From Candidatus Buchananbacteria bacterium RIFCSPHIGHO2_01_FULL_44_11 (lineage in GTDB: Bacteria; Patescibacteriota; Patescibacteriia; Buchananbacterales; UBA6539), in contig MHIE01000003.1 of the NCBI GenBank assembly GCA_001817345.1, positions 100,985 through 147,380 of the forward strand: a stretch of 46,396 nt of DNA. The letters run 5' to 3'. Below, in pieces: positions 1 through 46,396 of this stretch. The notes under the pieces are model-generated. The model had not been told where the DNA came from. It saw only the letters and a list, made by a program, of their open reading frames with translations, and made no database searches. Position 1 is the stretch's first letter; each line of letters starts with the position of its first letter. The position numbers and the translations under genes were made by a program.

Positions 1-1
1 C

Positions 2-766
2 ATTGGCGTGGGCACCTTGCCTTTCCGCGGCGGGCTCAGCCCCCAGCGGATTAATGACTTTATGAAAGAATATTCCGGCGTCAGAACCGCCTACATCCAG
101 TCGGCTTTCCGCTATGATTTTCCTTTGGCCTCGGTTAAAAAAGCCATCAAAAAACTGAATCAGGCGCTGCAAAAAACGCCGGTCGTGATTTACAGTCCGA
201 AAGAGATTAAAGAAGCGACGCAAATTTGCAAAATTTTTGATCCGTTTTACAAAAAAACCGTTGAGCGGCTGGCCGACACCATCAACCAGTTGTCTAACCA
301 GGTGCCCTCGCGCCGGGAAAGAAAACTTCACATCGGTCTTTTTGGCTATTCCCGCAGCTTAGGTAAAAAGCATCTGCCCCGGGCGATCCCGTTCACCGCG
401 GTTTTGTATTCTTTGGGCGTGCCGCCGGAATTAATTGGCAGCGGCCGCGGCCTGGAAGAACTGCGAAAAAATGGCCTTGATCTGGAAAAGTATTATCTTA
501 ACTTTAAAAAAGATATCGTGCTCGCCGGCCGATACCTAAACAAAGAAAACTTAAATCAACTGGGTAAAATTAATTCGGCCTGGCGGGAAATCCAAACCGA
601 CGTGGCCTTGCTGGAAAAAAATCTTAAAATTGAACTGGGACCCAAAACGACCCAGGAATTTATTCACCGCAATATTTCTTCCACGGTTTTTTACCTTTGG
701 CGAGATAAAAAATCAATCACCGACAAAATCATTGAGTCAGGTAAAATCCGCCACAGCCTGGGTTAA
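2..766 (+). CDS. ppcA: Phosphoenolpyruvate carboxylase, archaeal type (C-terminal part)
   Basis: This is the C-terminal part of a protein whose start lies before the window; the frame is open from base 2. The stretch beginning GTLPFRGGLSP, then an EY-GV segment and QSAFRYDFP, matches what I know of the archaeal-type PEP carboxylase family (PEPcase_2), as does LYSLGVPPELIGSGRGL near residue 140. The enzyme adds bicarbonate to PEP to give oxaloacetate in the cytoplasm. The compact archaeal form is unrelated in size to the ~900-aa bacterial enzyme. Its last four bases overlap the end of the convergent glycosidase gene. With gap, pgk, gpmI and eno in the same window it would connect lower glycolysis to C4 acids. 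The family call rests on remembered motifs. Confidence 0.82.
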   Translation: MGVGTLPFRGGLSPQRINDFMKEYSGVRTAYIQSAFRYDFPLASVKKAIKKLNQALQKTPVVIYSPKEIKEATQICKIFDPFYKKTVERLADTINQLSNQVPSRRERKLHIGLFGYSRSLGKKHLPRAIPFTAVLYSLGVPPELIGSGRGLEELRKNGLDLEKYYLNFKKDIVLAGRYLNKENLNQLGKINSAWREIQTDVALLEKNLKIELGPKTTQEFIHRNISSTVFYLWRDKKSITDKIIESGKIRHSLG

Positions 767-1773
767 TCTTTTAACCAAAGTTTTTGAGCTGTCTGCCAAA
801 TTTCCGGCTGACCGGCTAGTTTTAGCCAATACCAATATTCCGCGCCCCAAAGATAGACTTGGGGTAAACCGGTTTTTTGAGCGTAACGGATGTTATTTTT
901 GAATCGTTTGAGGTCAAACGATTTTTTTTGTTCCTCTAGGGTCAATTCCAGCATGTGTTTATCCATGGTCCAGGGTTCCATCTGCAGTTCCGTGACAATC
1001 ACCCGCTTTAAATTGGGCTGGAAATATTTGGTCAGGCTGGCTTTGTAATGATAAAAAGCCGGCGGCACAAACCAGTAGCTAAAAAACCCGATCCGCTTGT
1101 TCCAGACCACCCGATAAAGGGTAGTGCCTAAAACGTCAGTCAACCCGGCCGCGGCCTGCCAGTTGCTTAATTCCCCGCTGTCAGTGACTACGACCGGCCG
1201 GCTGGGGTCTAGTGAGCGAACCAGGTCAATTTCTTTTTTTAGAAATTCAATGTCCGGCGGCGGGCAAAAACCAAACCAAGAAAATAACGGCTCGTTTTCA
1301 ATTTGCCAGGCGGTAATCTGGGGATTAGTTTGATAGCGTTTGACCAATACGGTCAATAAATCCAAAATTTCCTGGTTGGCGTCGGCGGGCGGATAATGCT
1401 TGACCCAGCCGGGATCATGGCACTCGGGCCAGCGCGGCAACCGCCGGCCAACGGCTAAAATTATTTCTACCTGGCGGCTGGCTGCCTGATCAATTTGCCA
1501 ATCCAAGTCGGCAAACTGATATTGGTCTTTTTGCGGCTCAACTTCGTCCCAATAAGCCGATAGGCGCAAGTGGCTGACTTTCAGGTCATCTAAAATCGCC
1601 AAATAAGTTTCCTGCCAATTCAACTGCAAATCCAAAGCATAAGACCGGCTGAAAGTTACGCCCCAGTCCGGAGAGCGACCCAAACTGAAATCAGTGGCAA
1701 AAAGAAAAAACAGACCCAAAGCGATTAAGCCCAGACTCAAGATGAACAATTTGAAACCGCGATGCTTTTTCAT
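763..1773 (-). CDS. Membrane-anchored glycoside hydrolase, clan GH-A-like
   Basis: A 336-aa protein with one N-terminal hydrophobic segment (about residues 8-27) followed by a TIM-barrel-like domain. Two features point to a retaining clan GH-A glycosidase: NEP at residues 160-162, where E161 would be the acid/base, and TEL at 261-263, where E262 would be the nucleophile. RLSAYWDEVEP near residue 70 is typical of beta-strand 2 in GH5/GH42-like enzymes. The enzyme is probably held on the outer face of the membrane and acts on a polysaccharide; the substrate cannot be told. It converges on the PEP carboxylase gene with a 4-base overlap. No Shine-Dalgarno sequence is visible before the ATG. Confidence 0.72.
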   Translation of the reverse strand: MKKHRGFKLFILSLGLIALGLFFLFATDFSLGRSPDWGVTFSRSYALDLQLNWQETYLAILDDLKVSHLRLSAYWDEVEPQKDQYQFADLDWQIDQAASRQVEIILAVGRRLPRWPECHDPGWVKHYPPADANQEILDLLTVLVKRYQTNPQITAWQIENEPLFSWFGFCPPPDIEFLKKEIDLVRSLDPSRPVVVTDSGELSNWQAAAGLTDVLGTTLYRVVWNKRIGFFSYWFVPPAFYHYKASLTKYFQPNLKRVIVTELQMEPWTMDKHMLELTLEEQKKSFDLKRFKNNIRYAQKTGLPQVYLWGAEYWYWLKLAGQPEIWQTAQKLWLKD

Positions 1774-1816
1774 ACTTTGTTAAAGATTTTTTATCAAAAA
1801 TAGTAATGGAAGCATT

Positions 1817-1899
1817 CTCTCCCTCTTAGTGTAAGAGGGAGAGGGAGGGAGTTATCCTAGCCTTGATAACTCCCCTAACCCCTCTTAAATTAAGAGGGG
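1817..1899. repeat. Triple-hairpin intergenic repeat
   Basis: Three perfect stem-loops lie in a row in the gap between the glycosidase and the EamA gene: 1817-1828 with 1832-1843 (12 bp), 1847-1856 with 1865-1874 (10 bp), and 1879-1888 with 1890-1899 (10 bp around one A). A T-rich run follows on the plus strand at 1903-1911. The runs of CCCTCT and AGAGGG are unlike the surrounding genes. It may be a small dispersed palindromic element that also ends transcripts. Confidence 0.6.
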
Positions 1900-1935
1900 G
1901 ATTCTTTTTTTAATAGCGAAAATTTTCCCACTAGA

Positions 1936-2847
1936 TCAGACCGGAGTAATGGATAAAAATACCAAGCCGACGGCGATCAGCAAAATGGCAAAAACTTTTT
2001 GGGCTAAAATTCCAGCGCTGTATTTTTCTTTAAAAATTCCGGGCAGTTTTCGGCCGAGAACTAAAGTCAAAATCAAAACAAAAGCGTATTGCAAACCCTG
2101 GGCGGCTAAAACAATGGCGGCTGAAGCCAAAAAAACCACGTAATTCAAAATAATAAAGCCCACGCCGTTTAAAACCTGGCTGCTTAAAACTAAGAGTTGA
2201 TTTTTGCCCTGGCGTAAATTTGACTGCCCGGCCAGATTCTTTTTGATTAAACCGCGGTTGTTCTTAGGGATTAAAAACATCAGAGCGAATAAAAAAGCAA
2301 AGACCCGTGACCAAATAAAGCCGGAAGAAAAACCCAAACTGTCGTAAGTTGATTGAATGGCGGTGTAAGAAATGCCGAAAAGCAGGGCGGCGGTCAGACC
2401 CTGCCAAATCCAGGACTGAGCTTGGTCAGCCCTTTTAGTTTCAAAAGTCACCAAAACCCCGCCCAGAATTAACAGGCCAAAAGCGATATTTTGGAATAAA
2501 CCCAGTCTTTGGTCTAAAAACAAAAACGACAAAACAAAGGTGGTGACTGCACCCAAAGCGCCGACTAAAGTCACGACTCGGGAAGCTTCGCCCGACCTCA
2601 TGGCGTGGTATAAAAAAAATACCGCCAGGGTAAAACTGCCGCCGGCTAAAGCCGCTTTGGCCGCCGGGTAAAGGCTCGGCCAGCTCAAGCCCCAAGGCGT
2701 TAAAACAAAAGCCGATAAACCCATGGTCGAAATCACCACGGTGTAAAAAGCCGGCTCGGGAATGACTTTAGTGACAATAAACTTATCAATCAAAAAAGCC
2801 ACCGCAATAAAAAGGTAAGCGAAAATAAGGAGTAGTAACCAATCCAT
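1936..2847 (-). CDS. EamA/DMT-family transporter
   Basis: A 303-aa protein made almost entirely of hydrophobic helices, about ten, in two halves, as in the drug/metabolite transporter (EamA) superfamily. The N-terminal half starts right at the first helix, and a loop rich in Lys/Asn near residues 195-215 separates the halves. The substrate cannot be predicted. A clear promoter sits upstream: TTGCCT at 2877-2882, 17 bases, then TATAAT at 2854-2859, only six bases before the ATG. No ribosome binding site fits in that space, so the mRNA is probably leaderless or nearly so. The -35 box lies inside the end of the preceding HAD/kinase gene. Confidence 0.75.
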   Translation of the reverse strand: MDWLLLLIFAYLFIAVAFLIDKFIVTKVIPEPAFYTVVISTMGLSAFVLTPWGLSWPSLYPAAKAALAGGSFTLAVFFLYHAMRSGEASRVVTLVGALGAVTTFVLSFLFLDQRLGLFQNIAFGLLILGGVLVTFETKRADQAQSWIWQGLTAALLFGISYTAIQSTYDSLGFSSGFIWSRVFAFLFALMFLIPKNNRGLIKKNLAGQSNLRQGKNQLLVLSSQVLNGVGFIILNYVVFLASAAIVLAAQGLQYAFVLILTLVLGRKLPGIFKEKYSAGILAQKVFAILLIAVGLVFLSITPV

Positions 2848-2853
2848 AACTTA

Positions 2854-2882
2854 ATTATACCCTACCTTAAAAAGGCAGGCAA
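2854..2882 (-). promoter_or_regulatory. Promoter of the EamA gene (leaderless type)
   Basis: On the minus strand TTGCCT (2877-2882) and TATAAT (2854-2859) are 17 bases apart. The ATG begins six bases after the -10 box, so transcription would start at or next to the start codon. Confidence 0.6.
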
Positions 2883-4051
2883 AGAAGGATTTTCTTAATA
2901 GTCTGATCAACGGATTTAGTGGCGTCAACAACCATACCAAATTTAAATGCAGTTGATTTTTTGTAAACCGCCTTAACCGCATCCGGACCGTGAGTTTTAG
3001 CCCTGAATTGATCCCGCTTGAGGCAAAGGGCCATTGGCACTTTAAAGGTAAAAACAAAAGACTGAAACTTGAATTTTTTGATTAAATCTTTAATCGCTGA
3101 CTGGTAATAAAAGTTGCCGTCAAAAATCACCGGCCGGCCCTGGGCTAAATATTTTTTAGCAGTCGGGGCCAGAATTTTGTTAACCTTAAGAAAACTTTTC
3201 TCAGCAATATAGCCGGCTTGTTTATATTTAGTCAGATCGTATTGGTCTAAGACTCGGTCAACGGCAAAATACTTCGCCTTCAAAATCTGAGCCAGCTTTT
3301 TAGCAATGGTAGTTTTACCCGAGCCCAATGGCCCACGGATAATAACAAAGTAACTTACGGGTTTTTTCGGCAAAAAAATATCAACCAACTCCTCCAGCTT
3401 AGTGACGGTATAGTCAGTGTAATTAGGGATAAAATGGCGCGAGCCCCAATAATCATGCTGATACCAGACTGTTGTTAAGCCTAACTTTTTTGCCGGCATC
3501 AAACCGCGCTCCGGGTTATCGTCAACTATGGCGGAATTAAAAGGGTCGGCTTTTGTTTCTTTAAGAATGGTCAAAAAGAATTTCTTATCAGGTTTACTTA
3601 ACTGGTACTCTTTAGAAACACCGAAATGAGAAAAATACTTTTCCAACCCAGCTTTTCTTAATTTCTCTTTGGTTTCTCTTGGCTGATTAGCAATTAAACC
3701 GAGTGAATATTTTTTTGCCAAGGCTTTAAGCACTGTTCGTGCCTCGGGACGAATTGACGCGGCTGTAACATAATCAAATTCTTGCCGGCGACGTGAGTAA
3801 AATTCCTCGGCCGCTTGAACTGCCTGTTTTTGATTTTGAAGTAAAAGCTTAAAAACGTTTTTGTTAATTGAACCCAGCATTTTGCTCGTTTTTTGATGCA
3901 GCTGCTCAACATTCTGCTTGGTGACTTGGGGTTTATATTTTTTAGCAATGGCAGTCAGCGTGTTGATTCGCCAACGTTCGGCAATTCTATCGTCAGTCAA
4001 AACTCCGCCAACATCAAAAAAAATCCATTTAATTTTTTTGGCTTTTACCAT
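2867..4051 (-). CDS. HAD-superfamily phosphatase fused to a P-loop kinase
   Basis: A 394-aa two-domain protein. Residues about 6-225 form a HAD hydrolase: FFDVGGVL with the nucleophile D13, N122 at motif II, K153 at motif III and DD at 177-178 in motif IV. Residues about 232-394 form a small-molecule or nucleic-acid kinase with the Walker A GPLGSGKTT at 240-248 and FDGNF near 310-314. The HAD-then-kinase order resembles polynucleotide kinase 3'-phosphatase in layout, but the HAD part looks more like a haloacid-type phosphatase and the kinase like AAA_33, so the substrate is unknown. It starts four bases after the end of the upstream membrane-protein gene, so the two are probably cotranscribed. 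Confidence 0.75.
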   Translation of the reverse strand: MVKAKKIKWIFFDVGGVLTDDRIAERWRINTLTAIAKKYKPQVTKQNVEQLHQKTSKMLGSINKNVFKLLLQNQKQAVQAAEEFYSRRRQEFDYVTAASIRPEARTVLKALAKKYSLGLIANQPRETKEKLRKAGLEKYFSHFGVSKEYQLSKPDKKFFLTILKETKADPFNSAIVDDNPERGLMPAKKLGLTTVWYQHDYWGSRHFIPNYTDYTVTKLEELVDIFLPKKPVSYFVIIRGPLGSGKTTIAKKLAQILKAKYFAVDRVLDQYDLTKYKQAGYIAEKSFLKVNKILAPTAKKYLAQGRPVIFDGNFYYQSAIKDLIKKFKFQSFVFTFKVPMALCLKRDQFRAKTHGPDAVKAVYKKSTAFKFGMVVDATKSVDQTIKKILLCLPF

Positions 4052-4055
4052 ATTT

Positions 4056-4637
4056 TTAGACCACTTTACTTTTCATTTTAAAACCAAGTTTAATCGCCAG
4101 GAGTATTGATAAACTGGCTAAACAAATATAGGCAGGAAAAGCCAACAAAATAAAATTTAACTGGCCAACCGCAATGCAGGCTAAGAACCCGCCGACAAAA
4201 GTTAAAACCCAAGAACTAATAGTTTCGGTGGCTGGTTTTTCATAGGCTTTGATTATGGTCAAAACCGCGCCGGTAGCGTCAATCAAGATAACAATAAAAA
4301 GCGCGACTGCGGCCTCATGAGTTAAATACCAAAGCCATAAAGCGACCGCGGCACCGCCTAAAGCGATAATGTCGCGCTTGATTAAACCGCCTAAACCATA
4401 TTTAATAGCCAGGCTAAAGATCAGTAAGTCGCCAACCGCCTGAGCGCCGGCCATAAATAGAGAATAAGACGCGCCCTTGGCCAGCTGGGAAAAAAACGCA
4501 ATTGAACCCAAAATTGCCCAAATCAGCCACGAGGCCCGCTCCGGTTTTGTCTTCGCTAAAAAAATATCTTTGATGTAAGGCACAAAAGACAGTAAGATGA
4601 CGATGCCTGATAAATACCCGGCGGCTTGGATAATCAT
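4056..4637 (-). CDS. PQ-loop-like multi-pass membrane protein
   Basis: A 193-aa protein with six or seven hydrophobic segments. It seems to hold two related halves: SFVPYIKDI..TKPERASWLIW near residues 17-43 and a later IIKAYEKP..TISSWVL near residues 128-145. A proline-containing helix followed by a KP/SW motif recalls PQ-loop/SemiSWEET proteins, but this is a weak resemblance and the function is unknown. TAGAAT at 4644-4649 is six bases before the ATG, again suggesting a leaderless start. The next gene (HAD/kinase) follows after four bases. Confidence 0.55.
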   Translation of the reverse strand: MIIQAAGYLSGIVILLSFVPYIKDIFLAKTKPERASWLIWAILGSIAFFSQLAKGASYSLFMAGAQAVGDLLIFSLAIKYGLGGLIKRDIIALGGAAVALWLWYLTHEAAVALFIVILIDATGAVLTIIKAYEKPATETISSWVLTFVGGFLACIAVGQLNFILLAFPAYICLASLSILLAIKLGFKMKSKVV

Positions 4638-4664
4638 AAATTAATTCTAACAAAAAATAGCTCC

Positions 4665-7352
4665 TTAAACGTATTTCTTGACAATGAATGTCTGTTTGAT
4701 AATTTCAACAATTATTAACTGGACAAAACCCAGAGCAGCGAGCAGACCCCAATCTTGGATGGTGAGTGGCACAGCGTCAAAAAAACGTTGGAGGGATGGA
4801 TGGTAAATGGCTAAAATCTGCAGCAATACACCGGCAATCACCCCCAGGGTAAGATAACGGTTAGAAAAAGGATTCTTGGAAAATGTGGAGTGGCGAAGGC
4901 TCCTGGCGGAAAAAGCAAAAACCAAGGAATCGAGCCCAAGCCCGGCAAAGATAAATGTACGGGCGTGATCTAATTCATAGCCTAATTGTAGCAAAATATA
5001 AAAAAGGCTAAGGAGTAAAACGTTCATCACGATACTGATTGAAAGAATGATTATTTTAACTTGACGGTTGATAATTGATTCTTTTTTTGGCCGAGGTTTT
5101 TGACTCATGACATCGCCCTCCGCTTCTTCAACGGTGAGGGCTAAAGCGGGAAAACTGTCATCAATAATATTAACCCACAAAATTTGGGCCGGCAGTACTG
5201 GCAACGGCAGTTTCAGCAGCAGGGAACCAATCACCAAAACAACTTCCGACAAAGAGTCGGAGAGCAAATACATTACAACTTTTCTAATGTTATCAAAAAT
5301 AACTCGCCCCCGTTTAATGGCCGCCACGATAGTCTTAAAATTATCATCCAGCAGAATCATATCAGCCGTTTCTTTGGCGACATCGGTGCCGGAGCCGAGC
5401 GCCACGCCAATGTCGGCGGCTTTAAGGGCTGGCGCGTCGTTAACCCCGTCGCCAGTCATCGCAACAACTTCACCTTCTTTTTGCCAAGCCACCACGATTC
5501 TAATTTTATGGCGCGGCTCAACCCGGGCATAAATGTCAATATTTTTAACCACCGATTGAAATTCCTCGTCGCTCATCGCATCCAAATCTTTACCCTCCAA
5601 AATATTTGCCTCTTTGACCTTTAACCCCAGCTCAGCCACAATCGCCTTAGCGGTCAACTTATGGTCCCCGGTAACAACAATGGAACGAATACCGGCTTGG
5701 CGCGCGAGCTGAAACGTTTCTTTGGCTTCTTGGCGCAACGGGTCTTTTAATGCCACAAAACCGATAAAAACTAAGTCATTCAGCTCAGCTTCAAGGACCG
5801 TGACCGGCTTATTTTGATCAACTTTTTTATAGGCAAAGGCCAGCAACCGGAGTCCGCGCGTCGTTAGTTGCTCATATCTAGCGACGAGCGCGCGCCGCTT
5901 GACCGCGGTTAAAGGTTCTTTTTTTCCTAGATGGCGCAGGTAATTGCTCATCGCCAAAATTTTTTCCGGGGCGCCTTTGACATAAACGACGTTATGAAGT
6001 CGGTCAAGATGATTAAACGTCGCCATAAATTTGGTTTCCGAGTCAAAAGGAATCTCTAACAGACGCGGCTGATCTTTTTCTAACTTTTCCTTGGTTATCC
6101 CCTGCTGCCAAGCGGCAATAGTCAAGGCTTGCTCGGTCGAGTCGCCAATAACTTTAATCTCCTCAAGTTCCGATTCCGGATTTTCAATGGTCGCGTTACC
6201 GCAGAGTAATGAAATTTTAGTAATTAAATCATGATCTTTGAGAGTTTCAGATTTTTGGTAGTTACCGGGATGTTCAATCACCAGTTCCTCGGCAAAAGTG
6301 ATAATCCGCTCCACCCGCATTCGGCCTTCGGTGAGCGTGCCGGTCTTATCAGTACAAATAATCGAGGTACTGCCGAGGGTTTCTGCCGCCACTAAGCGTC
6401 GAATCAGGGCTTTTTGTTTTAAAATCATCTGCATCCCAATCGAAAGGATAACCGTCACCGCGATTAAAAGACCTTCCGGAATAGCGGAAACTGCCACAGC
6501 CACGGCGAGCAAAAGAATGCTTTCTTTCGCCCCTTCGCCAAAACCGATTATTGGCCGGCCGCCAAGACCGCCAATAATAACAATGAGGACGGAAGCCGCA
6601 ATAACCAGGTAGGTGAGAATTTTTCCCAATTGTCCGATCTGCCGCTGGAGAGGCGTCGGCTCTTCCTTGGTCTCGGCAATTAATTTGGTAATCTGCCCGA
6701 TTTCAGTTTTAATCCCGGTCGAAAAAACAACCGCCAGGGCCGTACCGCGGGCAACAACCGTTCCAGCGTAGACGATATTTTCCCGGTCAGCCAGGCCGAC
6801 ACCTCGTTTCATCGGTGCCATGATTTTTGTTGATGGCATTGATTCACCGGTCAAAGCGGCTTCAATTACCTGAAGATTATCAACCTTGATTAGCCGAGCA
6901 TCAGCCGGCACTTTATCGCCGGGACTTAAAAAAATAATATCGCCAGGGACAAGCTCGCGGCTGCTCAAACTGACTGCCCGGCCGTTGCGCAGGACTTTGG
7001 CTTTGAGGTCAACCAGTTTTTTTAAATGCGTAATGGCCCGGTTGGCCTTGTATTCCTGGTAATACCCCAGTACGACATTGATAACCATGGCGACCAAAAT
7101 AATGAGCGCGTCGCTAAAATCGGCCAGCAAAGCGGAAATCAACGCCGCCCCAAATAAAATATAGGCCAGCGGACTTTTAAGCTGGCTTAATAAAATGGCA
7201 AAACCAGACAACGATTTTTCGGCCGGCAATTCATTTTTGCCGTAGTGCTTGACGCGTTGTTCAGCTTCTTTGCCTGACAGGCCTTTGGCCGAAGAGTCTA
7301 ATTTTTTATACACGTCGCTTAGCAAGAGCGCGTGCCAAAGTTTTTCTTCCAT
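4665..7352 (-). CDS. Cation-transporting P-type ATPase, P2 (Ca2+-ATPase-like)
   Basis: An 895-aa ion pump with all P-type ATPase signatures: TGES at 168-171, the phosphorylated aspartate D335 in DKTGTLTEG, KGAPEKIL in the nucleotide-binding domain and TGDGVNDAP in the P domain. An N-terminal cation-ATPase domain and about ten membrane helices are present. The IPEGL motif in helix 4 (291-295) is characteristic of the P2A/P2B/P2C group (Ca2+, Na+/K+, H+/K+), so Ca2+ export is the best guess. The length is normal for the bacterial Ca2+-ATPase group. An extended -10 (TGC TATAAT) lies at 7374-7382, preceded by a strong hairpin. Confidence 0.9.
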   Translation of the reverse strand: MEEKLWHALLLSDVYKKLDSSAKGLSGKEAEQRVKHYGKNELPAEKSLSGFAILLSQLKSPLAYILFGAALISALLADFSDALIILVAMVINVVLGYYQEYKANRAITHLKKLVDLKAKVLRNGRAVSLSSRELVPGDIIFLSPGDKVPADARLIKVDNLQVIEAALTGESMPSTKIMAPMKRGVGLADRENIVYAGTVVARGTALAVVFSTGIKTEIGQITKLIAETKEEPTPLQRQIGQLGKILTYLVIAASVLIVIIGGLGGRPIIGFGEGAKESILLLAVAVAVSAIPEGLLIAVTVILSIGMQMILKQKALIRRLVAAETLGSTSIICTDKTGTLTEGRMRVERIITFAEELVIEHPGNYQKSETLKDHDLITKISLLCGNATIENPESELEEIKVIGDSTEQALTIAAWQQGITKEKLEKDQPRLLEIPFDSETKFMATFNHLDRLHNVVYVKGAPEKILAMSNYLRHLGKKEPLTAVKRRALVARYEQLTTRGLRLLAFAYKKVDQNKPVTVLEAELNDLVFIGFVALKDPLRQEAKETFQLARQAGIRSIVVTGDHKLTAKAIVAELGLKVKEANILEGKDLDAMSDEEFQSVVKNIDIYARVEPRHKIRIVVAWQKEGEVVAMTGDGVNDAPALKAADIGVALGSGTDVAKETADMILLDDNFKTIVAAIKRGRVIFDNIRKVVMYLLSDSLSEVVLVIGSLLLKLPLPVLPAQILWVNIIDDSFPALALTVEEAEGDVMSQKPRPKKESIINRQVKIIILSISIVMNVLLLSLFYILLQLGYELDHARTFIFAGLGLDSLVFAFSARSLRHSTFSKNPFSNRYLTLGVIAGVLLQILAIYHPSLQRFFDAVPLTIQDWGLLAALGFVQLIIVEIIKQTFIVKKYV

Positions 7353-7373
7353 GGATGTGTTTATTATTTTTAT

Positions 7374-7429
7374 ATTATAGCAAAAAACCGCCTTTTCGTC
7401 CCGTCGTTTTTGAACGACGGGATTCGGCG
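7374..7429 (-). promoter_or_regulatory. Hairpin plus extended -10 upstream of the P-type ATPase
   Basis: Read on the minus strand, a long hairpin (inner 10-bp stem, outer CGCC/GGCG) spans 7389-7429, is followed by six T and runs directly into TGC-TATAAT (7374-7382). No good -35 box exists, so the promoter would depend on the extended -10. The neighbouring gene on the other side is divergent, so the hairpin is not the end of an upstream minus-strand gene; it may insulate the two promoters. Confidence 0.5.
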
Positions 7430-7452
7430 ATTTTTATTTCCGCAATACAAGA

Positions 7453-7481
7453 TTGACGAGAAAGACAAAATAGATTAGACT
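7453..7481 (+). promoter_or_regulatory. Promoter of the 93-aa gene
   Basis: TTGACG at 7453-7458, 17 bases, then TAGACT at 7476-7481. A strong Shine-Dalgarno (AGGAGG at 7501-7506) follows before the ATG at 7513. Confidence 0.5.
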
Positions 7482-7512
7482 CTGATTAACTTCAGCTATT
7501 AGGAGGAGCACC

Positions 7513-7794
7513 ATGACCACTTCAGCCAAAGCTTTGATTGATGCTCTGGTTGAAATCCAGACTATCAGCCTAGATGTCAGCGATCTGACCATGTTTGCCC
7601 AGGGCATACACCGACTGGCGATGGAAAAAAACCTGGACGTTCGAATTGTTGTTGGTTGTCACGCCGTCATCAACAGAATGCCGACCCAGACTTATTCCCG
7701 TGGCGCACCAATGTTTACCATTACAATCATTGGCCCGCGCGACCACGTTGATGAGCTTAAGCGAGACATAGCCGAACTTCTAGGCTCTGGATAG
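7513..7794 (+). CDS. Hypothetical protein (93 aa)
   Basis: I do not recognise this small soluble protein. It has a helical first part (residues 1-40) and an alternating beta/alpha second part with V-R-IVVG near 45-50 and a final acidic helix. It has no signal peptide or membrane helix. A near-perfect Shine-Dalgarno (AGGAGG) stands six bases before the ATG and a TTGACG/TAGACT promoter lies just upstream, so it is very likely a real, separately transcribed gene. Its low lysine content and strong ribosome site set it apart from neighbouring large genes and group it with several other small genes in the window. Confidence 0.65.
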   Translation: MTTSAKALIDALVEIQTISLDVSDLTMFAQGIHRLAMEKNLDVRIVVGCHAVINRMPTQTYSRGAPMFTITIIGPRDHVDELKRDIAELLGSG

Positions 7795-7836
7795 CTTAGC
7801 TCTTTTAATCCCTCACCCGCTCCCATGCCTTCTCCC

Positions 7837-7863
7837 TTTTTTTTTGGGGGGGGGATTTTTTTT
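7837..7863. other. Homopolymer run T9-G9 between convergent genes
   Basis: Nine T (7837-7845) are followed by nine G (7846-7854), one A and about nine T. The run lies between the ends of the 93-aa gene and the convergent surface-protein gene and may act as a two-way terminator, with the CCC before pairing with the G run. Long homopolymers of this kind are also a frequent site of sequencing error. Confidence 0.45.
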
Positions 7864-7873
7864 GATTAACTGG

Positions 7874-9544
7874 CTAGTTACCTTTTAGCCCTTCCAGTCC
7901 CTTGACTTCAAATTTGACTGCCGGCTTGGGCACTGAGATGACTGGCACGGCGCTGGTCTTGCCAAAGCCGCAACCAGATGGATTAGGATCAGAAATAACC
8001 GTACCGTCAGTGGCGGTTACTGAACCGGCATTGGCATGCCAATGTTCTTCTTTGTCACACTCCGAACCGGTGCCGGAATGAACTTGGTTCAGAGGAATGT
8101 ATTTACTGCCGTACTGAATGACTTTGATGGTTTCGGGCGCAGTCGCCGGCGTGACGGTAATAGAAACATTAAAAGGAATGGTATTAATCAGCCGGCGATT
8201 GGGGTCATAGATTTGGATACTGCCGTTAGCGGTATAAGTGCCCGGCCCAAAAGCCTGAACCGTATTGCAGTCGTAAGTGACGTTTGTGTTAGCGGGCAGT
8301 TTGCCGCTGGGCGGAGTAATGTGGAGCCAATTGGGAATGTTACCGGTCAGGTCAAAGCGGTCGGCATCCACACTGCCTTTTTGCAGGTTTAAGACTTGGA
8401 GATTTTGCGAACAAGCACCGACCTGGGGAATAGTCCGGCTGAGGTAAACGCCGTCTTGCTGTTGAACCCCGGTTGAAGGATCGACACACTGAGCCGGTTT
8501 GCCGGCGCAAATTTCCGGACTGGGACAGTCGGTTTGTTCCGAGGCGCACGAGCCGTTAGAACAAAAGAGTCGGCCGACCTGGGTGTTGCTGCAGCAGACC
8601 GGCGTCGGATCGCCGCAGTCAGCGTCAGTCTGACAACTGCGGCCGGAATCAATCAATTCCTGGCGGGCATCATCAACCGCCTGCTGCAAACGGTCCGAAC
8701 CGTACAAGCCTTCGCGCAAGCCGGAGATTTTGGCCTTTTGAAGCTGGTTTTCCAAGTCATTCAATTTTTTACGCAAGTCAGGATTGTTGCCTTCAAACAC
8801 ACCAGTGCAGGCCGGACTGCCGGATTTAATGACCGTACCGGTGCCGGCGCTATCAAGGCTGCCGATATTAACGTTGGTATTGCCGCCCGGCTCTTTGCAC
8901 TTTTCTTCAATGGCATCAAGAATCGCCTGCTTTTGCTGCCTGGCGTTTGTCGCGGTGGCTAAAGCGGCGTCGTACTTAGCCTGAGCGGCTGCTTCCGCCG
9001 CTTGTCGGACTTTTTGGTTAGCTTCTTTACCGGCAGCTAAAACCGCATCACAAGCCGCTTCTTTATCTTTATAAAATTCCGGCTTACGGGCATTGGCCAC
9101 ACAGTCGTTATATTCTTTTTTTACCTCTTCGCGCTGGTTAAACTTCGCTTCATTGAAACCTTTGCCCGCGTCAAAGTCAGCCATAATTTCTTCGTAAAGC
9201 TGGCCAATTCTTTCAAAAGCGTCTTTGCACGGATCAGCGGTTAAAGCGGCGGAAATACATTGATGATATTGGCTTTCCAGCTGCTGATTCTGGGCCCAAA
9301 ATTCATCGCTGGCTTTTTCTTTGTCCGCAGACAGTTCATCTTTAAAACTTTGCTGACGCTGTTCAAATTCGTTGTCAACCGCCTGGCGAGCCGAGGCAAT
9401 TTGTTCACAGACCGTGTTTCTGACGTCAATACCGTTATCGGAAAACTGATTATTAAAAACGCCGCTGGCGGCGGCAACAATCAGCCCCAAAGCGATAATT
9501 CCTATTGAAATACTGGCGATTTGACTGGTGGATGGTTTAGGCAT
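7874..9544 (-). CDS. Membrane-anchored surface protein with coiled coil and Cys-rich domain
   Basis: A 556-aa protein of unknown function. Residues 9-30 form one membrane anchor. Residues about 43-215 are a long charged, Ala/Gln/Glu-rich helical region likely to be a coiled coil, with spaced cysteines (C46, C96, C106, C148, C165, C216). A shorter helical part follows at 255-300. Residues 304-353 hold a dense cysteine cluster (CQTDADCGDP..CC..C..C..C). The end (about 370-470) looks like a beta-sandwich of the Ig type. It is probably exported, with cysteines in disulphides. The stop is TAG, which shows that TAG is a real stop in this genome. Confidence 0.6.
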   Translation of the reverse strand: MPKPSTSQIASISIGIIALGLIVAAASGVFNNQFSDNGIDVRNTVCEQIASARQAVDNEFEQRQQSFKDELSADKEKASDEFWAQNQQLESQYHQCISAALTADPCKDAFERIGQLYEEIMADFDAGKGFNEAKFNQREEVKKEYNDCVANARKPEFYKDKEAACDAVLAAGKEANQKVRQAAEAAAQAKYDAALATATNARQQKQAILDAIEEKCKEPGGNTNVNIGSLDSAGTGTVIKSGSPACTGVFEGNNPDLRKKLNDLENQLQKAKISGLREGLYGSDRLQQAVDDARQELIDSGRSCQTDADCGDPTPVCCSNTQVGRLFCSNGSCASEQTDCPSPEICAGKPAQCVDPSTGVQQQDGVYLSRTIPQVGACSQNLQVLNLQKGSVDADRFDLTGNIPNWLHITPPSGKLPANTNVTYDCNTVQAFGPGTYTANGSIQIYDPNRRLINTIPFNVSITVTPATAPETIKVIQYGSKYIPLNQVHSGTGSECDKEEHWHANAGSVTATDGTVISDPNPSGCGFGKTSAVPVISVPKPAVKFEVKGLEGLKGN

Positions 9545-9598
9545 AAATTTTTGTCCTTTTTTTTGTTAATTAAGAACGAAGTAGAAAAAATATTAGCG

Positions 9599-10060
9599 TT
9601 AGCCGGCGGCTCGCTTGAGAGTTTCAATGTCAAACTTTTTCATCTTGAGAAACGCCTGAGTCAACCGGGCCAGCTTCTCTTGGTCTTTGGTTTGCATTAT
9701 CTCGGCCAGGTCAGAAGGCACAATTTGCCACGAAAGACCATACTGGTCTTTGAGCCAGCCGCATTGTTCGGCTTCAGGCACGGCCGAAAGCTTTTCCCAG
9801 TAGTAATCAATTTCTTTTTGGGTCTTACAGTCCACTATAAACGAGATAGCTTCGTTAAATTTAAAAAGCGGACCGGCGCTAATCGCCATAAACGGCTGGC
9901 CCGTCAGCTCAAAAGAAATAACATCACAGTCGCCTGAGGGCGTGTCATGAAGGGTCGTGATATTTATAATCTTGGAATTGGGAAAAACCGAGACGTAAAA
10001 CTCGGCGGCTTCTTTAGCTTGGGTATCAAACCAGAGATGAGGTGTAATTTTTAATTTCAT
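9599..10060 (-). CDS. PhnB-like VOC-superfamily protein
   Basis: A 153-aa cytoplasmic protein beginning ITPHLWFDTQAKEAAEFY, the usual opening of the PhnB-like branch of the vicinal-oxygen-chelate fold (3-demethylubiquinone methyltransferase-like domain by name only). A second half with DYYWEKLSA and LKDQYGLSWQIVP (near residues 105-135) fits this family well. The actual activity of the family is not established. It follows the DUF1428 gene after four bases, so it is the last gene of a three-gene unit. Such genes are unusual in a reduced genome and may have been acquired together. Confidence 0.8.
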   Translation of the reverse strand: MKLKITPHLWFDTQAKEAAEFYVSVFPNSKIINITTLHDTPSGDCDVISFELTGQPFMAISAGPLFKFNEAISFIVDCKTQKEIDYYWEKLSAVPEAEQCGWLKDQYGLSWQIVPSDLAEIMQTKDQEKLARLTQAFLKMKKFDIETLKRAAG

Positions 10061-10064
10061 ATGG

Positions 10065-10448
10065 TTAGATGCTAACTACCACCTTAAAACCGCCGTAAGC
10101 CATTCGCTTCATGTCAAACGGCATTTTTTCCATCTGGTTGGGATCAGTCGGCTGCATTGACGGATCTTTCATTACTCTGGCGTTGACTTGGTCGCGATGC
10201 TTTTTTGATTTGTATTCGATATAGGAAAACCAAACTGTCTCGCCGGGCTTGGCTTTGGCCATTTTTGGAAAAATAAATGTTACCCATTCGGGTTTAGCGT
10301 CATCAAGCATACATTCTTTATAATCAAGCGCCCCGTATTTTTTCCACATCTGGCCGCCCTGGCGGGCCATTTTGCGATATTCTTTGACTCTCTTTTTGGG
10401 CACTACCAAAACAAACCCATCGACATATTTTGTTTGATTCTTTGCCAT
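10065..10448 (-). CDS. DUF1428 family protein
   Basis: A 127-aa protein matching the DUF1428 (YbaA-like) family: YVDGFVLVVP at residues 7-16, a MWKKYGAL segment and the end KRMAYGGFKVVV. The family has a dimeric ferredoxin-like alpha/beta fold and no known function. It sits between two VOC-fold genes on the same strand, with gaps of 23 and 4 bases, so the three are probably transcribed together. The family is common in proteobacteria, so transfer is plausible, but base composition does not differ clearly from the neighbours. Confidence 0.82.
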   Translation of the reverse strand: MAKNQTKYVDGFVLVVPKKRVKEYRKMARQGGQMWKKYGALDYKECMLDDAKPEWVTFIFPKMAKAKPGETVWFSYIEYKSKKHRDQVNARVMKDPSMQPTDPNQMEKMPFDMKRMAYGGFKVVVSI

Positions 10449-10471
10449 ATATTTTTGCTAGTTAATATTTT

Positions 10472-10894
10472 TTACATTTGGGATGGCTGCAGCATGCCCA
10501 CCCGGTTACCTTCGGTATCTTTAAACATTACAAATTTGCCGACACCCGGGATATCCATTGGCTCACCTTGGATTTCGCCACCGGCATTTTTCACTATTAC
10601 CATATGTTTTGCCAAATCAGCCACGGAAATTACCAGGTGAGGCATCGTGCCATATTCTCCCTTCTGAAAAAATCCGCCGTTGATCGCGCCTTTATTTTTA
10701 TGCATCTTATTCTCGTCTAGCGGCGAGGTAGTGGCCAGCAGGTAGTCACCCATCTCCGGGCCAAGCTGCTTTAATTCCCAGCCAAACGCGGTCTCGTAGA
10801 ATTTTTTTGTTCGTTGTTTATCTTCCGCCGGCATTTCAAAGTGAACGACTGGGTTCATCCCGTTAGAGACTGACTTATTAGTTGCTTTTTCCAT
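10472..10894 (-). CDS. VOC-superfamily (glyoxalase-like) protein
   Basis: A 140-aa protein of the glyoxalase/bleomycin-resistance fold: VVHFEMPAEDKQRTKKFYETAFGW at the start (split here into its two beta-alpha parts) and FKDTEGNRVGMLQ at the end are typical. Two beta-alpha-beta-beta-beta halves are visible. The metal-binding residues would be H18, a residue near 70-80 and E128. The substrate is unknown. It is the first gene of the VOC/DUF1428/PhnB unit. Codons 8-13 lie within one arm of an inverted repeat whose other arm is upstream of the gene. Confidence 0.8.
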   Translation of the reverse strand: MEKATNKSVSNGMNPVVHFEMPAEDKQRTKKFYETAFGWELKQLGPEMGDYLLATTSPLDENKMHKNKGAINGGFFQKGEYGTMPHLVISVADLAKHMVIVKNAGGEIQGEPMDIPGVGKFVMFKDTEGNRVGMLQPSQM

Positions 10895-10980
10895 AATGGT
10901 TTTTAATGATAGTTAAATTAGTTTCCATCTAATGTTAATAATGATGGTAATGCAATTATTGTCTGTCTCTAACGGGATTC
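10854..10980. repeat. Inverted repeat spanning the 5' end of the VOC gene
   Basis: The arms 10857-10874 and 10961-10978 match at 17 of 18 positions, including 14 in a row (core GTCTCTAACGGGAT). One arm encodes residues in the VOC protein N-terminus; the other lies about 70 bases before its start codon. A minus-strand RNA would form a stem that encloses the start region. Confidence 0.6.
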
Positions 10981-11048
10981 ATTGTCATATTTTTTGATTA
11001 CTTTTGATTACTAATGAATTAATTCAATTATAAATTTTATTAGCTGAA

Positions 11049-11801
11049 TCAACGAACATTATTAATCGCGTTTTTTATGGTATCATGCTTAGTCTTGAGT
11101 ATATTGGATAAAGTGGTAAAAACCTTTTGGCCCAAACTGTCGGAATTTTTGCCGGCAGCAAAAACGGCCCACCAGGGAAATTTGACCTTAATATTTTCTT
11201 GGACGTCAATTTCGACGGTCGCTTTGGCTTTGACCGGAATAAGACCAAACAATTTAACCGGCTGATGATGAGTAGTGGTTATTTTTTCGTAATTAAGTGA
11301 AATCTGTTCGGTCGGCACATCGGCCTCGGCCAAGCCTTCTTTTAAAATTTCAGCGACCTGCTGGCGGCTCTCTTCAGACGCGTCATCGCCGCTGCTGCTG
11401 AGCAAGATAGCAAAATTTGATTCCGGCGAATCATCATCTATCGCCACATCAATTTCATCCGGCTCGATGCCAGCGGTGGTATTTTCCTGCGTTTCACCTT
11501 TAATGTCACCAATCTTCAAATAACCTGCCTCGGGTGGATCGTCGTCGTTAAACTTACTGTCAATTTCGTCTGGCTCAACCCCCGGCGGTGGCGCTGATTC
11601 CCCTTCTTCAACTTTCCAGGTGTATTCAACATTGCCTTTTTTTGTTTGGTCCTCGCCTGAATCAACGACATCTCTGGTTGGGGCACTTGAAGTAGTGGTT
11701 TCACCGTCTACTCCGTCGAATTCAAGATAGTAATCTGTTTGGGCGGCAACAAAACTCAACGGCATTAAAGCCAACCCTAAAATGAAAATAAGTATCTTCA
11801 T
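11049..11801 (-). CDS. Secreted acidic protein, possibly Hcp-like
   Basis: A 250-aa protein with a clear signal peptide (cleavage after SFVAA, about residue 20). The mature start DYYLEFDGVDGE, and a second copy-like GYLKIGDIKGE near residues 93-103, recall the opening of Hcp-type tube proteins; PVKLFGLIPVKAKATVE and KVKFPWW at about 180-217 are seen in secreted Hcp-like proteins of uncultured bacteria as far as I remember. The middle is very acidic with repeated EPDEID motifs. No type VI genes are nearby, so a secretion-system role is unlikely. The promoter TGG-TATACT lies at 11920-11928 and leaves a leader of about 110 bases. Confidence 0.5.
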   Translation of the reverse strand: MKILIFILGLALMPLSFVAAQTDYYLEFDGVDGETTTSSAPTRDVVDSGEDQTKKGNVEYTWKVEEGESAPPPGVEPDEIDSKFNDDDPPEAGYLKIGDIKGETQENTTAGIEPDEIDVAIDDDSPESNFAILLSSSGDDASEESRQQVAEILKEGLAEADVPTEQISLNYEKITTTHHQPVKLFGLIPVKAKATVEIDVQENIKVKFPWWAVFAAGKNSDSLGQKVFTTLSNILKTKHDTIKNAINNVR

Positions 11802-11919
11802 ATAATTTTTGGCTAATTATTAATCTTGACCTGCCGACGCGGCCTGGGCAAAAAGGCGGCCAGCCGCTGGGTTTGGGCTAAAAACCTACCTTTTTACTAT
11901 GATATTTAAAGTTTTTTAC

Positions 11920-11951
11920 AGTATACCAAAAAATCGCCACTTTGGCGATTT
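11920..11951 (-). terminator. Terminator of the methyltransferase gene fused to an extended -10
   Basis: On the minus strand a 9-bp stem (11943-11951 with 11931-11939, loop AAG) is followed by six T, which run into TGG-TATACT (11920-11928). The hairpin ends the methyltransferase unit and the -10 would start the secreted-protein gene. Confidence 0.65.
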
Positions 11952-11970
11952 CTGGGAAAGATTTGCAGAA

Positions 11971-12486
11971 TTATTTTTTCTTTAAGACGTAAATCGGATA
12001 CCAAGCTGAAGACGGCTCTTTGACGTGATGCTTGGTAATAATTTTGAAATACCGGCTGACGGCTCGGTCAAAATCCGCCTGAACCATCATTGAAGCGCTG
12101 GCTTCTTTTTCAATCGCCAAAGCTTTAACCATAAAATCATAATCTTTTTTTGCCAAAAGACCTTTTTGGTTAACCTGATCTACGGCTTGCCGGGCGGCTT
12201 TAATATTCCACATGGCGGTCTTGGCATTTGGCTTATAGCCATAGACGTAATGCATTGAAGTCTGGTAAAAAGAATACTTTTTGGCGTAAGACTGATAATG
12301 TTTCTTAACGACTTTTTCCAAATCAACCGGCTGTCTGGTTGGCCGCAAACATTCACGGCCAATAAATAAACCGTCATCCTTTAGGTGGCAGCGGATATTT
12401 TTAAAAAATGTATCATAGTCTTTAGTGTGTAAAACACCCGGCACCCAATCGCCAAAAATCAAACTGAATTTTTTTTCCAAGTTCAT
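11971..12486 (-). CDS. SAM-dependent methyltransferase, C-terminal part of a split gene
   Basis: A 171-aa fragment beginning MNLEKKFSLIFGDWVPGVL. It fits the second half of a class I methyltransferase, where a segment like LIFGDW follows the SAM-binding part and carries the motif after strand 4. The preceding fragment (12493-12789) ends with a TAG, then two codons (TTA TCA) lead in the same frame to this ATG. The family normally has a tryptophan in the equivalent EGNW position, so TAG most simply derives from TGG. It either restarts here, is read through, or is dead. A terminator with T-tract follows at 11931-11951. Confidence 0.6.
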   Translation of the reverse strand: MNLEKKFSLIFGDWVPGVLHTKDYDTFFKNIRCHLKDDGLFIGRECLRPTRQPVDLEKVVKKHYQSYAKKYSFYQTSMHYVYGYKPNAKTAMWNIKAARQAVDQVNQKGLLAKKDYDFMVKALAIEKEASASMMVQADFDRAVSRYFKIITKHHVKEPSSAWYPIYVLKKK

Positions 12487-12492
12487 TGATAA

Positions 12493-12789
12493 CTAATTCG
12501 CTTCGTAAAATTTTTCTTGTCCGACGTGGGTCATCGGCTGTTTGGATAAAATTCTATAAAAATCCCGAGAGAAATCAACGATAGAAACATTCATTTTATT
12601 TTTATGCAGCATTGACCGAAACTCCACAGTTGAACCAAGAATCAAGACATCTTTAAAGCCCTTGGCTTTTTGGGCTAAGGCGTATTTTTCAAACCATTTC
12701 ACTTCACTGGGCCAAGGCCGGGCTGGCGCGGGTAAGTTTTTCCAGTACTCAGCCTTAGTCGGCTGCCAATTTGGTTTTATTTTGGACAT
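12493..12789 (-). CDS. SAM-dependent methyltransferase, N-terminal part of a split gene
   Basis: A 98-aa fragment with the SAM-binding motif I, DVLILGST at residues 47-54, preceded by a helical cap and followed by VSIVDFSRDFYRIL (motif II with the acidic residue). It stops at a TAG (12493-12495) directly after EKFYEAN, where related proteins continue with W. The second half of the domain follows in the same frame two codons later. Taken together the two pieces make one protein of about 273 codons. Without the second half this part cannot form a full Rossmann fold. Confidence 0.6.
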   Translation of the reverse strand: MSKIKPNWQPTKAEYWKNLPAPARPWPSEVKWFEKYALAQKAKGFKDVLILGSTVEFRSMLHKNKMNVSIVDFSRDFYRILSKQPMTHVGQEKFYEAN

Positions 12790-12822
12790 AACCTTAAATC
12801 AAACTTATTTTTGTGATTTACT

Positions 12823-12857
12823 AAAATCGCCTCCAAAGATTAATTGAAGGCGATTTT
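12823..12857 (-). terminator. Rho-independent terminator of the CxxC protein gene
   Basis: A 9-bp perfect stem (12849-12857 with 12823-12831, AAAATCGCC/GGCGATTTT) directly after the gene end. The T-tract is short. Confidence 0.6.
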
Positions 12858-12864
12858 GTTGTAA

Positions 12865-13452
12865 TTACTTACTCTTTTTTTTGGCTTTAGCTTTTTTGAC
12901 CACCACGGTTTTTTTCACCAACACTTTTTCTTTCTTACTTGGTTTGGCTGGACTAAGCAGCGCCAAAATATTATCCAGCTTGGCATTTAACAATTCAAAT
13001 TGCCTGGAAGAATTATCCGGCTTTTTAACATCGGCTTTGCCGCTCTTGCTAAAACAGTCACTGCAGTACACTGGCCGCTCACCCGTGGGTTTAAACGGCA
13101 CTTCACAGTCTTTGCCGCAATTGGCGCACTTGGCTTGATACATTCTTTTATCGCCAAAACTACCTCTATCACTAAAGCTGCCTCGCTGCGAGTCTCGGCC
13201 GCCGGATCGGCTGGTTTCCTCCCCGCGACTTTTTTTGAAGCAATCGCTGCAAAAAACCGGACGATCGCCAGTCGGCTTGAACGGCACTTCGCAGTCTTTG
13301 CCGCAGTTAGAACAGACGGCCGGATACATTGTTGTTGAACGGCTTGAGTCGCGGTCGCCAAATCCCCGGCTGCCTCGGTTGCCGTCGTTACCGCCTTTGC
13401 GGTTAAAGCCGTGGCCGCGATCGGATTTAGAACCCCGATTAAAATTTTTCAT
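12865..13452 (-). CDS. RGG-rich protein with two CxxC-x17-CxxC zinc motifs
   Basis: A 195-aa protein with a Gly/Arg/Ser-rich, disordered N-terminus (1-42) resembling RGG RNA-binding tails, then two nearly identical zinc modules: C47xxC50-x17-C68xxC71 and C109xxC112-x17-C130xxC133, each with VPFKPTG and RPV between the cysteine pairs. This spacing is the known CxxC-x17-CxxC domain, found mostly in uncultured phyla and without assigned function. A second RG/Ser-rich linker separates the modules and the last 30 residues are Lys-rich. RNA or DNA binding is a fair inference. TACAAT at 13459-13464 is six bases before the ATG. Confidence 0.78.
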   Translation of the reverse strand: MKNFNRGSKSDRGHGFNRKGGNDGNRGSRGFGDRDSSRSTTMYPAVCSNCGKDCEVPFKPTGDRPVFCSDCFKKSRGEETSRSGGRDSQRGSFSDRGSFGDKRMYQAKCANCGKDCEVPFKPTGERPVYCSDCFSKSGKADVKKPDNSSRQFELLNAKLDNILALLSPAKPSKKEKVLVKKTVVVKKAKAKKKSK

Positions 13453-13509
13453 AATTCTATTGTATTAATTAGTTTGTTAAAAAATTTATGAACCAAATTG
13501 GACCAGCGG

Positions 13510-13875
13510 TTAAATTAGCCGCCATTTAAATACCGCGAAAGACACTAGCCACAAAATCGCAAAATGGATAAAGAGAAACAAAACCACAAAATCCAAAGGA
13601 TAGCCTTCAAAAAAGTAACGTACCTGCAAAAGGATGGCAATCACTCCGGAAAAAATCAGCGACTTGAGCCATGGCCGCCGGACGCCGGCTAATAGCCAGA
13701 ACGTAACCAAGCCGATGATCGTGCCGTAAATTATTTTGTTGGGAAAGTAGCGCGGCGGCACGGAGTACTCACCGCTAAGCTGATGAAAAAAATAATCCGC
13801 TAAGGCAAAAATTAAGATAATGCCTAGCGTCAATATTACACTCAACCCAAACTTTTTGATAAAAACCGCTTTCAT
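13510..13875 (-). CDS. Small integral membrane protein (121 aa)
   Basis: Four hydrophobic helices, with charged ends KKF and KWRLI; I do not recognise the family. I chose the ATG at 13875 rather than an upstream one because it overlaps the stop of the cupredoxin gene in an ATGA arrangement, a classic sign of translational coupling, and because the protein then starts MKAVFIKKFG, a normal membrane-protein start. The coupling suggests it works with the cupredoxin lipoprotein, perhaps in copper handling or electron transfer, but nothing in its sequence shows metal ligands. Confidence 0.65.
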   Translation of the reverse strand: MKAVFIKKFGLSVILTLGIILIFALADYFFHQLSGEYSVPPRYFPNKIIYGTIIGLVTFWLLAGVRRPWLKSLIFSGVIAILLQVRYFFEGYPLDFVVLFLFIHFAILWLVSFAVFKWRLI

Positions 13876-14234
13876 TCCTGAACAATTACTTGACCCTGCA
13901 TTGAGGGGTGGATGCCGCAACTGTAGTCATAACTGCCGGCCTGGCTAAAAGTATACTGGAACGTCTGGCCCGGCTTTAGCTGGGACGACTCAAACAACGC
14001 TGATTTAATCGTATGGACGGCCGCGTCATTATTAGTCCAGGTCACGGCGGTGCCGGCTTTGACGGTTAAAATTTTTGGACTGAAAGTAAAACTTTGAATC
14101 GTGACGGCATTAGCGCTCACGGCTGCTGGGGTTGAATCTTTAGCTGGCGCCAAGGTCGGCTGAGTACAGCCGGCAACAACCGCTAAAAATGCCAACAAAA
14201 CTGCGGCGAGCAAAAGTGACGATTTTTTAACCAT
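13872..14234 (-). CDS. Cupredoxin (plastocyanin-like) lipoprotein
   Basis: A 120-aa lipoprotein: hydrophobic signal with the lipobox AVVAGC, lipidated C23, a Thr/Pro/Ala linker and then a single cupredoxin domain (about 43-120). The type 1 copper ligands are all present: H74, C106, H109 and M112 in SCGIHPSM. It would carry electrons or bind copper on the outer face of the membrane. A promoter TTGCCT (14290-14295)-17-TATAAT (14267-14272) gives a leader of about 25 bases. Its stop overlaps the start of the next membrane-protein gene. Confidence 0.88.
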   Translation of the reverse strand: MVKKSSLLLAAVLLAFLAVVAGCTQPTLAPAKDSTPAAVSANAVTIQSFTFSPKILTVKAGTAVTWTNNDAAVHTIKSALFESSQLKPGQTFQYTFSQAGSYDYSCGIHPSMQGQVIVQE

Positions 14235-14266
14235 AGCTTGTTTAGGGTTATTTTGATGACATATCT

Positions 14267-14295
14267 ATTATACTCCAACCGAAGTGGGCAGGCAA
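14267..14295 (-). promoter_or_regulatory. Promoter of the cupredoxin gene
   Basis: TTGCCT at 14290-14295 and a perfect TATAAT at 14267-14272 on the minus strand, 17 bases apart. The -35 box is the same as that of the EamA promoter. Confidence 0.6.
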
Positions 14296-14433
14296 AAAAT
14301 CAAAGCCAGGTGACTTTGGTTCAAATACCGAAAAAAAATAGGCCGGAAACAATCCACCAAAGGCGGAAAAATTTCCGAGCCCAAATGAACCAGCATCCGA
14401 GTCTCTATCGCTCCCAAGAAAGGCATTGTCTAT

Positions 14434-15018
14434 TTATGGACCGGGTTGTTGACGGAGTGAAAATACAAAGCCGTACCAGCTATACCATTCGATCTCAGGT
14501 TTGGCCGAACAAGCGTCCAACCACAGCGTTGAGTCATCACGACCAAAACCAATTCTCCAGGGTAATCCCTCGATAAAGACTGGCCGGTGCATAACGATCA
14601 AGGCCTTCAGGCCCATCAACCTCAGGGTTTGATCAGAGAAAACCTCCTTGATTGACGGCGTGATTCCCAGGGGTGTGTCAATGCAGCCAAAGCTTTCCGC
14701 CTTCATCAGGATGTGCTCATTTGTCCGCTGACCGGTTTGAAGCTGATCGCCGCGCAGGATTGCCAGTTTGTGATGGACACCATCGGTGGCCATAAATTCT
14801 GGATGGCGAAGAAGCAATTCTGCATTTTCACCGATGTGATGGTCAGGCCCATTGTCCCCGAACGAACCCCGAATAAATGAAGCCTCGGGATTTTTTCTCC
14901 TCTCCTCTTTTTTCTCTTCCCTGACCCTTTGAGCCTCTTTGATCATCGCAATCAGACTTTCGCCCGTCTGGCCGTGGGTTGTAATTTCAAAGGTCAGTAA
15001 ACCTGAAGCATCTAGCAC
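14434..15018 (-). CDS. Hypothetical protein (194 aa)
   Basis: I do not recognise this soluble protein. It has a strongly charged helix rich in Arg/Glu/Lys at about 28-48, a His/Asp-rich segment (DNGPDHHIGE) near 58-67, and a final part with many Trp and Gly. The GTG at 15018 is chosen because GGAGGT stands seven bases before it; a GTG three codons upstream (15027) lies too close to the ribosome site. It belongs with the other small genes here that have strong Shine-Dalgarno sequences. The 200 bases beyond its end, up to the cupredoxin promoter, hold no convincing gene. Confidence 0.55.
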   Translation of the reverse strand: MLDASGLLTFEITTHGQTGESLIAMIKEAQRVREEKKEERRKNPEASFIRGSFGDNGPDHHIGENAELLLRHPEFMATDGVHHKLAILRGDQLQTGQRTNEHILMKAESFGCIDTPLGITPSIKEVFSDQTLRLMGLKALIVMHRPVFIEGLPWRIGFGRDDSTLWLDACSAKPEIEWYSWYGFVFSLRQQPGP

Positions 15019-15121
15019 TCTAGCCACCTCCCTCCTTTTTAGTCTCTGTTTTAAACAGATTAGACAAAAATCCCCTATTTGTCAAGCCAAAACAAAAAAG
15101 CTAAAGGCAATTTTTTATACT

Positions 15122-15144
15122 AAAAAAATCGCCGGCCAGGCGAC
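15122..15144 (-). terminator. Terminator of the 72-aa zinc-ribbon gene
   Basis: On the minus strand GTCGCC-TGGCC-GGCGAT is followed by seven T; it lies 24 bases beyond the gene end. Confidence 0.65.
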
Positions 15145-15167
15145 TTGATCCAAACATTTAAAGACAA

Positions 15168-15386
15168 CTATTTTTTACCCAAACTCTGATCACGGCACTT
15201 TTGGCAATACTGCAATTTATTTTTCAGCCTGACGTCCTGAATAATTTCAAACAACGAATAAGATTCTTTACCGCAGTTCTGGCAGTAACGTGATTCCCCG
15301 GTGACGAATTTTCTGACTCCAGTTAGTTTAGCCGTAGCGACTTTTGCCATAATATTGTCAATTAAAGTGCCAATTAAGCTTAGCAC
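15168..15386 (-). CDS. Small zinc-ribbon protein (60-72 aa)
   Basis: A short basic protein with two CxxC pairs, CQNC and CQKC, about 25 residues apart, so a zinc ribbon. It starts either with the GTG at 15386 (72 aa) or with the ATG at 15350, which would give a 60-aa protein starting MAKVATAKL; the latter looks more natural but neither has a good ribosome site. The size and basic nature suggest a ribosome- or nucleic-acid-associated protein; no family is recognised. Confidence 0.55.
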   Translation of the reverse strand: MLSLIGTLIDNIMAKVATAKLTGVRKFVTGESRYCQNCGKESYSLFEIIQDVRLKNKLQYCQKCRDQSLGKK

Positions 15387-15568
15387 TTACCTGTCCAGAA
15401 GTCAAGACCAACTTTTTCGGATATCATTGTCATCCTGAGCTGGTCTTGATCCCGATTTGACGTCGTGGATCAAGGATCTCGCCTTGGCGGTGAATTCAAG
15501 ATCCAGATTCCAGCCTCCGCCAGAAGCAGGCAGGCTTTTGCGGCGGCTGGGTTTTTCGGCGTTAAATT

Positions 15569-16288
15569 TTATGGCCAGATAATCAGCTTGATTCCAATCA
15601 CAAAAATCAGAACGGCAATCACTGCTCTAAATTGCTGCTGGGAAATTTTATTGACGACCAGTTTACCGACATAGGCGCCAAGAAGCGACACGGGAATAAA
15701 AATAATAAGGCCATAAGACAATGCCGGCGACAATGATATGCCGCCAGCGATATAGGTTACCACTCGAGTTAAATCAACCATTAAACCGATGGCGCCGGCA
15801 GTGGCAATATAAACCGATTTGGGTAAATCAAAAATTGTCAAAAAAGCGCTGCGAATCGCCCCGCCAATGCCAAACATACCGGCAAAAAATCCGGAAAGCG
15901 AGCCGCCAAGAAGCGCCATACCCAAAGAAGCCGGCACTTTTAATTTTGATTGCAGTAATAAAAACACGGCGTAGGCGGCAAAAAATATGCCCAGCCCTCT
16001 TAAGAGTACGGCATTATCAACATTCAAAGTCACTGAGGCGCCTAGGTAACTGGTGAGTAAGCCCGTTAGACCAAACAAGCCGACTAAACGCCAATTAAGA
16101 CCAGACCGAAACAGGGTCACTTTCCAGACGTTACCAAACCAGTGAATAATGGAAACCAAAAAAATTGCTTCAACCGGCGGCAAAAATAACGCTAAGGCCG
16201 GAATCATAATCGTTGAAGTGCCAAAGCCGGTGACGGTGCCAATCGCGCTGGCAACGATTGTTAAAATGATAATTAAAGATATTTCCAT
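15569..16288 (-). CDS. TauE/SafE-family membrane transporter
   Basis: A 239-aa protein with about eight membrane helices in two related halves, each starting with a GTVTGFG or GMFGIGG-like glycine motif (near residues 15-22 and 135-145), typical of the sulfite exporter TauE/SafE (DUF81) family. Substrates in the family are small anions such as sulfite or sulfoacetate, but the specific one cannot be told. The ATG at 16288 is chosen because TATAAT (16295-16300) ends six bases before it, pointing to a leaderless message; an upstream TTG would place the -10 box inside the gene. Confidence 0.85.
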   Translation of the reverse strand: MEISLIIILTIVASAIGTVTGFGTSTIMIPALALFLPPVEAIFLVSIIHWFGNVWKVTLFRSGLNWRLVGLFGLTGLLTSYLGASVTLNVDNAVLLRGLGIFFAAYAVFLLLQSKLKVPASLGMALLGGSLSGFFAGMFGIGGAIRSAFLTIFDLPKSVYIATAGAIGLMVDLTRVVTYIAGGISLSPALSYGLIIFIPVSLLGAYVGKLVVNKISQQQFRAVIAVLIFVIGIKLIIWP

Positions 16289-16294
16289 AATTAA

Positions 16295-16327
16295 ATTATA
16301 CCACAAAACCGCCCCTACCAGAGGCGG
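16295..16327 (-). promoter_or_regulatory. Terminator hairpin joined to the extended -10 of the TauE/SafE gene
   Basis: On the minus strand a 7-bp stem (16321-16327 with 16309-16315) after the CARDB gene is followed by TTTTG and TGG-TATAAT (16295-16303). The ATG begins six bases further on. Confidence 0.55.
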
Positions 16328-16353
16328 CAGGACTGTACTGAATCAATAAAAAT

Positions 16354-16380
16354 CTATTTCATCGCTAAAATACTGCGCTT
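16354..16380 (-). repeat. 27-bp direct repeat, copy 1 (remnant of an mreB 3' end)
   Basis: Identical over 27 bases to 18697-18723. On the minus strand it reads K-R-S-I-L-A-M-K-stop, the exact end of MreB, five bases after the stop of the CARDB gene. Codons differ from the real mreB end at silent positions. Confidence 0.85.
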
Positions 16381-16385
16381 AATGA

Positions 16386-18659
16386 TTATAACGATCCGAC
16401 TGGAATTTTTCTCAAATCATTATTGGTAATGCCTAGCGACAGAAACCGCATTATTTGATAGGCCGCTTCACCATTTTTGAGATAATACCGCTTGCCGTCG
16501 CTAGGATTAATATACCAAGCTTCACCGCGCGACTGAACCTGAAGTAGAATTTTACCGCGGAGCTGATTAACCAGCCCGGAATCAACCGATATCAACCCAG
16601 CACCCAAGGGGTTGTGGCCGCTCAAAATTTCGCCGCCATCAAGATAAGAGTCACCGTCGGTGTCGGGATTATTCGGATCCGTACCCAGTCCCTCTTCAAG
16701 CTTGTCGGGTAATCCGTCATTGTCGGTATCAACGTCGGCAAAACGTGCTTCAATACCAACTGGTATCTTGGCGAGATCAGCATTAGCGACGCCTAAACCA
16801 AAGGCATTTAAAGCCAGATAGGCAGATTGACCATCTTTGAGATAGAACTTTTTGGCAGTGATTGGGTCAACATACCACGCTTCGCCATTTCCTTGAACCT
16901 GAAGTAGAATGCGACCCTTCAGTCGGTTAGCCAGCGTACTATCAGTTTTAGTTACTAACTGTTTTTCATTGGCAACGAATTGCGTTTCCGAAGTTGATGG
17001 TTGGTAATTAAGTTTAGCAATCCTAGTCTGCAACTGAGATTCATCCAAGCTAGTAGTTTGGTTCGAGGGTGTTTGATAATCATTATCTCCGTTGCCATTT
17101 ACTCCAACAATTGTTCTGGTAGCAATATTATTATCTAAACTTACTTCCTTGCCAGTTGGATCAAAAACTTGAATTTTAACTACATTCTGTCCATTATGGA
17201 AATTCTGGGGTAATAAATTCTCCTTATAACTCACTCCTCGTTCATCGAGAGGTAAACCTTGATCATAAGTAAAGTCACTGCTAATTACATCATTGATATA
17301 TGACACCACCCGGTAGGCAGCGACCGGCGCTCCAACATTCTTAATTGCAGCCGTCACTAATGCTAAATCACTTTTTGATAGATCAATTGTGGCGGGTAGT
17401 TGCATATCTGTAACTGTAAAGTTTGGCCGTTCAGTTTCTTGGTCTCCCACTACAGTAATACTTGCTGATTTGGTATTATTATTTTCGTTACTTTCGTCTA
17501 CTACATTACCAGAATCAACGACGATTTTTATCGTATGGTTTCCGCCGGTCGCTGCCCAGCTGAACTGTGAACAACCAAAACTGACACTCGAATTAGCGGT
17601 CACGGCTGGTTGTTGACAGTTGCCCTTCAGGACATCGTCAACATACCATTGGACATAAAATTCATCTGTAGCAGTTCCACGGTTGGATACTATTGAACTA
17701 AAAGTTATGTTTGTGCCACCACTATACGGCGGATTGGGACTGATGGTTATGTCCTGAGGCGAAAGGTCCGGTTTAGTCATCGAGGAGCTGGCGGTTGTGA
17801 CGGTGATAGTCTTTGATACTGAGTTATTTGTTTCAGAAGATTCATGAACTATACTGTAGGGATTAACGATAAATTTGATTGTGTACATACCGGCGCTAGT
17901 TGGCGTCCAGTTGTTATACACAACGTTTGCTGTACTACCAGAATCAAGTGAAACGCTGTCGCCACTTTTCACTAATGTATTATTTACCAAAAATTGATAG
18001 TCAAATCGCGAGCCGACAGCAGTTGAACTAATATTTTTTACCACGCCAATAATGTTAACCGGGACACCGGCTACATAAGTATCACTGCTCAGATTGATTT
18101 GGTCGGCTTTCAAGTCAGGCAACGATGTAATTGTGAACTGTGGCCCCCATAACATATCATAATTACTTATATTAATAGCGTCACCGGTGTCAACGTTGAC
18201 ACCTTCAATTTTGCTTATTCTCCAACGCGAGGTAATCGGGCTAGAGCCATACGCCTTGATTTTGAGATACAGTTCGCCTGAACTGTAGGGCGTAGTATCA
18301 AAAGATATCTTTGAATCGCCGAAGTCATGCCCAACAAAGCTATAGGTGGTTGAATCAAGACCATAGGCCTTAGAGGCAATAACATTATCGGCCTGGTCGG
18401 TAAGATAAACGGCACTGACAAAATTCTCACCGCTAGACTGTTCTATCCCTATAGAGGTGATTCTAAGATTACTACCGGCAGTATTATAAGAGAATTGTGC
18501 CACTGTTGCAGGAACATTGACATTAAAATGAATGTCCTCGGCAAGAAATAATTCCGAAGCGGTAAAAGTAATATCACCACCTCCGGCTGATGCCGGCATT
18601 GAAACAGTCAATAATAAAGAAGCTGTCATAACAATAATGCCCAAATGTGTCCTTCTCAT
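16386..18659 (-). CDS. Secreted surface protein with CARDB domains and C-terminal LLQVQ repeats
   Basis: A 757-aa exported protein: signal peptide 1-25; an N-terminal beta domain (30-175); three CARDB-type Ig-like adhesion domains (about 181-290, 297-405, 411-520); a low-complexity linker; a first LLQVQ/GEAWYV repeat (576-635); a calcium-binding thrombospondin-3-like stretch (DTDNDGLPD, DTDGDSYLDG; 641-680); and a second LLQVQ/GEAWYI repeat (696-757). The repeats match those ending the 1286-aa protein at 23692-27552 and probably bind the cell envelope. The gene is flanked on both sides by an identical 27-bp copy of an mreB 3' end, so it looks like an inserted unit. Confidence 0.82.
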   Translation of the reverse strand: MRRTHLGIIVMTASLLLTVSMPASAGGGDITFTASELFLAEDIHFNVNVPATVAQFSYNTAGSNLRITSIGIEQSSGENFVSAVYLTDQADNVIASKAYGLDSTTYSFVGHDFGDSKISFDTTPYSSGELYLKIKAYGSSPITSRWRISKIEGVNVDTGDAINISNYDMLWGPQFTITSLPDLKADQINLSSDTYVAGVPVNIIGVVKNISSTAVGSRFDYQFLVNNTLVKSGDSVSLDSGSTANVVYNNWTPTSAGMYTIKFIVNPYSIVHESSETNNSVSKTITVTTASSSMTKPDLSPQDITISPNPPYSGGTNITFSSIVSNRGTATDEFYVQWYVDDVLKGNCQQPAVTANSSVSFGCSQFSWAATGGNHTIKIVVDSGNVVDESNENNNTKSASITVVGDQETERPNFTVTDMQLPATIDLSKSDLALVTAAIKNVGAPVAAYRVVSYINDVISSDFTYDQGLPLDERGVSYKENLLPQNFHNGQNVVKIQVFDPTGKEVSLDNNIATRTIVGVNGNGDNDYQTPSNQTTSLDESQLQTRIAKLNYQPSTSETQFVANEKQLVTKTDSTLANRLKGRILLQVQGNGEAWYVDPITAKKFYLKDGQSAYLALNAFGLGVANADLAKIPVGIEARFADVDTDNDGLPDKLEEGLGTDPNNPDTDGDSYLDGGEILSGHNPLGAGLISVDSGLVNQLRGKILLQVQSRGEAWYINPSDGKRYYLKNGEAAYQIMRFLSLGITNNDLRKIPVGSL

Positions 18660-18696
18660 ATTTATCAGTTAATGTTGGAGAGTAAAACTAAAAAAA

Positions 18697-18731
18697 CTAT
18701 TTCATCGCTAAAATACTGCGCTTGTAGCTTC
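18697..18731 (-). repeat. 27-bp direct repeat, copy 2 (longer remnant of an mreB 3' end)
   Basis: The first 27 bases match 16354-16380 exactly; going further it still reads S-Y before K-R-S-I-L-A-M-K-stop on the minus strand, so ten codons of an mreB end are kept. The real mreB stop is 84 bases away. Confidence 0.85.
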
Positions 18732-18763
18732 CCCCGCCTACGCTAAAGCTTCGGCGGGCAGGC
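18732..18763. repeat. Dispersed GC-rich palindromic repeat, copy 1
   Basis: A 32-base element with CCGCC and GGCGG arms around GCTTC. It matches 39234-39265 at 28 of 32 positions, all differences being transitions. It lies between the real mreB end and the mreB-end remnant. Confidence 0.7.
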
Positions 18764-18780
18764 AGATTTTCCTAAAGAAT

Positions 18781-19788
18781 TTACTTCATTGCTAAAATTG
18801 AGCGTTTGTAGCTTTCTAAATTTTCCAGTGCAATTCCGGTGCCTTTGGCCACACAAAGCAGCGGTTCTTCAGCGACATAGGCGGACACACCGGTGGCACG
18901 GGTGACCAGCTGGTCAACATTACGCAGCTGACTGGAACCGCCTGACATGATAATGCCTTTATCAATAATGTCGGAACTTAATTCCGGCGGCGTTTTATGC
19001 AAAACATCTTTAACCGCGGCCAAGATGCCTTCCAACTCGGTTTGAATGGCTTCAGTCACGTCATCGGACTTAACCGTGATGATCCGTGGCAGGCCGGTGA
19101 TTGAATCGCGACCCCGGACTTCGGTTTGGAGCGGGTCTTCTAGATACATGGCTGAGCCGATTTCAATTTTAATTCTTTCGGCGGTTTTGTCGCCGATAAT
19201 CAGGTTATATTTGCGGCGGATATATTCGGCAATGGCGGTGTCAAACCGGTTACCGCCGATTCGGACTGAAGTGGAAGCGACAATGCCGCCTAAAGAGATG
19301 ACGGCCATTTCCGAAGTGCCACCGCCGATATCAATAATCATGTGGCCGCTGGGCGATCCAATGGGAATATCGGCGCCAATAGCGGCGACAATCGGTTCTT
19401 TAATAATGTAAGCGGCTTTGGCTCCGGCGGCAATGGTCGCGTCAATGACGGCTCGGCGTTCAGTTGAAGTAATGCCGGCGGGAACGGCCACCATCACTTC
19501 CGGCCGAAACAGCCGAACGCCGCCCAAAGCTTTATTGACAAAATAACGCAGCATCGCCGCGGTGGTTTTATAATCGGCGATAACGCCGTCTTTCATCGGC
19601 CGAACGGCAATGATCGTGTCTGGCGTGCGGCCCAGCATTTCTTTGGCTTCAATGCCAACGGCCAGAACCCGCTTGTCCGCGGCCGAAATGGCCACGACCG
19701 AAGGCTCATTAATCACAATCCCCCGCCTGGGAACATAAACCAGGGAGTTGGTTGTGCCAAGGTCAATACCGATTTTTTTGATTAACAT
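18781..19788 (-). CDS. mreB: Rod shape-determining protein MreB
   Basis: A 335-aa bacterial actin of normal length. IGIDLGTTNSLVY (residues 7-19) is the phosphate-1 loop; DIGGGTSEMAV near 160 is phosphate-2; MSGGSSQLRN near 287 is the adenosine motif. MreB polymerises under the membrane and directs side-wall synthesis and cell width. The end reads ESYKRSILAMK; two remnants of the same end, with different silent codons, occur downstream. Two glycosyltransferase genes lie upstream on the same strand; the gap of 94 bases holds only a weak hairpin (TAAGCC/GGCTTA near 19817-19832). Confidence 0.95.
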   Translation of the reverse strand: MLIKKIGIDLGTTNSLVYVPRRGIVINEPSVVAISAADKRVLAVGIEAKEMLGRTPDTIIAVRPMKDGVIADYKTTAAMLRYFVNKALGGVRLFRPEVMVAVPAGITSTERRAVIDATIAAGAKAAYIIKEPIVAAIGADIPIGSPSGHMIIDIGGGTSEMAVISLGGIVASTSVRIGGNRFDTAIAEYIRRKYNLIIGDKTAERIKIEIGSAMYLEDPLQTEVRGRDSITGLPRIITVKSDDVTEAIQTELEGILAAVKDVLHKTPPELSSDIIDKGIIMSGGSSQLRNVDQLVTRATGVSAYVAEEPLLCVAKGTGIALENLESYKRSILAMK

Positions 19789-19882
19789 AATAAAAAGTTA
19801 AAACCCAAAAACTTTTAGCCTTTGGCTTATAAATTTTAAGTTTCTAAAGCAACTACATCTTACTGAAATATACTAACTTTGT

Positions 19883-20752
19883 CTAGCGTTGCTTTGGCAG
19901 TTTAACTCCTAAATATTTAGCAAAATACTTGATGCCCGACTCCAAGTGGATCCGGCCGGCTTTGCTGAAAACACCAAGGATGCCTGAATGTTCGGCTGAC
20001 AGCCGCTGATGATAATGGACCATTTCCACGTCGGCAAAATAATAAACCAAAAAATCCGCTTCCCAAACCCGACGGCAAAAATCCAAATCTTCAAAATACA
20101 TAAAAAATCTTTCATCAAACAGCCCAACTTGGTCTAAAACCGATTTGCGAATTAAAAGGCAAGCACCAAACAGCCAATCCACCGCTTGATTTTTTTCATG
20201 CTGCCAGTCAACCATCAGATAGTGATTCAACCGCCGCTTGGCAAAAGGCAAATTGCCTAAAATTGTCCGGCGGTAGAGCGGCACGAGTAAACTCGGAAAA
20301 CGGCGGCAGGAATACTGAACGCTGCCGTCCGGATTAATCAGCTTCGGACCGATGATGCCGACCCGGGGATTTTGTTGCATAAAGGCCACCATTTTTTCCA
20401 AAACGCCGGGCACGACCGCAATGTCGGGATTAATCACCATGACGTATTCGCCTTTGGCCTGTTTGATGCCCAAATTATTGCCCACGGCAAAACCGCCATT
20501 TTCTTTGGCTTGAATCGTAAGCAATGGCGGCTTGGGCGCCTCAAGCTTAACTAATAAAGAGGAAGTCGTAACTGGCAGTTCTTCAGCCGGAGCAAAAAGT
20601 TTTTTAATCTCGGTCAGGCAGTTGTCGCCGGAATTATTGTCAACCACAATAATCTCGTAGGCCAGCTGGGGTTGAGAAGCCAGGATGCCTTTGACACACT
20701 GCTTCACCATGCCGGTCTGCTTGTAATTGAGAATAACAATTGATAAATCCAT
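19883..20752 (-). CDS. Glycosyltransferase family 2
   Basis: A 289-aa GT-A fold enzyme: SIVILNYKQTGMV at the start, VVDNNSGDN (about 36-44), the NPD acidic motif in MVINPDIAVV (about 106-115) and a later FFMYFEDLDFCRR with the ED pair (about 218-230). There is no membrane helix. It resembles rhamnosyl- and other O-antigen-type transferases, adding a sugar from a nucleotide donor to a surface glycan. It is followed by mreB and preceded by another GT2 gene; the 199-base gap between them contains an AT-rich inverted repeat. Confidence 0.87.
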   Translation of the reverse strand: MDLSIVILNYKQTGMVKQCVKGILASQPQLAYEIIVVDNNSGDNCLTEIKKLFAPAEELPVTTSSLLVKLEAPKPPLLTIQAKENGGFAVGNNLGIKQAKGEYVMVINPDIAVVPGVLEKMVAFMQQNPRVGIIGPKLINPDGSVQYSCRRFPSLLVPLYRRTILGNLPFAKRRLNHYLMVDWQHEKNQAVDWLFGACLLIRKSVLDQVGLFDERFFMYFEDLDFCRRVWEADFLVYYFADVEMVHYHQRLSAEHSGILGVFSKAGRIHLESGIKYFAKYLGVKLPKQR

Positions 20753-20780
20753 AGTGAATATAAATTCGAAATTCTAATAT

Positions 20781-20873
20781 CTAAATTCTAAACAAATCCA
20801 AAATTATAAATTCAAATGTTTTAAATGGTTTTGGATTTTGAGTTTTGGTCATTTGAAATTGTTTAGGATTTAG
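20781..20873. repeat. AT-rich inverted repeat between glycosyltransferase genes
   Basis: The arms CTAAATTCTAAACAA (20781-20795) and 20859-20873 pair at 14 of 15 positions, with further partial pairing (TTCAAATG/CATTTGAA) inside. No gene is seen in this gap. I recall similar AT-rich sequences between genes in related genomes. Confidence 0.5.
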
Positions 20874-20951
20874 GATTTTCCCGCCACCTTTTTAATTTTT
20901 ATTTTAATGAAGGCGGAACCCCACCGAATGGCGGTGGCGTGCTTCGGATTT

Positions 20952-21980
20952 CTATTTAAACCATTTTCTAATATCCTGCGGGCCGACTTTTTTGTGAGCC
21001 ATAATGATTCTTCTCTTGGTTAAAGTATCGGGCAGTTGGGCAAAAAATAGCATCAGACTCCGCCATTGGAACGGCTCAAAAATTAAACTATAAAAAACGA
21101 CTTGCAATTCCCGGACTAACAACCAGGGTAAAGCCAAAAATACATTAAACCATTGCTCGTTTTTCACCAGCGTCAGGTGGTGATTTTTGAAAGAATAAAA
21201 CCGGAGCAGACGCGAAACGGCCCGACGGCTCGCCTTAATTTTCGCCAGGCTGCCGTCGGCATAAGCGGCAAAGTTTCGGCGGTGATAGCAGACGGCTTCG
21301 GGCTGATACCAGTTTTCAAAACCGTAAAGCCGCAGCCGCCAAGCTAAATCAATGTCTTCTTTGTAGGCAAAAAAATTGTTGTCAAAATACTCCTGGCGAA
21401 TCATCACTTCATTCAAAGCGGTTTTGCGGTACAAAACGCAGGCGCCGCTGATGCCAAAAACCTGTTCAAAGCGCTCGTACTGCCCCAAATCTTTTTGGCC
21501 TTCAGCCCGGTCAACAACCCGCCGACTTTTAAAAATCTGTAGACCGGTTGAATCAATGATATTAGATTTTACCACCTGGCGCAAACCGCCTTGATCGTCG
21601 TTATCAATTGCCTCAGTCGTCATTTTCAGAATTTTACCGCCAAAACTGCCGCCGGCCGGGTGATTATCGGCAAACCCAACCAGATTGGCCAAAAACTCCG
21701 GGGTTAAAACCACGTCCGGGTTCATTACCAAAATATACTCACTTTTAGCCAGAAGCAGCCCCTGGTTGTGAGCTTTGGTAAAACCGGCGTTTTTGAAATT
21801 CTGCAAAACGGAAGCGGACGGATAATTCTGCCGGATAAACTCAACTGTGTCGTCGGTGGAATTGTTGTCAACGACCATCAATGAAAAATCGGTGAAAGTC
21901 TGACTCAATAAAGACTCCAAGCAGTCAAAAATATACCGCTCGGAATTCCAGGTGACAATTTGGACGGAAACTCTAGGCAT
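20952..21980 (-). CDS. Glycosyltransferase family 2
   Basis: A 342-aa GT-A enzyme: VSVQIVTWNSERYI, VVDNNSTDDT (36-45), VMNPDVVLTPEFL with the donor-binding acidic residue (about 85-97), a GISGACVLYRK segment and YKEDIDLAWRLRLYGF (about 206-221), where ED is the likely base. The C-terminal part has a hydrophobic stretch (about 275-305) that may touch the membrane. It looks like a rhamnosyltransferase-type enzyme for surface glycans. A hairpin-prone repeat of AGCTTGTAGC (about 22000-22043) lies between it and the upstream GT. Confidence 0.86.
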   Translation of the reverse strand: MPRVSVQIVTWNSERYIFDCLESLLSQTFTDFSLMVVDNNSTDDTVEFIRQNYPSASVLQNFKNAGFTKAHNQGLLLAKSEYILVMNPDVVLTPEFLANLVGFADNHPAGGSFGGKILKMTTEAIDNDDQGGLRQVVKSNIIDSTGLQIFKSRRVVDRAEGQKDLGQYERFEQVFGISGACVLYRKTALNEVMIRQEYFDNNFFAYKEDIDLAWRLRLYGFENWYQPEAVCYHRRNFAAYADGSLAKIKASRRAVSRLLRFYSFKNHHLTLVKNEQWFNVFLALPWLLVRELQVVFYSLIFEPFQWRSLMLFFAQLPDTLTKRRIIMAHKKVGPQDIRKWFK

Positions 21981-22055
21981 AAATTTAGCTTGTAGTTAGT
22001 AGCTTGTAGCTTGTTAGGGAAAAACCTAAAAAGCTACGAGCTAAAAAGCTGATTT

Positions 22056-23561
22056 CTATTTCTTCTCAGTGACCCAAAAGCCGAGGCGGAATCGGCCGCC
22101 CAGCATCAGCCTGGTTTGGGCGTCTGTCGCCGGTAACGCCCCGAATAAAATTAAAGTGGCCGGCACCATCACCCATTGTAGCACCATAATTAAATAACTC
22201 CAGAGGGTTAAATGTTTTGGCCGGGACGGCAGCATCAAAGTGTATAAAACGGCAATAACAATAAAACTAACCATGGCTAGCCGCATTAAAAATGCCAAAA
22301 CATAGGGGGAATTCTGAAACAGAGCGGTCGTCCGGTCAAAGTCGGGGGCAAAAAACAGTGGTAAGTAGCCGCCCAATAAAATTATGATCGGCGCGGTCGC
22401 CCAGGAATAAACGCCCTCGGTCTGATTCCAAAGATAATAAATTTTTTTAATCAGCGGAATGTTGCGGCCGGCGCCGTTTTTAAACCAGAACTGCTTAACC
22501 ATCCAGGGGAAGTGTTCCACGCCCCAGGCCCAGCGCCGCATTTGCTTATATTGGTTTTTCAGGCTCCGCCAAAAATGGCCGATGTCAACGGTATTCATGA
22601 AAACCGGAATATACATCGGCACGGTTTGATAGTCGCCCTGGTAATGAACCAGCCCCTGCAAAAAAATCCGCGAGTCCTCGGTGACGATAGTTTTATCCCA
22701 AAAACCAACCTCGACTAAAGTTTTAAAACTCATGCTGTGAGAAGAAAAAGTGAAAAGCCGTTCCGGCCGAGCCAAATCGGTGAAAAGCCAAAAAGTGGTG
22801 GAACTAGCTACAACCCGGACAATCGGATTTGATTCCCAAACGTTATTGTTGTAAACGGCAATCGGCTGGTAACTGGCATGGGTCGGGTTCGGCTGAGTCA
22901 GATATTTATAAGTTAAGCAGCCGAAGTACTGGGGATGAACGCAGGTATCAATGTCAAAATTAGAAACAATCACTTTGGCGTAATCAAGGCCAAGCTGATC
23001 AATGTAGTGTTGAGCCTGCCGAGCGGCATAATGGGTATTGGAGCCTTTACCCGGCAGTTCATCGGGCAAATCTTGAGGGTGAACGGTGACAATCAGGTTA
23101 AAAAATTTATCAGCGAATTTTTCTTTGATCTGCCTGGCAATGTCCAAAAAATTATCTTTATCCCTTTCTTCTCCGGCTAGGCAAACAATAAACTTTTTTA
23201 AATCGTAGTTGGAATTAATCAAAGCAGTAAAAGGCAATTCAACCACATTCAGCGGTTCGTGAAAGGTGGGTAAAAAAATCAGATGATAATAATCCTGGTA
23301 ATTTTTGTCCAGGGTCTTGAGTTGGGTAAACCAATCGGTTTTGGCGTCACGTTGATAATAACGCCAAGAACTTAACAAATAGACCAGCATATATAAAACC
23401 CGAAGCACCCAATATAAATCAAAGGCAATAATAAAATAAATCGCCCAAAGCGGTTTAACCACCGATAAAACGACTAAACCGATAATTGTCAGCCAAACTA
23501 AAAAGCCGGGAACAATTTCCAACAGGCGAGATTTAATTTTTTCGGTCATAGTCAATGCCAT
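22056..23561 (-). CDS. Membrane glycosyltransferase family 2 (processive-like layout)
   Basis: A 501-aa enzyme with two N-terminal helices (about 14-60), a central GT-A domain and about four C-terminal helices (from about 385). The catalytic features are SNFDIDTCVHP (DxD, near 200), TEDSRIF (ED, near 308) and QYKQMRRWAWG (Q-x-x-RW, near 338-348), the signature of GT2 synthases such as cellulose or hyaluronan synthases, though the spacing is non-standard. It probably makes or extends an envelope polysaccharide. The start may be M1 or M5 (23549). It is the first of three glycosyltransferases on this strand. Confidence 0.8.
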   Translation of the reverse strand: MALTMTEKIKSRLLEIVPGFLVWLTIIGLVVLSVVKPLWAIYFIIAFDLYWVLRVLYMLVYLLSSWRYYQRDAKTDWFTQLKTLDKNYQDYYHLIFLPTFHEPLNVVELPFTALINSNYDLKKFIVCLAGEERDKDNFLDIARQIKEKFADKFFNLIVTVHPQDLPDELPGKGSNTHYAARQAQHYIDQLGLDYAKVIVSNFDIDTCVHPQYFGCLTYKYLTQPNPTHASYQPIAVYNNNVWESNPIVRVVASSTTFWLFTDLARPERLFTFSSHSMSFKTLVEVGFWDKTIVTEDSRIFLQGLVHYQGDYQTVPMYIPVFMNTVDIGHFWRSLKNQYKQMRRWAWGVEHFPWMVKQFWFKNGAGRNIPLIKKIYYLWNQTEGVYSWATAPIIILLGGYLPLFFAPDFDRTTALFQNSPYVLAFLMRLAMVSFIVIAVLYTLMLPSRPKHLTLWSYLIMVLQWVMVPATLILFGALPATDAQTRLMLGGRFRLGFWVTEKK

Positions 23562-23622
23562 TAACGCTTTAATTTAACCAGAAAAACAAGGTTTTGGCAA
23601 TGCCATTATTGTCTTGGCCACT

Positions 23623-23651
23623 AAAAAGCCGAGGCCTTAAAAGCCTCAGCT
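23623..23651 (-). terminator. Terminator of the 1286-aa protein gene
   Basis: On the minus strand a 9-bp stem (AGCTGAGGC with GCCTCGGCT, one G-U pair) followed by TTTTT, 41 bases beyond the gene end. Confidence 0.75.
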
Positions 23652-23691
23652 TGTTTTAACTTTCCAAATTGTTTGGCGCTCGAATTTTTAC

Positions 23692-26600
23692 CTAATCTTC
23701 CCCCCTCAATGTCCCAATTGGAATTTTCTCCAAGTCAGCGTTAGTAATACCCAGGGAATGAAATCTCATTAAGGAATAAGCCACGGCCCCGTCTTTCATG
23801 TAGTAGCGTTTGGAGTCAAAGGGGTTAACATACCAGGCTTCTCCGTGCCGTTGAACCTGGAGCAGGATGTAACCTTTGAGCCGTCTGGTTAAAGCGTTGT
23901 TTCTGGCGACTTCTGTGTCTGTGGCAATAGTAGAAAGATCTTGGTCGGTAATGCCTAAACTCAGGAATCTCATGATTTGGTAAGCGACGTTACCGTTCCT
24001 GAGGTAATAGCGTTTGCCGTCAACCGGGTGGACATACCAGGCTTCGCCGTTCTGCTGGACTTGGAGAAGGATATAGCCTTTGAGTCGATTAACTAAAGCC
24101 GTATTGATGTTGATAATCACTGGTGGGTTTAACGGGTCAAAGTTATTAGCGACTTCCTGACCATCTGAATAGCTGTCAAAGTCCGTGTCCCAGTTCTGAG
24201 GGTCGGTATTGTATTGAATTTCTTGATCATTAGTTAAACTGTCCCCGTCCAAATCTTGAGTAGTGGTCACTGGGACGTTGCCAAGACCAACATCAGGCAG
24301 AGGGCTGGTGGGATTACTTGGGGGAACAGTAGTACCAGAACCGGCAGCACCGCCACCCGCGGTTGGTGCTGGAGTGTAGTTCGTGCCACCACCACCACCG
24401 CCACCACCACCACCAGCTGGGGCGGTGTAGGTGCAGGCTTGGGATTCCACGGGTTTGCCCGAATCAGTATTACAGTTATGAAGGTCAGTACAAGCCCGGC
24501 CATGAGTACCAGAAGGTGAACAAGCGGCAAAGGCCGTACAGGACCAGACTGACGTGCAATTGGAAATAGGTGGGGTGTAAGTGCAGGCTTGAGATTCGGT
24601 TGGTTTGCCAGTGGTAACGCCACAAGCGTTTAAATCAGTGCAGACACGGCTTTGAGCCGAAGCGACTGAACAAGAGGTCCAGGAAGTACAAGACCAGCTC
24701 GGGGTACAGACTGGCGGGGTAACCGTGCATGACTGGCTTAAAACCGGACGAGAGACAGTGGTGCCACAAGAGTTAACATCGGTGCAGGTTCGGGTTTGAG
24801 TACCATTTAAACAAGCGGACCAGGCAGCGCAGGACCAGGATTCGGTACATTGGGTTGGGGGCGGAGTACTGGGTTGACCGGAGTTATACTCATATGGACC
24901 AATATCATACAGACTATTAACCAATCTCTGATTGCCATCCAAGTCTTTAGTAAAATCAAAGCCAGCCGGCAAATAAGCCGCGGGGTTAGCGCCGGCGTCA
25001 ATCGCCCGACTGTTAGCCACTAACCGGTGAGTAGTTAGATCGTAAAGAGTTGAATCGCCGTTGACCGAATACTGAATGTTATTAATCATCGTTTCGCCGC
25101 TCTTGGCCGTATAGGGAAACATTAAATTATTGATAAAAATAATTCCCGGTATATTGGAAGTATGAAGCATCGCTTTCATCCAGTTGTTAATAATCCAAAA
25201 ATTACTGTTAGTGCCCGCCCAAATACCGAGCGAGGCATTAAGGCGTTCAGTTGGGGCGTCAAGGACGTTATTAATCACCCAAATGCGTTGAACGCTGGAA
25301 AGTGTTAAGGCGATATTGGAATTTTGAACGTAGTTATTAGCGACGACCACATCATGGCTATCCTGATAAACCGTAATGCCGTTACCATGAGCGCTGGCGT
25401 TATCCACGATCCAATTGCCGATGATCCTAGAATTAGTTACTGTACCAAAGTAAATTGTTGTTCCGCCGGCGCCGGTGATTTCATTATTCAGTACGTCAAT
25501 TTGGTCTGCCAAACCGACTGAAACGCCTTGCGAACGTGTATTGTCCTCGGTCCGATTGCCTTCAATTGTCACCCGGTCAGCATAGACCACTTGAATAGTG
25601 CCGACAGTATCGGCGAGCGTGCCGCCAAAACGACATAGGTTATTGCGAACAACTAAGTCGCTTGTTCTAGCGCTGGACGAGGAATAGGCGTTCACACCGT
25701 TGCCTTGGCCGGTGAACTTTTGGATCGTAAAACCTTCAATGGTTACACCCGTCGTCCCGCGAACATCAAAACCGCTCAAGCGAACGCTGCGCGTGATTGA
25801 ATCTAGATCAGATGAATTGAAAGGGTAAACATAAAGTGTGTTATCACGGATGGCGTATTCACCGGGCTGGTTAATAAATCTTATGTCGTTAGCTAGGGCG
25901 TATTCACTTGTTTCTGTAGCATTGCTGATCGTCGCGGTATTACCAGCGACCGACAGTACTGGAACAATCGCGACTGTGTTTGAAGTCTGCCGCCAAACCA
26001 AAGCATAGGCGCCGATAAGTGACAAGCCATAGGTGCCAATCCGCGTATCCGTAATAGTCGTCGCGGTACCAGCCGGCACCGTCCAGTAAAGCGAAAAATC
26101 TTCAATGTCACTGGCCGGCAGTTCCGGCTCAGAAGCCAGATGCAACCGCTGATTGCCCTGAAAAACATTGGCGGACAAAGGTGAGGTGCCGACTGGCAGA
26201 GAATGCCGCCAGATACTTGCGTCCACCTGGGTCCAGCCGCCAACCAAAGCCTCGGCACCGTCCAAAACCGCTGCGTGTTCTGTCTGAGACTGAATTTTAA
26301 CGCCTGACTTGGCCTTAACCGATTCCCGATAAGTTCCGGGATAGACTAAAACGGTATCACCCGCTATCGCGGCATTAACCGCCGCTTGAATGGTTAAATA
26401 TTCTTGAGTACTGCCAGCCGTGTCATCAACGCAGCGAACGGCAGAGGAAGTGCAATCGGCTGAAACTGGCGACGGTGTGACCGTACAAGACTGGCTTAAC
26501 GCCGGACGGTTAGTCGTTGTACCGCAATTATTAGCGTCAGTGCAGGTTCTGGTTTGGCTACTATTAGTGCAGATTGACCAATCGGTGCACGACCAATTTT

Positions 26601-27552
26601 CCGTACAACTCACGGTACAGCTTTGGCTTAAGGCGGGACGGTTGGTCGTGGTACCACAAGAGTTAGCGTCAGCACAGACTCGGGTTTGAGTGTCGTTGGT
26701 ACAAGTTGACCAGGGATCGCAATTCCAGTTTTCAGTACAGGCAGGCGGTGGGGTAGGCGTTGAACCGCTGTATAATGACTGAATTTCGCTGGCGGAGAGT
26801 GAACGGTTGTAGATACGGACCTCGTCAATGGCACCGTTGAAATGACCGGAGCTGACTGCCGTTGAGCCAGCGCCTAACAAAGTTACATCCGAGGCCGAAG
26901 AGCCAAAACCGAGTGCACCGGCCGCCGGCGTTGAAGCGTCCTGCGCGCCGTTAATATACAAAATAGCGCTGCCGTCTTTGTAGGTTAGTGCCAGATGATA
27001 CCATTGATTTAAACTCAGATTGGTCGTGGAAAAAAATGAAACGCTACTGGGCAAACGAATCACTGATTCAATCCGGTTACCCGCCGGATAATAATTAAGA
27101 GCAAACGGCCGGGCATACTCGGAGCGACCGATGATGGGATCCCGATAAACAGTCGGCGAATCCCCCGCGACTTTAACCCACAAAGCCAAGGTCATCTCGT
27201 TAGTCTGATCCAAGCCAAATTTACTTGAGCCTAAATTGATGTAATCACTCGTACCATTAAAAGAATAAGCGCCGTTGGCCGTATCGTCATGACCGGCAGT
27301 TAATGTCGCGCCCGATACGGTACCGTGGTTAGGGCCAACAGAATCATTAGCATTGCCGTCTAAAGACCAGGCAGCGGCCAAACCGTCAGTTTGGGCATAC
27401 AAAATAGGCAGTGGATAATAAACCACTGCCAAAAGCAAACTAAGCGTCATGATAATCACGGCAAAAACCGTTGAATAAACCAAGTAGATGACACGGCTAG
27501 AAAGTATGACGGGGTGATTGGTATTTTCTCTTGAAAAAAAGAAAAATCTCAT
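23692..27552 (-). CDS. Giant surface protein: LamG, Cys-rich repeats, beta-helix and LLQVQ repeats
   Basis: A 1286-aa exported protein. In order: membrane anchor/signal (18-52); LamG/concanavalin-like domain (58-262); two TSP1-like Cys repeats (CTENW..C..W..C, about 272-356); a right-handed beta-helix of the NosD/pectate-lyase type (about 383-900); three more TSP1-like repeats; a run of ten Gly; a calcium-binding DLDGDSLTND/DTDFDSYSDG stretch (about 1100-1130); two LLQVQ/GEAWYV repeats (1153-1212, 1221-1286). It probably binds polysaccharide or a host surface. The C-terminal module is shared with the CARDB protein. The promoter is one of the strongest in the window. Confidence 0.85.
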   Translation of the reverse strand: MRFFFFSRENTNHPVILSSRVIYLVYSTVFAVIIMTLSLLLAVVYYPLPILYAQTDGLAAAWSLDGNANDSVGPNHGTVSGATLTAGHDDTANGAYSFNGTSDYINLGSSKFGLDQTNEMTLALWVKVAGDSPTVYRDPIIGRSEYARPFALNYYPAGNRIESVIRLPSSVSFFSTTNLSLNQWYHLALTYKDGSAILYINGAQDASTPAAGALGFGSSASDVTLLGAGSTAVSSGHFNGAIDEVRIYNRSLSASEIQSLYSGSTPTPPPACTENWNCDPWSTCTNDTQTRVCADANSCGTTTNRPALSQSCTVSCTENWSCTDWSICTNSSQTRTCTDANNCGTTTNRPALSQSCTVTPSPVSADCTSSAVRCVDDTAGSTQEYLTIQAAVNAAIAGDTVLVYPGTYRESVKAKSGVKIQSQTEHAAVLDGAEALVGGWTQVDASIWRHSLPVGTSPLSANVFQGNQRLHLASEPELPASDIEDFSLYWTVPAGTATTITDTRIGTYGLSLIGAYALVWRQTSNTVAIVPVLSVAGNTATISNATETSEYALANDIRFINQPGEYAIRDNTLYVYPFNSSDLDSITRSVRLSGFDVRGTTGVTIEGFTIQKFTGQGNGVNAYSSSSARTSDLVVRNNLCRFGGTLADTVGTIQVVYADRVTIEGNRTEDNTRSQGVSVGLADQIDVLNNEITGAGGTTIYFGTVTNSRIIGNWIVDNASAHGNGITVYQDSHDVVVANNYVQNSNIALTLSSVQRIWVINNVLDAPTERLNASLGIWAGTNSNFWIINNWMKAMLHTSNIPGIIFINNLMFPYTAKSGETMINNIQYSVNGDSTLYDLTTHRLVANSRAIDAGANPAAYLPAGFDFTKDLDGNQRLVNSLYDIGPYEYNSGQPSTPPPTQCTESWSCAAWSACLNGTQTRTCTDVNSCGTTVSRPVLSQSCTVTPPVCTPSWSCTSWTSCSVASAQSRVCTDLNACGVTTGKPTESQACTYTPPISNCTSVWSCTAFAACSPSGTHGRACTDLHNCNTDSGKPVESQACTYTAPAGGGGGGGGGGTNYTPAPTAGGGAAGSGTTVPPSNPTSPLPDVGLGNVPVTTTQDLDGDSLTNDQEIQYNTDPQNWDTDFDSYSDGQEVANNFDPLNPPVIININTALVNRLKGYILLQVQQNGEAWYVHPVDGKRYYLRNGNVAYQIMRFLSLGITDQDLSTIATDTEVARNNALTRRLKGYILLQVQRHGEAWYVNPFDSKRYYMKDGAVAYSLMRFHSLGITNADLEKIPIGTLRGED

Positions 27553-27623
27553 ATCAACCTAGGCTTTGTTAAAAAAACCTACTGGCGGCTTTACCAATAG
27601 ATTTATTTCATTAGTCTTTATTT

Positions 27624-27652
27624 ATTATAGCACGACTAAAAATAAAAGTCAA
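27624..27652 (-). promoter_or_regulatory. Strong promoter of the 1286-aa surface protein
   Basis: TTGACT (27647-27652), 17 bases, TGC-TATAAT with the perfect -10 at 27624-27629 on the minus strand. It leaves an untranslated leader of about 65 bases. Confidence 0.75.
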
Positions 27653-27701
27653 CTTTTTTCTTAATAATTCACTAGCCTGAATTCTTTTACCAATAATCAA
27701 T

Positions 27702-29288
27702 TTAAATCAACGGACTGCCAGTCATATCGACCGGCTGATTAATTTCCATTGTTTTCAAAATCGTTGGCGCAATGTCGGCTAATAATCCTGACGGCGTAAT
27801 AATACTCAGGTCACCGCCAGCACTGTCCAAACCCGGAATTAAAGACTTACCCTCCCATTGTCTACCTACCGCTAAAAACGGCACCGGATTAGTGCTATGC
27901 TCTTTAGAAACTTCGCCAGTCTGGAGGTTGATCATTTCATCACAATTACCGTGATCAGAGGTCAAAAACAAAGCGCCGCCTTTTTCCAAAACCAAATTGA
28001 CCAGCTGACCCAGGCACTTGTCGCAAGTTTCAACCGCTTTCATCGTCGCCGGAATGACGCCGGTATGACCAACCATGTCGGGATTGGCAAAGTTAACAAC
28101 AATAAAATCATATTTATCCTGTTTAATTGCCGCTAGCAGCTTGTTGGTCAATTCAAAAGCGCTCATCTCCGGTTTTTGATCATAGCTGGGTACCGGCGGG
28201 GAGGGCACTAAGATCCGGTCTTCATTTTGAAAAGGATTTTCCCGGCCGCCGTTTAAAAAGAAAGTGATGTGAGCGTATTTTTCCGTTTCCGCCGCATGGA
28301 GCTGAATCAAATTTTGATCCTGAAAAATTCGTGCCAGCGGTCTTTCAATTACGGCCGGCGGATAAGCGACATCGACCGGCAAGTCTTTGGCATATTCGGT
28401 AAAAGTGACAAAAACCAGTTCTTTCAGATACTGCCGTTTAAACTTGTCAAAACCCGGCACGGTAAAAATAGTCGCCATCTGTCGCGCTCGGTCGGCTCGA
28501 TAATTGAAAAAAATCACGGCATCTTTTTCTTTAATCACCACCGTGGGTTTAGCGCCGTTCATAATTACGGTGGGCGTAAACTCCTCATCAAAAATTTCTT
28601 TTTGATAAAAACTTTCAATCGCCTTAATCGGATCATCGGCTTTGGAATCAGAAACGCCTTCGGCAATGACTCGGTAAACTTTTTCTTCTCGATCCCAATG
28701 GTTGTCGCGGTCCATGGCAAAAAACCGGCCGGACAAACTGGCAATAGTGCCAACACCGACTTCCTTAATTTTTGCTTGGAGTAATTTGATAAACCCTATG
28801 GCACCATCTTTAGCCGTATCCCGGCCGTCCAAAAAAGCGTGGATGTAAACATTTTTTAATCCCTCTTTTTGGCACAATTCAAGCAAACTATAAAGATGAT
28901 CATGATGAGAATGAACGCCGCCGTTAGAAACCAGCCCGATTAAATGCAGATTGGATTTATTATCTTTGGCTTGCTTAATGGCCTTAAGAAATTTTTCATT
29001 TTTAAAAAAACTGCCGTCTTCAATTGATTTGTTGATTTTGGGCAAAGTTTGGTAAACAATATTGCCGTAACCCAAATTAAGGTGGCCGACTTCGGAGTTG
29101 CCCATTTCTCCCCAAGACAAACCAACCGCTTCGCCTGAAGCCTGTAAAGTCAGGGTCGGATAATGAGAGACTAAATGATCTAAAACCGGCTTTTTAGATA
29201 AAGAAATGGCATTGCCCTTGGAAGGCGGGGCAATACCAAAGCCGTCAAAGATTATCAGCATTACGGGTTTTGGCCTGGTTTGAACCAT
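27702..29288 (-). CDS. gpmI: 2,3-bisphosphoglycerate-independent phosphoglycerate mutase (copy A)
   Basis: A 528-aa enzyme that interconverts 3- and 2-phosphoglycerate. It has the alkaline-phosphatase-like metal site (DGFG at 15-18; TSDHGNCDEM near 455) and the inserted transferase domain. The catalytic serine is S65 in GNSEVGH, and DGRDTAKDGA and RFFAMDRD match the substrate-binding loops. Length is normal. A second gpmI lies 26 bases upstream on the same strand; the two differ in many positions, so they are old paralogues. It is the last gene of the gap-pgk-eno-gpmI stretch. Confidence 0.95.
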   Translation of the reverse strand: MVQTRPKPVMLIIFDGFGIAPPSKGNAISLSKKPVLDHLVSHYPTLTLQASGEAVGLSWGEMGNSEVGHLNLGYGNIVYQTLPKINKSIEDGSFFKNEKFLKAIKQAKDNKSNLHLIGLVSNGGVHSHHDHLYSLLELCQKEGLKNVYIHAFLDGRDTAKDGAIGFIKLLQAKIKEVGVGTIASLSGRFFAMDRDNHWDREEKVYRVIAEGVSDSKADDPIKAIESFYQKEIFDEEFTPTVIMNGAKPTVVIKEKDAVIFFNYRADRARQMATIFTVPGFDKFKRQYLKELVFVTFTEYAKDLPVDVAYPPAVIERPLARIFQDQNLIQLHAAETEKYAHITFFLNGGRENPFQNEDRILVPSPPVPSYDQKPEMSAFELTNKLLAAIKQDKYDFIVVNFANPDMVGHTGVIPATMKAVETCDKCLGQLVNLVLEKGGALFLTSDHGNCDEMINLQTGEVSKEHSTNPVPFLAVGRQWEGKSLIPGLDSAGGDLSIITPSGLLADIAPTILKTMEINQPVDMTGSPLI

Positions 29289-29314
29289 AGAAAATAATTC
29301 CTAATTCCTAATTT

Positions 29315-30904
29315 CTAAAGCAGGGATTTGCCGGTCATCTCTTTCGGTTTTTTTATTTTCATCAGTTTCAAAATCGTTGGCGCGATGTCGCCCAGTTTAC
29401 CGCTGTTTTTCAACTGGCGTTTTTTGTGTTTAGCGTCAACTAAAATAAACGGCACTGGATTCGCCGTATGTTCAGTATACATTTCGCCGGTCTCTAAATC
29501 AAGCATCTTGTCGCCGTTGCCGTGGTCAGACGTAATCAATAAAGTACCACCCGCCCGGTTAACGGCTTTTTTCAACTTAGTAAGACACCGGTCAATATGC
29601 TCAACTGCTTCAACTGTAGCTTTCAGGTTGCCCGAATGAGCCACCATGTCGGGAATGGCAAAATTTATGCAGATAAATTCATACCGAGACAACAATTTAA
29701 CTACCTGATTAGTGATTTTGTAAATGGACATGGCCGGCGCCTGGTCGTAAGAAGAAACTTTAGCTGACGGCACCATAATCCGGTCTTCACTGGCGACCGG
29801 ATCGGCATAACCACCGTTAAAGAAATAAGTGACGTGAGCGTATTTTTCCGCTTCAGCGATATAAAGCTGACGCCGACCATTAATAACCATCGGCAAAGTA
29901 TTCTGTAAATCAATTGACGGATAAGCGGTCAAAATTTTACCCAGGTCAGGACCAAAGTCAGTTAGAGCGATAAAAACCAAATTCTTCAAAATCTTTTTTC
30001 TTTTGAAGCTGTTTAGATTGCTGTCATTAAAATCAGCCTGAACAAACGGTTTAGCCATTTGCCGGGCGCGGTCAGACCGGAGGTTGAAAAAAATCACCGC
30101 GTCGTTATCGCTGATTTTACCGATTGGCTTACCGCCGCGCTTAATGACGTAAGGTTTGATGAATTCATCCGTCTCACCCCGGTTGTAAGCCTGGGTAATG
30201 GCCGCCTGAGGACTTTTGATATAAATCCCCTGGCCTAGCACCATTGCGTTATAGGCCGCCTCGGTTCTAGACCATTCTTTTTTCCGATCCATGGCGTAGA
30301 ACCGGCCCATAATTGTCGCCACCCATTCGCCGGTGAGCCGGCCGGCGGTTTCTTTATTTTTTAAACTCCGAATTAACGACTCAACCAGTTTTAAAGAAGC
30401 ATGCGGCGGCGAATCCCGCCCGTCAGTGAATAAATGCAAATAAACGTTTTTGATTTTTTTTAGCCTGGACCAAACCAAAAGCGCCAACAAGTGATCGGGA
30501 TTACTGTGCGGACTAACACCGTTGGACAGTAGCCCGACTAAATGCAAGCTGGAATTATTTTTTACTAAATGCGAGCAAGCCGCTTCAAAAGCCGGATTTT
30601 TAAAAAACCGGCCGGTATTAATTTCTTTGTTAATAACGACCGAGTCTTGGTCGACAATCCGACCAGCACCAATGTTCATGTGGCCGGCTTCGGAATTGCC
30701 CGGCTGCTCATCGGGCAACCCGGCCGCCCGGCCTGACGCCTTCAATTTGGTGTGAGGATAATTTTTCCAGAGCTCGTCAAAAACCGGCTTTTTCGCCTTT
30801 TCAATGGCATTGGCCGGGCTTTTTGGCGCCAAGCCCCAGCCGTCAAGAATTAATAAAACAAACGGCTTATGTTTTTTATTATTAATTTTTTTACTTGTTG
30901 GCAT
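29315..30904 (-). CDS. gpmI: 2,3-bisphosphoglycerate-independent phosphoglycerate mutase (copy B)
   Basis: A 529-aa paralogue of the adjacent mutase. The metal-binding and catalytic residues are kept: LDGWG (20-24), S71 in GNSEAGH, DGRDSPPHA, RFYAMDRK and TSDHGNGDKM. It differs from copy A in its Lys-rich N-terminus and in having GNSEAGH where A has GNSEVGH. Both look active, so the reason for two copies is unclear; gene dosage, different regulation or a different phospho-substrate are possible. Its start faces the divergent small membrane-protein gene at 30961. Confidence 0.94.
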   Translation of the reverse strand: MPTSKKINNKKHKPFVLLILDGWGLAPKSPANAIEKAKKPVFDELWKNYPHTKLKASGRAAGLPDEQPGNSEAGHMNIGAGRIVDQDSVVINKEINTGRFFKNPAFEAACSHLVKNNSSLHLVGLLSNGVSPHSNPDHLLALLVWSRLKKIKNVYLHLFTDGRDSPPHASLKLVESLIRSLKNKETAGRLTGEWVATIMGRFYAMDRKKEWSRTEAAYNAMVLGQGIYIKSPQAAITQAYNRGETDEFIKPYVIKRGGKPIGKISDNDAVIFFNLRSDRARQMAKPFVQADFNDSNLNSFKRKKILKNLVFIALTDFGPDLGKILTAYPSIDLQNTLPMVINGRRQLYIAEAEKYAHVTYFFNGGYADPVASEDRIMVPSAKVSSYDQAPAMSIYKITNQVVKLLSRYEFICINFAIPDMVAHSGNLKATVEAVEHIDRCLTKLKKAVNRAGGTLLITSDHGNGDKMLDLETGEMYTEHTANPVPFILVDAKHKKRQLKNSGKLGDIAPTILKLMKIKKPKEMTGKSLL

Positions 30905-30932
30905 TGATTTTGATAAAAAATTATGCTAAATT
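30904..30932 (+). promoter_or_regulatory. Promoter of the 90-aa membrane protein
   Basis: TTGATT (30904-30909), 17 bases, TAAATT (30927-30932). A strong Shine-Dalgarno (AAGGAGG, 30947-30953) follows before the ATG at 30961. Confidence 0.45.
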
Positions 30933-30960
30933 AAAGTTACCTTAAAAAGGAGGGTTGATC

Positions 30961-31233
30961 ATGGCTAGTGTCAAAGAAGAAAGACTGGTCGGCAGCAACA
31001 AGGATTTGGCGCAGACCATCTCCTTGGACATGTATATTTGCCGCTTCGCAAGCGTTGCTGCAGCAATCTGTTTTGTCCTTTTCGTCTGCTTGCTTTCAAG
31101 CACCCGCGCCGCCACCACTGGGATTTCGACACTCGGCTTATTCAGCCTAATTGGAGTTGGTATTGCCTGGATCACTGGCAACAATGCTTTCGGCAATTTC
31201 CAGATTCTACGTCAAAATCTTGACCTCAAATAA
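30961..31233 (+). CDS. Small two-helix membrane protein (90 aa)
   Basis: A 90-aa protein of unknown function with two hydrophobic helices (about 28-47 and 56-75) and a hydrophilic N-terminus. The ATG at 30961 is preferred over a TTG two codons upstream, because AGGAGG ends seven bases before the ATG. It is transcribed alone, with a promoter upstream and a strong terminator downstream. It belongs to the group of small low-lysine genes with strong ribosome sites in this window. Confidence 0.65.
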   Translation: MASVKEERLVGSNKDLAQTISLDMYICRFASVAAAICFVLFVCLLSSTRAATTGISTLGLFSLIGVGIAWITGNNAFGNFQILRQNLDLK

Positions 31234-31264
31234 CTTCGGATACTCCAAGTCAAATGTTCATTAG

Positions 31265-31288
31265 GACGAGCCTGGCTCGTCTTTTTTT
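31265..31288 (+). terminator. Rho-independent terminator
   Basis: GACGAGC-CTG-GCTCGTC (31265-31281) followed by seven T. Confidence 0.85.
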
Positions 31289-31300
31289 ATTTTCTTATTC

Positions 31301-31721
31301 TGTCATTGCGAGGAGTCTCAACTTTAAGTCGGGACGACGAAGCAATCTAGCTAATACCAACCATCACTTAAGTCTTTCCAATCAGAATTACTCGAGTTAA
31401 TTAGATTGATTTTGTCCTGCCGAGAACCGCCTTTGATTTGCTTTTCCCTGAGAATAGCCTCATTAACGTCGTTACATTCCTCAAAATGAACTAGCTTATT
31501 AATATTATACTTACTGGTAAAACCTTTGACCAATTTATTTTTATGCTCGTAGACCCGTCTAGTCAAGCCGTTAGTCACACCAGTATAGAGCGCCGTATTA
31601 CTTTTGTTGGTTATTATGTAAACATAGTATTTTTTATTGACCATATCCAGATTGCTTCGTCAGTCGCCTCCGAAACGTCGTTCGCGAACGACGTGTCTTC
31701 GGCTCCTTCCTCTCAATGACA
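31301..31721. mobile_element. Repeat-flanked GIY-YIG element
   Basis: The gene for a GIY-YIG protein is bounded by inverted ends: TGTCATTGCGAGGA at 31301-31314 and its complement (one mismatch) at 31708-31721, with a second inner pair, GACGAAGCAATCT (about 31336-31348) and AGATTGCTTCGTC (31649-31661). A perfect 20-bp palindrome lies at 31675-31694. These ends look like the REP-type repeats that often accompany GIY-YIG genes in bacteria. The unit is 421 bp. Confidence 0.65.
31351..31644 (-). CDS. GIY-YIG endonuclease-superfamily protein
   Basis: A 97-aa single-domain GIY-YIG protein: YVYIITNKSNTALYTGVT (residues 7-24) holds the two tyrosine motifs, followed by LTRRVYEHK with the catalytic-type Arg, and E-AILREKQIK with the metal-binding Glu. 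Single-domain members (YhbQ-like, UPF0213) are widespread; their role, in DNA processing or as repeat-associated nucleases, is not settled. Here the gene sits inside inverted REP-like repeats and may depend on them or help them move. Confidence 0.88.
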   Translation of the reverse strand: MVNKKYYVYIITNKSNTALYTGVTNGLTRRVYEHKNKLVKGFTSKYNINKLVHFEECNDVNEAILREKQIKGGSRQDKINLINSSNSDWKDLSDGWY

Positions 31722-31730
31722 ATACTATAA

Positions 31731-33167
<1,437 letters not shown>

Positions 33168-33178
<11 letters not shown>

Positions 33179-34367
33179 CTAAAAATTCAAGGCTGGCACC
33201 GCCGCCGGTTGAAACATGGGTAAACTGACCGTTTAAATTATACTGACCAATGACGCTTTCCGTGTCGCCGCCACCTAAAACGGTTACCGCTTTACTCCGG
33301 GCAATAGCCTGGGCAATCCTTTTGGTTCCCAAGGCAAACTTGGGAATTTCAAATACCCCCATTGGCCCGTTCCAAAAAATCGTTTTGGCTTTTTTAAAGT
33401 AAGATAAATATTCGGCAATGGTCTTAGGCCCGATATCTAAATAAGTCCAGTGGGGGTTAATTTGCTCTTTTTTTTCTAAATCAATGATTTCAACCAAAGC
33501 ATGAGCGTCAATTTTATTGGCCGCCAGCAAATCTTTGGGTAAAACGATTTTCTGCCGATTTTTTTGATAGATTTTTTTGGCCAACCGGCTGAAATTAATT
33601 TTTTTGCGCTTGGCTTTGTCAACAAAAATATCCTCAACAAATGACTGGCCGACCGGTTGTCCGGCCGCCTGCAAAAAAATGTTAGCCAGCCCACCGCCAA
33701 TCAAAATATAATCGGCAATTTTTACCAGCTGCTGCAAAACCGAAACCTTATCGGAAATTTTTGCGCCGCCCAAAACTACGACCAGCGGCCGGACGGGCTT
33801 AACCGTCACCTTAGCTAAAGCGGTTAATTCTTTTTCCAACAAAAATCCGGCGTAAGTCGGACGCAGCTTGGTAATGCCGACGGTTGAGGCGTGAATCCGG
33901 TGCGACTGGCCAAAGGCGTCAAAGACAATCAAATCAATGCCAGCCACCAAAAGTTTGGCAAACCGCTTGTCATTTTCTTCTTCTTGGTGATAGAACCTGA
34001 CGTTTTCCAGCATCAACAGACTGCCGGGTTTAATTTTTTTAATTTCGGCAAAAACTTTCGGCCCAATGCAGTCGTCAATTTTTTTGACCGGCCGGCCTAA
34101 AATTTCTGACAGCTTTTTTGCTACCGGATCCATTCGGTATTTTTCTACTATTTTCCCGCCCGGTCGGCTGAGCCAAGACAATAAAACAATTTTGCAATTA
34201 TGTTTTAATAAATATTTAATGGTCGGCACGGTTTCCGTAATCCGGCGATCGTCAGCCACGACCCAATTTTTGCCTCTTTGAGCCAAAGGAATGTCGTAGG
34301 CCACGCGCAAAAGAACAGTTTTGCCCTTTAAACCTTTAACCGACTGCAGGGATTTTATTTTAATCAT
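33168..34367 (-). CDS. pgk: Phosphoglycerate kinase
   Basis: A 399-aa kinase making ATP from 1,3-bisphosphoglycerate. VVLGGAKISDKV (near 197), WNGPMGVFE (near 333) and GGGDTESV (near 365) are the usual nucleotide-binding motifs, and the final STGGGASLEFLA is standard. An oddity: the N-terminal substrate motif, normally RVDxNVP, reads R21-V-A-Y-D-I-P27, so the first Asp is Ala and the Asn is Asp. The lipoprotein gene lies upstream and eno downstream. TATAAT ends eight bases before the ATG. Confidence 0.95.
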
Positions 34368-34386
34368 AAACCAAAATTATAAAAAA

Positions 34387-34773
34387 TTATTGTTTGACGC
34401 TAAAATCCTGAACCAAAATTTCCTGCTTTTGACCCTCACGGTCATAAATTACTTTTAGCTGATAGGCGGTCGGTTTTAGACCAACCACGCTGGCGGAAAA
34501 TTTTTGGCTGCAACGTTTAGTCGTCTCTGGCCCATTGATTAAAATGGTCAGATTATTGCCTTGCCGGTTTAGGGCTGCTTTCATCTCAGTCGGCTGGCAA
34601 GAAAAATCAGCCAAAGGCAAACTTAATTCAAAGCCATCAGCTTTGGCCTGAAAATCGGCCTCAGTGATTAATTCCGAGCTGAAACTGTACTGCATGGCAT
34701 AGTTTTCCTTGAGCTGGCAACCGGCTAAAAGCAAAGCAAAAACTATTGATATTAGCAAAAAATATTTATTCAT
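34387..34773 (-). CDS. Putative lipoprotein (128 aa)
   Basis: A short lipoprotein: MNKYFLLISIVFALLLAGC gives a signal with the lipobox LAGC, then about 105 residues of beta-rich sequence with two further cysteines that may form a disulphide (C in FSCQP and KRCSQK). The family is not recognised. The ATG at 34773 is chosen because the signal peptide starts there and TATAAT (34784-34789) is ten bases upstream, too close for a longer gene. It ends 19 bases before pgk begins. Confidence 0.7.
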   Translation of the reverse strand: MNKYFLLISIVFALLLAGCQLKENYAMQYSFSSELITEADFQAKADGFELSLPLADFSCQPTEMKAALNRQGNNLTILINGPETTKRCSQKFSASVVGLKPTAYQLKVIYDREGQKQEILVQDFSVKQ

Positions 34774-34810
34774 ACTAAGATATATTATAACATAAATACA
34801 CAATAGACCC

Positions 34811-34949
34811 AACTCCAAAACAAACTTTGGAGTATCTTGGAGTATCAGGGTGGGTTTTTATGAGAAGTGTCGGCTCCGCCGACATATTATTCCCATAACG
34901 GCCTTCATCTCCGCGGCAAGCCGCGGAGTATTCGGCCACCCATAATAAA
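34811..34949. ncRNA. Candidate structured element, copy 1
   Basis: Plus-strand reading: hairpin H1 (34812-34819 with 34826-34833), GGGTGG, hairpin H2 GTCGGC-TCC-GCCGAC (34869-34883), a conserved stretch TTATT..CATA..GGCCTTCATC, hairpin H3 (9-bp stem with AA loop, 34909-34928), TATTCGGCCACCC and ATAATAAAA. GGGTGG can also pair with CCACCC (34936-34941). The same order of parts is found at 39180-39343, where stem bases differ but pairing is kept. The coding strand, if any, is unknown. Confidence 0.55.
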
Positions 34950-34985
34950 AAAAAGAAGCGGAACCTATTAATCTAGATTCCGCTT
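34947..34985 (-). terminator. Terminator of the 75-aa zinc-ribbon gene
   Basis: On the minus strand AAGCGGAA pairs with TTCCGCTT around a 14-base loop and is followed by eight T. The structured element begins directly after it. Confidence 0.7.
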
Positions 34986-35015
34986 AACTAAGAGCGACTT
35001 TGATCCAATTGACTT

Positions 35016-35243
35016 TCAAGCTGGACCAATTGGCCTTGGCTTTGTCCACTGATAATAACCGCACTGAGAACACCACCAGACAAAGTCATCCTGATTAGGG
35101 TCCCAATGGCAGGCCATAATCAGTTTAAACCTGATGTCGACCAATTCAACCTGTTTGCATCTGGGGCAAAGTTTGTGCTGAGTGGCTGGCAAAGGTTGAG
35201 GCAAACCAGTACCAGCGGTTTGGCCGTGGCTGTCTGAGCACAT
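35016..35243 (-). CDS. Small zinc-ribbon protein (75 aa)
   Basis: A 75-aa protein with CPRC and CSQC pairs 35 or so residues apart and an aromatic C-terminal half (DDFVWWCSQCGYYQWTK), so a zinc ribbon of unknown role. The ATG at 35243 is chosen because a clear GGAGG (35252-35256) stands eight bases before it; the reading frame stays open upstream but that part is leader. The leader begins at TATTAT (35289-35294) inside an inverted repeat. It belongs to the group of small genes with strong ribosome sites. Confidence 0.65.
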   Translation of the reverse strand: MCSDSHGQTAGTGLPQPLPATQHKLCPRCKQVELVDIRFKLIMACHWDPNQDDFVWWCSQCGYYQWTKPRPIGPA

Positions 35244-35279
35244 AATGAAAACCTCCAAGAAATTCTCAATGAGCATCGG

Positions 35280-35300
35280 TTTTGCTAGATAATAGCAAAA
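35280..35300 (-). promoter_or_regulatory. Operator-like inverted repeat over a -10 box
   Basis: TTTTGCTA (35280-35287) and TAGCAAAA (35293-35300) form a perfect 8-bp inverted repeat with a five-base centre. TGC-TATTAT, the probable extended -10 of the 75-aa gene, lies within it, so a dimeric repressor bound here would block transcription. The TrpR-like gene is the next gene upstream. Confidence 0.5.
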
Positions 35301-35318
35301 ACCCCGCCGGAGGCGGGG
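35297..35318 (-). terminator. Terminator of the TrpR-like gene
   Basis: CCCCGCC-TCC-GGCGGGG (35302-35318) then TTTTT on the minus strand, running straight into the -10 region of the next gene. Confidence 0.75.
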
Positions 35319-35408
35319 CAGGCTGACATTTTTAATAAATACCAAACCACCTCGACTACGGCGAAGTAACTTGGCTTCGATGGATATTAAATTTTTTCTG
35401 GTTTAATT

Positions 35409-35696
35409 TCATATGCGTCGCAAAACTAGTTTGTAGCCGCCCATACCATGGTTTAACCACTGAGCCACCCGGGTAATTGTTGCCGTACTTAATCCGGTCT
35501 TTTTGGCGATTTGGCGGTAAGGTTGGCCTTTTTGAATCATCTTAACCGCTTGCCAGCGCTTAGCCATTTCAGCCAGTTCTTCTAGAGTACACAAATCGCG
35601 AAAAAAGGCCGCGGTTTCTTTGGTATTTTTCAGCTTTAGAATAGCGCTGAATAGTTGTTTTGTCTGCTGGTTATTCCAGCTGTGGTCTGAAGTCAT
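35409..35696 (-). CDS. YerC/YecD-type TrpR-related regulator
   Basis: A 95-aa all-helical DNA-binding protein of the Trp-repressor fold: LEELAEMAKRWQAVKMIQKG (about 31-50) and the helix-turn-helix YRQIAKKTGLSTATITRVAQWLNHG (split over 53-77). It matches the YerC/YecD group, present in many Firmicutes and CPR genomes, whose ligand and targets are mostly unknown. It is transcribed alone and ends in a strong GC hairpin. An inverted repeat over the next promoter is a possible binding site. Confidence 0.85.
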   Translation of the reverse strand: MTSDHSWNNQQTKQLFSAILKLKNTKETAAFFRDLCTLEELAEMAKRWQAVKMIQKGQPYRQIAKKTGLSTATITRVAQWLNHGMGGYKLVLRRI

Positions 35697-35826
35697 TGTT
35701 TTAGTGTTTTAATATACTAACACATTAAATCAAATAAAATATTTTGTCAAGGCCCCGACCTGGGGATAACTAAAACCAGCAAAAAAGCACCTACTTGGTC
35801 CCGTTTAGGCTATCAAATACTACCGA

Positions 35827-36285
35827 CTAGATGAGCTTTAACTTTTCTTTTAGGCTCTGCAACCTTAAATAGAAACCTTTGGTGTGAATCGAGTTGAGTT
35901 TCAGTTTATAAGTATCATAGTGGTGCAACCATTCATGAAGTAAAGTATCCACAAAAGTTTTAGCAGCCAAGGTTTGGCCGCGCACCGCGGTTTTATTCTG
36001 GATATAAATATACTTCGATTTTGGCCGGTAATACCCATACTGTTTGAATACGACTCTGCCACCTGATCTTTTGTGGAATTGATGAGTATCCGAAATTTTC
36101 AGATTAACAATGTTAATCATGGCGGCATCGCTAAGTTCATCTGATAGCATCTCCCCTAACTTCTGCCGATCCGAAACTGTGCTTGCTTCCAGCAAATACT
36201 TAACCAGATCAATCATCCTAATGTTAATTGGCACATTAACATCAATTATTTTATTACTCCTAACATAATTGGCGGTTTGTAACAT
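35827..36285 (-). CDS. SprT-like zinc metallopeptidase
   Basis: A 152-aa protein with HEWLHHYD at residues 117-124: H117 and H121 with E118 form the HExxH zinc site. A third ligand, H134 in HTKGFYLRL, follows 13 residues later, the pattern of SprT/SprTN proteases, which cut proteins crosslinked to DNA. It is smaller than full SprT and lacks its zinc ribbon. The ATG at 36285 is chosen because TATAAT (36292-36297) ends six bases before it; the upstream in-frame start would precede the promoter. Confidence 0.72.
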   Translation of the reverse strand: MLQTANYVRSNKIIDVNVPINIRMIDLVKYLLEASTVSDRQKLGEMLSDELSDAAMINIVNLKISDTHQFHKRSGGRVVFKQYGYYRPKSKYIYIQNKTAVRGQTLAAKTFVDTLLHEWLHHYDTYKLKLNSIHTKGFYLRLQSLKEKLKLI

Positions 36286-36291
36286 GTTGCT

Positions 36292-36323
36292 ATTATACCA
36301 TAAAAAAACCGGCCCGAAGACCG
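36292..36323 (-). promoter_or_regulatory. Terminator of the HTH gene joined to an extended -10
   Basis: On the minus strand CGGTC-TTCG-GGCCG (36310-36323), a UUCG-capped stem, is followed by seven T and then TGG-TATAAT (36292-36300); the ATG of the metallopeptidase begins six bases further. Confidence 0.55.
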
Positions 36324-36380
36324 TCACGAAGCAATTAGAAGTCTCTAATACGACTCGAGAAACTTTTCCCCTATAAAATT

Positions 36381-36986
36381 TTATATCTCTTTTAAAACAG
36401 CAGCGACATATCTGATTGCCTCGTCTTTATGGATGTAATATCGCTTGAATTCAGGGTTGGTGCTGAGATCAATGGCTTTAATCTTGCCTTGTTTAATTAG
36501 TTTGTTTAAAGTAACTAAAGATTTCACTGGAAACCAAAGCTGTTTAACCAAAGCCGGACAGGAAAAATAATTTTTATCTTTTTTAATACTTTTGACGCCG
36601 GCGGGATCGCCTTCCAACTCATCCCAAGCGTTTAAAAACCTAGTCACTTCTTGTCTATTAACATGATAACGCTTCAATCTGGGGTCGGTGCTGATATTGA
36701 CTGCTTTGATTTTTCCGGTATCAATTAATTTACGCAAAGTGACCAAAGACTTAATCGGAAACCAGGACTGTTTGATCAATTTCGGACCGCTGAAGAATGT
36801 CTGATCATCGGCCAATTTTTTGACGGCAATACCTTCTTTTTCCAATAGCTGTTGGATTCGTTGTCGGCTGAGGTTGAATTTTTTACCTATGGCCGCCAGT
36901 GTGTACGGTTGATGACCGTTTAAACCAAGCCTCATCGCAATAATCAACTGTCGGTTGATTTTATAACCAGTTGGCATTTTTCCCAT
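36381..36986 (-). CDS. Helix-turn-helix protein with duplicated C-terminal module
   Basis: A 201-aa DNA-binding protein. Residues about 26-52 (YTLAAIGKKFNLSRQRIQQL) are a sigma-70 region-4-like helix-turn-helix. Two similar 60-residue modules follow (61-118 and 136-196), both with WFPxKSLVTLxKLI, GKIKA and KRYxxxxxE, resembling MerR/excisionase-type winged helices, so the protein may bind three DNA half-sites. It lies 21 bases after the PD-(D/E)XK nuclease gene and is probably cotranscribed; it could control the nuclease. Confidence 0.7.
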   Translation of the reverse strand: MGKMPTGYKINRQLIIAMRLGLNGHQPYTLAAIGKKFNLSRQRIQQLLEKEGIAVKKLADDQTFFSGPKLIKQSWFPIKSLVTLRKLIDTGKIKAVNISTDPRLKRYHVNRQEVTRFLNAWDELEGDPAGVKSIKKDKNYFSCPALVKQLWFPVKSLVTLNKLIKQGKIKAIDLSTNPEFKRYYIHKDEAIRYVAAVLKEI

Positions 36987-37007
36987 AGCACAAACGATAG
37001 ATAAAAC

Positions 37008-38060
37008 TTAACTTTTCTTTAAAATCGTTTTTAAAACAGCTATAAATTCGTCTACTTTTGACCCCCACTCGGGAATGAATATTTTAAAATGTGATTCGTT
37101 CACCGGTATCTTAAAACCGATTTTTATCAAATTTTCTTTATATTGATCAATCAATTTATTGTCTTTTGCTCCTTTTCTGATCCAACCGATAGAAATGGTC
37201 AACTTTCCTGTTGACCTGAGACAAAAGAGAGATTTTGAACTTACTTTTAAAGCAACAGCGGAAAATGAAGCGCGAGTGGCGCCTTTCCCCCAATTTATTT
37301 CGTCAAAATTTTCTTTGCAAAAACTATAAAATTTTTGAACTACGGCAAAATTTTTTTCGACTAATTTTCCTTTAGTGTCGTTAAAAAAACCTTCCTCACC
37401 CCATAACTTAAAAATTCTTTTGCCGGATGTGCGATTTGCCACACCATAGAGTTGTGGCAAAACCACTTCCAATCCTTTTTCTTGAAAATATTTTAGTTCA
37501 AGGGCGTAAAACTCAAAATCGACGAAGTTTTTGGAATTAAGGTAATCGACAATACGCCGTAATTCTTCATTAATCTCATCAACAACAATAAATAAAGCAA
37601 ATATGCCTTCTTTGAGGTTCGTCTCGACAGCGTCGCGAAAATCTTCCGCCGACCACTCCTCGTCTTCTTTCTCCGCATTCTCCATAAGATCAAGCAGGTG
37701 ACTTCCCGTTCTACCATAAACGATTTCGTCAAACTCCTCATAAGATTTTTGCCACAAAAAAGCCGCATACTCGATAATTTGCCCAATGACTTTTCTTTTG
37801 ATTTCCGCGTTTTGAGCAAGTTTGGTTTCAATGATGGTAATGTTGCCGTTCTCGTCAACGCCGATAATGTCCGTGCTGCCTGAACCGGGTAGACCAGCTT
37901 CTCTGATTGCGATTTTAATCGATTTTCTGCCACCACCTAGTTCACTTATCGGAATAAGGTCGGGAGAATCGGCAAGAATATCTTGCAATTCAGATTCTTT
38001 GGCGTAACTGCGTTCAGAAACCTTTTCCCATCTTTCTTTTGTTCGGACAATGATTTTCAT
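37008..38060 (-). CDS. PD-(D/E)XK nuclease-superfamily protein
   Basis: A 350-aa protein whose first 110 residues hold a PD-(D/E)XK core: E24 in a helix, STDIIGVDENG with D64, IIETK with E78 and K80, and a helix with Q94. This resembles the NucS/DUF91-type nuclease domain. The rest (about 140-345) is mixed alpha/beta, with a second domain ending LTISIGWIRKG and FIPEWGS, which I do not recognise. Such proteins occur in repair and in defence islands. It is followed by an HTH gene and lies inside the glycolytic stretch, between gap and pgk, so it may be an inserted module. Confidence 0.7.
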   Translation of the reverse strand: MKIIVRTKERWEKVSERSYAKESELQDILADSPDLIPISELGGGRKSIKIAIREAGLPGSGSTDIIGVDENGNITIIETKLAQNAEIKRKVIGQIIEYAAFLWQKSYEEFDEIVYGRTGSHLLDLMENAEKEDEEWSAEDFRDAVETNLKEGIFALFIVVDEINEELRRIVDYLNSKNFVDFEFYALELKYFQEKGLEVVLPQLYGVANRTSGKRIFKLWGEEGFFNDTKGKLVEKNFAVVQKFYSFCKENFDEINWGKGATRASFSAVALKVSSKSLFCLRSTGKLTISIGWIRKGAKDNKLIDQYKENLIKIGFKIPVNESHFKIFIPEWGSKVDEFIAVLKTILKKS

Positions 38061-38093
38061 GATAATCTTTTTTTACAAAATAATCAACTAAAC

Positions 38094-39119
38094 TTATTTC
38101 AGGTTTTTAGCTAAAGCCTCCGCCATCTCCCCCAGCCGTAAAGAATAAGCCCACTCATTGTCATACCAGGCAAAAACCTTGACTAGGTTACCGCCGACGA
38201 CTTGGGTCAATTCCAGGTCAATAATGGCAGAATAAGACGTGCCGATGATGTCGGAAGAAACCAGCGGCTTATTGCTCACGGTTAAAATATTTTTGAAGAT
38301 TGGATTTTTAACCGCTTCTTTAAACGCTTCGTTAATTTGTTTAACAGTCACTTTCTTTCTTTTGAGGACAGCGGTGATGTCTGAGATTGAACCGCAAATC
38401 GTCGGCACCCTTAAAGACACCCCATCAAATAAATTCTTCAGACTGGGCACGACTTCAGTGGTTGAAATTGCCGCGCCGGTGGAAGTCGGAATAATATTGT
38501 AAGCCGCCGCCCGGGCCCGGCGCAAATCGCGATGATCACCGTCAACTAAGTTCTGGTCGGCAGTGTAAGAATGAATGGTCGTCATTAAGGCTTTTTCCAC
38601 GCCAAAGGCCGATTCCAAAACCTGAATCACCGGCGAGATGCAGTTAGTGGTGCAAGAAGCGTTGGAAATTACACTCTGAGCTTTGGCTGACTTTAAGACA
38701 TCGCTAGTCAGCTTGGTGCCAAAAACTAAAGTCTGAGTTTCCTTATCTTTACCCGGCGCGGAAATCACCACCCGCTTCGCCCCGGCTTTTAAATGCTCAC
38801 CGGCATCTTTTTTGTTGGTAAACCGGCCAGTGCATTCCAAGACGACATCCACGTTTAATTTTTTCCAGGGCAATTTAGCCGGTTCTTTTTCAGCCAAAAC
38901 CGGGTAGGTTTTACCATTAACTTTTATCCCCTCTTTAGTCGCCTGGACTGAGGCTTCATATTCACCATAGACCGTGTCGTACTTTAGCAGATGGGCTAAA
39001 ATTTTATTGTCAGCCAAATCATTAATGCCAACTACTTCCAAATTTTTATTAGCCAAAGCAATCTTAAAGGCGGCTCGGCCAATTCGGCCAAAACCGTTGA
39101 TGGCGATTTTTACTGTCAT
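38094..39119 (-). CDS. gap: Glyceraldehyde-3-phosphate dehydrogenase (type I)
   Basis: A 341-aa enzyme: NGFGRIGR (8-15) binds NAD, D34 in GINDLAD favours NAD over NADP, and C156 in SNASCTTNC is the catalytic cysteine with the partner His in the HSYTADQN segment. The NEWAYSLRLGEM end is standard. It makes 1,3-bisphosphoglycerate for the pgk product. pgk is 3.7 kb away, separated by accessory genes. The structured element copy 2 and the palindromic repeat lie upstream. Confidence 0.97.
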   Translation of the reverse strand: MTVKIAINGFGRIGRAAFKIALANKNLEVVGINDLADNKILAHLLKYDTVYGEYEASVQATKEGIKVNGKTYPVLAEKEPAKLPWKKLNVDVVLECTGRFTNKKDAGEHLKAGAKRVVISAPGKDKETQTLVFGTKLTSDVLKSAKAQSVISNASCTTNCISPVIQVLESAFGVEKALMTTIHSYTADQNLVDGDHRDLRRARAAAYNIIPTSTGAAISTTEVVPSLKNLFDGVSLRVPTICGSISDITAVLKRKKVTVKQINEAFKEAVKNPIFKNILTVSNKPLVSSDIIGTSYSAIIDLELTQVVGGNLVKVFAWYDNEWAYSLRLGEMAEALAKNLK

Positions 39120-39179
39120 ATTAATATTAATGAATAGTTATTGATTTAATTGTAGCAAAATTTGACTGATGAATCCAAT

Positions 39180-39343
39180 CCCACTCTAAAAGAGTGCGAT
39201 ATCGGGGTGGATTCCTAACGAGATGAATCGGCTCCCCGCCTGCGCCGAGGCTTCGGCGGGCAGGCGCCGATGATTATTACTCATACTGCCCTTCATCCCA
39301 CCGCTAAAGCGGTGGCTATTCTGGCAGCAACGTTATAAAAAAA
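39180..39343. ncRNA. Candidate structured element, copy 2
   Basis: Same parts and order as 34811-34949: H1 (CACTC/GAGTG, 39182-39196), GGGTGG (39205-39210), H2 closed by ATCGGC/GCCGAT (39227-39232 with 39266-39271), TTATT..CATA..GCCCTTCATC, H3 CCACCGCT-AA-AGCGGTGG (39299-39316), CTATTCTGGC and ATAAAA. The H2 closing pair is A-T here and G-C in copy 1, and H3 differs at several pairs while staying paired. A 32-base palindromic repeat is inserted in the H2 loop. Confidence 0.55.
39234..39265. repeat. Dispersed GC-rich palindromic repeat, copy 2
   Basis: 28 of 32 bases match 18732-18763. It sits exactly in the loop of hairpin H2 of the structured element; copy 1 of the element lacks it. Confidence 0.7.
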
Positions 39344-39357
39344 GTGCCCAGGGGCAC
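39337..39357 (-). terminator. Terminator of the 144-aa gene
   Basis: GTGCC-CCTG-GGCAC followed by seven T on the minus strand. The structured element begins directly after the T-tract, as it does for copy 1. Confidence 0.7.
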
Positions 39358-39394
39358 CCAAGGAACAAAGACGGACTGTTGAAGTTTTGGCTGT

Positions 39395-39829
39395 TTAGCG
39401 CGGTGGCGATGAATGATACATGCTCCTATTGAGACCAAATGACTTGATCACAGCGACCAGGACAAGGCAAACAACGACCAGAAGGACCGACCATAAAAAG
39501 AACCAAAACAGTTCCAACAAGCAAAGGAGCCAGCGCAGCGGTCCCAAGACTAAGGTAACTAAGTAGCCGATTTTAGCCCAACCCGGCCCCCGATCCCAAA
39601 ACCAGGTGTAGGGTACCATGTCGTCCCCGAAATCCGAATCAAAGAAATAACGGGGAAACAAAACCAGATGGCTGAAATCAGTGCCATGACCCCCGGCTTG
39701 ATCAATCGACCGCCTGATTAAAACGCTCGTCAGAGCGCCAATGGCCAACCAGCCAATGATACTCAGCCAGTAATGGCTAAGAACCCAAGCCCAGACCGGC
39801 TGAAAAAATTCCAGAATTTCAGACAGCAT
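39395..39829 (-). CDS. Hypothetical membrane protein (144 aa)
   Basis: A Trp- and Leu-rich protein with an N-terminal helix (about 18-38), a polar middle (DQAGGHGTDFSH, DSDFGDDMVPY) and two helices near the end (about 88-128). No family is recognised. A strong AGGGAGGG ribosome site lies about nine bases before the ATG, and the gene has its own terminator. It belongs to the strong-ribosome-site group in this window. Confidence 0.6.
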   Translation of the reverse strand: MLSEILEFFQPVWAWVLSHYWLSIIGWLAIGALTSVLIRRSIDQAGGHGTDFSHLVLFPRYFFDSDFGDDMVPYTWFWDRGPGWAKIGYLVTLVLGPLRWLLCLLELFWFFLWSVLLVVVCLVLVAVIKSFGLNRSMYHSSPPR

Positions 39830-39857
39830 GGCTGCCGCCCTCCCTTTGCCTCAAAAT

Positions 39858-39879
39858 GAAAAGAGCAAAAGCTCTTTGT
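39858..39879 (-). terminator. Terminator of the GerMN lipoprotein gene
   Basis: AAAGAGC-TTTT-GCTCTTT followed by a T-rich stretch on the minus strand, 16 bases beyond the gene end. Confidence 0.65.
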
Positions 39880-39894
39880 AATCTTAGACTGCCG

Positions 39895-40737
39895 TTATTG
39901 TAAAACGTTTTTAGCTTGACCGTCAATAGTGATAATGACTTCGTCCGTATCGGAAAAAATCTTTAAAGTCTCCACAATCTGGGCGCGCAAAGACTGAATC
40001 TGACAAGCATCGGATAAACCGGATTGAATCGTGGCATTAAAATCAACGTAAACCCGGCCGTCAATAATATCCACTTTCTGGGCTTTGACTTCACCGACCG
40101 CGGGCAGATTGGTTGAGTAACCGGCTTTTTTTTGGTCTTCGGTTGGGCCGGCCAGCAGCCGATCCAGGGCGCGGAAAATCAGTTGGGGCGTATACTCTAC
40201 CGCTTCTTTGACCGGATAAACTTGGCCGCAACGGTTACTGCTTGAATCTAATTTAGGGTTACTGAAATAAACCGTGACAAACGATTCTTGATAGTCCTTA
40301 AATTTAACGGGTAGTTTGACTAAATTTTTTTTAGTGCTGTTTTTTTTACGAGCCGGGTAAACCTCTAGCCAGCCAGTGGGACTGGCGGGCGGACTAAACT
40401 CCAAGCTACCCGAGTAAAAACTCCAGCTGGAATTGTCAGAGAAAGCCACAGCTGAACCTTCACTGACAATCTGATTGTCTGCATCCAAAAGCTTAAATGC
40501 AACTTGACCTAACCCAACATGAATCAGGCCTTCAATTGAAAGCGGACTAGCAACTAGTGCGTCGGCCGAAGGCTGATTCACAATAATATTGTCATTAATC
40601 ACCGCCACCGGCCCGCCGAGGCCGGATCCTGAATCAACCGACTGAACAAAAAAAGACGCCGGTTTTTGACAACCGGTTAGCATCAGCATCAGCCCCAGCA
40701 GCACAAGAGTGTGTGCCAATCTTTTTGCCAGCGCCAT
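39895..40737 (-). CDS. Lipoprotein with Gmad2 and GerMN domains
   Basis: A 280-aa lipoprotein: signal with LTGC (lipidated C23), then an Ig-like Gmad2 domain (about 50-145: IIVNQPSADALVASPLSIEG.. and GWLEVYP) and a GerMN domain (about 152-278: VTVYFSNPKLD, LDRLLAGPTEDQKKAGYSTNLP, VYVDFN). The pair is known from sporulation-type and other extracytoplasmic lipoproteins of Gram-positive bacteria and CPR; it binds peptidoglycan-associated partners rather than acting as an enzyme. It is located between tsf and a small membrane-protein gene. Confidence 0.82.
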   Translation of the reverse strand: MALAKRLAHTLVLLGLMLMLTGCQKPASFFVQSVDSGSGLGGPVAVINDNIIVNQPSADALVASPLSIEGLIHVGLGQVAFKLLDADNQIVSEGSAVAFSDNSSWSFYSGSLEFSPPASPTGWLEVYPARKKNSTKKNLVKLPVKFKDYQESFVTVYFSNPKLDSSSNRCGQVYPVKEAVEYTPQLIFRALDRLLAGPTEDQKKAGYSTNLPAVGEVKAQKVDIIDGRVYVDFNATIQSGLSDACQIQSLRAQIVETLKIFSDTDEVIITIDGQAKNVLQ

Positions 40738-40760
40738 AAATTTTCAGAGAAAAATTAGGT

Positions 40761-41351
40761 TTAGATTTGGTAGCGAACAAATTTGGTCACTTCTATTTTT
40801 TCGCCTAACTGGAAAATTCTTTGTTCAACCAAAGAGGCGATCGTCAGACTGTCGTCTTTGATAAAAGACTGCTGCATTAAGCAGTTCTCTTGATAGTATT
40901 TTTTAATTTTGCCCTCAATAATTTTAGGCCACATGGCGGCGGGCTTGCCCTCGTTTTTTAGTTGCTCAGCGTAAACTTCTTTTTCTTTAGCAATCACGGC
41001 CGCTGGTACCTCTTCTTGTTTGACATATAAGGGATTAGCGCCGGCCACCTGCATCGCCAAGTCATGAGCCAAGGCTTTAAAAGATTCATTCCGGGCGACA
41101 AAATCGGTTTCACAACGGACTTCAATCAAGACGCCGACTTTACCATTGGAATGAATGTAACTTTCTACCAGGCCCTCGCCGGCGGTCCGTTCTGAAGTTT
41201 TTTTCGCCGCTTTGATCGCTCCTTTTTTGCGTAAAATTTCTGTGGCCTTACTCAGCTCACCGCCAGATTCGGCTAAAGCCTGCTGACAATCAACAAAACC
41301 GGCGCCGGTTAGTTCACGCAATTGAGTAATGGTTTTGACGTCAATCGCCAT
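40761..41351 (-). CDS. tsf: Elongation factor Ts
   Basis: A 196-aa EF-Ts, which recycles EF-Tu by releasing GDP. The UBA-like N-terminus (LRELTGAGFVDCQQAL, 11-26) and the core TDFVARNESF (82-91) are typical; the protein has the short form with a single core subdomain, as in many CPR and Thermus-type bacteria. It follows rpsB after 12 bases, the standard gene order. Confidence 0.96.
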   Translation of the reverse strand: MAIDVKTITQLRELTGAGFVDCQQALAESGGELSKATEILRKKGAIKAAKKTSERTAGEGLVESYIHSNGKVGVLIEVRCETDFVARNESFKALAHDLAMQVAGANPLYVKQEEVPAAVIAKEKEVYAEQLKNEGKPAAMWPKIIEGKIKKYYQENCLMQQSFIKDDSLTIASLVEQRIFQLGEKIEVTKFVRYQI

Positions 41352-41363
41352 AAAAATATCAGG

Positions 41364-42068
41364 TTACGGTTTTTTGATCTCTCTTTTTTTTAATCCCTCG
41401 TTGACCGCCTCAGTCACCAATTTAGTCATCAAACTAATGGACTTAATAGCATCGTCGTTAGCCGGAATGGGATAATTAATCTTATTCGGATCGGCGTTGG
41501 TGTCGCAAAGAGCCACCGTCGGGATGTTTTTCCTCATTGCCTCATTGATGGCGGTTTTTTCTTTTTTAATATCAATAATGAAAATCGCGTCAGGCACTTT
41601 GGTGATCTTAGCAATGCCACCGACATTTTTCTCCAATTTTTCTATTTCGCGGTCAAATTCCAGCTGTTCTTTTTTGGTGTATTTTTTGAACTCACCTTTG
41701 GCCTTCTTATCTTTCAAGTCGTTGTATTTTTTAATCAATTTGGCAATGGCCGAAAAATTGGTAATGGTACCGCCTAACCAGCGTTCATTAATATAAGGCA
41801 TACCGCATTCCTGAGCGGCCGCGACTATAATCCGCTGGGCCTGTTTTTTTGTACCCAAAAATAAAATAGTGCCACCATTAGCCACTACTTTGGTCACAAA
41901 CTCAAGGGCTTGCGCCAACTTGACTTGAGTTTCTTCTAAATTAATGATATGAAACCCGTTTTTCGCCATCAAAATGTAGGGCTTCATTTTCGGATGACGT
42001 TTTGACAGCTGATGACCAAAATGGACACCGGCTTTCAGCATCGTCAATAAATCTGGAATCTCTGGCAT
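41364..42068 (-). CDS. rpsB: 30S ribosomal protein S2
   Basis: A 234-aa S2 protein: LLKAGVHFGHQ.. near residue 10, ILFLGTKKQAQ near 68, YINERWLGGTITNF near 90-103 and PDAIFIIDI near 157 are standard. The ATG at 42068 has AAGGA seven bases upstream. The leader holds a 19-bp inverted repeat (42120-42138 with 42206-42224) that could fold over the region before rpsB. S2 commonly represses its own operon by binding its leader, which this repeat may serve. Confidence 0.96.
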   Translation of the reverse strand: MPEIPDLLTMLKAGVHFGHQLSKRHPKMKPYILMAKNGFHIINLEETQVKLAQALEFVTKVVANGGTILFLGTKKQAQRIIVAAAQECGMPYINERWLGGTITNFSAIAKLIKKYNDLKDKKAKGEFKKYTKKEQLEFDREIEKLEKNVGGIAKITKVPDAIFIIDIKKEKTAINEAMRKNIPTVALCDTNADPNKINYPIPANDDAIKSISLMTKLVTEAVNEGLKKREIKKP

Positions 42069-42109
42069 ATTTTTCCTTTTTATCCCCCAATGGAGGAACT
42101 TCTACCGCT

Positions 42110-42237
42110 TTGACTGCTGCCCCCACACCTACTTTACTCATAAATCTACTTACAAATTAACCTTATTTCTTGAACCAAGATATTCAATTTACCTAAGGTC
42201 ACATCAGTAAAGTAGGTGTGGGGGAGGAAACAGTCAA
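42110..42237 (-). promoter_or_regulatory. Large hairpin in the rpsB leader
   Basis: A perfect 19-bp inverted repeat, 42120-42138 with 42206-42224, plus an outer TTGACTG/CAGTCAA pair (42110-42116 with 42231-42237). The loop is about 67 bases. The rest of the 316-base gap up to dapB holds only the dapB terminator and an AT-rich stretch; no gene is seen. An in-frame reading from 42141 overlaps rpsB but lacks support. Confidence 0.6.
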
Positions 42238-42324
42238 TTTTACCGCGGTATGTGTGATAATTAATAACAAAACAATGATAGCAAAAACCAAAAGATACGT
42301 CAAGGCCGAGATTGGATTTAAAAT

Positions 42325-42351
42325 TAAAAAAAAGGGCCGACGATACGACCC
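42325..42351 (-). terminator. Terminator of dapB
   Basis: GGGTCG-TATCGT-CGGCCC (42334-42351, one G-U pair) followed by eight or nine T on the minus strand. Confidence 0.8.
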
Positions 42352-42384
42352 TAGCAGACACCGACGGATTGACCAGGTTAGAGA

Positions 42385-43170
42385 CTAACCCTCCAGAACA
42401 TTGTCGATTGAATAGACTCCCGGCGCCTTGCCGATGATCCATTTGACCGCAGCCAAGGCACCTTGAGCAAAAATGTCCGGCGTCTGAGCCACGTGATTGA
42501 TTTCAACGACTTCACCGGGACCCGCAAAAGTCACTTCGTGGGTACCGGAGATGGTGCCGGCGCGAAGTGTTTGGATACCAACGATTTCATTGGCCCTGGG
42601 ACCTTGACTGCGACCGACTCGACCACATTGAATAGCAGTCGCCGGATCCCACTGACGGGCTTCACAAATCGTTTTGGCTAACATCATTGCCGTACCGCTG
42701 GGTGCATCCAGCTTTTTGGCGTGATGCTTGTCAACGACTTCGGGTTGATATTCGACCGGCAGCATTGAAGCAGCCAGCGCAATCAACCGGCGTTGGACTG
42801 CCACACCCAAGCTGAAATTGCTGGCCGGTAGAACCGGGATATCTTTACTATAGACAAACAGCATTACCCCATGATGCTCTTCTAGACCGGTGGTGCCAAT
42901 AATGACGGGCACGCCAAGCTTGGCGGCAATTTCGGTTTGGGAAACTGCGGCCAACGGATCGTTGTGAAAGATCAAAAGCACATCAGACCGACTCAGAGCC
43001 AGAGCTTCCGCCAACCTTGCCGGGCCGAAAAGACCTTCGGCCGGTTGAGGAATGTTGACATCAACTCCGATCAATGTTCCGATGGCCGGATCGTGAAGGG
43101 CTAGACGCTCAATAATCTGCCCCATCCGACCAGAGATACCAGAAATACAAAGACTGATTCTTTCGTTCAT
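42385..43170 (-). CDS. dapB: 4-hydroxy-tetrahydrodipicolinate reductase
   Basis: A 261-aa reductase of the diaminopimelate/lysine route. ISGISGRMGQ (9-18) binds NAD(P)H, IGTTGLE follows near 90, and VVDKHHAKKLDAPSGTA (split: VVDKHHAKK and LDAPSGTA, near 145-161) carries the catalytic His and Lys. It uses a strong AAGGAGG site about ten bases before the ATG. No other lysine or peptidoglycan precursor gene is in the window, so it stands alone. Length is normal. Confidence 0.93.
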   Translation of the reverse strand: MNERISLCISGISGRMGQIIERLALHDPAIGTLIGVDVNIPQPAEGLFGPARLAEALALSRSDVLLIFHNDPLAAVSQTEIAAKLGVPVIIGTTGLEEHHGVMLFVYSKDIPVLPASNFSLGVAVQRRLIALAASMLPVEYQPEVVDKHHAKKLDAPSGTAMMLAKTICEARQWDPATAIQCGRVGRSQGPRANEIVGIQTLRAGTISGTHEVTFAGPGEVVEINHVAQTPDIFAQGALAAVKWIIGKAPGVYSIDNVLEG

Positions 43171-43217
43171 GGCCCGATTACCTCCTTAAAATTGATGAGT
43201 GTCTCCACTTTAGCTGG

Positions 43218-43247
43218 TTGCTCAAAAAAAATCAAGTATGTTATAAT
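43218..43247 (+). promoter_or_regulatory. Promoter of the 131-aa membrane protein
   Basis: TTGCTC (43218-43223), 18 bases, perfect TATAAT (43242-43247); the ATG is ten bases further on. It faces the divergent dapB gene. Confidence 0.55.
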
Positions 43248-43257
43248 GTGTAGGTAT

Positions 43258-43653
43258 ATGGCAAAAAATAATAACGGCTGGTCTAACCGTCAAATACTAA
43301 AAGTCATCCTAAATTTTTGGACTTTTTTGGCGATGATCCTGTTTGCCATTGATTTTTTCAGCGGCAACCGGTTTGACAGTGAATCCAGCGCCATCGGCAT
43401 AATCTACCTGTCAATCCTGGGAGTTTATGTGACTGAAAAAGAATACACCCGCTGGAAAAATCACTTTGTTTCCCGATTTTTTGGCGAATTTTTTATCCTG
43501 CTTTGGACCGTCCTCTTGGCGATTTTTGTCGTGGCCGCTCCCCTGTCTGAAGGCGGCTACAGAATCCCGACTGAATTTGTTGTGACTTATACCGGCGTCA
43601 TCGCTATCTTTATCATCAGCCAACGCTCTAAATTCCTAAAAATCAGGGGCTAA
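43258..43653 (+). CDS. Small membrane protein (131 aa)
   Basis: A 131-aa protein with about four hydrophobic helices in two pairs (about 15-33, 44-58, 75-92, 104-122) and a central charged segment (TEKEYTRWKNHF). No family is recognised. The ATG at 43258 is used because TATAAT lies ten bases before it, so starts further upstream would precede the promoter. It is transcribed towards rpmE but separated from it by 122 bases of repeat-like sequence. Confidence 0.65.
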   Translation: MAKNNNGWSNRQILKVILNFWTFLAMILFAIDFFSGNRFDSESSAIGIIYLSILGVYVTEKEYTRWKNHFVSRFFGEFFILLWTVLLAIFVVAAPLSEGGYRIPTEFVVTYTGVIAIFIISQRSKFLKIRG

Positions 43654-43710
43654 AACCAGTCTTGCCAAAAAATTGGTTCTATGCTAGCATAACCTTTATT
43701 AATTAGTATC

Positions 43711-43766
43711 ATTCGCATACATTCGCTCGCCACGCTAACGCTAAGGCGTAGCGGGTAAATTCGCAT
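43711..43766. repeat. Palindrome-containing repeat upstream of rpmE
   Basis: ATTCGCAT occurs at 43711-43718 and 43759-43766 around a GC-rich imperfect palindrome (CGCCACGCTAACG..GGCGTAGCGGG). A separate perfect palindrome ATGCTAGCAT is at 43681-43690. It looks like another small dispersed intergenic repeat. Confidence 0.45.
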
Positions 43767-43775
43767 CATACTTTT

Positions 43776-44072
43776 ATGAAACAAGACATCCATCCCAAAT
43801 ACTACCCTGAGGCTAAAGTTATCTGCGCTTGCGGCAACGAGTTTAAAGTTGGTTCAACTTTGCCAGAAATTCGGGTTGAAATCTGTTCAAATTGCCATCC
43901 GTTTTACACCGGCAAACAAAAACTGGTTGACAGCGCCAGACGGATCGAGAAATTCCAGGCTCGAGCCGCGCTTCAAAACCAGGCTTCCGCCGGCCGCAAA
44001 GGCAAAAAAGTCAAAAAAGCCAAAGCGGTGGCCCGAAAAAAAGAGGCCAAAAAAATCAAAGCGGAACAATAA
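43776..44072 (+). CDS. rpmE: 50S ribosomal protein L31 (bL31), zinc-binding type
   Basis: A 98-aa L31. [21 protein letters not shown] and [18 protein letters not shown] (each a hallmark, split here) give CxC and CxxC, the zinc-binding C+ form. The C-terminus carries a basic Ala/Lys tail of about 35 residues beyond the usual 66-75, as in several CPR. It is followed by its own terminator, then prfA. Confidence 0.95.
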
Positions 44073-44078
44073 CTAAGT

Positions 44079-44111
44079 AAAAAAATCCTGATTTTAATGA
44101 AGGATTTTTTT
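44079..44111 (+). terminator. Terminator of rpmE
   Basis: AAAAAAATCCT (44079-44089) pairs with AGGATTTTTTT (44101-44111) around an 11-base loop; the T-tract is part of the stem. Confidence 0.8.
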
Positions 44112-44132
44112 GTTAGAACAACTTTTTAGATT

Positions 44133-45194
44133 ATGTTCAGTCCCAAAAAAATTACCGAGATTAAAAAAGAATACGAACAGCTAAAAACCGATCTGACCAA
44201 TCAGGCGATTATTAGTCATCCTCAAAAACTTAAAGAAATTTCCCAGCGCTACAGTCAGTTGGATATAGTCGTAAAAAAAATCACCGAGCTTGATTCCGTT
44301 TTAAGAAAAATCGCTTCGGCCCAAGACACGCTGGAAAACGAAGCCGACCAGGAATTAGTCACGATCGCTCAAGAAGAACTTGATGACCTGACAATAATAA
44401 AAAACGACTTGGAAAAAGATATCGAAAACGACCTGACGCCGCCCGACCCGCTGGCGAAAAAAAATATTATCGTCGAAATCAGGGCCGGAGCCGGCGGCGA
44501 CGAAGCTACACTTTTTGCCGCTGAATTGTTCCGAATGTACTCCCGCTATGCCGAAAAACAGGGCTGGAAAAGTAAAATTTTAAATGCCAACCGGATCGGC
44601 ATTGGCGGCTTTAAAGAAATAATTTTTGAAGTGACCGGCCACAACGTTTATGGCGATTTAAAATATGAAAGCGGCGTCCATCGGGTCCAACGAGTGCCGG
44701 AGACGGAAAAGACCGGCCGGATTCACACTTCCACAACCAGCGTGGCGGTACTGCCCGAAGCGGAAGAAGTTGACGTCCAAATCAAACCCCAGGATTTAAG
44801 AATTGACGTTTTTAAAGCCGGCGGCCACGGCGGCCAAAGCGTTAATACCACTGACTCCGCCGTCAGGATTACTCACCTGCCGACTGGACTAGTCGTCAAC
44901 TGCCAAGACGAAAGATCGCAGGTTCAGAACCGAGAAAAAGCCCTGCAAATTTTACGTTCACGGCTGCTGGCCGCCGAAGAAGAAAAAAAAATTCAGGAAC
45001 GCGGTGAGGCCAGAAAATCCCAAATCGGCTCGGGCGACCGTTCGGAAAAAATCCGGACTTACAATTTCCCCCAAGACCGCCTGACCGACCACCGGATCAA
45101 AATGAGCTGGCATAATATTAATAACATTATAGACGGTGATCTTAAGCCGATGATTGATGAGCTGAAAAAAGCCGATCAAGCCGAAGAAATCTAA
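44133..45194 (+). CDS. prfA: Peptide chain release factor 1
   Basis: A 353-aa RF1, which reads UAA and UAG. The GGQ that triggers peptide release is at 233-235 in GGHGGQSVN, and [11 protein letters not shown] and [11 protein letters not shown] are typical. The codon-reading tripeptide, PAT or PVT in most RF1s, reads P189-E-T191 ([13 protein letters not shown]). It lies 61 bases after rpmE and 24 before prmC, whose product methylates the GGQ glutamine. Confidence 0.96.
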
Positions 45195-45218
45195 AATTAG
45201 AATTTCGAAACTTGGACT

Positions 45219-46070
45219 ATGACTAGCCGCCAAGCCTTAACCTGGGCTTATAAAAAACTCCAGCCTAAAAAAATTCAGACAGCCTCCCTTGATGCGGAGG
45301 TTTTATTGTCGTTTATTCTGGATAAACCTAAAGAATTTATTTATACTCATCCGGAAAAAATTCTCCGGCCCCTAGACCTAAAAAAATATCAAGCGCTGAT
45401 CCGCCGCCGGGCCAAGGGTGAACCAATCGCGTACCTGACTAACCTTAAAGAGTTCTACGGCCTCATGTTTTACGTTGATAAACGGGTTTTAATTCCCCGA
45501 CCGGAAACCGAACTACTTATTGAAGCAGTCCTGAGGCAAGTTAACCAAAACGATAAAATAACGATCGCCGATATTGGCACCGGTAGCGGCTGCATTGCCA
45601 TCACTTTAAAACGCCATAGACCACGGGCGGCCGTCTATGCTACCGATATTGCCAAAAAAGCATTAACCGTTGCCAAAAAAAACGCCACCAGGCATAAGGC
45701 TAAGGTGACGTTTTTTCAAGGCGATCTATTTATGCCACTCAAAGGTAAAAAAATTGATATCCTGGTGGCCAATCTGCCCTATGGCTGGAAACGCTGGAAA
45801 AACAATACCTCAGCGGAGACAAAGGGGCTAAAATTTGAACCGCCACAAGCGCTCTTTACGACCAACGGCGGGTTATACCTTTATGAAAAATTATTCCGGC
45901 AAATAGTCAAATTAGTAACACCACCGCCGTTGATTATCGGCGAATTTGATCCCCGGCAAAAAAAACAACTTTTAAAAAAAATCCGGTCTATTTTCCCTGA
46001 CTACCAAATGACGATCCAAAAAGATTTGGCTGGCCTGGATCGGATTTTAATCATCAAAAAAAAGAGATGA
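45219..46070 (+). CDS. prmC: Release factor glutamine methyltransferase
   Basis: A 283-aa PrmC/HemK that methylates Gln of the GGQ motif in release factors. An N-terminal helical domain (1-80), LIPRPETELLIE (91-102) and the SAM motif IADIGTGSGCIAI (116-128) are typical. The catalytic NPPY reads N185-L-P-Y188 here, a change at the second position; N and Y are kept. It is the last gene of the rpmE-prfA-prmC run. Confidence 0.93.
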   Translation: MTSRQALTWAYKKLQPKKIQTASLDAEVLLSFILDKPKEFIYTHPEKILRPLDLKKYQALIRRRAKGEPIAYLTNLKEFYGLMFYVDKRVLIPRPETELLIEAVLRQVNQNDKITIADIGTGSGCIAITLKRHRPRAAVYATDIAKKALTVAKKNATRHKAKVTFFQGDLFMPLKGKKIDILVANLPYGWKRWKNNTSAETKGLKFEPPQALFTTNGGLYLYEKLFRQIVKLVTPPPLIIGEFDPRQKKQLLKKIRSIFPDYQMTIQKDLAGLDRILIIKKKR

Positions 46071-46079
46071 CCTCCTGCG

Positions 46080-46255
46080 CCAAGTGGCGCAAGTTAAAAG
46101 GAACCATTAATCCGTCCCTCCCTGAAGTAGAGTGGCCCAAAAGGGCTAGCCTTAACCGCAGTTGGTTAATGGTCACAGTTAAGGATAAAACAACTTTAAC
46201 TCTGAGTTAATCAAAAGTCAACCTGGCCCAGGCTAGCTAGCTGAAAAACTGAACG
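46080..46255 (+). other. Structured non-coding stretch after prmC
   Basis: No gene is seen between prmC and the window end except a short reading frame on the minus strand. The stretch has several stems: TGCGCC/GGCGCA (46085-46099), ACCATTAA (46103-46110) with TTAATGGT (46164-46171), CCTTAAC with GTTAAGG (about 46149-46183) and CCTGGCCCAGG. The block TGGCCCA..GGCTAGC occurs twice. It could be a small RNA ending at the 46261-46286 hairpin, or a 3' UTR; no known RNA family was recognised. Confidence 0.35.
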
Positions 46256-46260
46256 TGCCC

Positions 46261-46289
46261 AAAAAAAAGACCCAGAGTATATGGGTTTT
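46261..46289. terminator. Two-way terminator after prmC
   Basis: ACCCA (46270-46274) pairs with TGGGT (46282-46286). Minus-strand reading gives CTTTTTTTT after it, plus-strand reading TTTTAT, so it can end transcripts from both sides. Confidence 0.6.
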
Positions 46290-46320
46290 ATGTTTTTACT
46301 TTATGCAATTTTTGTTTAAA

Positions 46321-46396
46321 TTATTTTTGATTATTAGTCACAATCGGGGTTTGGGGCAGCAACTTCCGCCAAAGGCGTCGTGCCAAAGGCAGATCA
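46321..46396 (-). CDS. Possible C-terminal end of an unknown gene (partial)
   Basis: A minus-strand frame is open from the window edge to a TAA at 46321-46323 and encodes about 24 residues, basic and ending TNNQK. It lies just before the two-way terminator on its own strand, as expected for a gene end, but the piece is too short to identify and another frame is also open. Confidence 0.25.
   Translation of the reverse strand, partial: DLPLARRLWRKLLPQTPIVTNNQK

Follow-up and report, generated by a model that had tools for sequence, protein, structure and literature searches.

The 46,396-nt stretch of DNA analysed here (hereafter the window) carries two copies of a structured element in an otherwise ordinary neighbourhood, in which phosphoglycerate kinase is encoded one gene beyond copy 1 and the glyceraldehyde-3-phosphate dehydrogenase gene adjoins copy 2. 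Both structured copies, which the initial annotation had recognised, are real, and their covariance-model matches are slightly wider than originally noted. The copies and their parts are as follows.

34802..34947, minus strand: copy 1 (c1), match to covariance model R1, 118.7 bits
34806..34857, minus strand: right-end imperfect hairpin H1 of copy 1, outer stem GACCCA/TGGGTTT
34868..34884, no strand assigned: central hairpin H2 of copy 1, GTCGGCTCCGCCGAC, with loop region CTCCG (alignment columns 128-132, conserved at 0.97-1.00)
34900..34937, minus strand: left-end imperfect hairpin H3 of copy 1, outer stem GGCC/GGCC
34945..34949, minus strand: flank TTTAT of copy 1 (ATAAA on the plus strand), presumed insertion target and left cleavage site C_L
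39168..39337, minus strand: copy 2 (c2), match to covariance model R1, 100.1 bits
39171..39214, minus strand: right-end hairpin H1 of copy 2, outer stem GAATCCA/TGGATTC, inner hairpin 39180-39199
39227..39271, no strand assigned: central hairpin H2 of copy 2, enlarged by a palindromic unit, CCGCCTGCGCCGAGGCTTCGGCGGGCAGGC, at about 39236-39265
39287..39326, minus strand: left-end hairpin H3 of copy 2, outer stem TGCC/GGCA, inner hairpin CCACCGCTAAAGCGGTGG
39335..39339, minus strand: target flank TTTAT of copy 2, likewise the end of a terminator T-tract

On the minus strand of copy 1 the IS200-like left end lies 5' and the right end 3', and the flanking TTTAT doubles as the last letters of the upstream terminator's T-tract. 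Within H3 of this copy, a guide-like 5'-GAATAC strand is followed by the inner hairpin TCCGCGGCTTGCCGCGGA and then by 3'-GATGAA, while H1 contains a variable inner hairpin (34813-34832) and a guide-like GATAC (GTATC on the plus strand), which is tandemly duplicated in copy 1. The three hairpins stand in the same order in both copies, with the unpaired motifs that had been named for them. Read on the plus strand, the element begins with AATRA-ACCC-GAC, hairpin 1 and GTATC-N-GGG-C-GGGTT; after a spacer comes H2 (GTCGGC-TCC-GCCGAC), and after an AT-rich spacer a short outer stem, TTCATC, hairpin 3, GTATTC, the other strand of the outer stem and CATAATA. The minus-strand layout is 5'-TTTAT/...(GGCC GAATAC hairpin GATGAA GGCC)...(H2)...(AACCC..GATAC hairpin GTC GGGTT)CATT/-3', where slashes outside stems mark the element boundaries.

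The two window copies are only weakly alike, with a Smith-Waterman score of 30 compared with 28 for the best of 1000 dinucleotide shuffles. Since this likeness is barely above chance, the claim could not rest on that pair alone, and more copies were sought first. The covariance-model search that the initial annotation had proposed yielded, together with BLAST, 15 copies in the organism's own 0.94-Mb draft genome, and the model found further copies in about 30 other genomes. Counting the own genome in each case, the element was present in 7 of 55 relatives, in 19 of 381 genomes of the class and in 19 of 380 genomes of a phylum sample; five of the six other genomes searched from the same family had no copy. 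A pattern scan matched one Komeilibacteria and one Buchananbacteria MAG, and no match was obtained in the phage and plasmid collections searched or in a pattern scan of the viral contigs of IMG/VR. This sporadic, multi-copy distribution includes near-identical copies in unrelated flanks in three genomes (G004, G080 and G189). The copies are 94-99% alike in G080 and G189, compared with 66-91% for the older copies of G349, G360 and G367. Their orientation relative to genes is mixed, both window copies following minus-strand genes and others preceding start codons or a tRNA gene. The young subfamily of G004 (L072-L087) consists of about 10 near-identical copies, each about 180 nt long, in which H1 and H2 are altered; in that of G080 (L128-L131) a palindrome, CCTGCCTGCCGGCAGGCAGG, is inserted beside the right-end guide and GTAGAGACGGGGCATGCCCCGTCTCTAC stands in place of H2. 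At one locus (L105, G360:C47:1733-2135), two opposite-oriented copies lie about 130 bp apart.

With these copies the structure could be assessed in 77 distinct rows. Standard pairs filled 95.1% of the paired cells, compared with 69.8% in shuffles and at most 49% when the structure was slid along the sequence, a shift of a single base already taking it below 49%; the alignment was fitted to the structure and so leans towards it, and the margin is large. Double-sided changes were found in all 31 modelled pairs, and in helices 1 and 2 of H1 at 14 of 14 pairs. The selected hairpin structure proposed earlier is thus upheld, and on the question whether it belongs to RNA or DNA, left open then, the evidence now favours DNA. 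When folded as single-stranded DNA, the minus strand gave z = -6.0 for copy 1 and z = -7.9 for a young G189 copy. The stem of H3 stays paired, as had been noted, but its AA loop is not fixed, and H1 and H3 also vary in stem sequence. In most genomes H1 and H3 change fastest, and H2 and the unpaired flanks change slowest; within G000, identity is 54% in H1, 42% in H3 and 71% in the rest of the element. The unpaired plus strands 3' of the inner hairpins are well conserved (TATC mostly 0.83-0.99, GTATTC 0.81-0.95), and the GGG after hairpin 1 (0.99-1.00) and the CTCCG loop of H2 are among the most conserved letters of all. On the active strand, GTATC and GTATTC read GATAC and GAATAC, so that ATAC is conserved at both hairpin feet. 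The H1 loop occurs in opposite orientations between otherwise similar copies (L004/L003 versus L005/L020), as does the H3 loop (L098 versus L113), which fits stem-loop inversion in place. The element mostly measures about 110-165 nt (complete copies mostly 110-200 nt) and reaches about 250 nt with inserted palindromic units; no complete copy contains a transposase gene, for which all are too short. Imperfect, covarying palindromes (H3 and H1) lie near both termini, and there are no terminal inverted repeats, the ends ...CATAATA and AATRAACCC not being inverted repeats of each other.

We then considered the flanks. TTTAT directly precedes the minus-strand element at 13 of 13 sites in G004, young and old alike, at 7 of 7 in G080 and at 8 of 8 in G189. 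Overall, ATAAA on the plus strand was found within a 9-nt window at 57 of 79 junctions versus 1.7% of comparable flank windows, and the junctions of older copies in the own genome have kept the exact ATAAA in 6 of 13 cases. The outer flank on the opposite side is varied, so that a conserved flank exists on the left-end side only. One insertion at one locus can be compared with its empty target, which is itself a dispersed repeat: the filled site L121 of G189 reads ...CGCATCAA/ATGAACCC..element..CATTA/TAAAAATGTC, and two further copies of that repeat in G189 that lack the element (L165 and L168) read ...CGCATCAATAAAAATGTC. The insertion is clean, with neither duplication nor loss of target sequence, its boundary being ambiguous by 1 nt (TTTA/T or TTTAT/). 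As a further empty site, the orthologue of L099 in G043 was considered, but its sequence had diverged too far to serve.

As the initial annotation had pointed out, both window copies sit directly behind a terminator T-tract, and this is because the T-tract ends in TTTAT. A general tie to terminators did not hold: a terminator-like hairpin with an A/T run was found at 11 of 76 sites versus 6.8% of control ATAAA sites (odds ratio 2.3, p = 0.02), and with an enrichment this weak we rejected terminator targeting as such. Because terminators end in T-runs, the association is that expected from an insertion preference for TTTAT.

In the IS200/IS605 'peel and paste' system, subterminal hairpins are each accompanied by a guide just 5' of the hairpin foot, and a conserved target tetra- or pentanucleotide is found at the left end only (PMC6006769, PMC7290912); absence of target duplication is listed for elements of this class (PMC3119063). 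The PATEs of Haloquadratum possess near-terminal palindromes and ends common to IS605-type transposons, have no terminal inverted repeats, target duplication or room for a gene, and often harbour small palindromic repeats within those palindromes (PMC3119063). Like the PATEs of Haloquadratum and Halanaerobium (PMC3119063, PMC7290912), the present element is too short for a transposase, carries palindromes near both ends, lacks terminal inverted repeats and target duplication, and has a conserved terminal oligonucleotide on one side; its sequence is heterogeneous with common ends, these ends are shared with IS605-type elements, and other small palindromic repeats have inserted into its near-terminal palindromes. 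It differs from them in spanning a bacterial phylum instead of one species, in having a third, central, sequence-conserved hairpin, and in its nested terminal hairpins, in which an outer stem encloses an internal loop and an inner hairpin and whole stems are replaced in the course of evolution. Although no family had seemed to fit, the anatomy and insertion behaviour match those of PATEs, a non-autonomous IS200/IS605 class (PMC3119063, PMC7290912). Judging from sequence, we consider it very likely (probability about 0.83) that both window elements are non-autonomous IS200/IS605-type transposable elements (PATEs) without a gene of their own. As a PATE, the element would be new for Patescibacteria and of a kind already known.

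Palindromic units have entered the element repeatedly. The unit CCGCCTGCGCCGAGGCTTCGGCGGGCAGGC in H2 of copy 2 has further occurrences at many unrelated sites in the genome, a CCGCCTGCGCC..GGGCAGGC unit is present in H2 of copy 2, c9 and c10 and likewise recurs at unrelated places, and in some copies H1 or H3 is filled by other palindromic units. The palindromic unit CCCGCCTGCGCCGAGGCTTCGGCGGGCAGGC (39236-39265 of the window; L012, L013, L016, L018 and others) is dispersed through the genome and present in H2 of several copies, and in L012 it apparently lies inside a coding region; it is similar to the small mobile repeats that invade the palindromes of PATEs.

Because the element bears the marks of IS200/IS605 'peel and paste', Y1_Tnp genes were looked for in the carrier genomes. 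G080 encodes an IS200-type TnpA (P0001, 132 aa; Pfam Y1_Tnp, 4e-41), whose nearest solved structures include the TnpA proteins of IS608 and ISDra2 (PDB, 1e-23 to 1e-26). Upstream of its gene stands TTTATTTTATG-TCGCA-GAATAC-(hairpin)-GATGAA-TGCGA, the part from TCGCA onwards following TTTAT, and the minus strand of H3, GGCC-GAATAC-(hairpin)-GATGAA-GGCC behind TTTAT, is this left-end module, with GGCC/GGCC as the outer stem instead of the TCGCA/TGCGA of the G080 group. This module behind TTTAT precedes the IS200 tnpA in L171, L191, L194, L230 and L231. In the closest relatives of P0001 (G291, G330, G278 and G164), this left end, a common right end or both are present where the contigs show them. 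The G080 contig stops at the tnpA stop codon, and the right-end comparison rests on the insertion sequences of these relatives, which end in ATAC-TGCGG[T/G]CTTTAG[A/C]CCGCAG-..-TTTAT (also given as ATAC-TGCGG..CCGCAG-TAA-TTTAT/). A 23-mer from several of these right ends, ATACTGCGGTCTTTAGACCGCAG, matches exactly the right-end hairpin that the element has in G080 copies and in L091 of the own genome (contig C25); no other fetched locus contains it. The element thus shares with this IS200 group the TTTAT target, the GAATAC-hairpin-GATGAA left end and, identically over 23 nt in some copies, the right-end hairpin, and it differs in that the insertion sequence encodes TnpA and in the right end, TAATTTAT with a TTTAT tip in the insertion sequence versus TTYAT(T) in the element.

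The distribution of candidate mobilisers is uneven and counts against the PATE reading. Among the genomes with young copies, G080 has a matching TnpA, the IS200s of G189 have ends unlike those of the element, and the young G004 family is without an evident mobiliser. No IS200-type TnpA was found in G000, G004, G349, G360, G367, G232, G088 or G328. Loss of TnpA would explain these carriers, which mostly hold older copies, the young G004 family being the exception. In G000 and G004 the only Y1 genes are divergent and RAYT-like, which would favour a REP/BIME-type element with a RAYT (TnpA-REP) as its mobiliser in place of an IS200 TnpA, and the element indeed resembles REP/BIME and REPIN sequences with their RAYTs in being dispersed, intergenic hairpin DNA with a Y1 transposase logic. 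We nevertheless give this explanation very little credence, because in both genomes the RAYTs are bordered by short repeats of their own that differ from the element (on which ground we rejected RAYT as the mobiliser), the element lacks the GTAG-type tag that defines REPs (PMC6006769), no Y1 gene is detectable in G349, G360 or G367, and the element ends match an IS200 element. REPs are moreover about 20-65 nt long, unlike an element with two different ends and a centre. The RAYT-like genes lie at G000:C28 (L027), G000:C7 (L028) and G004:C23 (L092), and the short palindromic repeats around them (for example AAGCTAAAGCTTGATCTCC, ACCCCACTTCAGTGGG and AAAAAGGTTCCTGACACC) are unrelated to the element.

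Two further readings would assign the element a role as RNA. If it were a functional structured RNA, either a cis-regulator or a small RNA whose dispersal is secondary, the strong covariation in all stems, the phylum-wide invariance of the H2 loop and of the TATCNGGG strand, and the copies that abut a start codon (such as L003 and L004) would be accounted for. Covariation is equally expected of the ends of a single-stranded DNA transposon, however, and the sporadic, multi-copy distribution without conserved gene neighbourhood, the mixed orientation relative to neighbouring genes and the clean insertion into a repeat in G189 make a functional RNA highly unlikely; Rfam gave no gathering-level match in the window and nothing relevant at E up to 5 in 13 loci. 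Alternatively, the element might be the remnant of a tnpB-bearing IS605/IS1341 element, its minus-strand transcript still providing an omegaRNA scaffold and the right flank the guide for a TnpB acting in trans. The TTTAT would then double as the TAM, the conserved interior would be explained, and the right end, GGGTTCAT(T), is unlike that of the parent IS200, TAATTTAT. This right end resembles tnpB-type right ends. We regard the omegaRNA reading as scarcely plausible, since no IS605-orfB, HEARO or omegaRNA-type match was found in Rfam, a crude pattern scan found the TnpB zinc ribbon in no fetched locus (about 1.5-kb flanks), and the young G080 copies spread though another hairpin replaces H2. 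An ATGA/GTGA-like left flank had also led us to consider HEARO/IscB, which we rejected for want of a HEARO match and because position 4 covaries with a partner inside the element and so is not simply flank. An attC site of an integron was rejected as well, the attC consensus being absent and the copies dispersed singly.

For the preferred reading, a PATE, the mechanism would be as follows. A transposase borrowed from an IS200-type insertion sequence probably moves the element as single-stranded DNA. When the minus strand becomes single, as on the lagging-strand template of a replication fork, both terminal imperfect hairpins could form and would be bound by the HUH Y1 transposase (TnpA), supplied in trans. 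The short sequence ending in ATAC just 5' of each hairpin foot is predicted to guide cleavage; the left end would be cut behind TTTAT and the right end at TTYAT(T). Once excised, the strand would go in behind another TTTAT without duplicating the target, and the preference for terminators would be a by-product of the T-rich target.

The central hairpin fits this mechanism poorly. H2 is better conserved than expected of a passive transposon interior, and its conserved loop, unnecessary for the known end chemistry of IS200, counts against the PATE reading. On the other hand, the young G080 copies spread with H2 replaced, showing that H2 is not needed for movement there. It is conceivable, though unlikely, that H2, whose CTCC loop is near-invariant, and the unpaired, invariant GGG beside H1 form a third, sequence-specific module with a second function, either as an RNA scaffold or as a new recognition determinant. 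If such a module were real, the element would be a hybrid of a single-stranded DNA transposon and a conserved structured RNA that has spread through Patescibacteria.

The PATE reading explains a dispersed structured repeat of Patescibacteria, one that might otherwise pass for a family of non-coding RNAs. The parent IS200, the hairpins it shares with the element, the young and old copies and the empty sites together provide a clean natural series in which the action of TnpA on non-autonomous partners can be tested in tiny genomes. Because the stems of the terminal hairpins often change faster than the rest and yet stay paired, the rewriting of hairpins may be another process that this family can illustrate.
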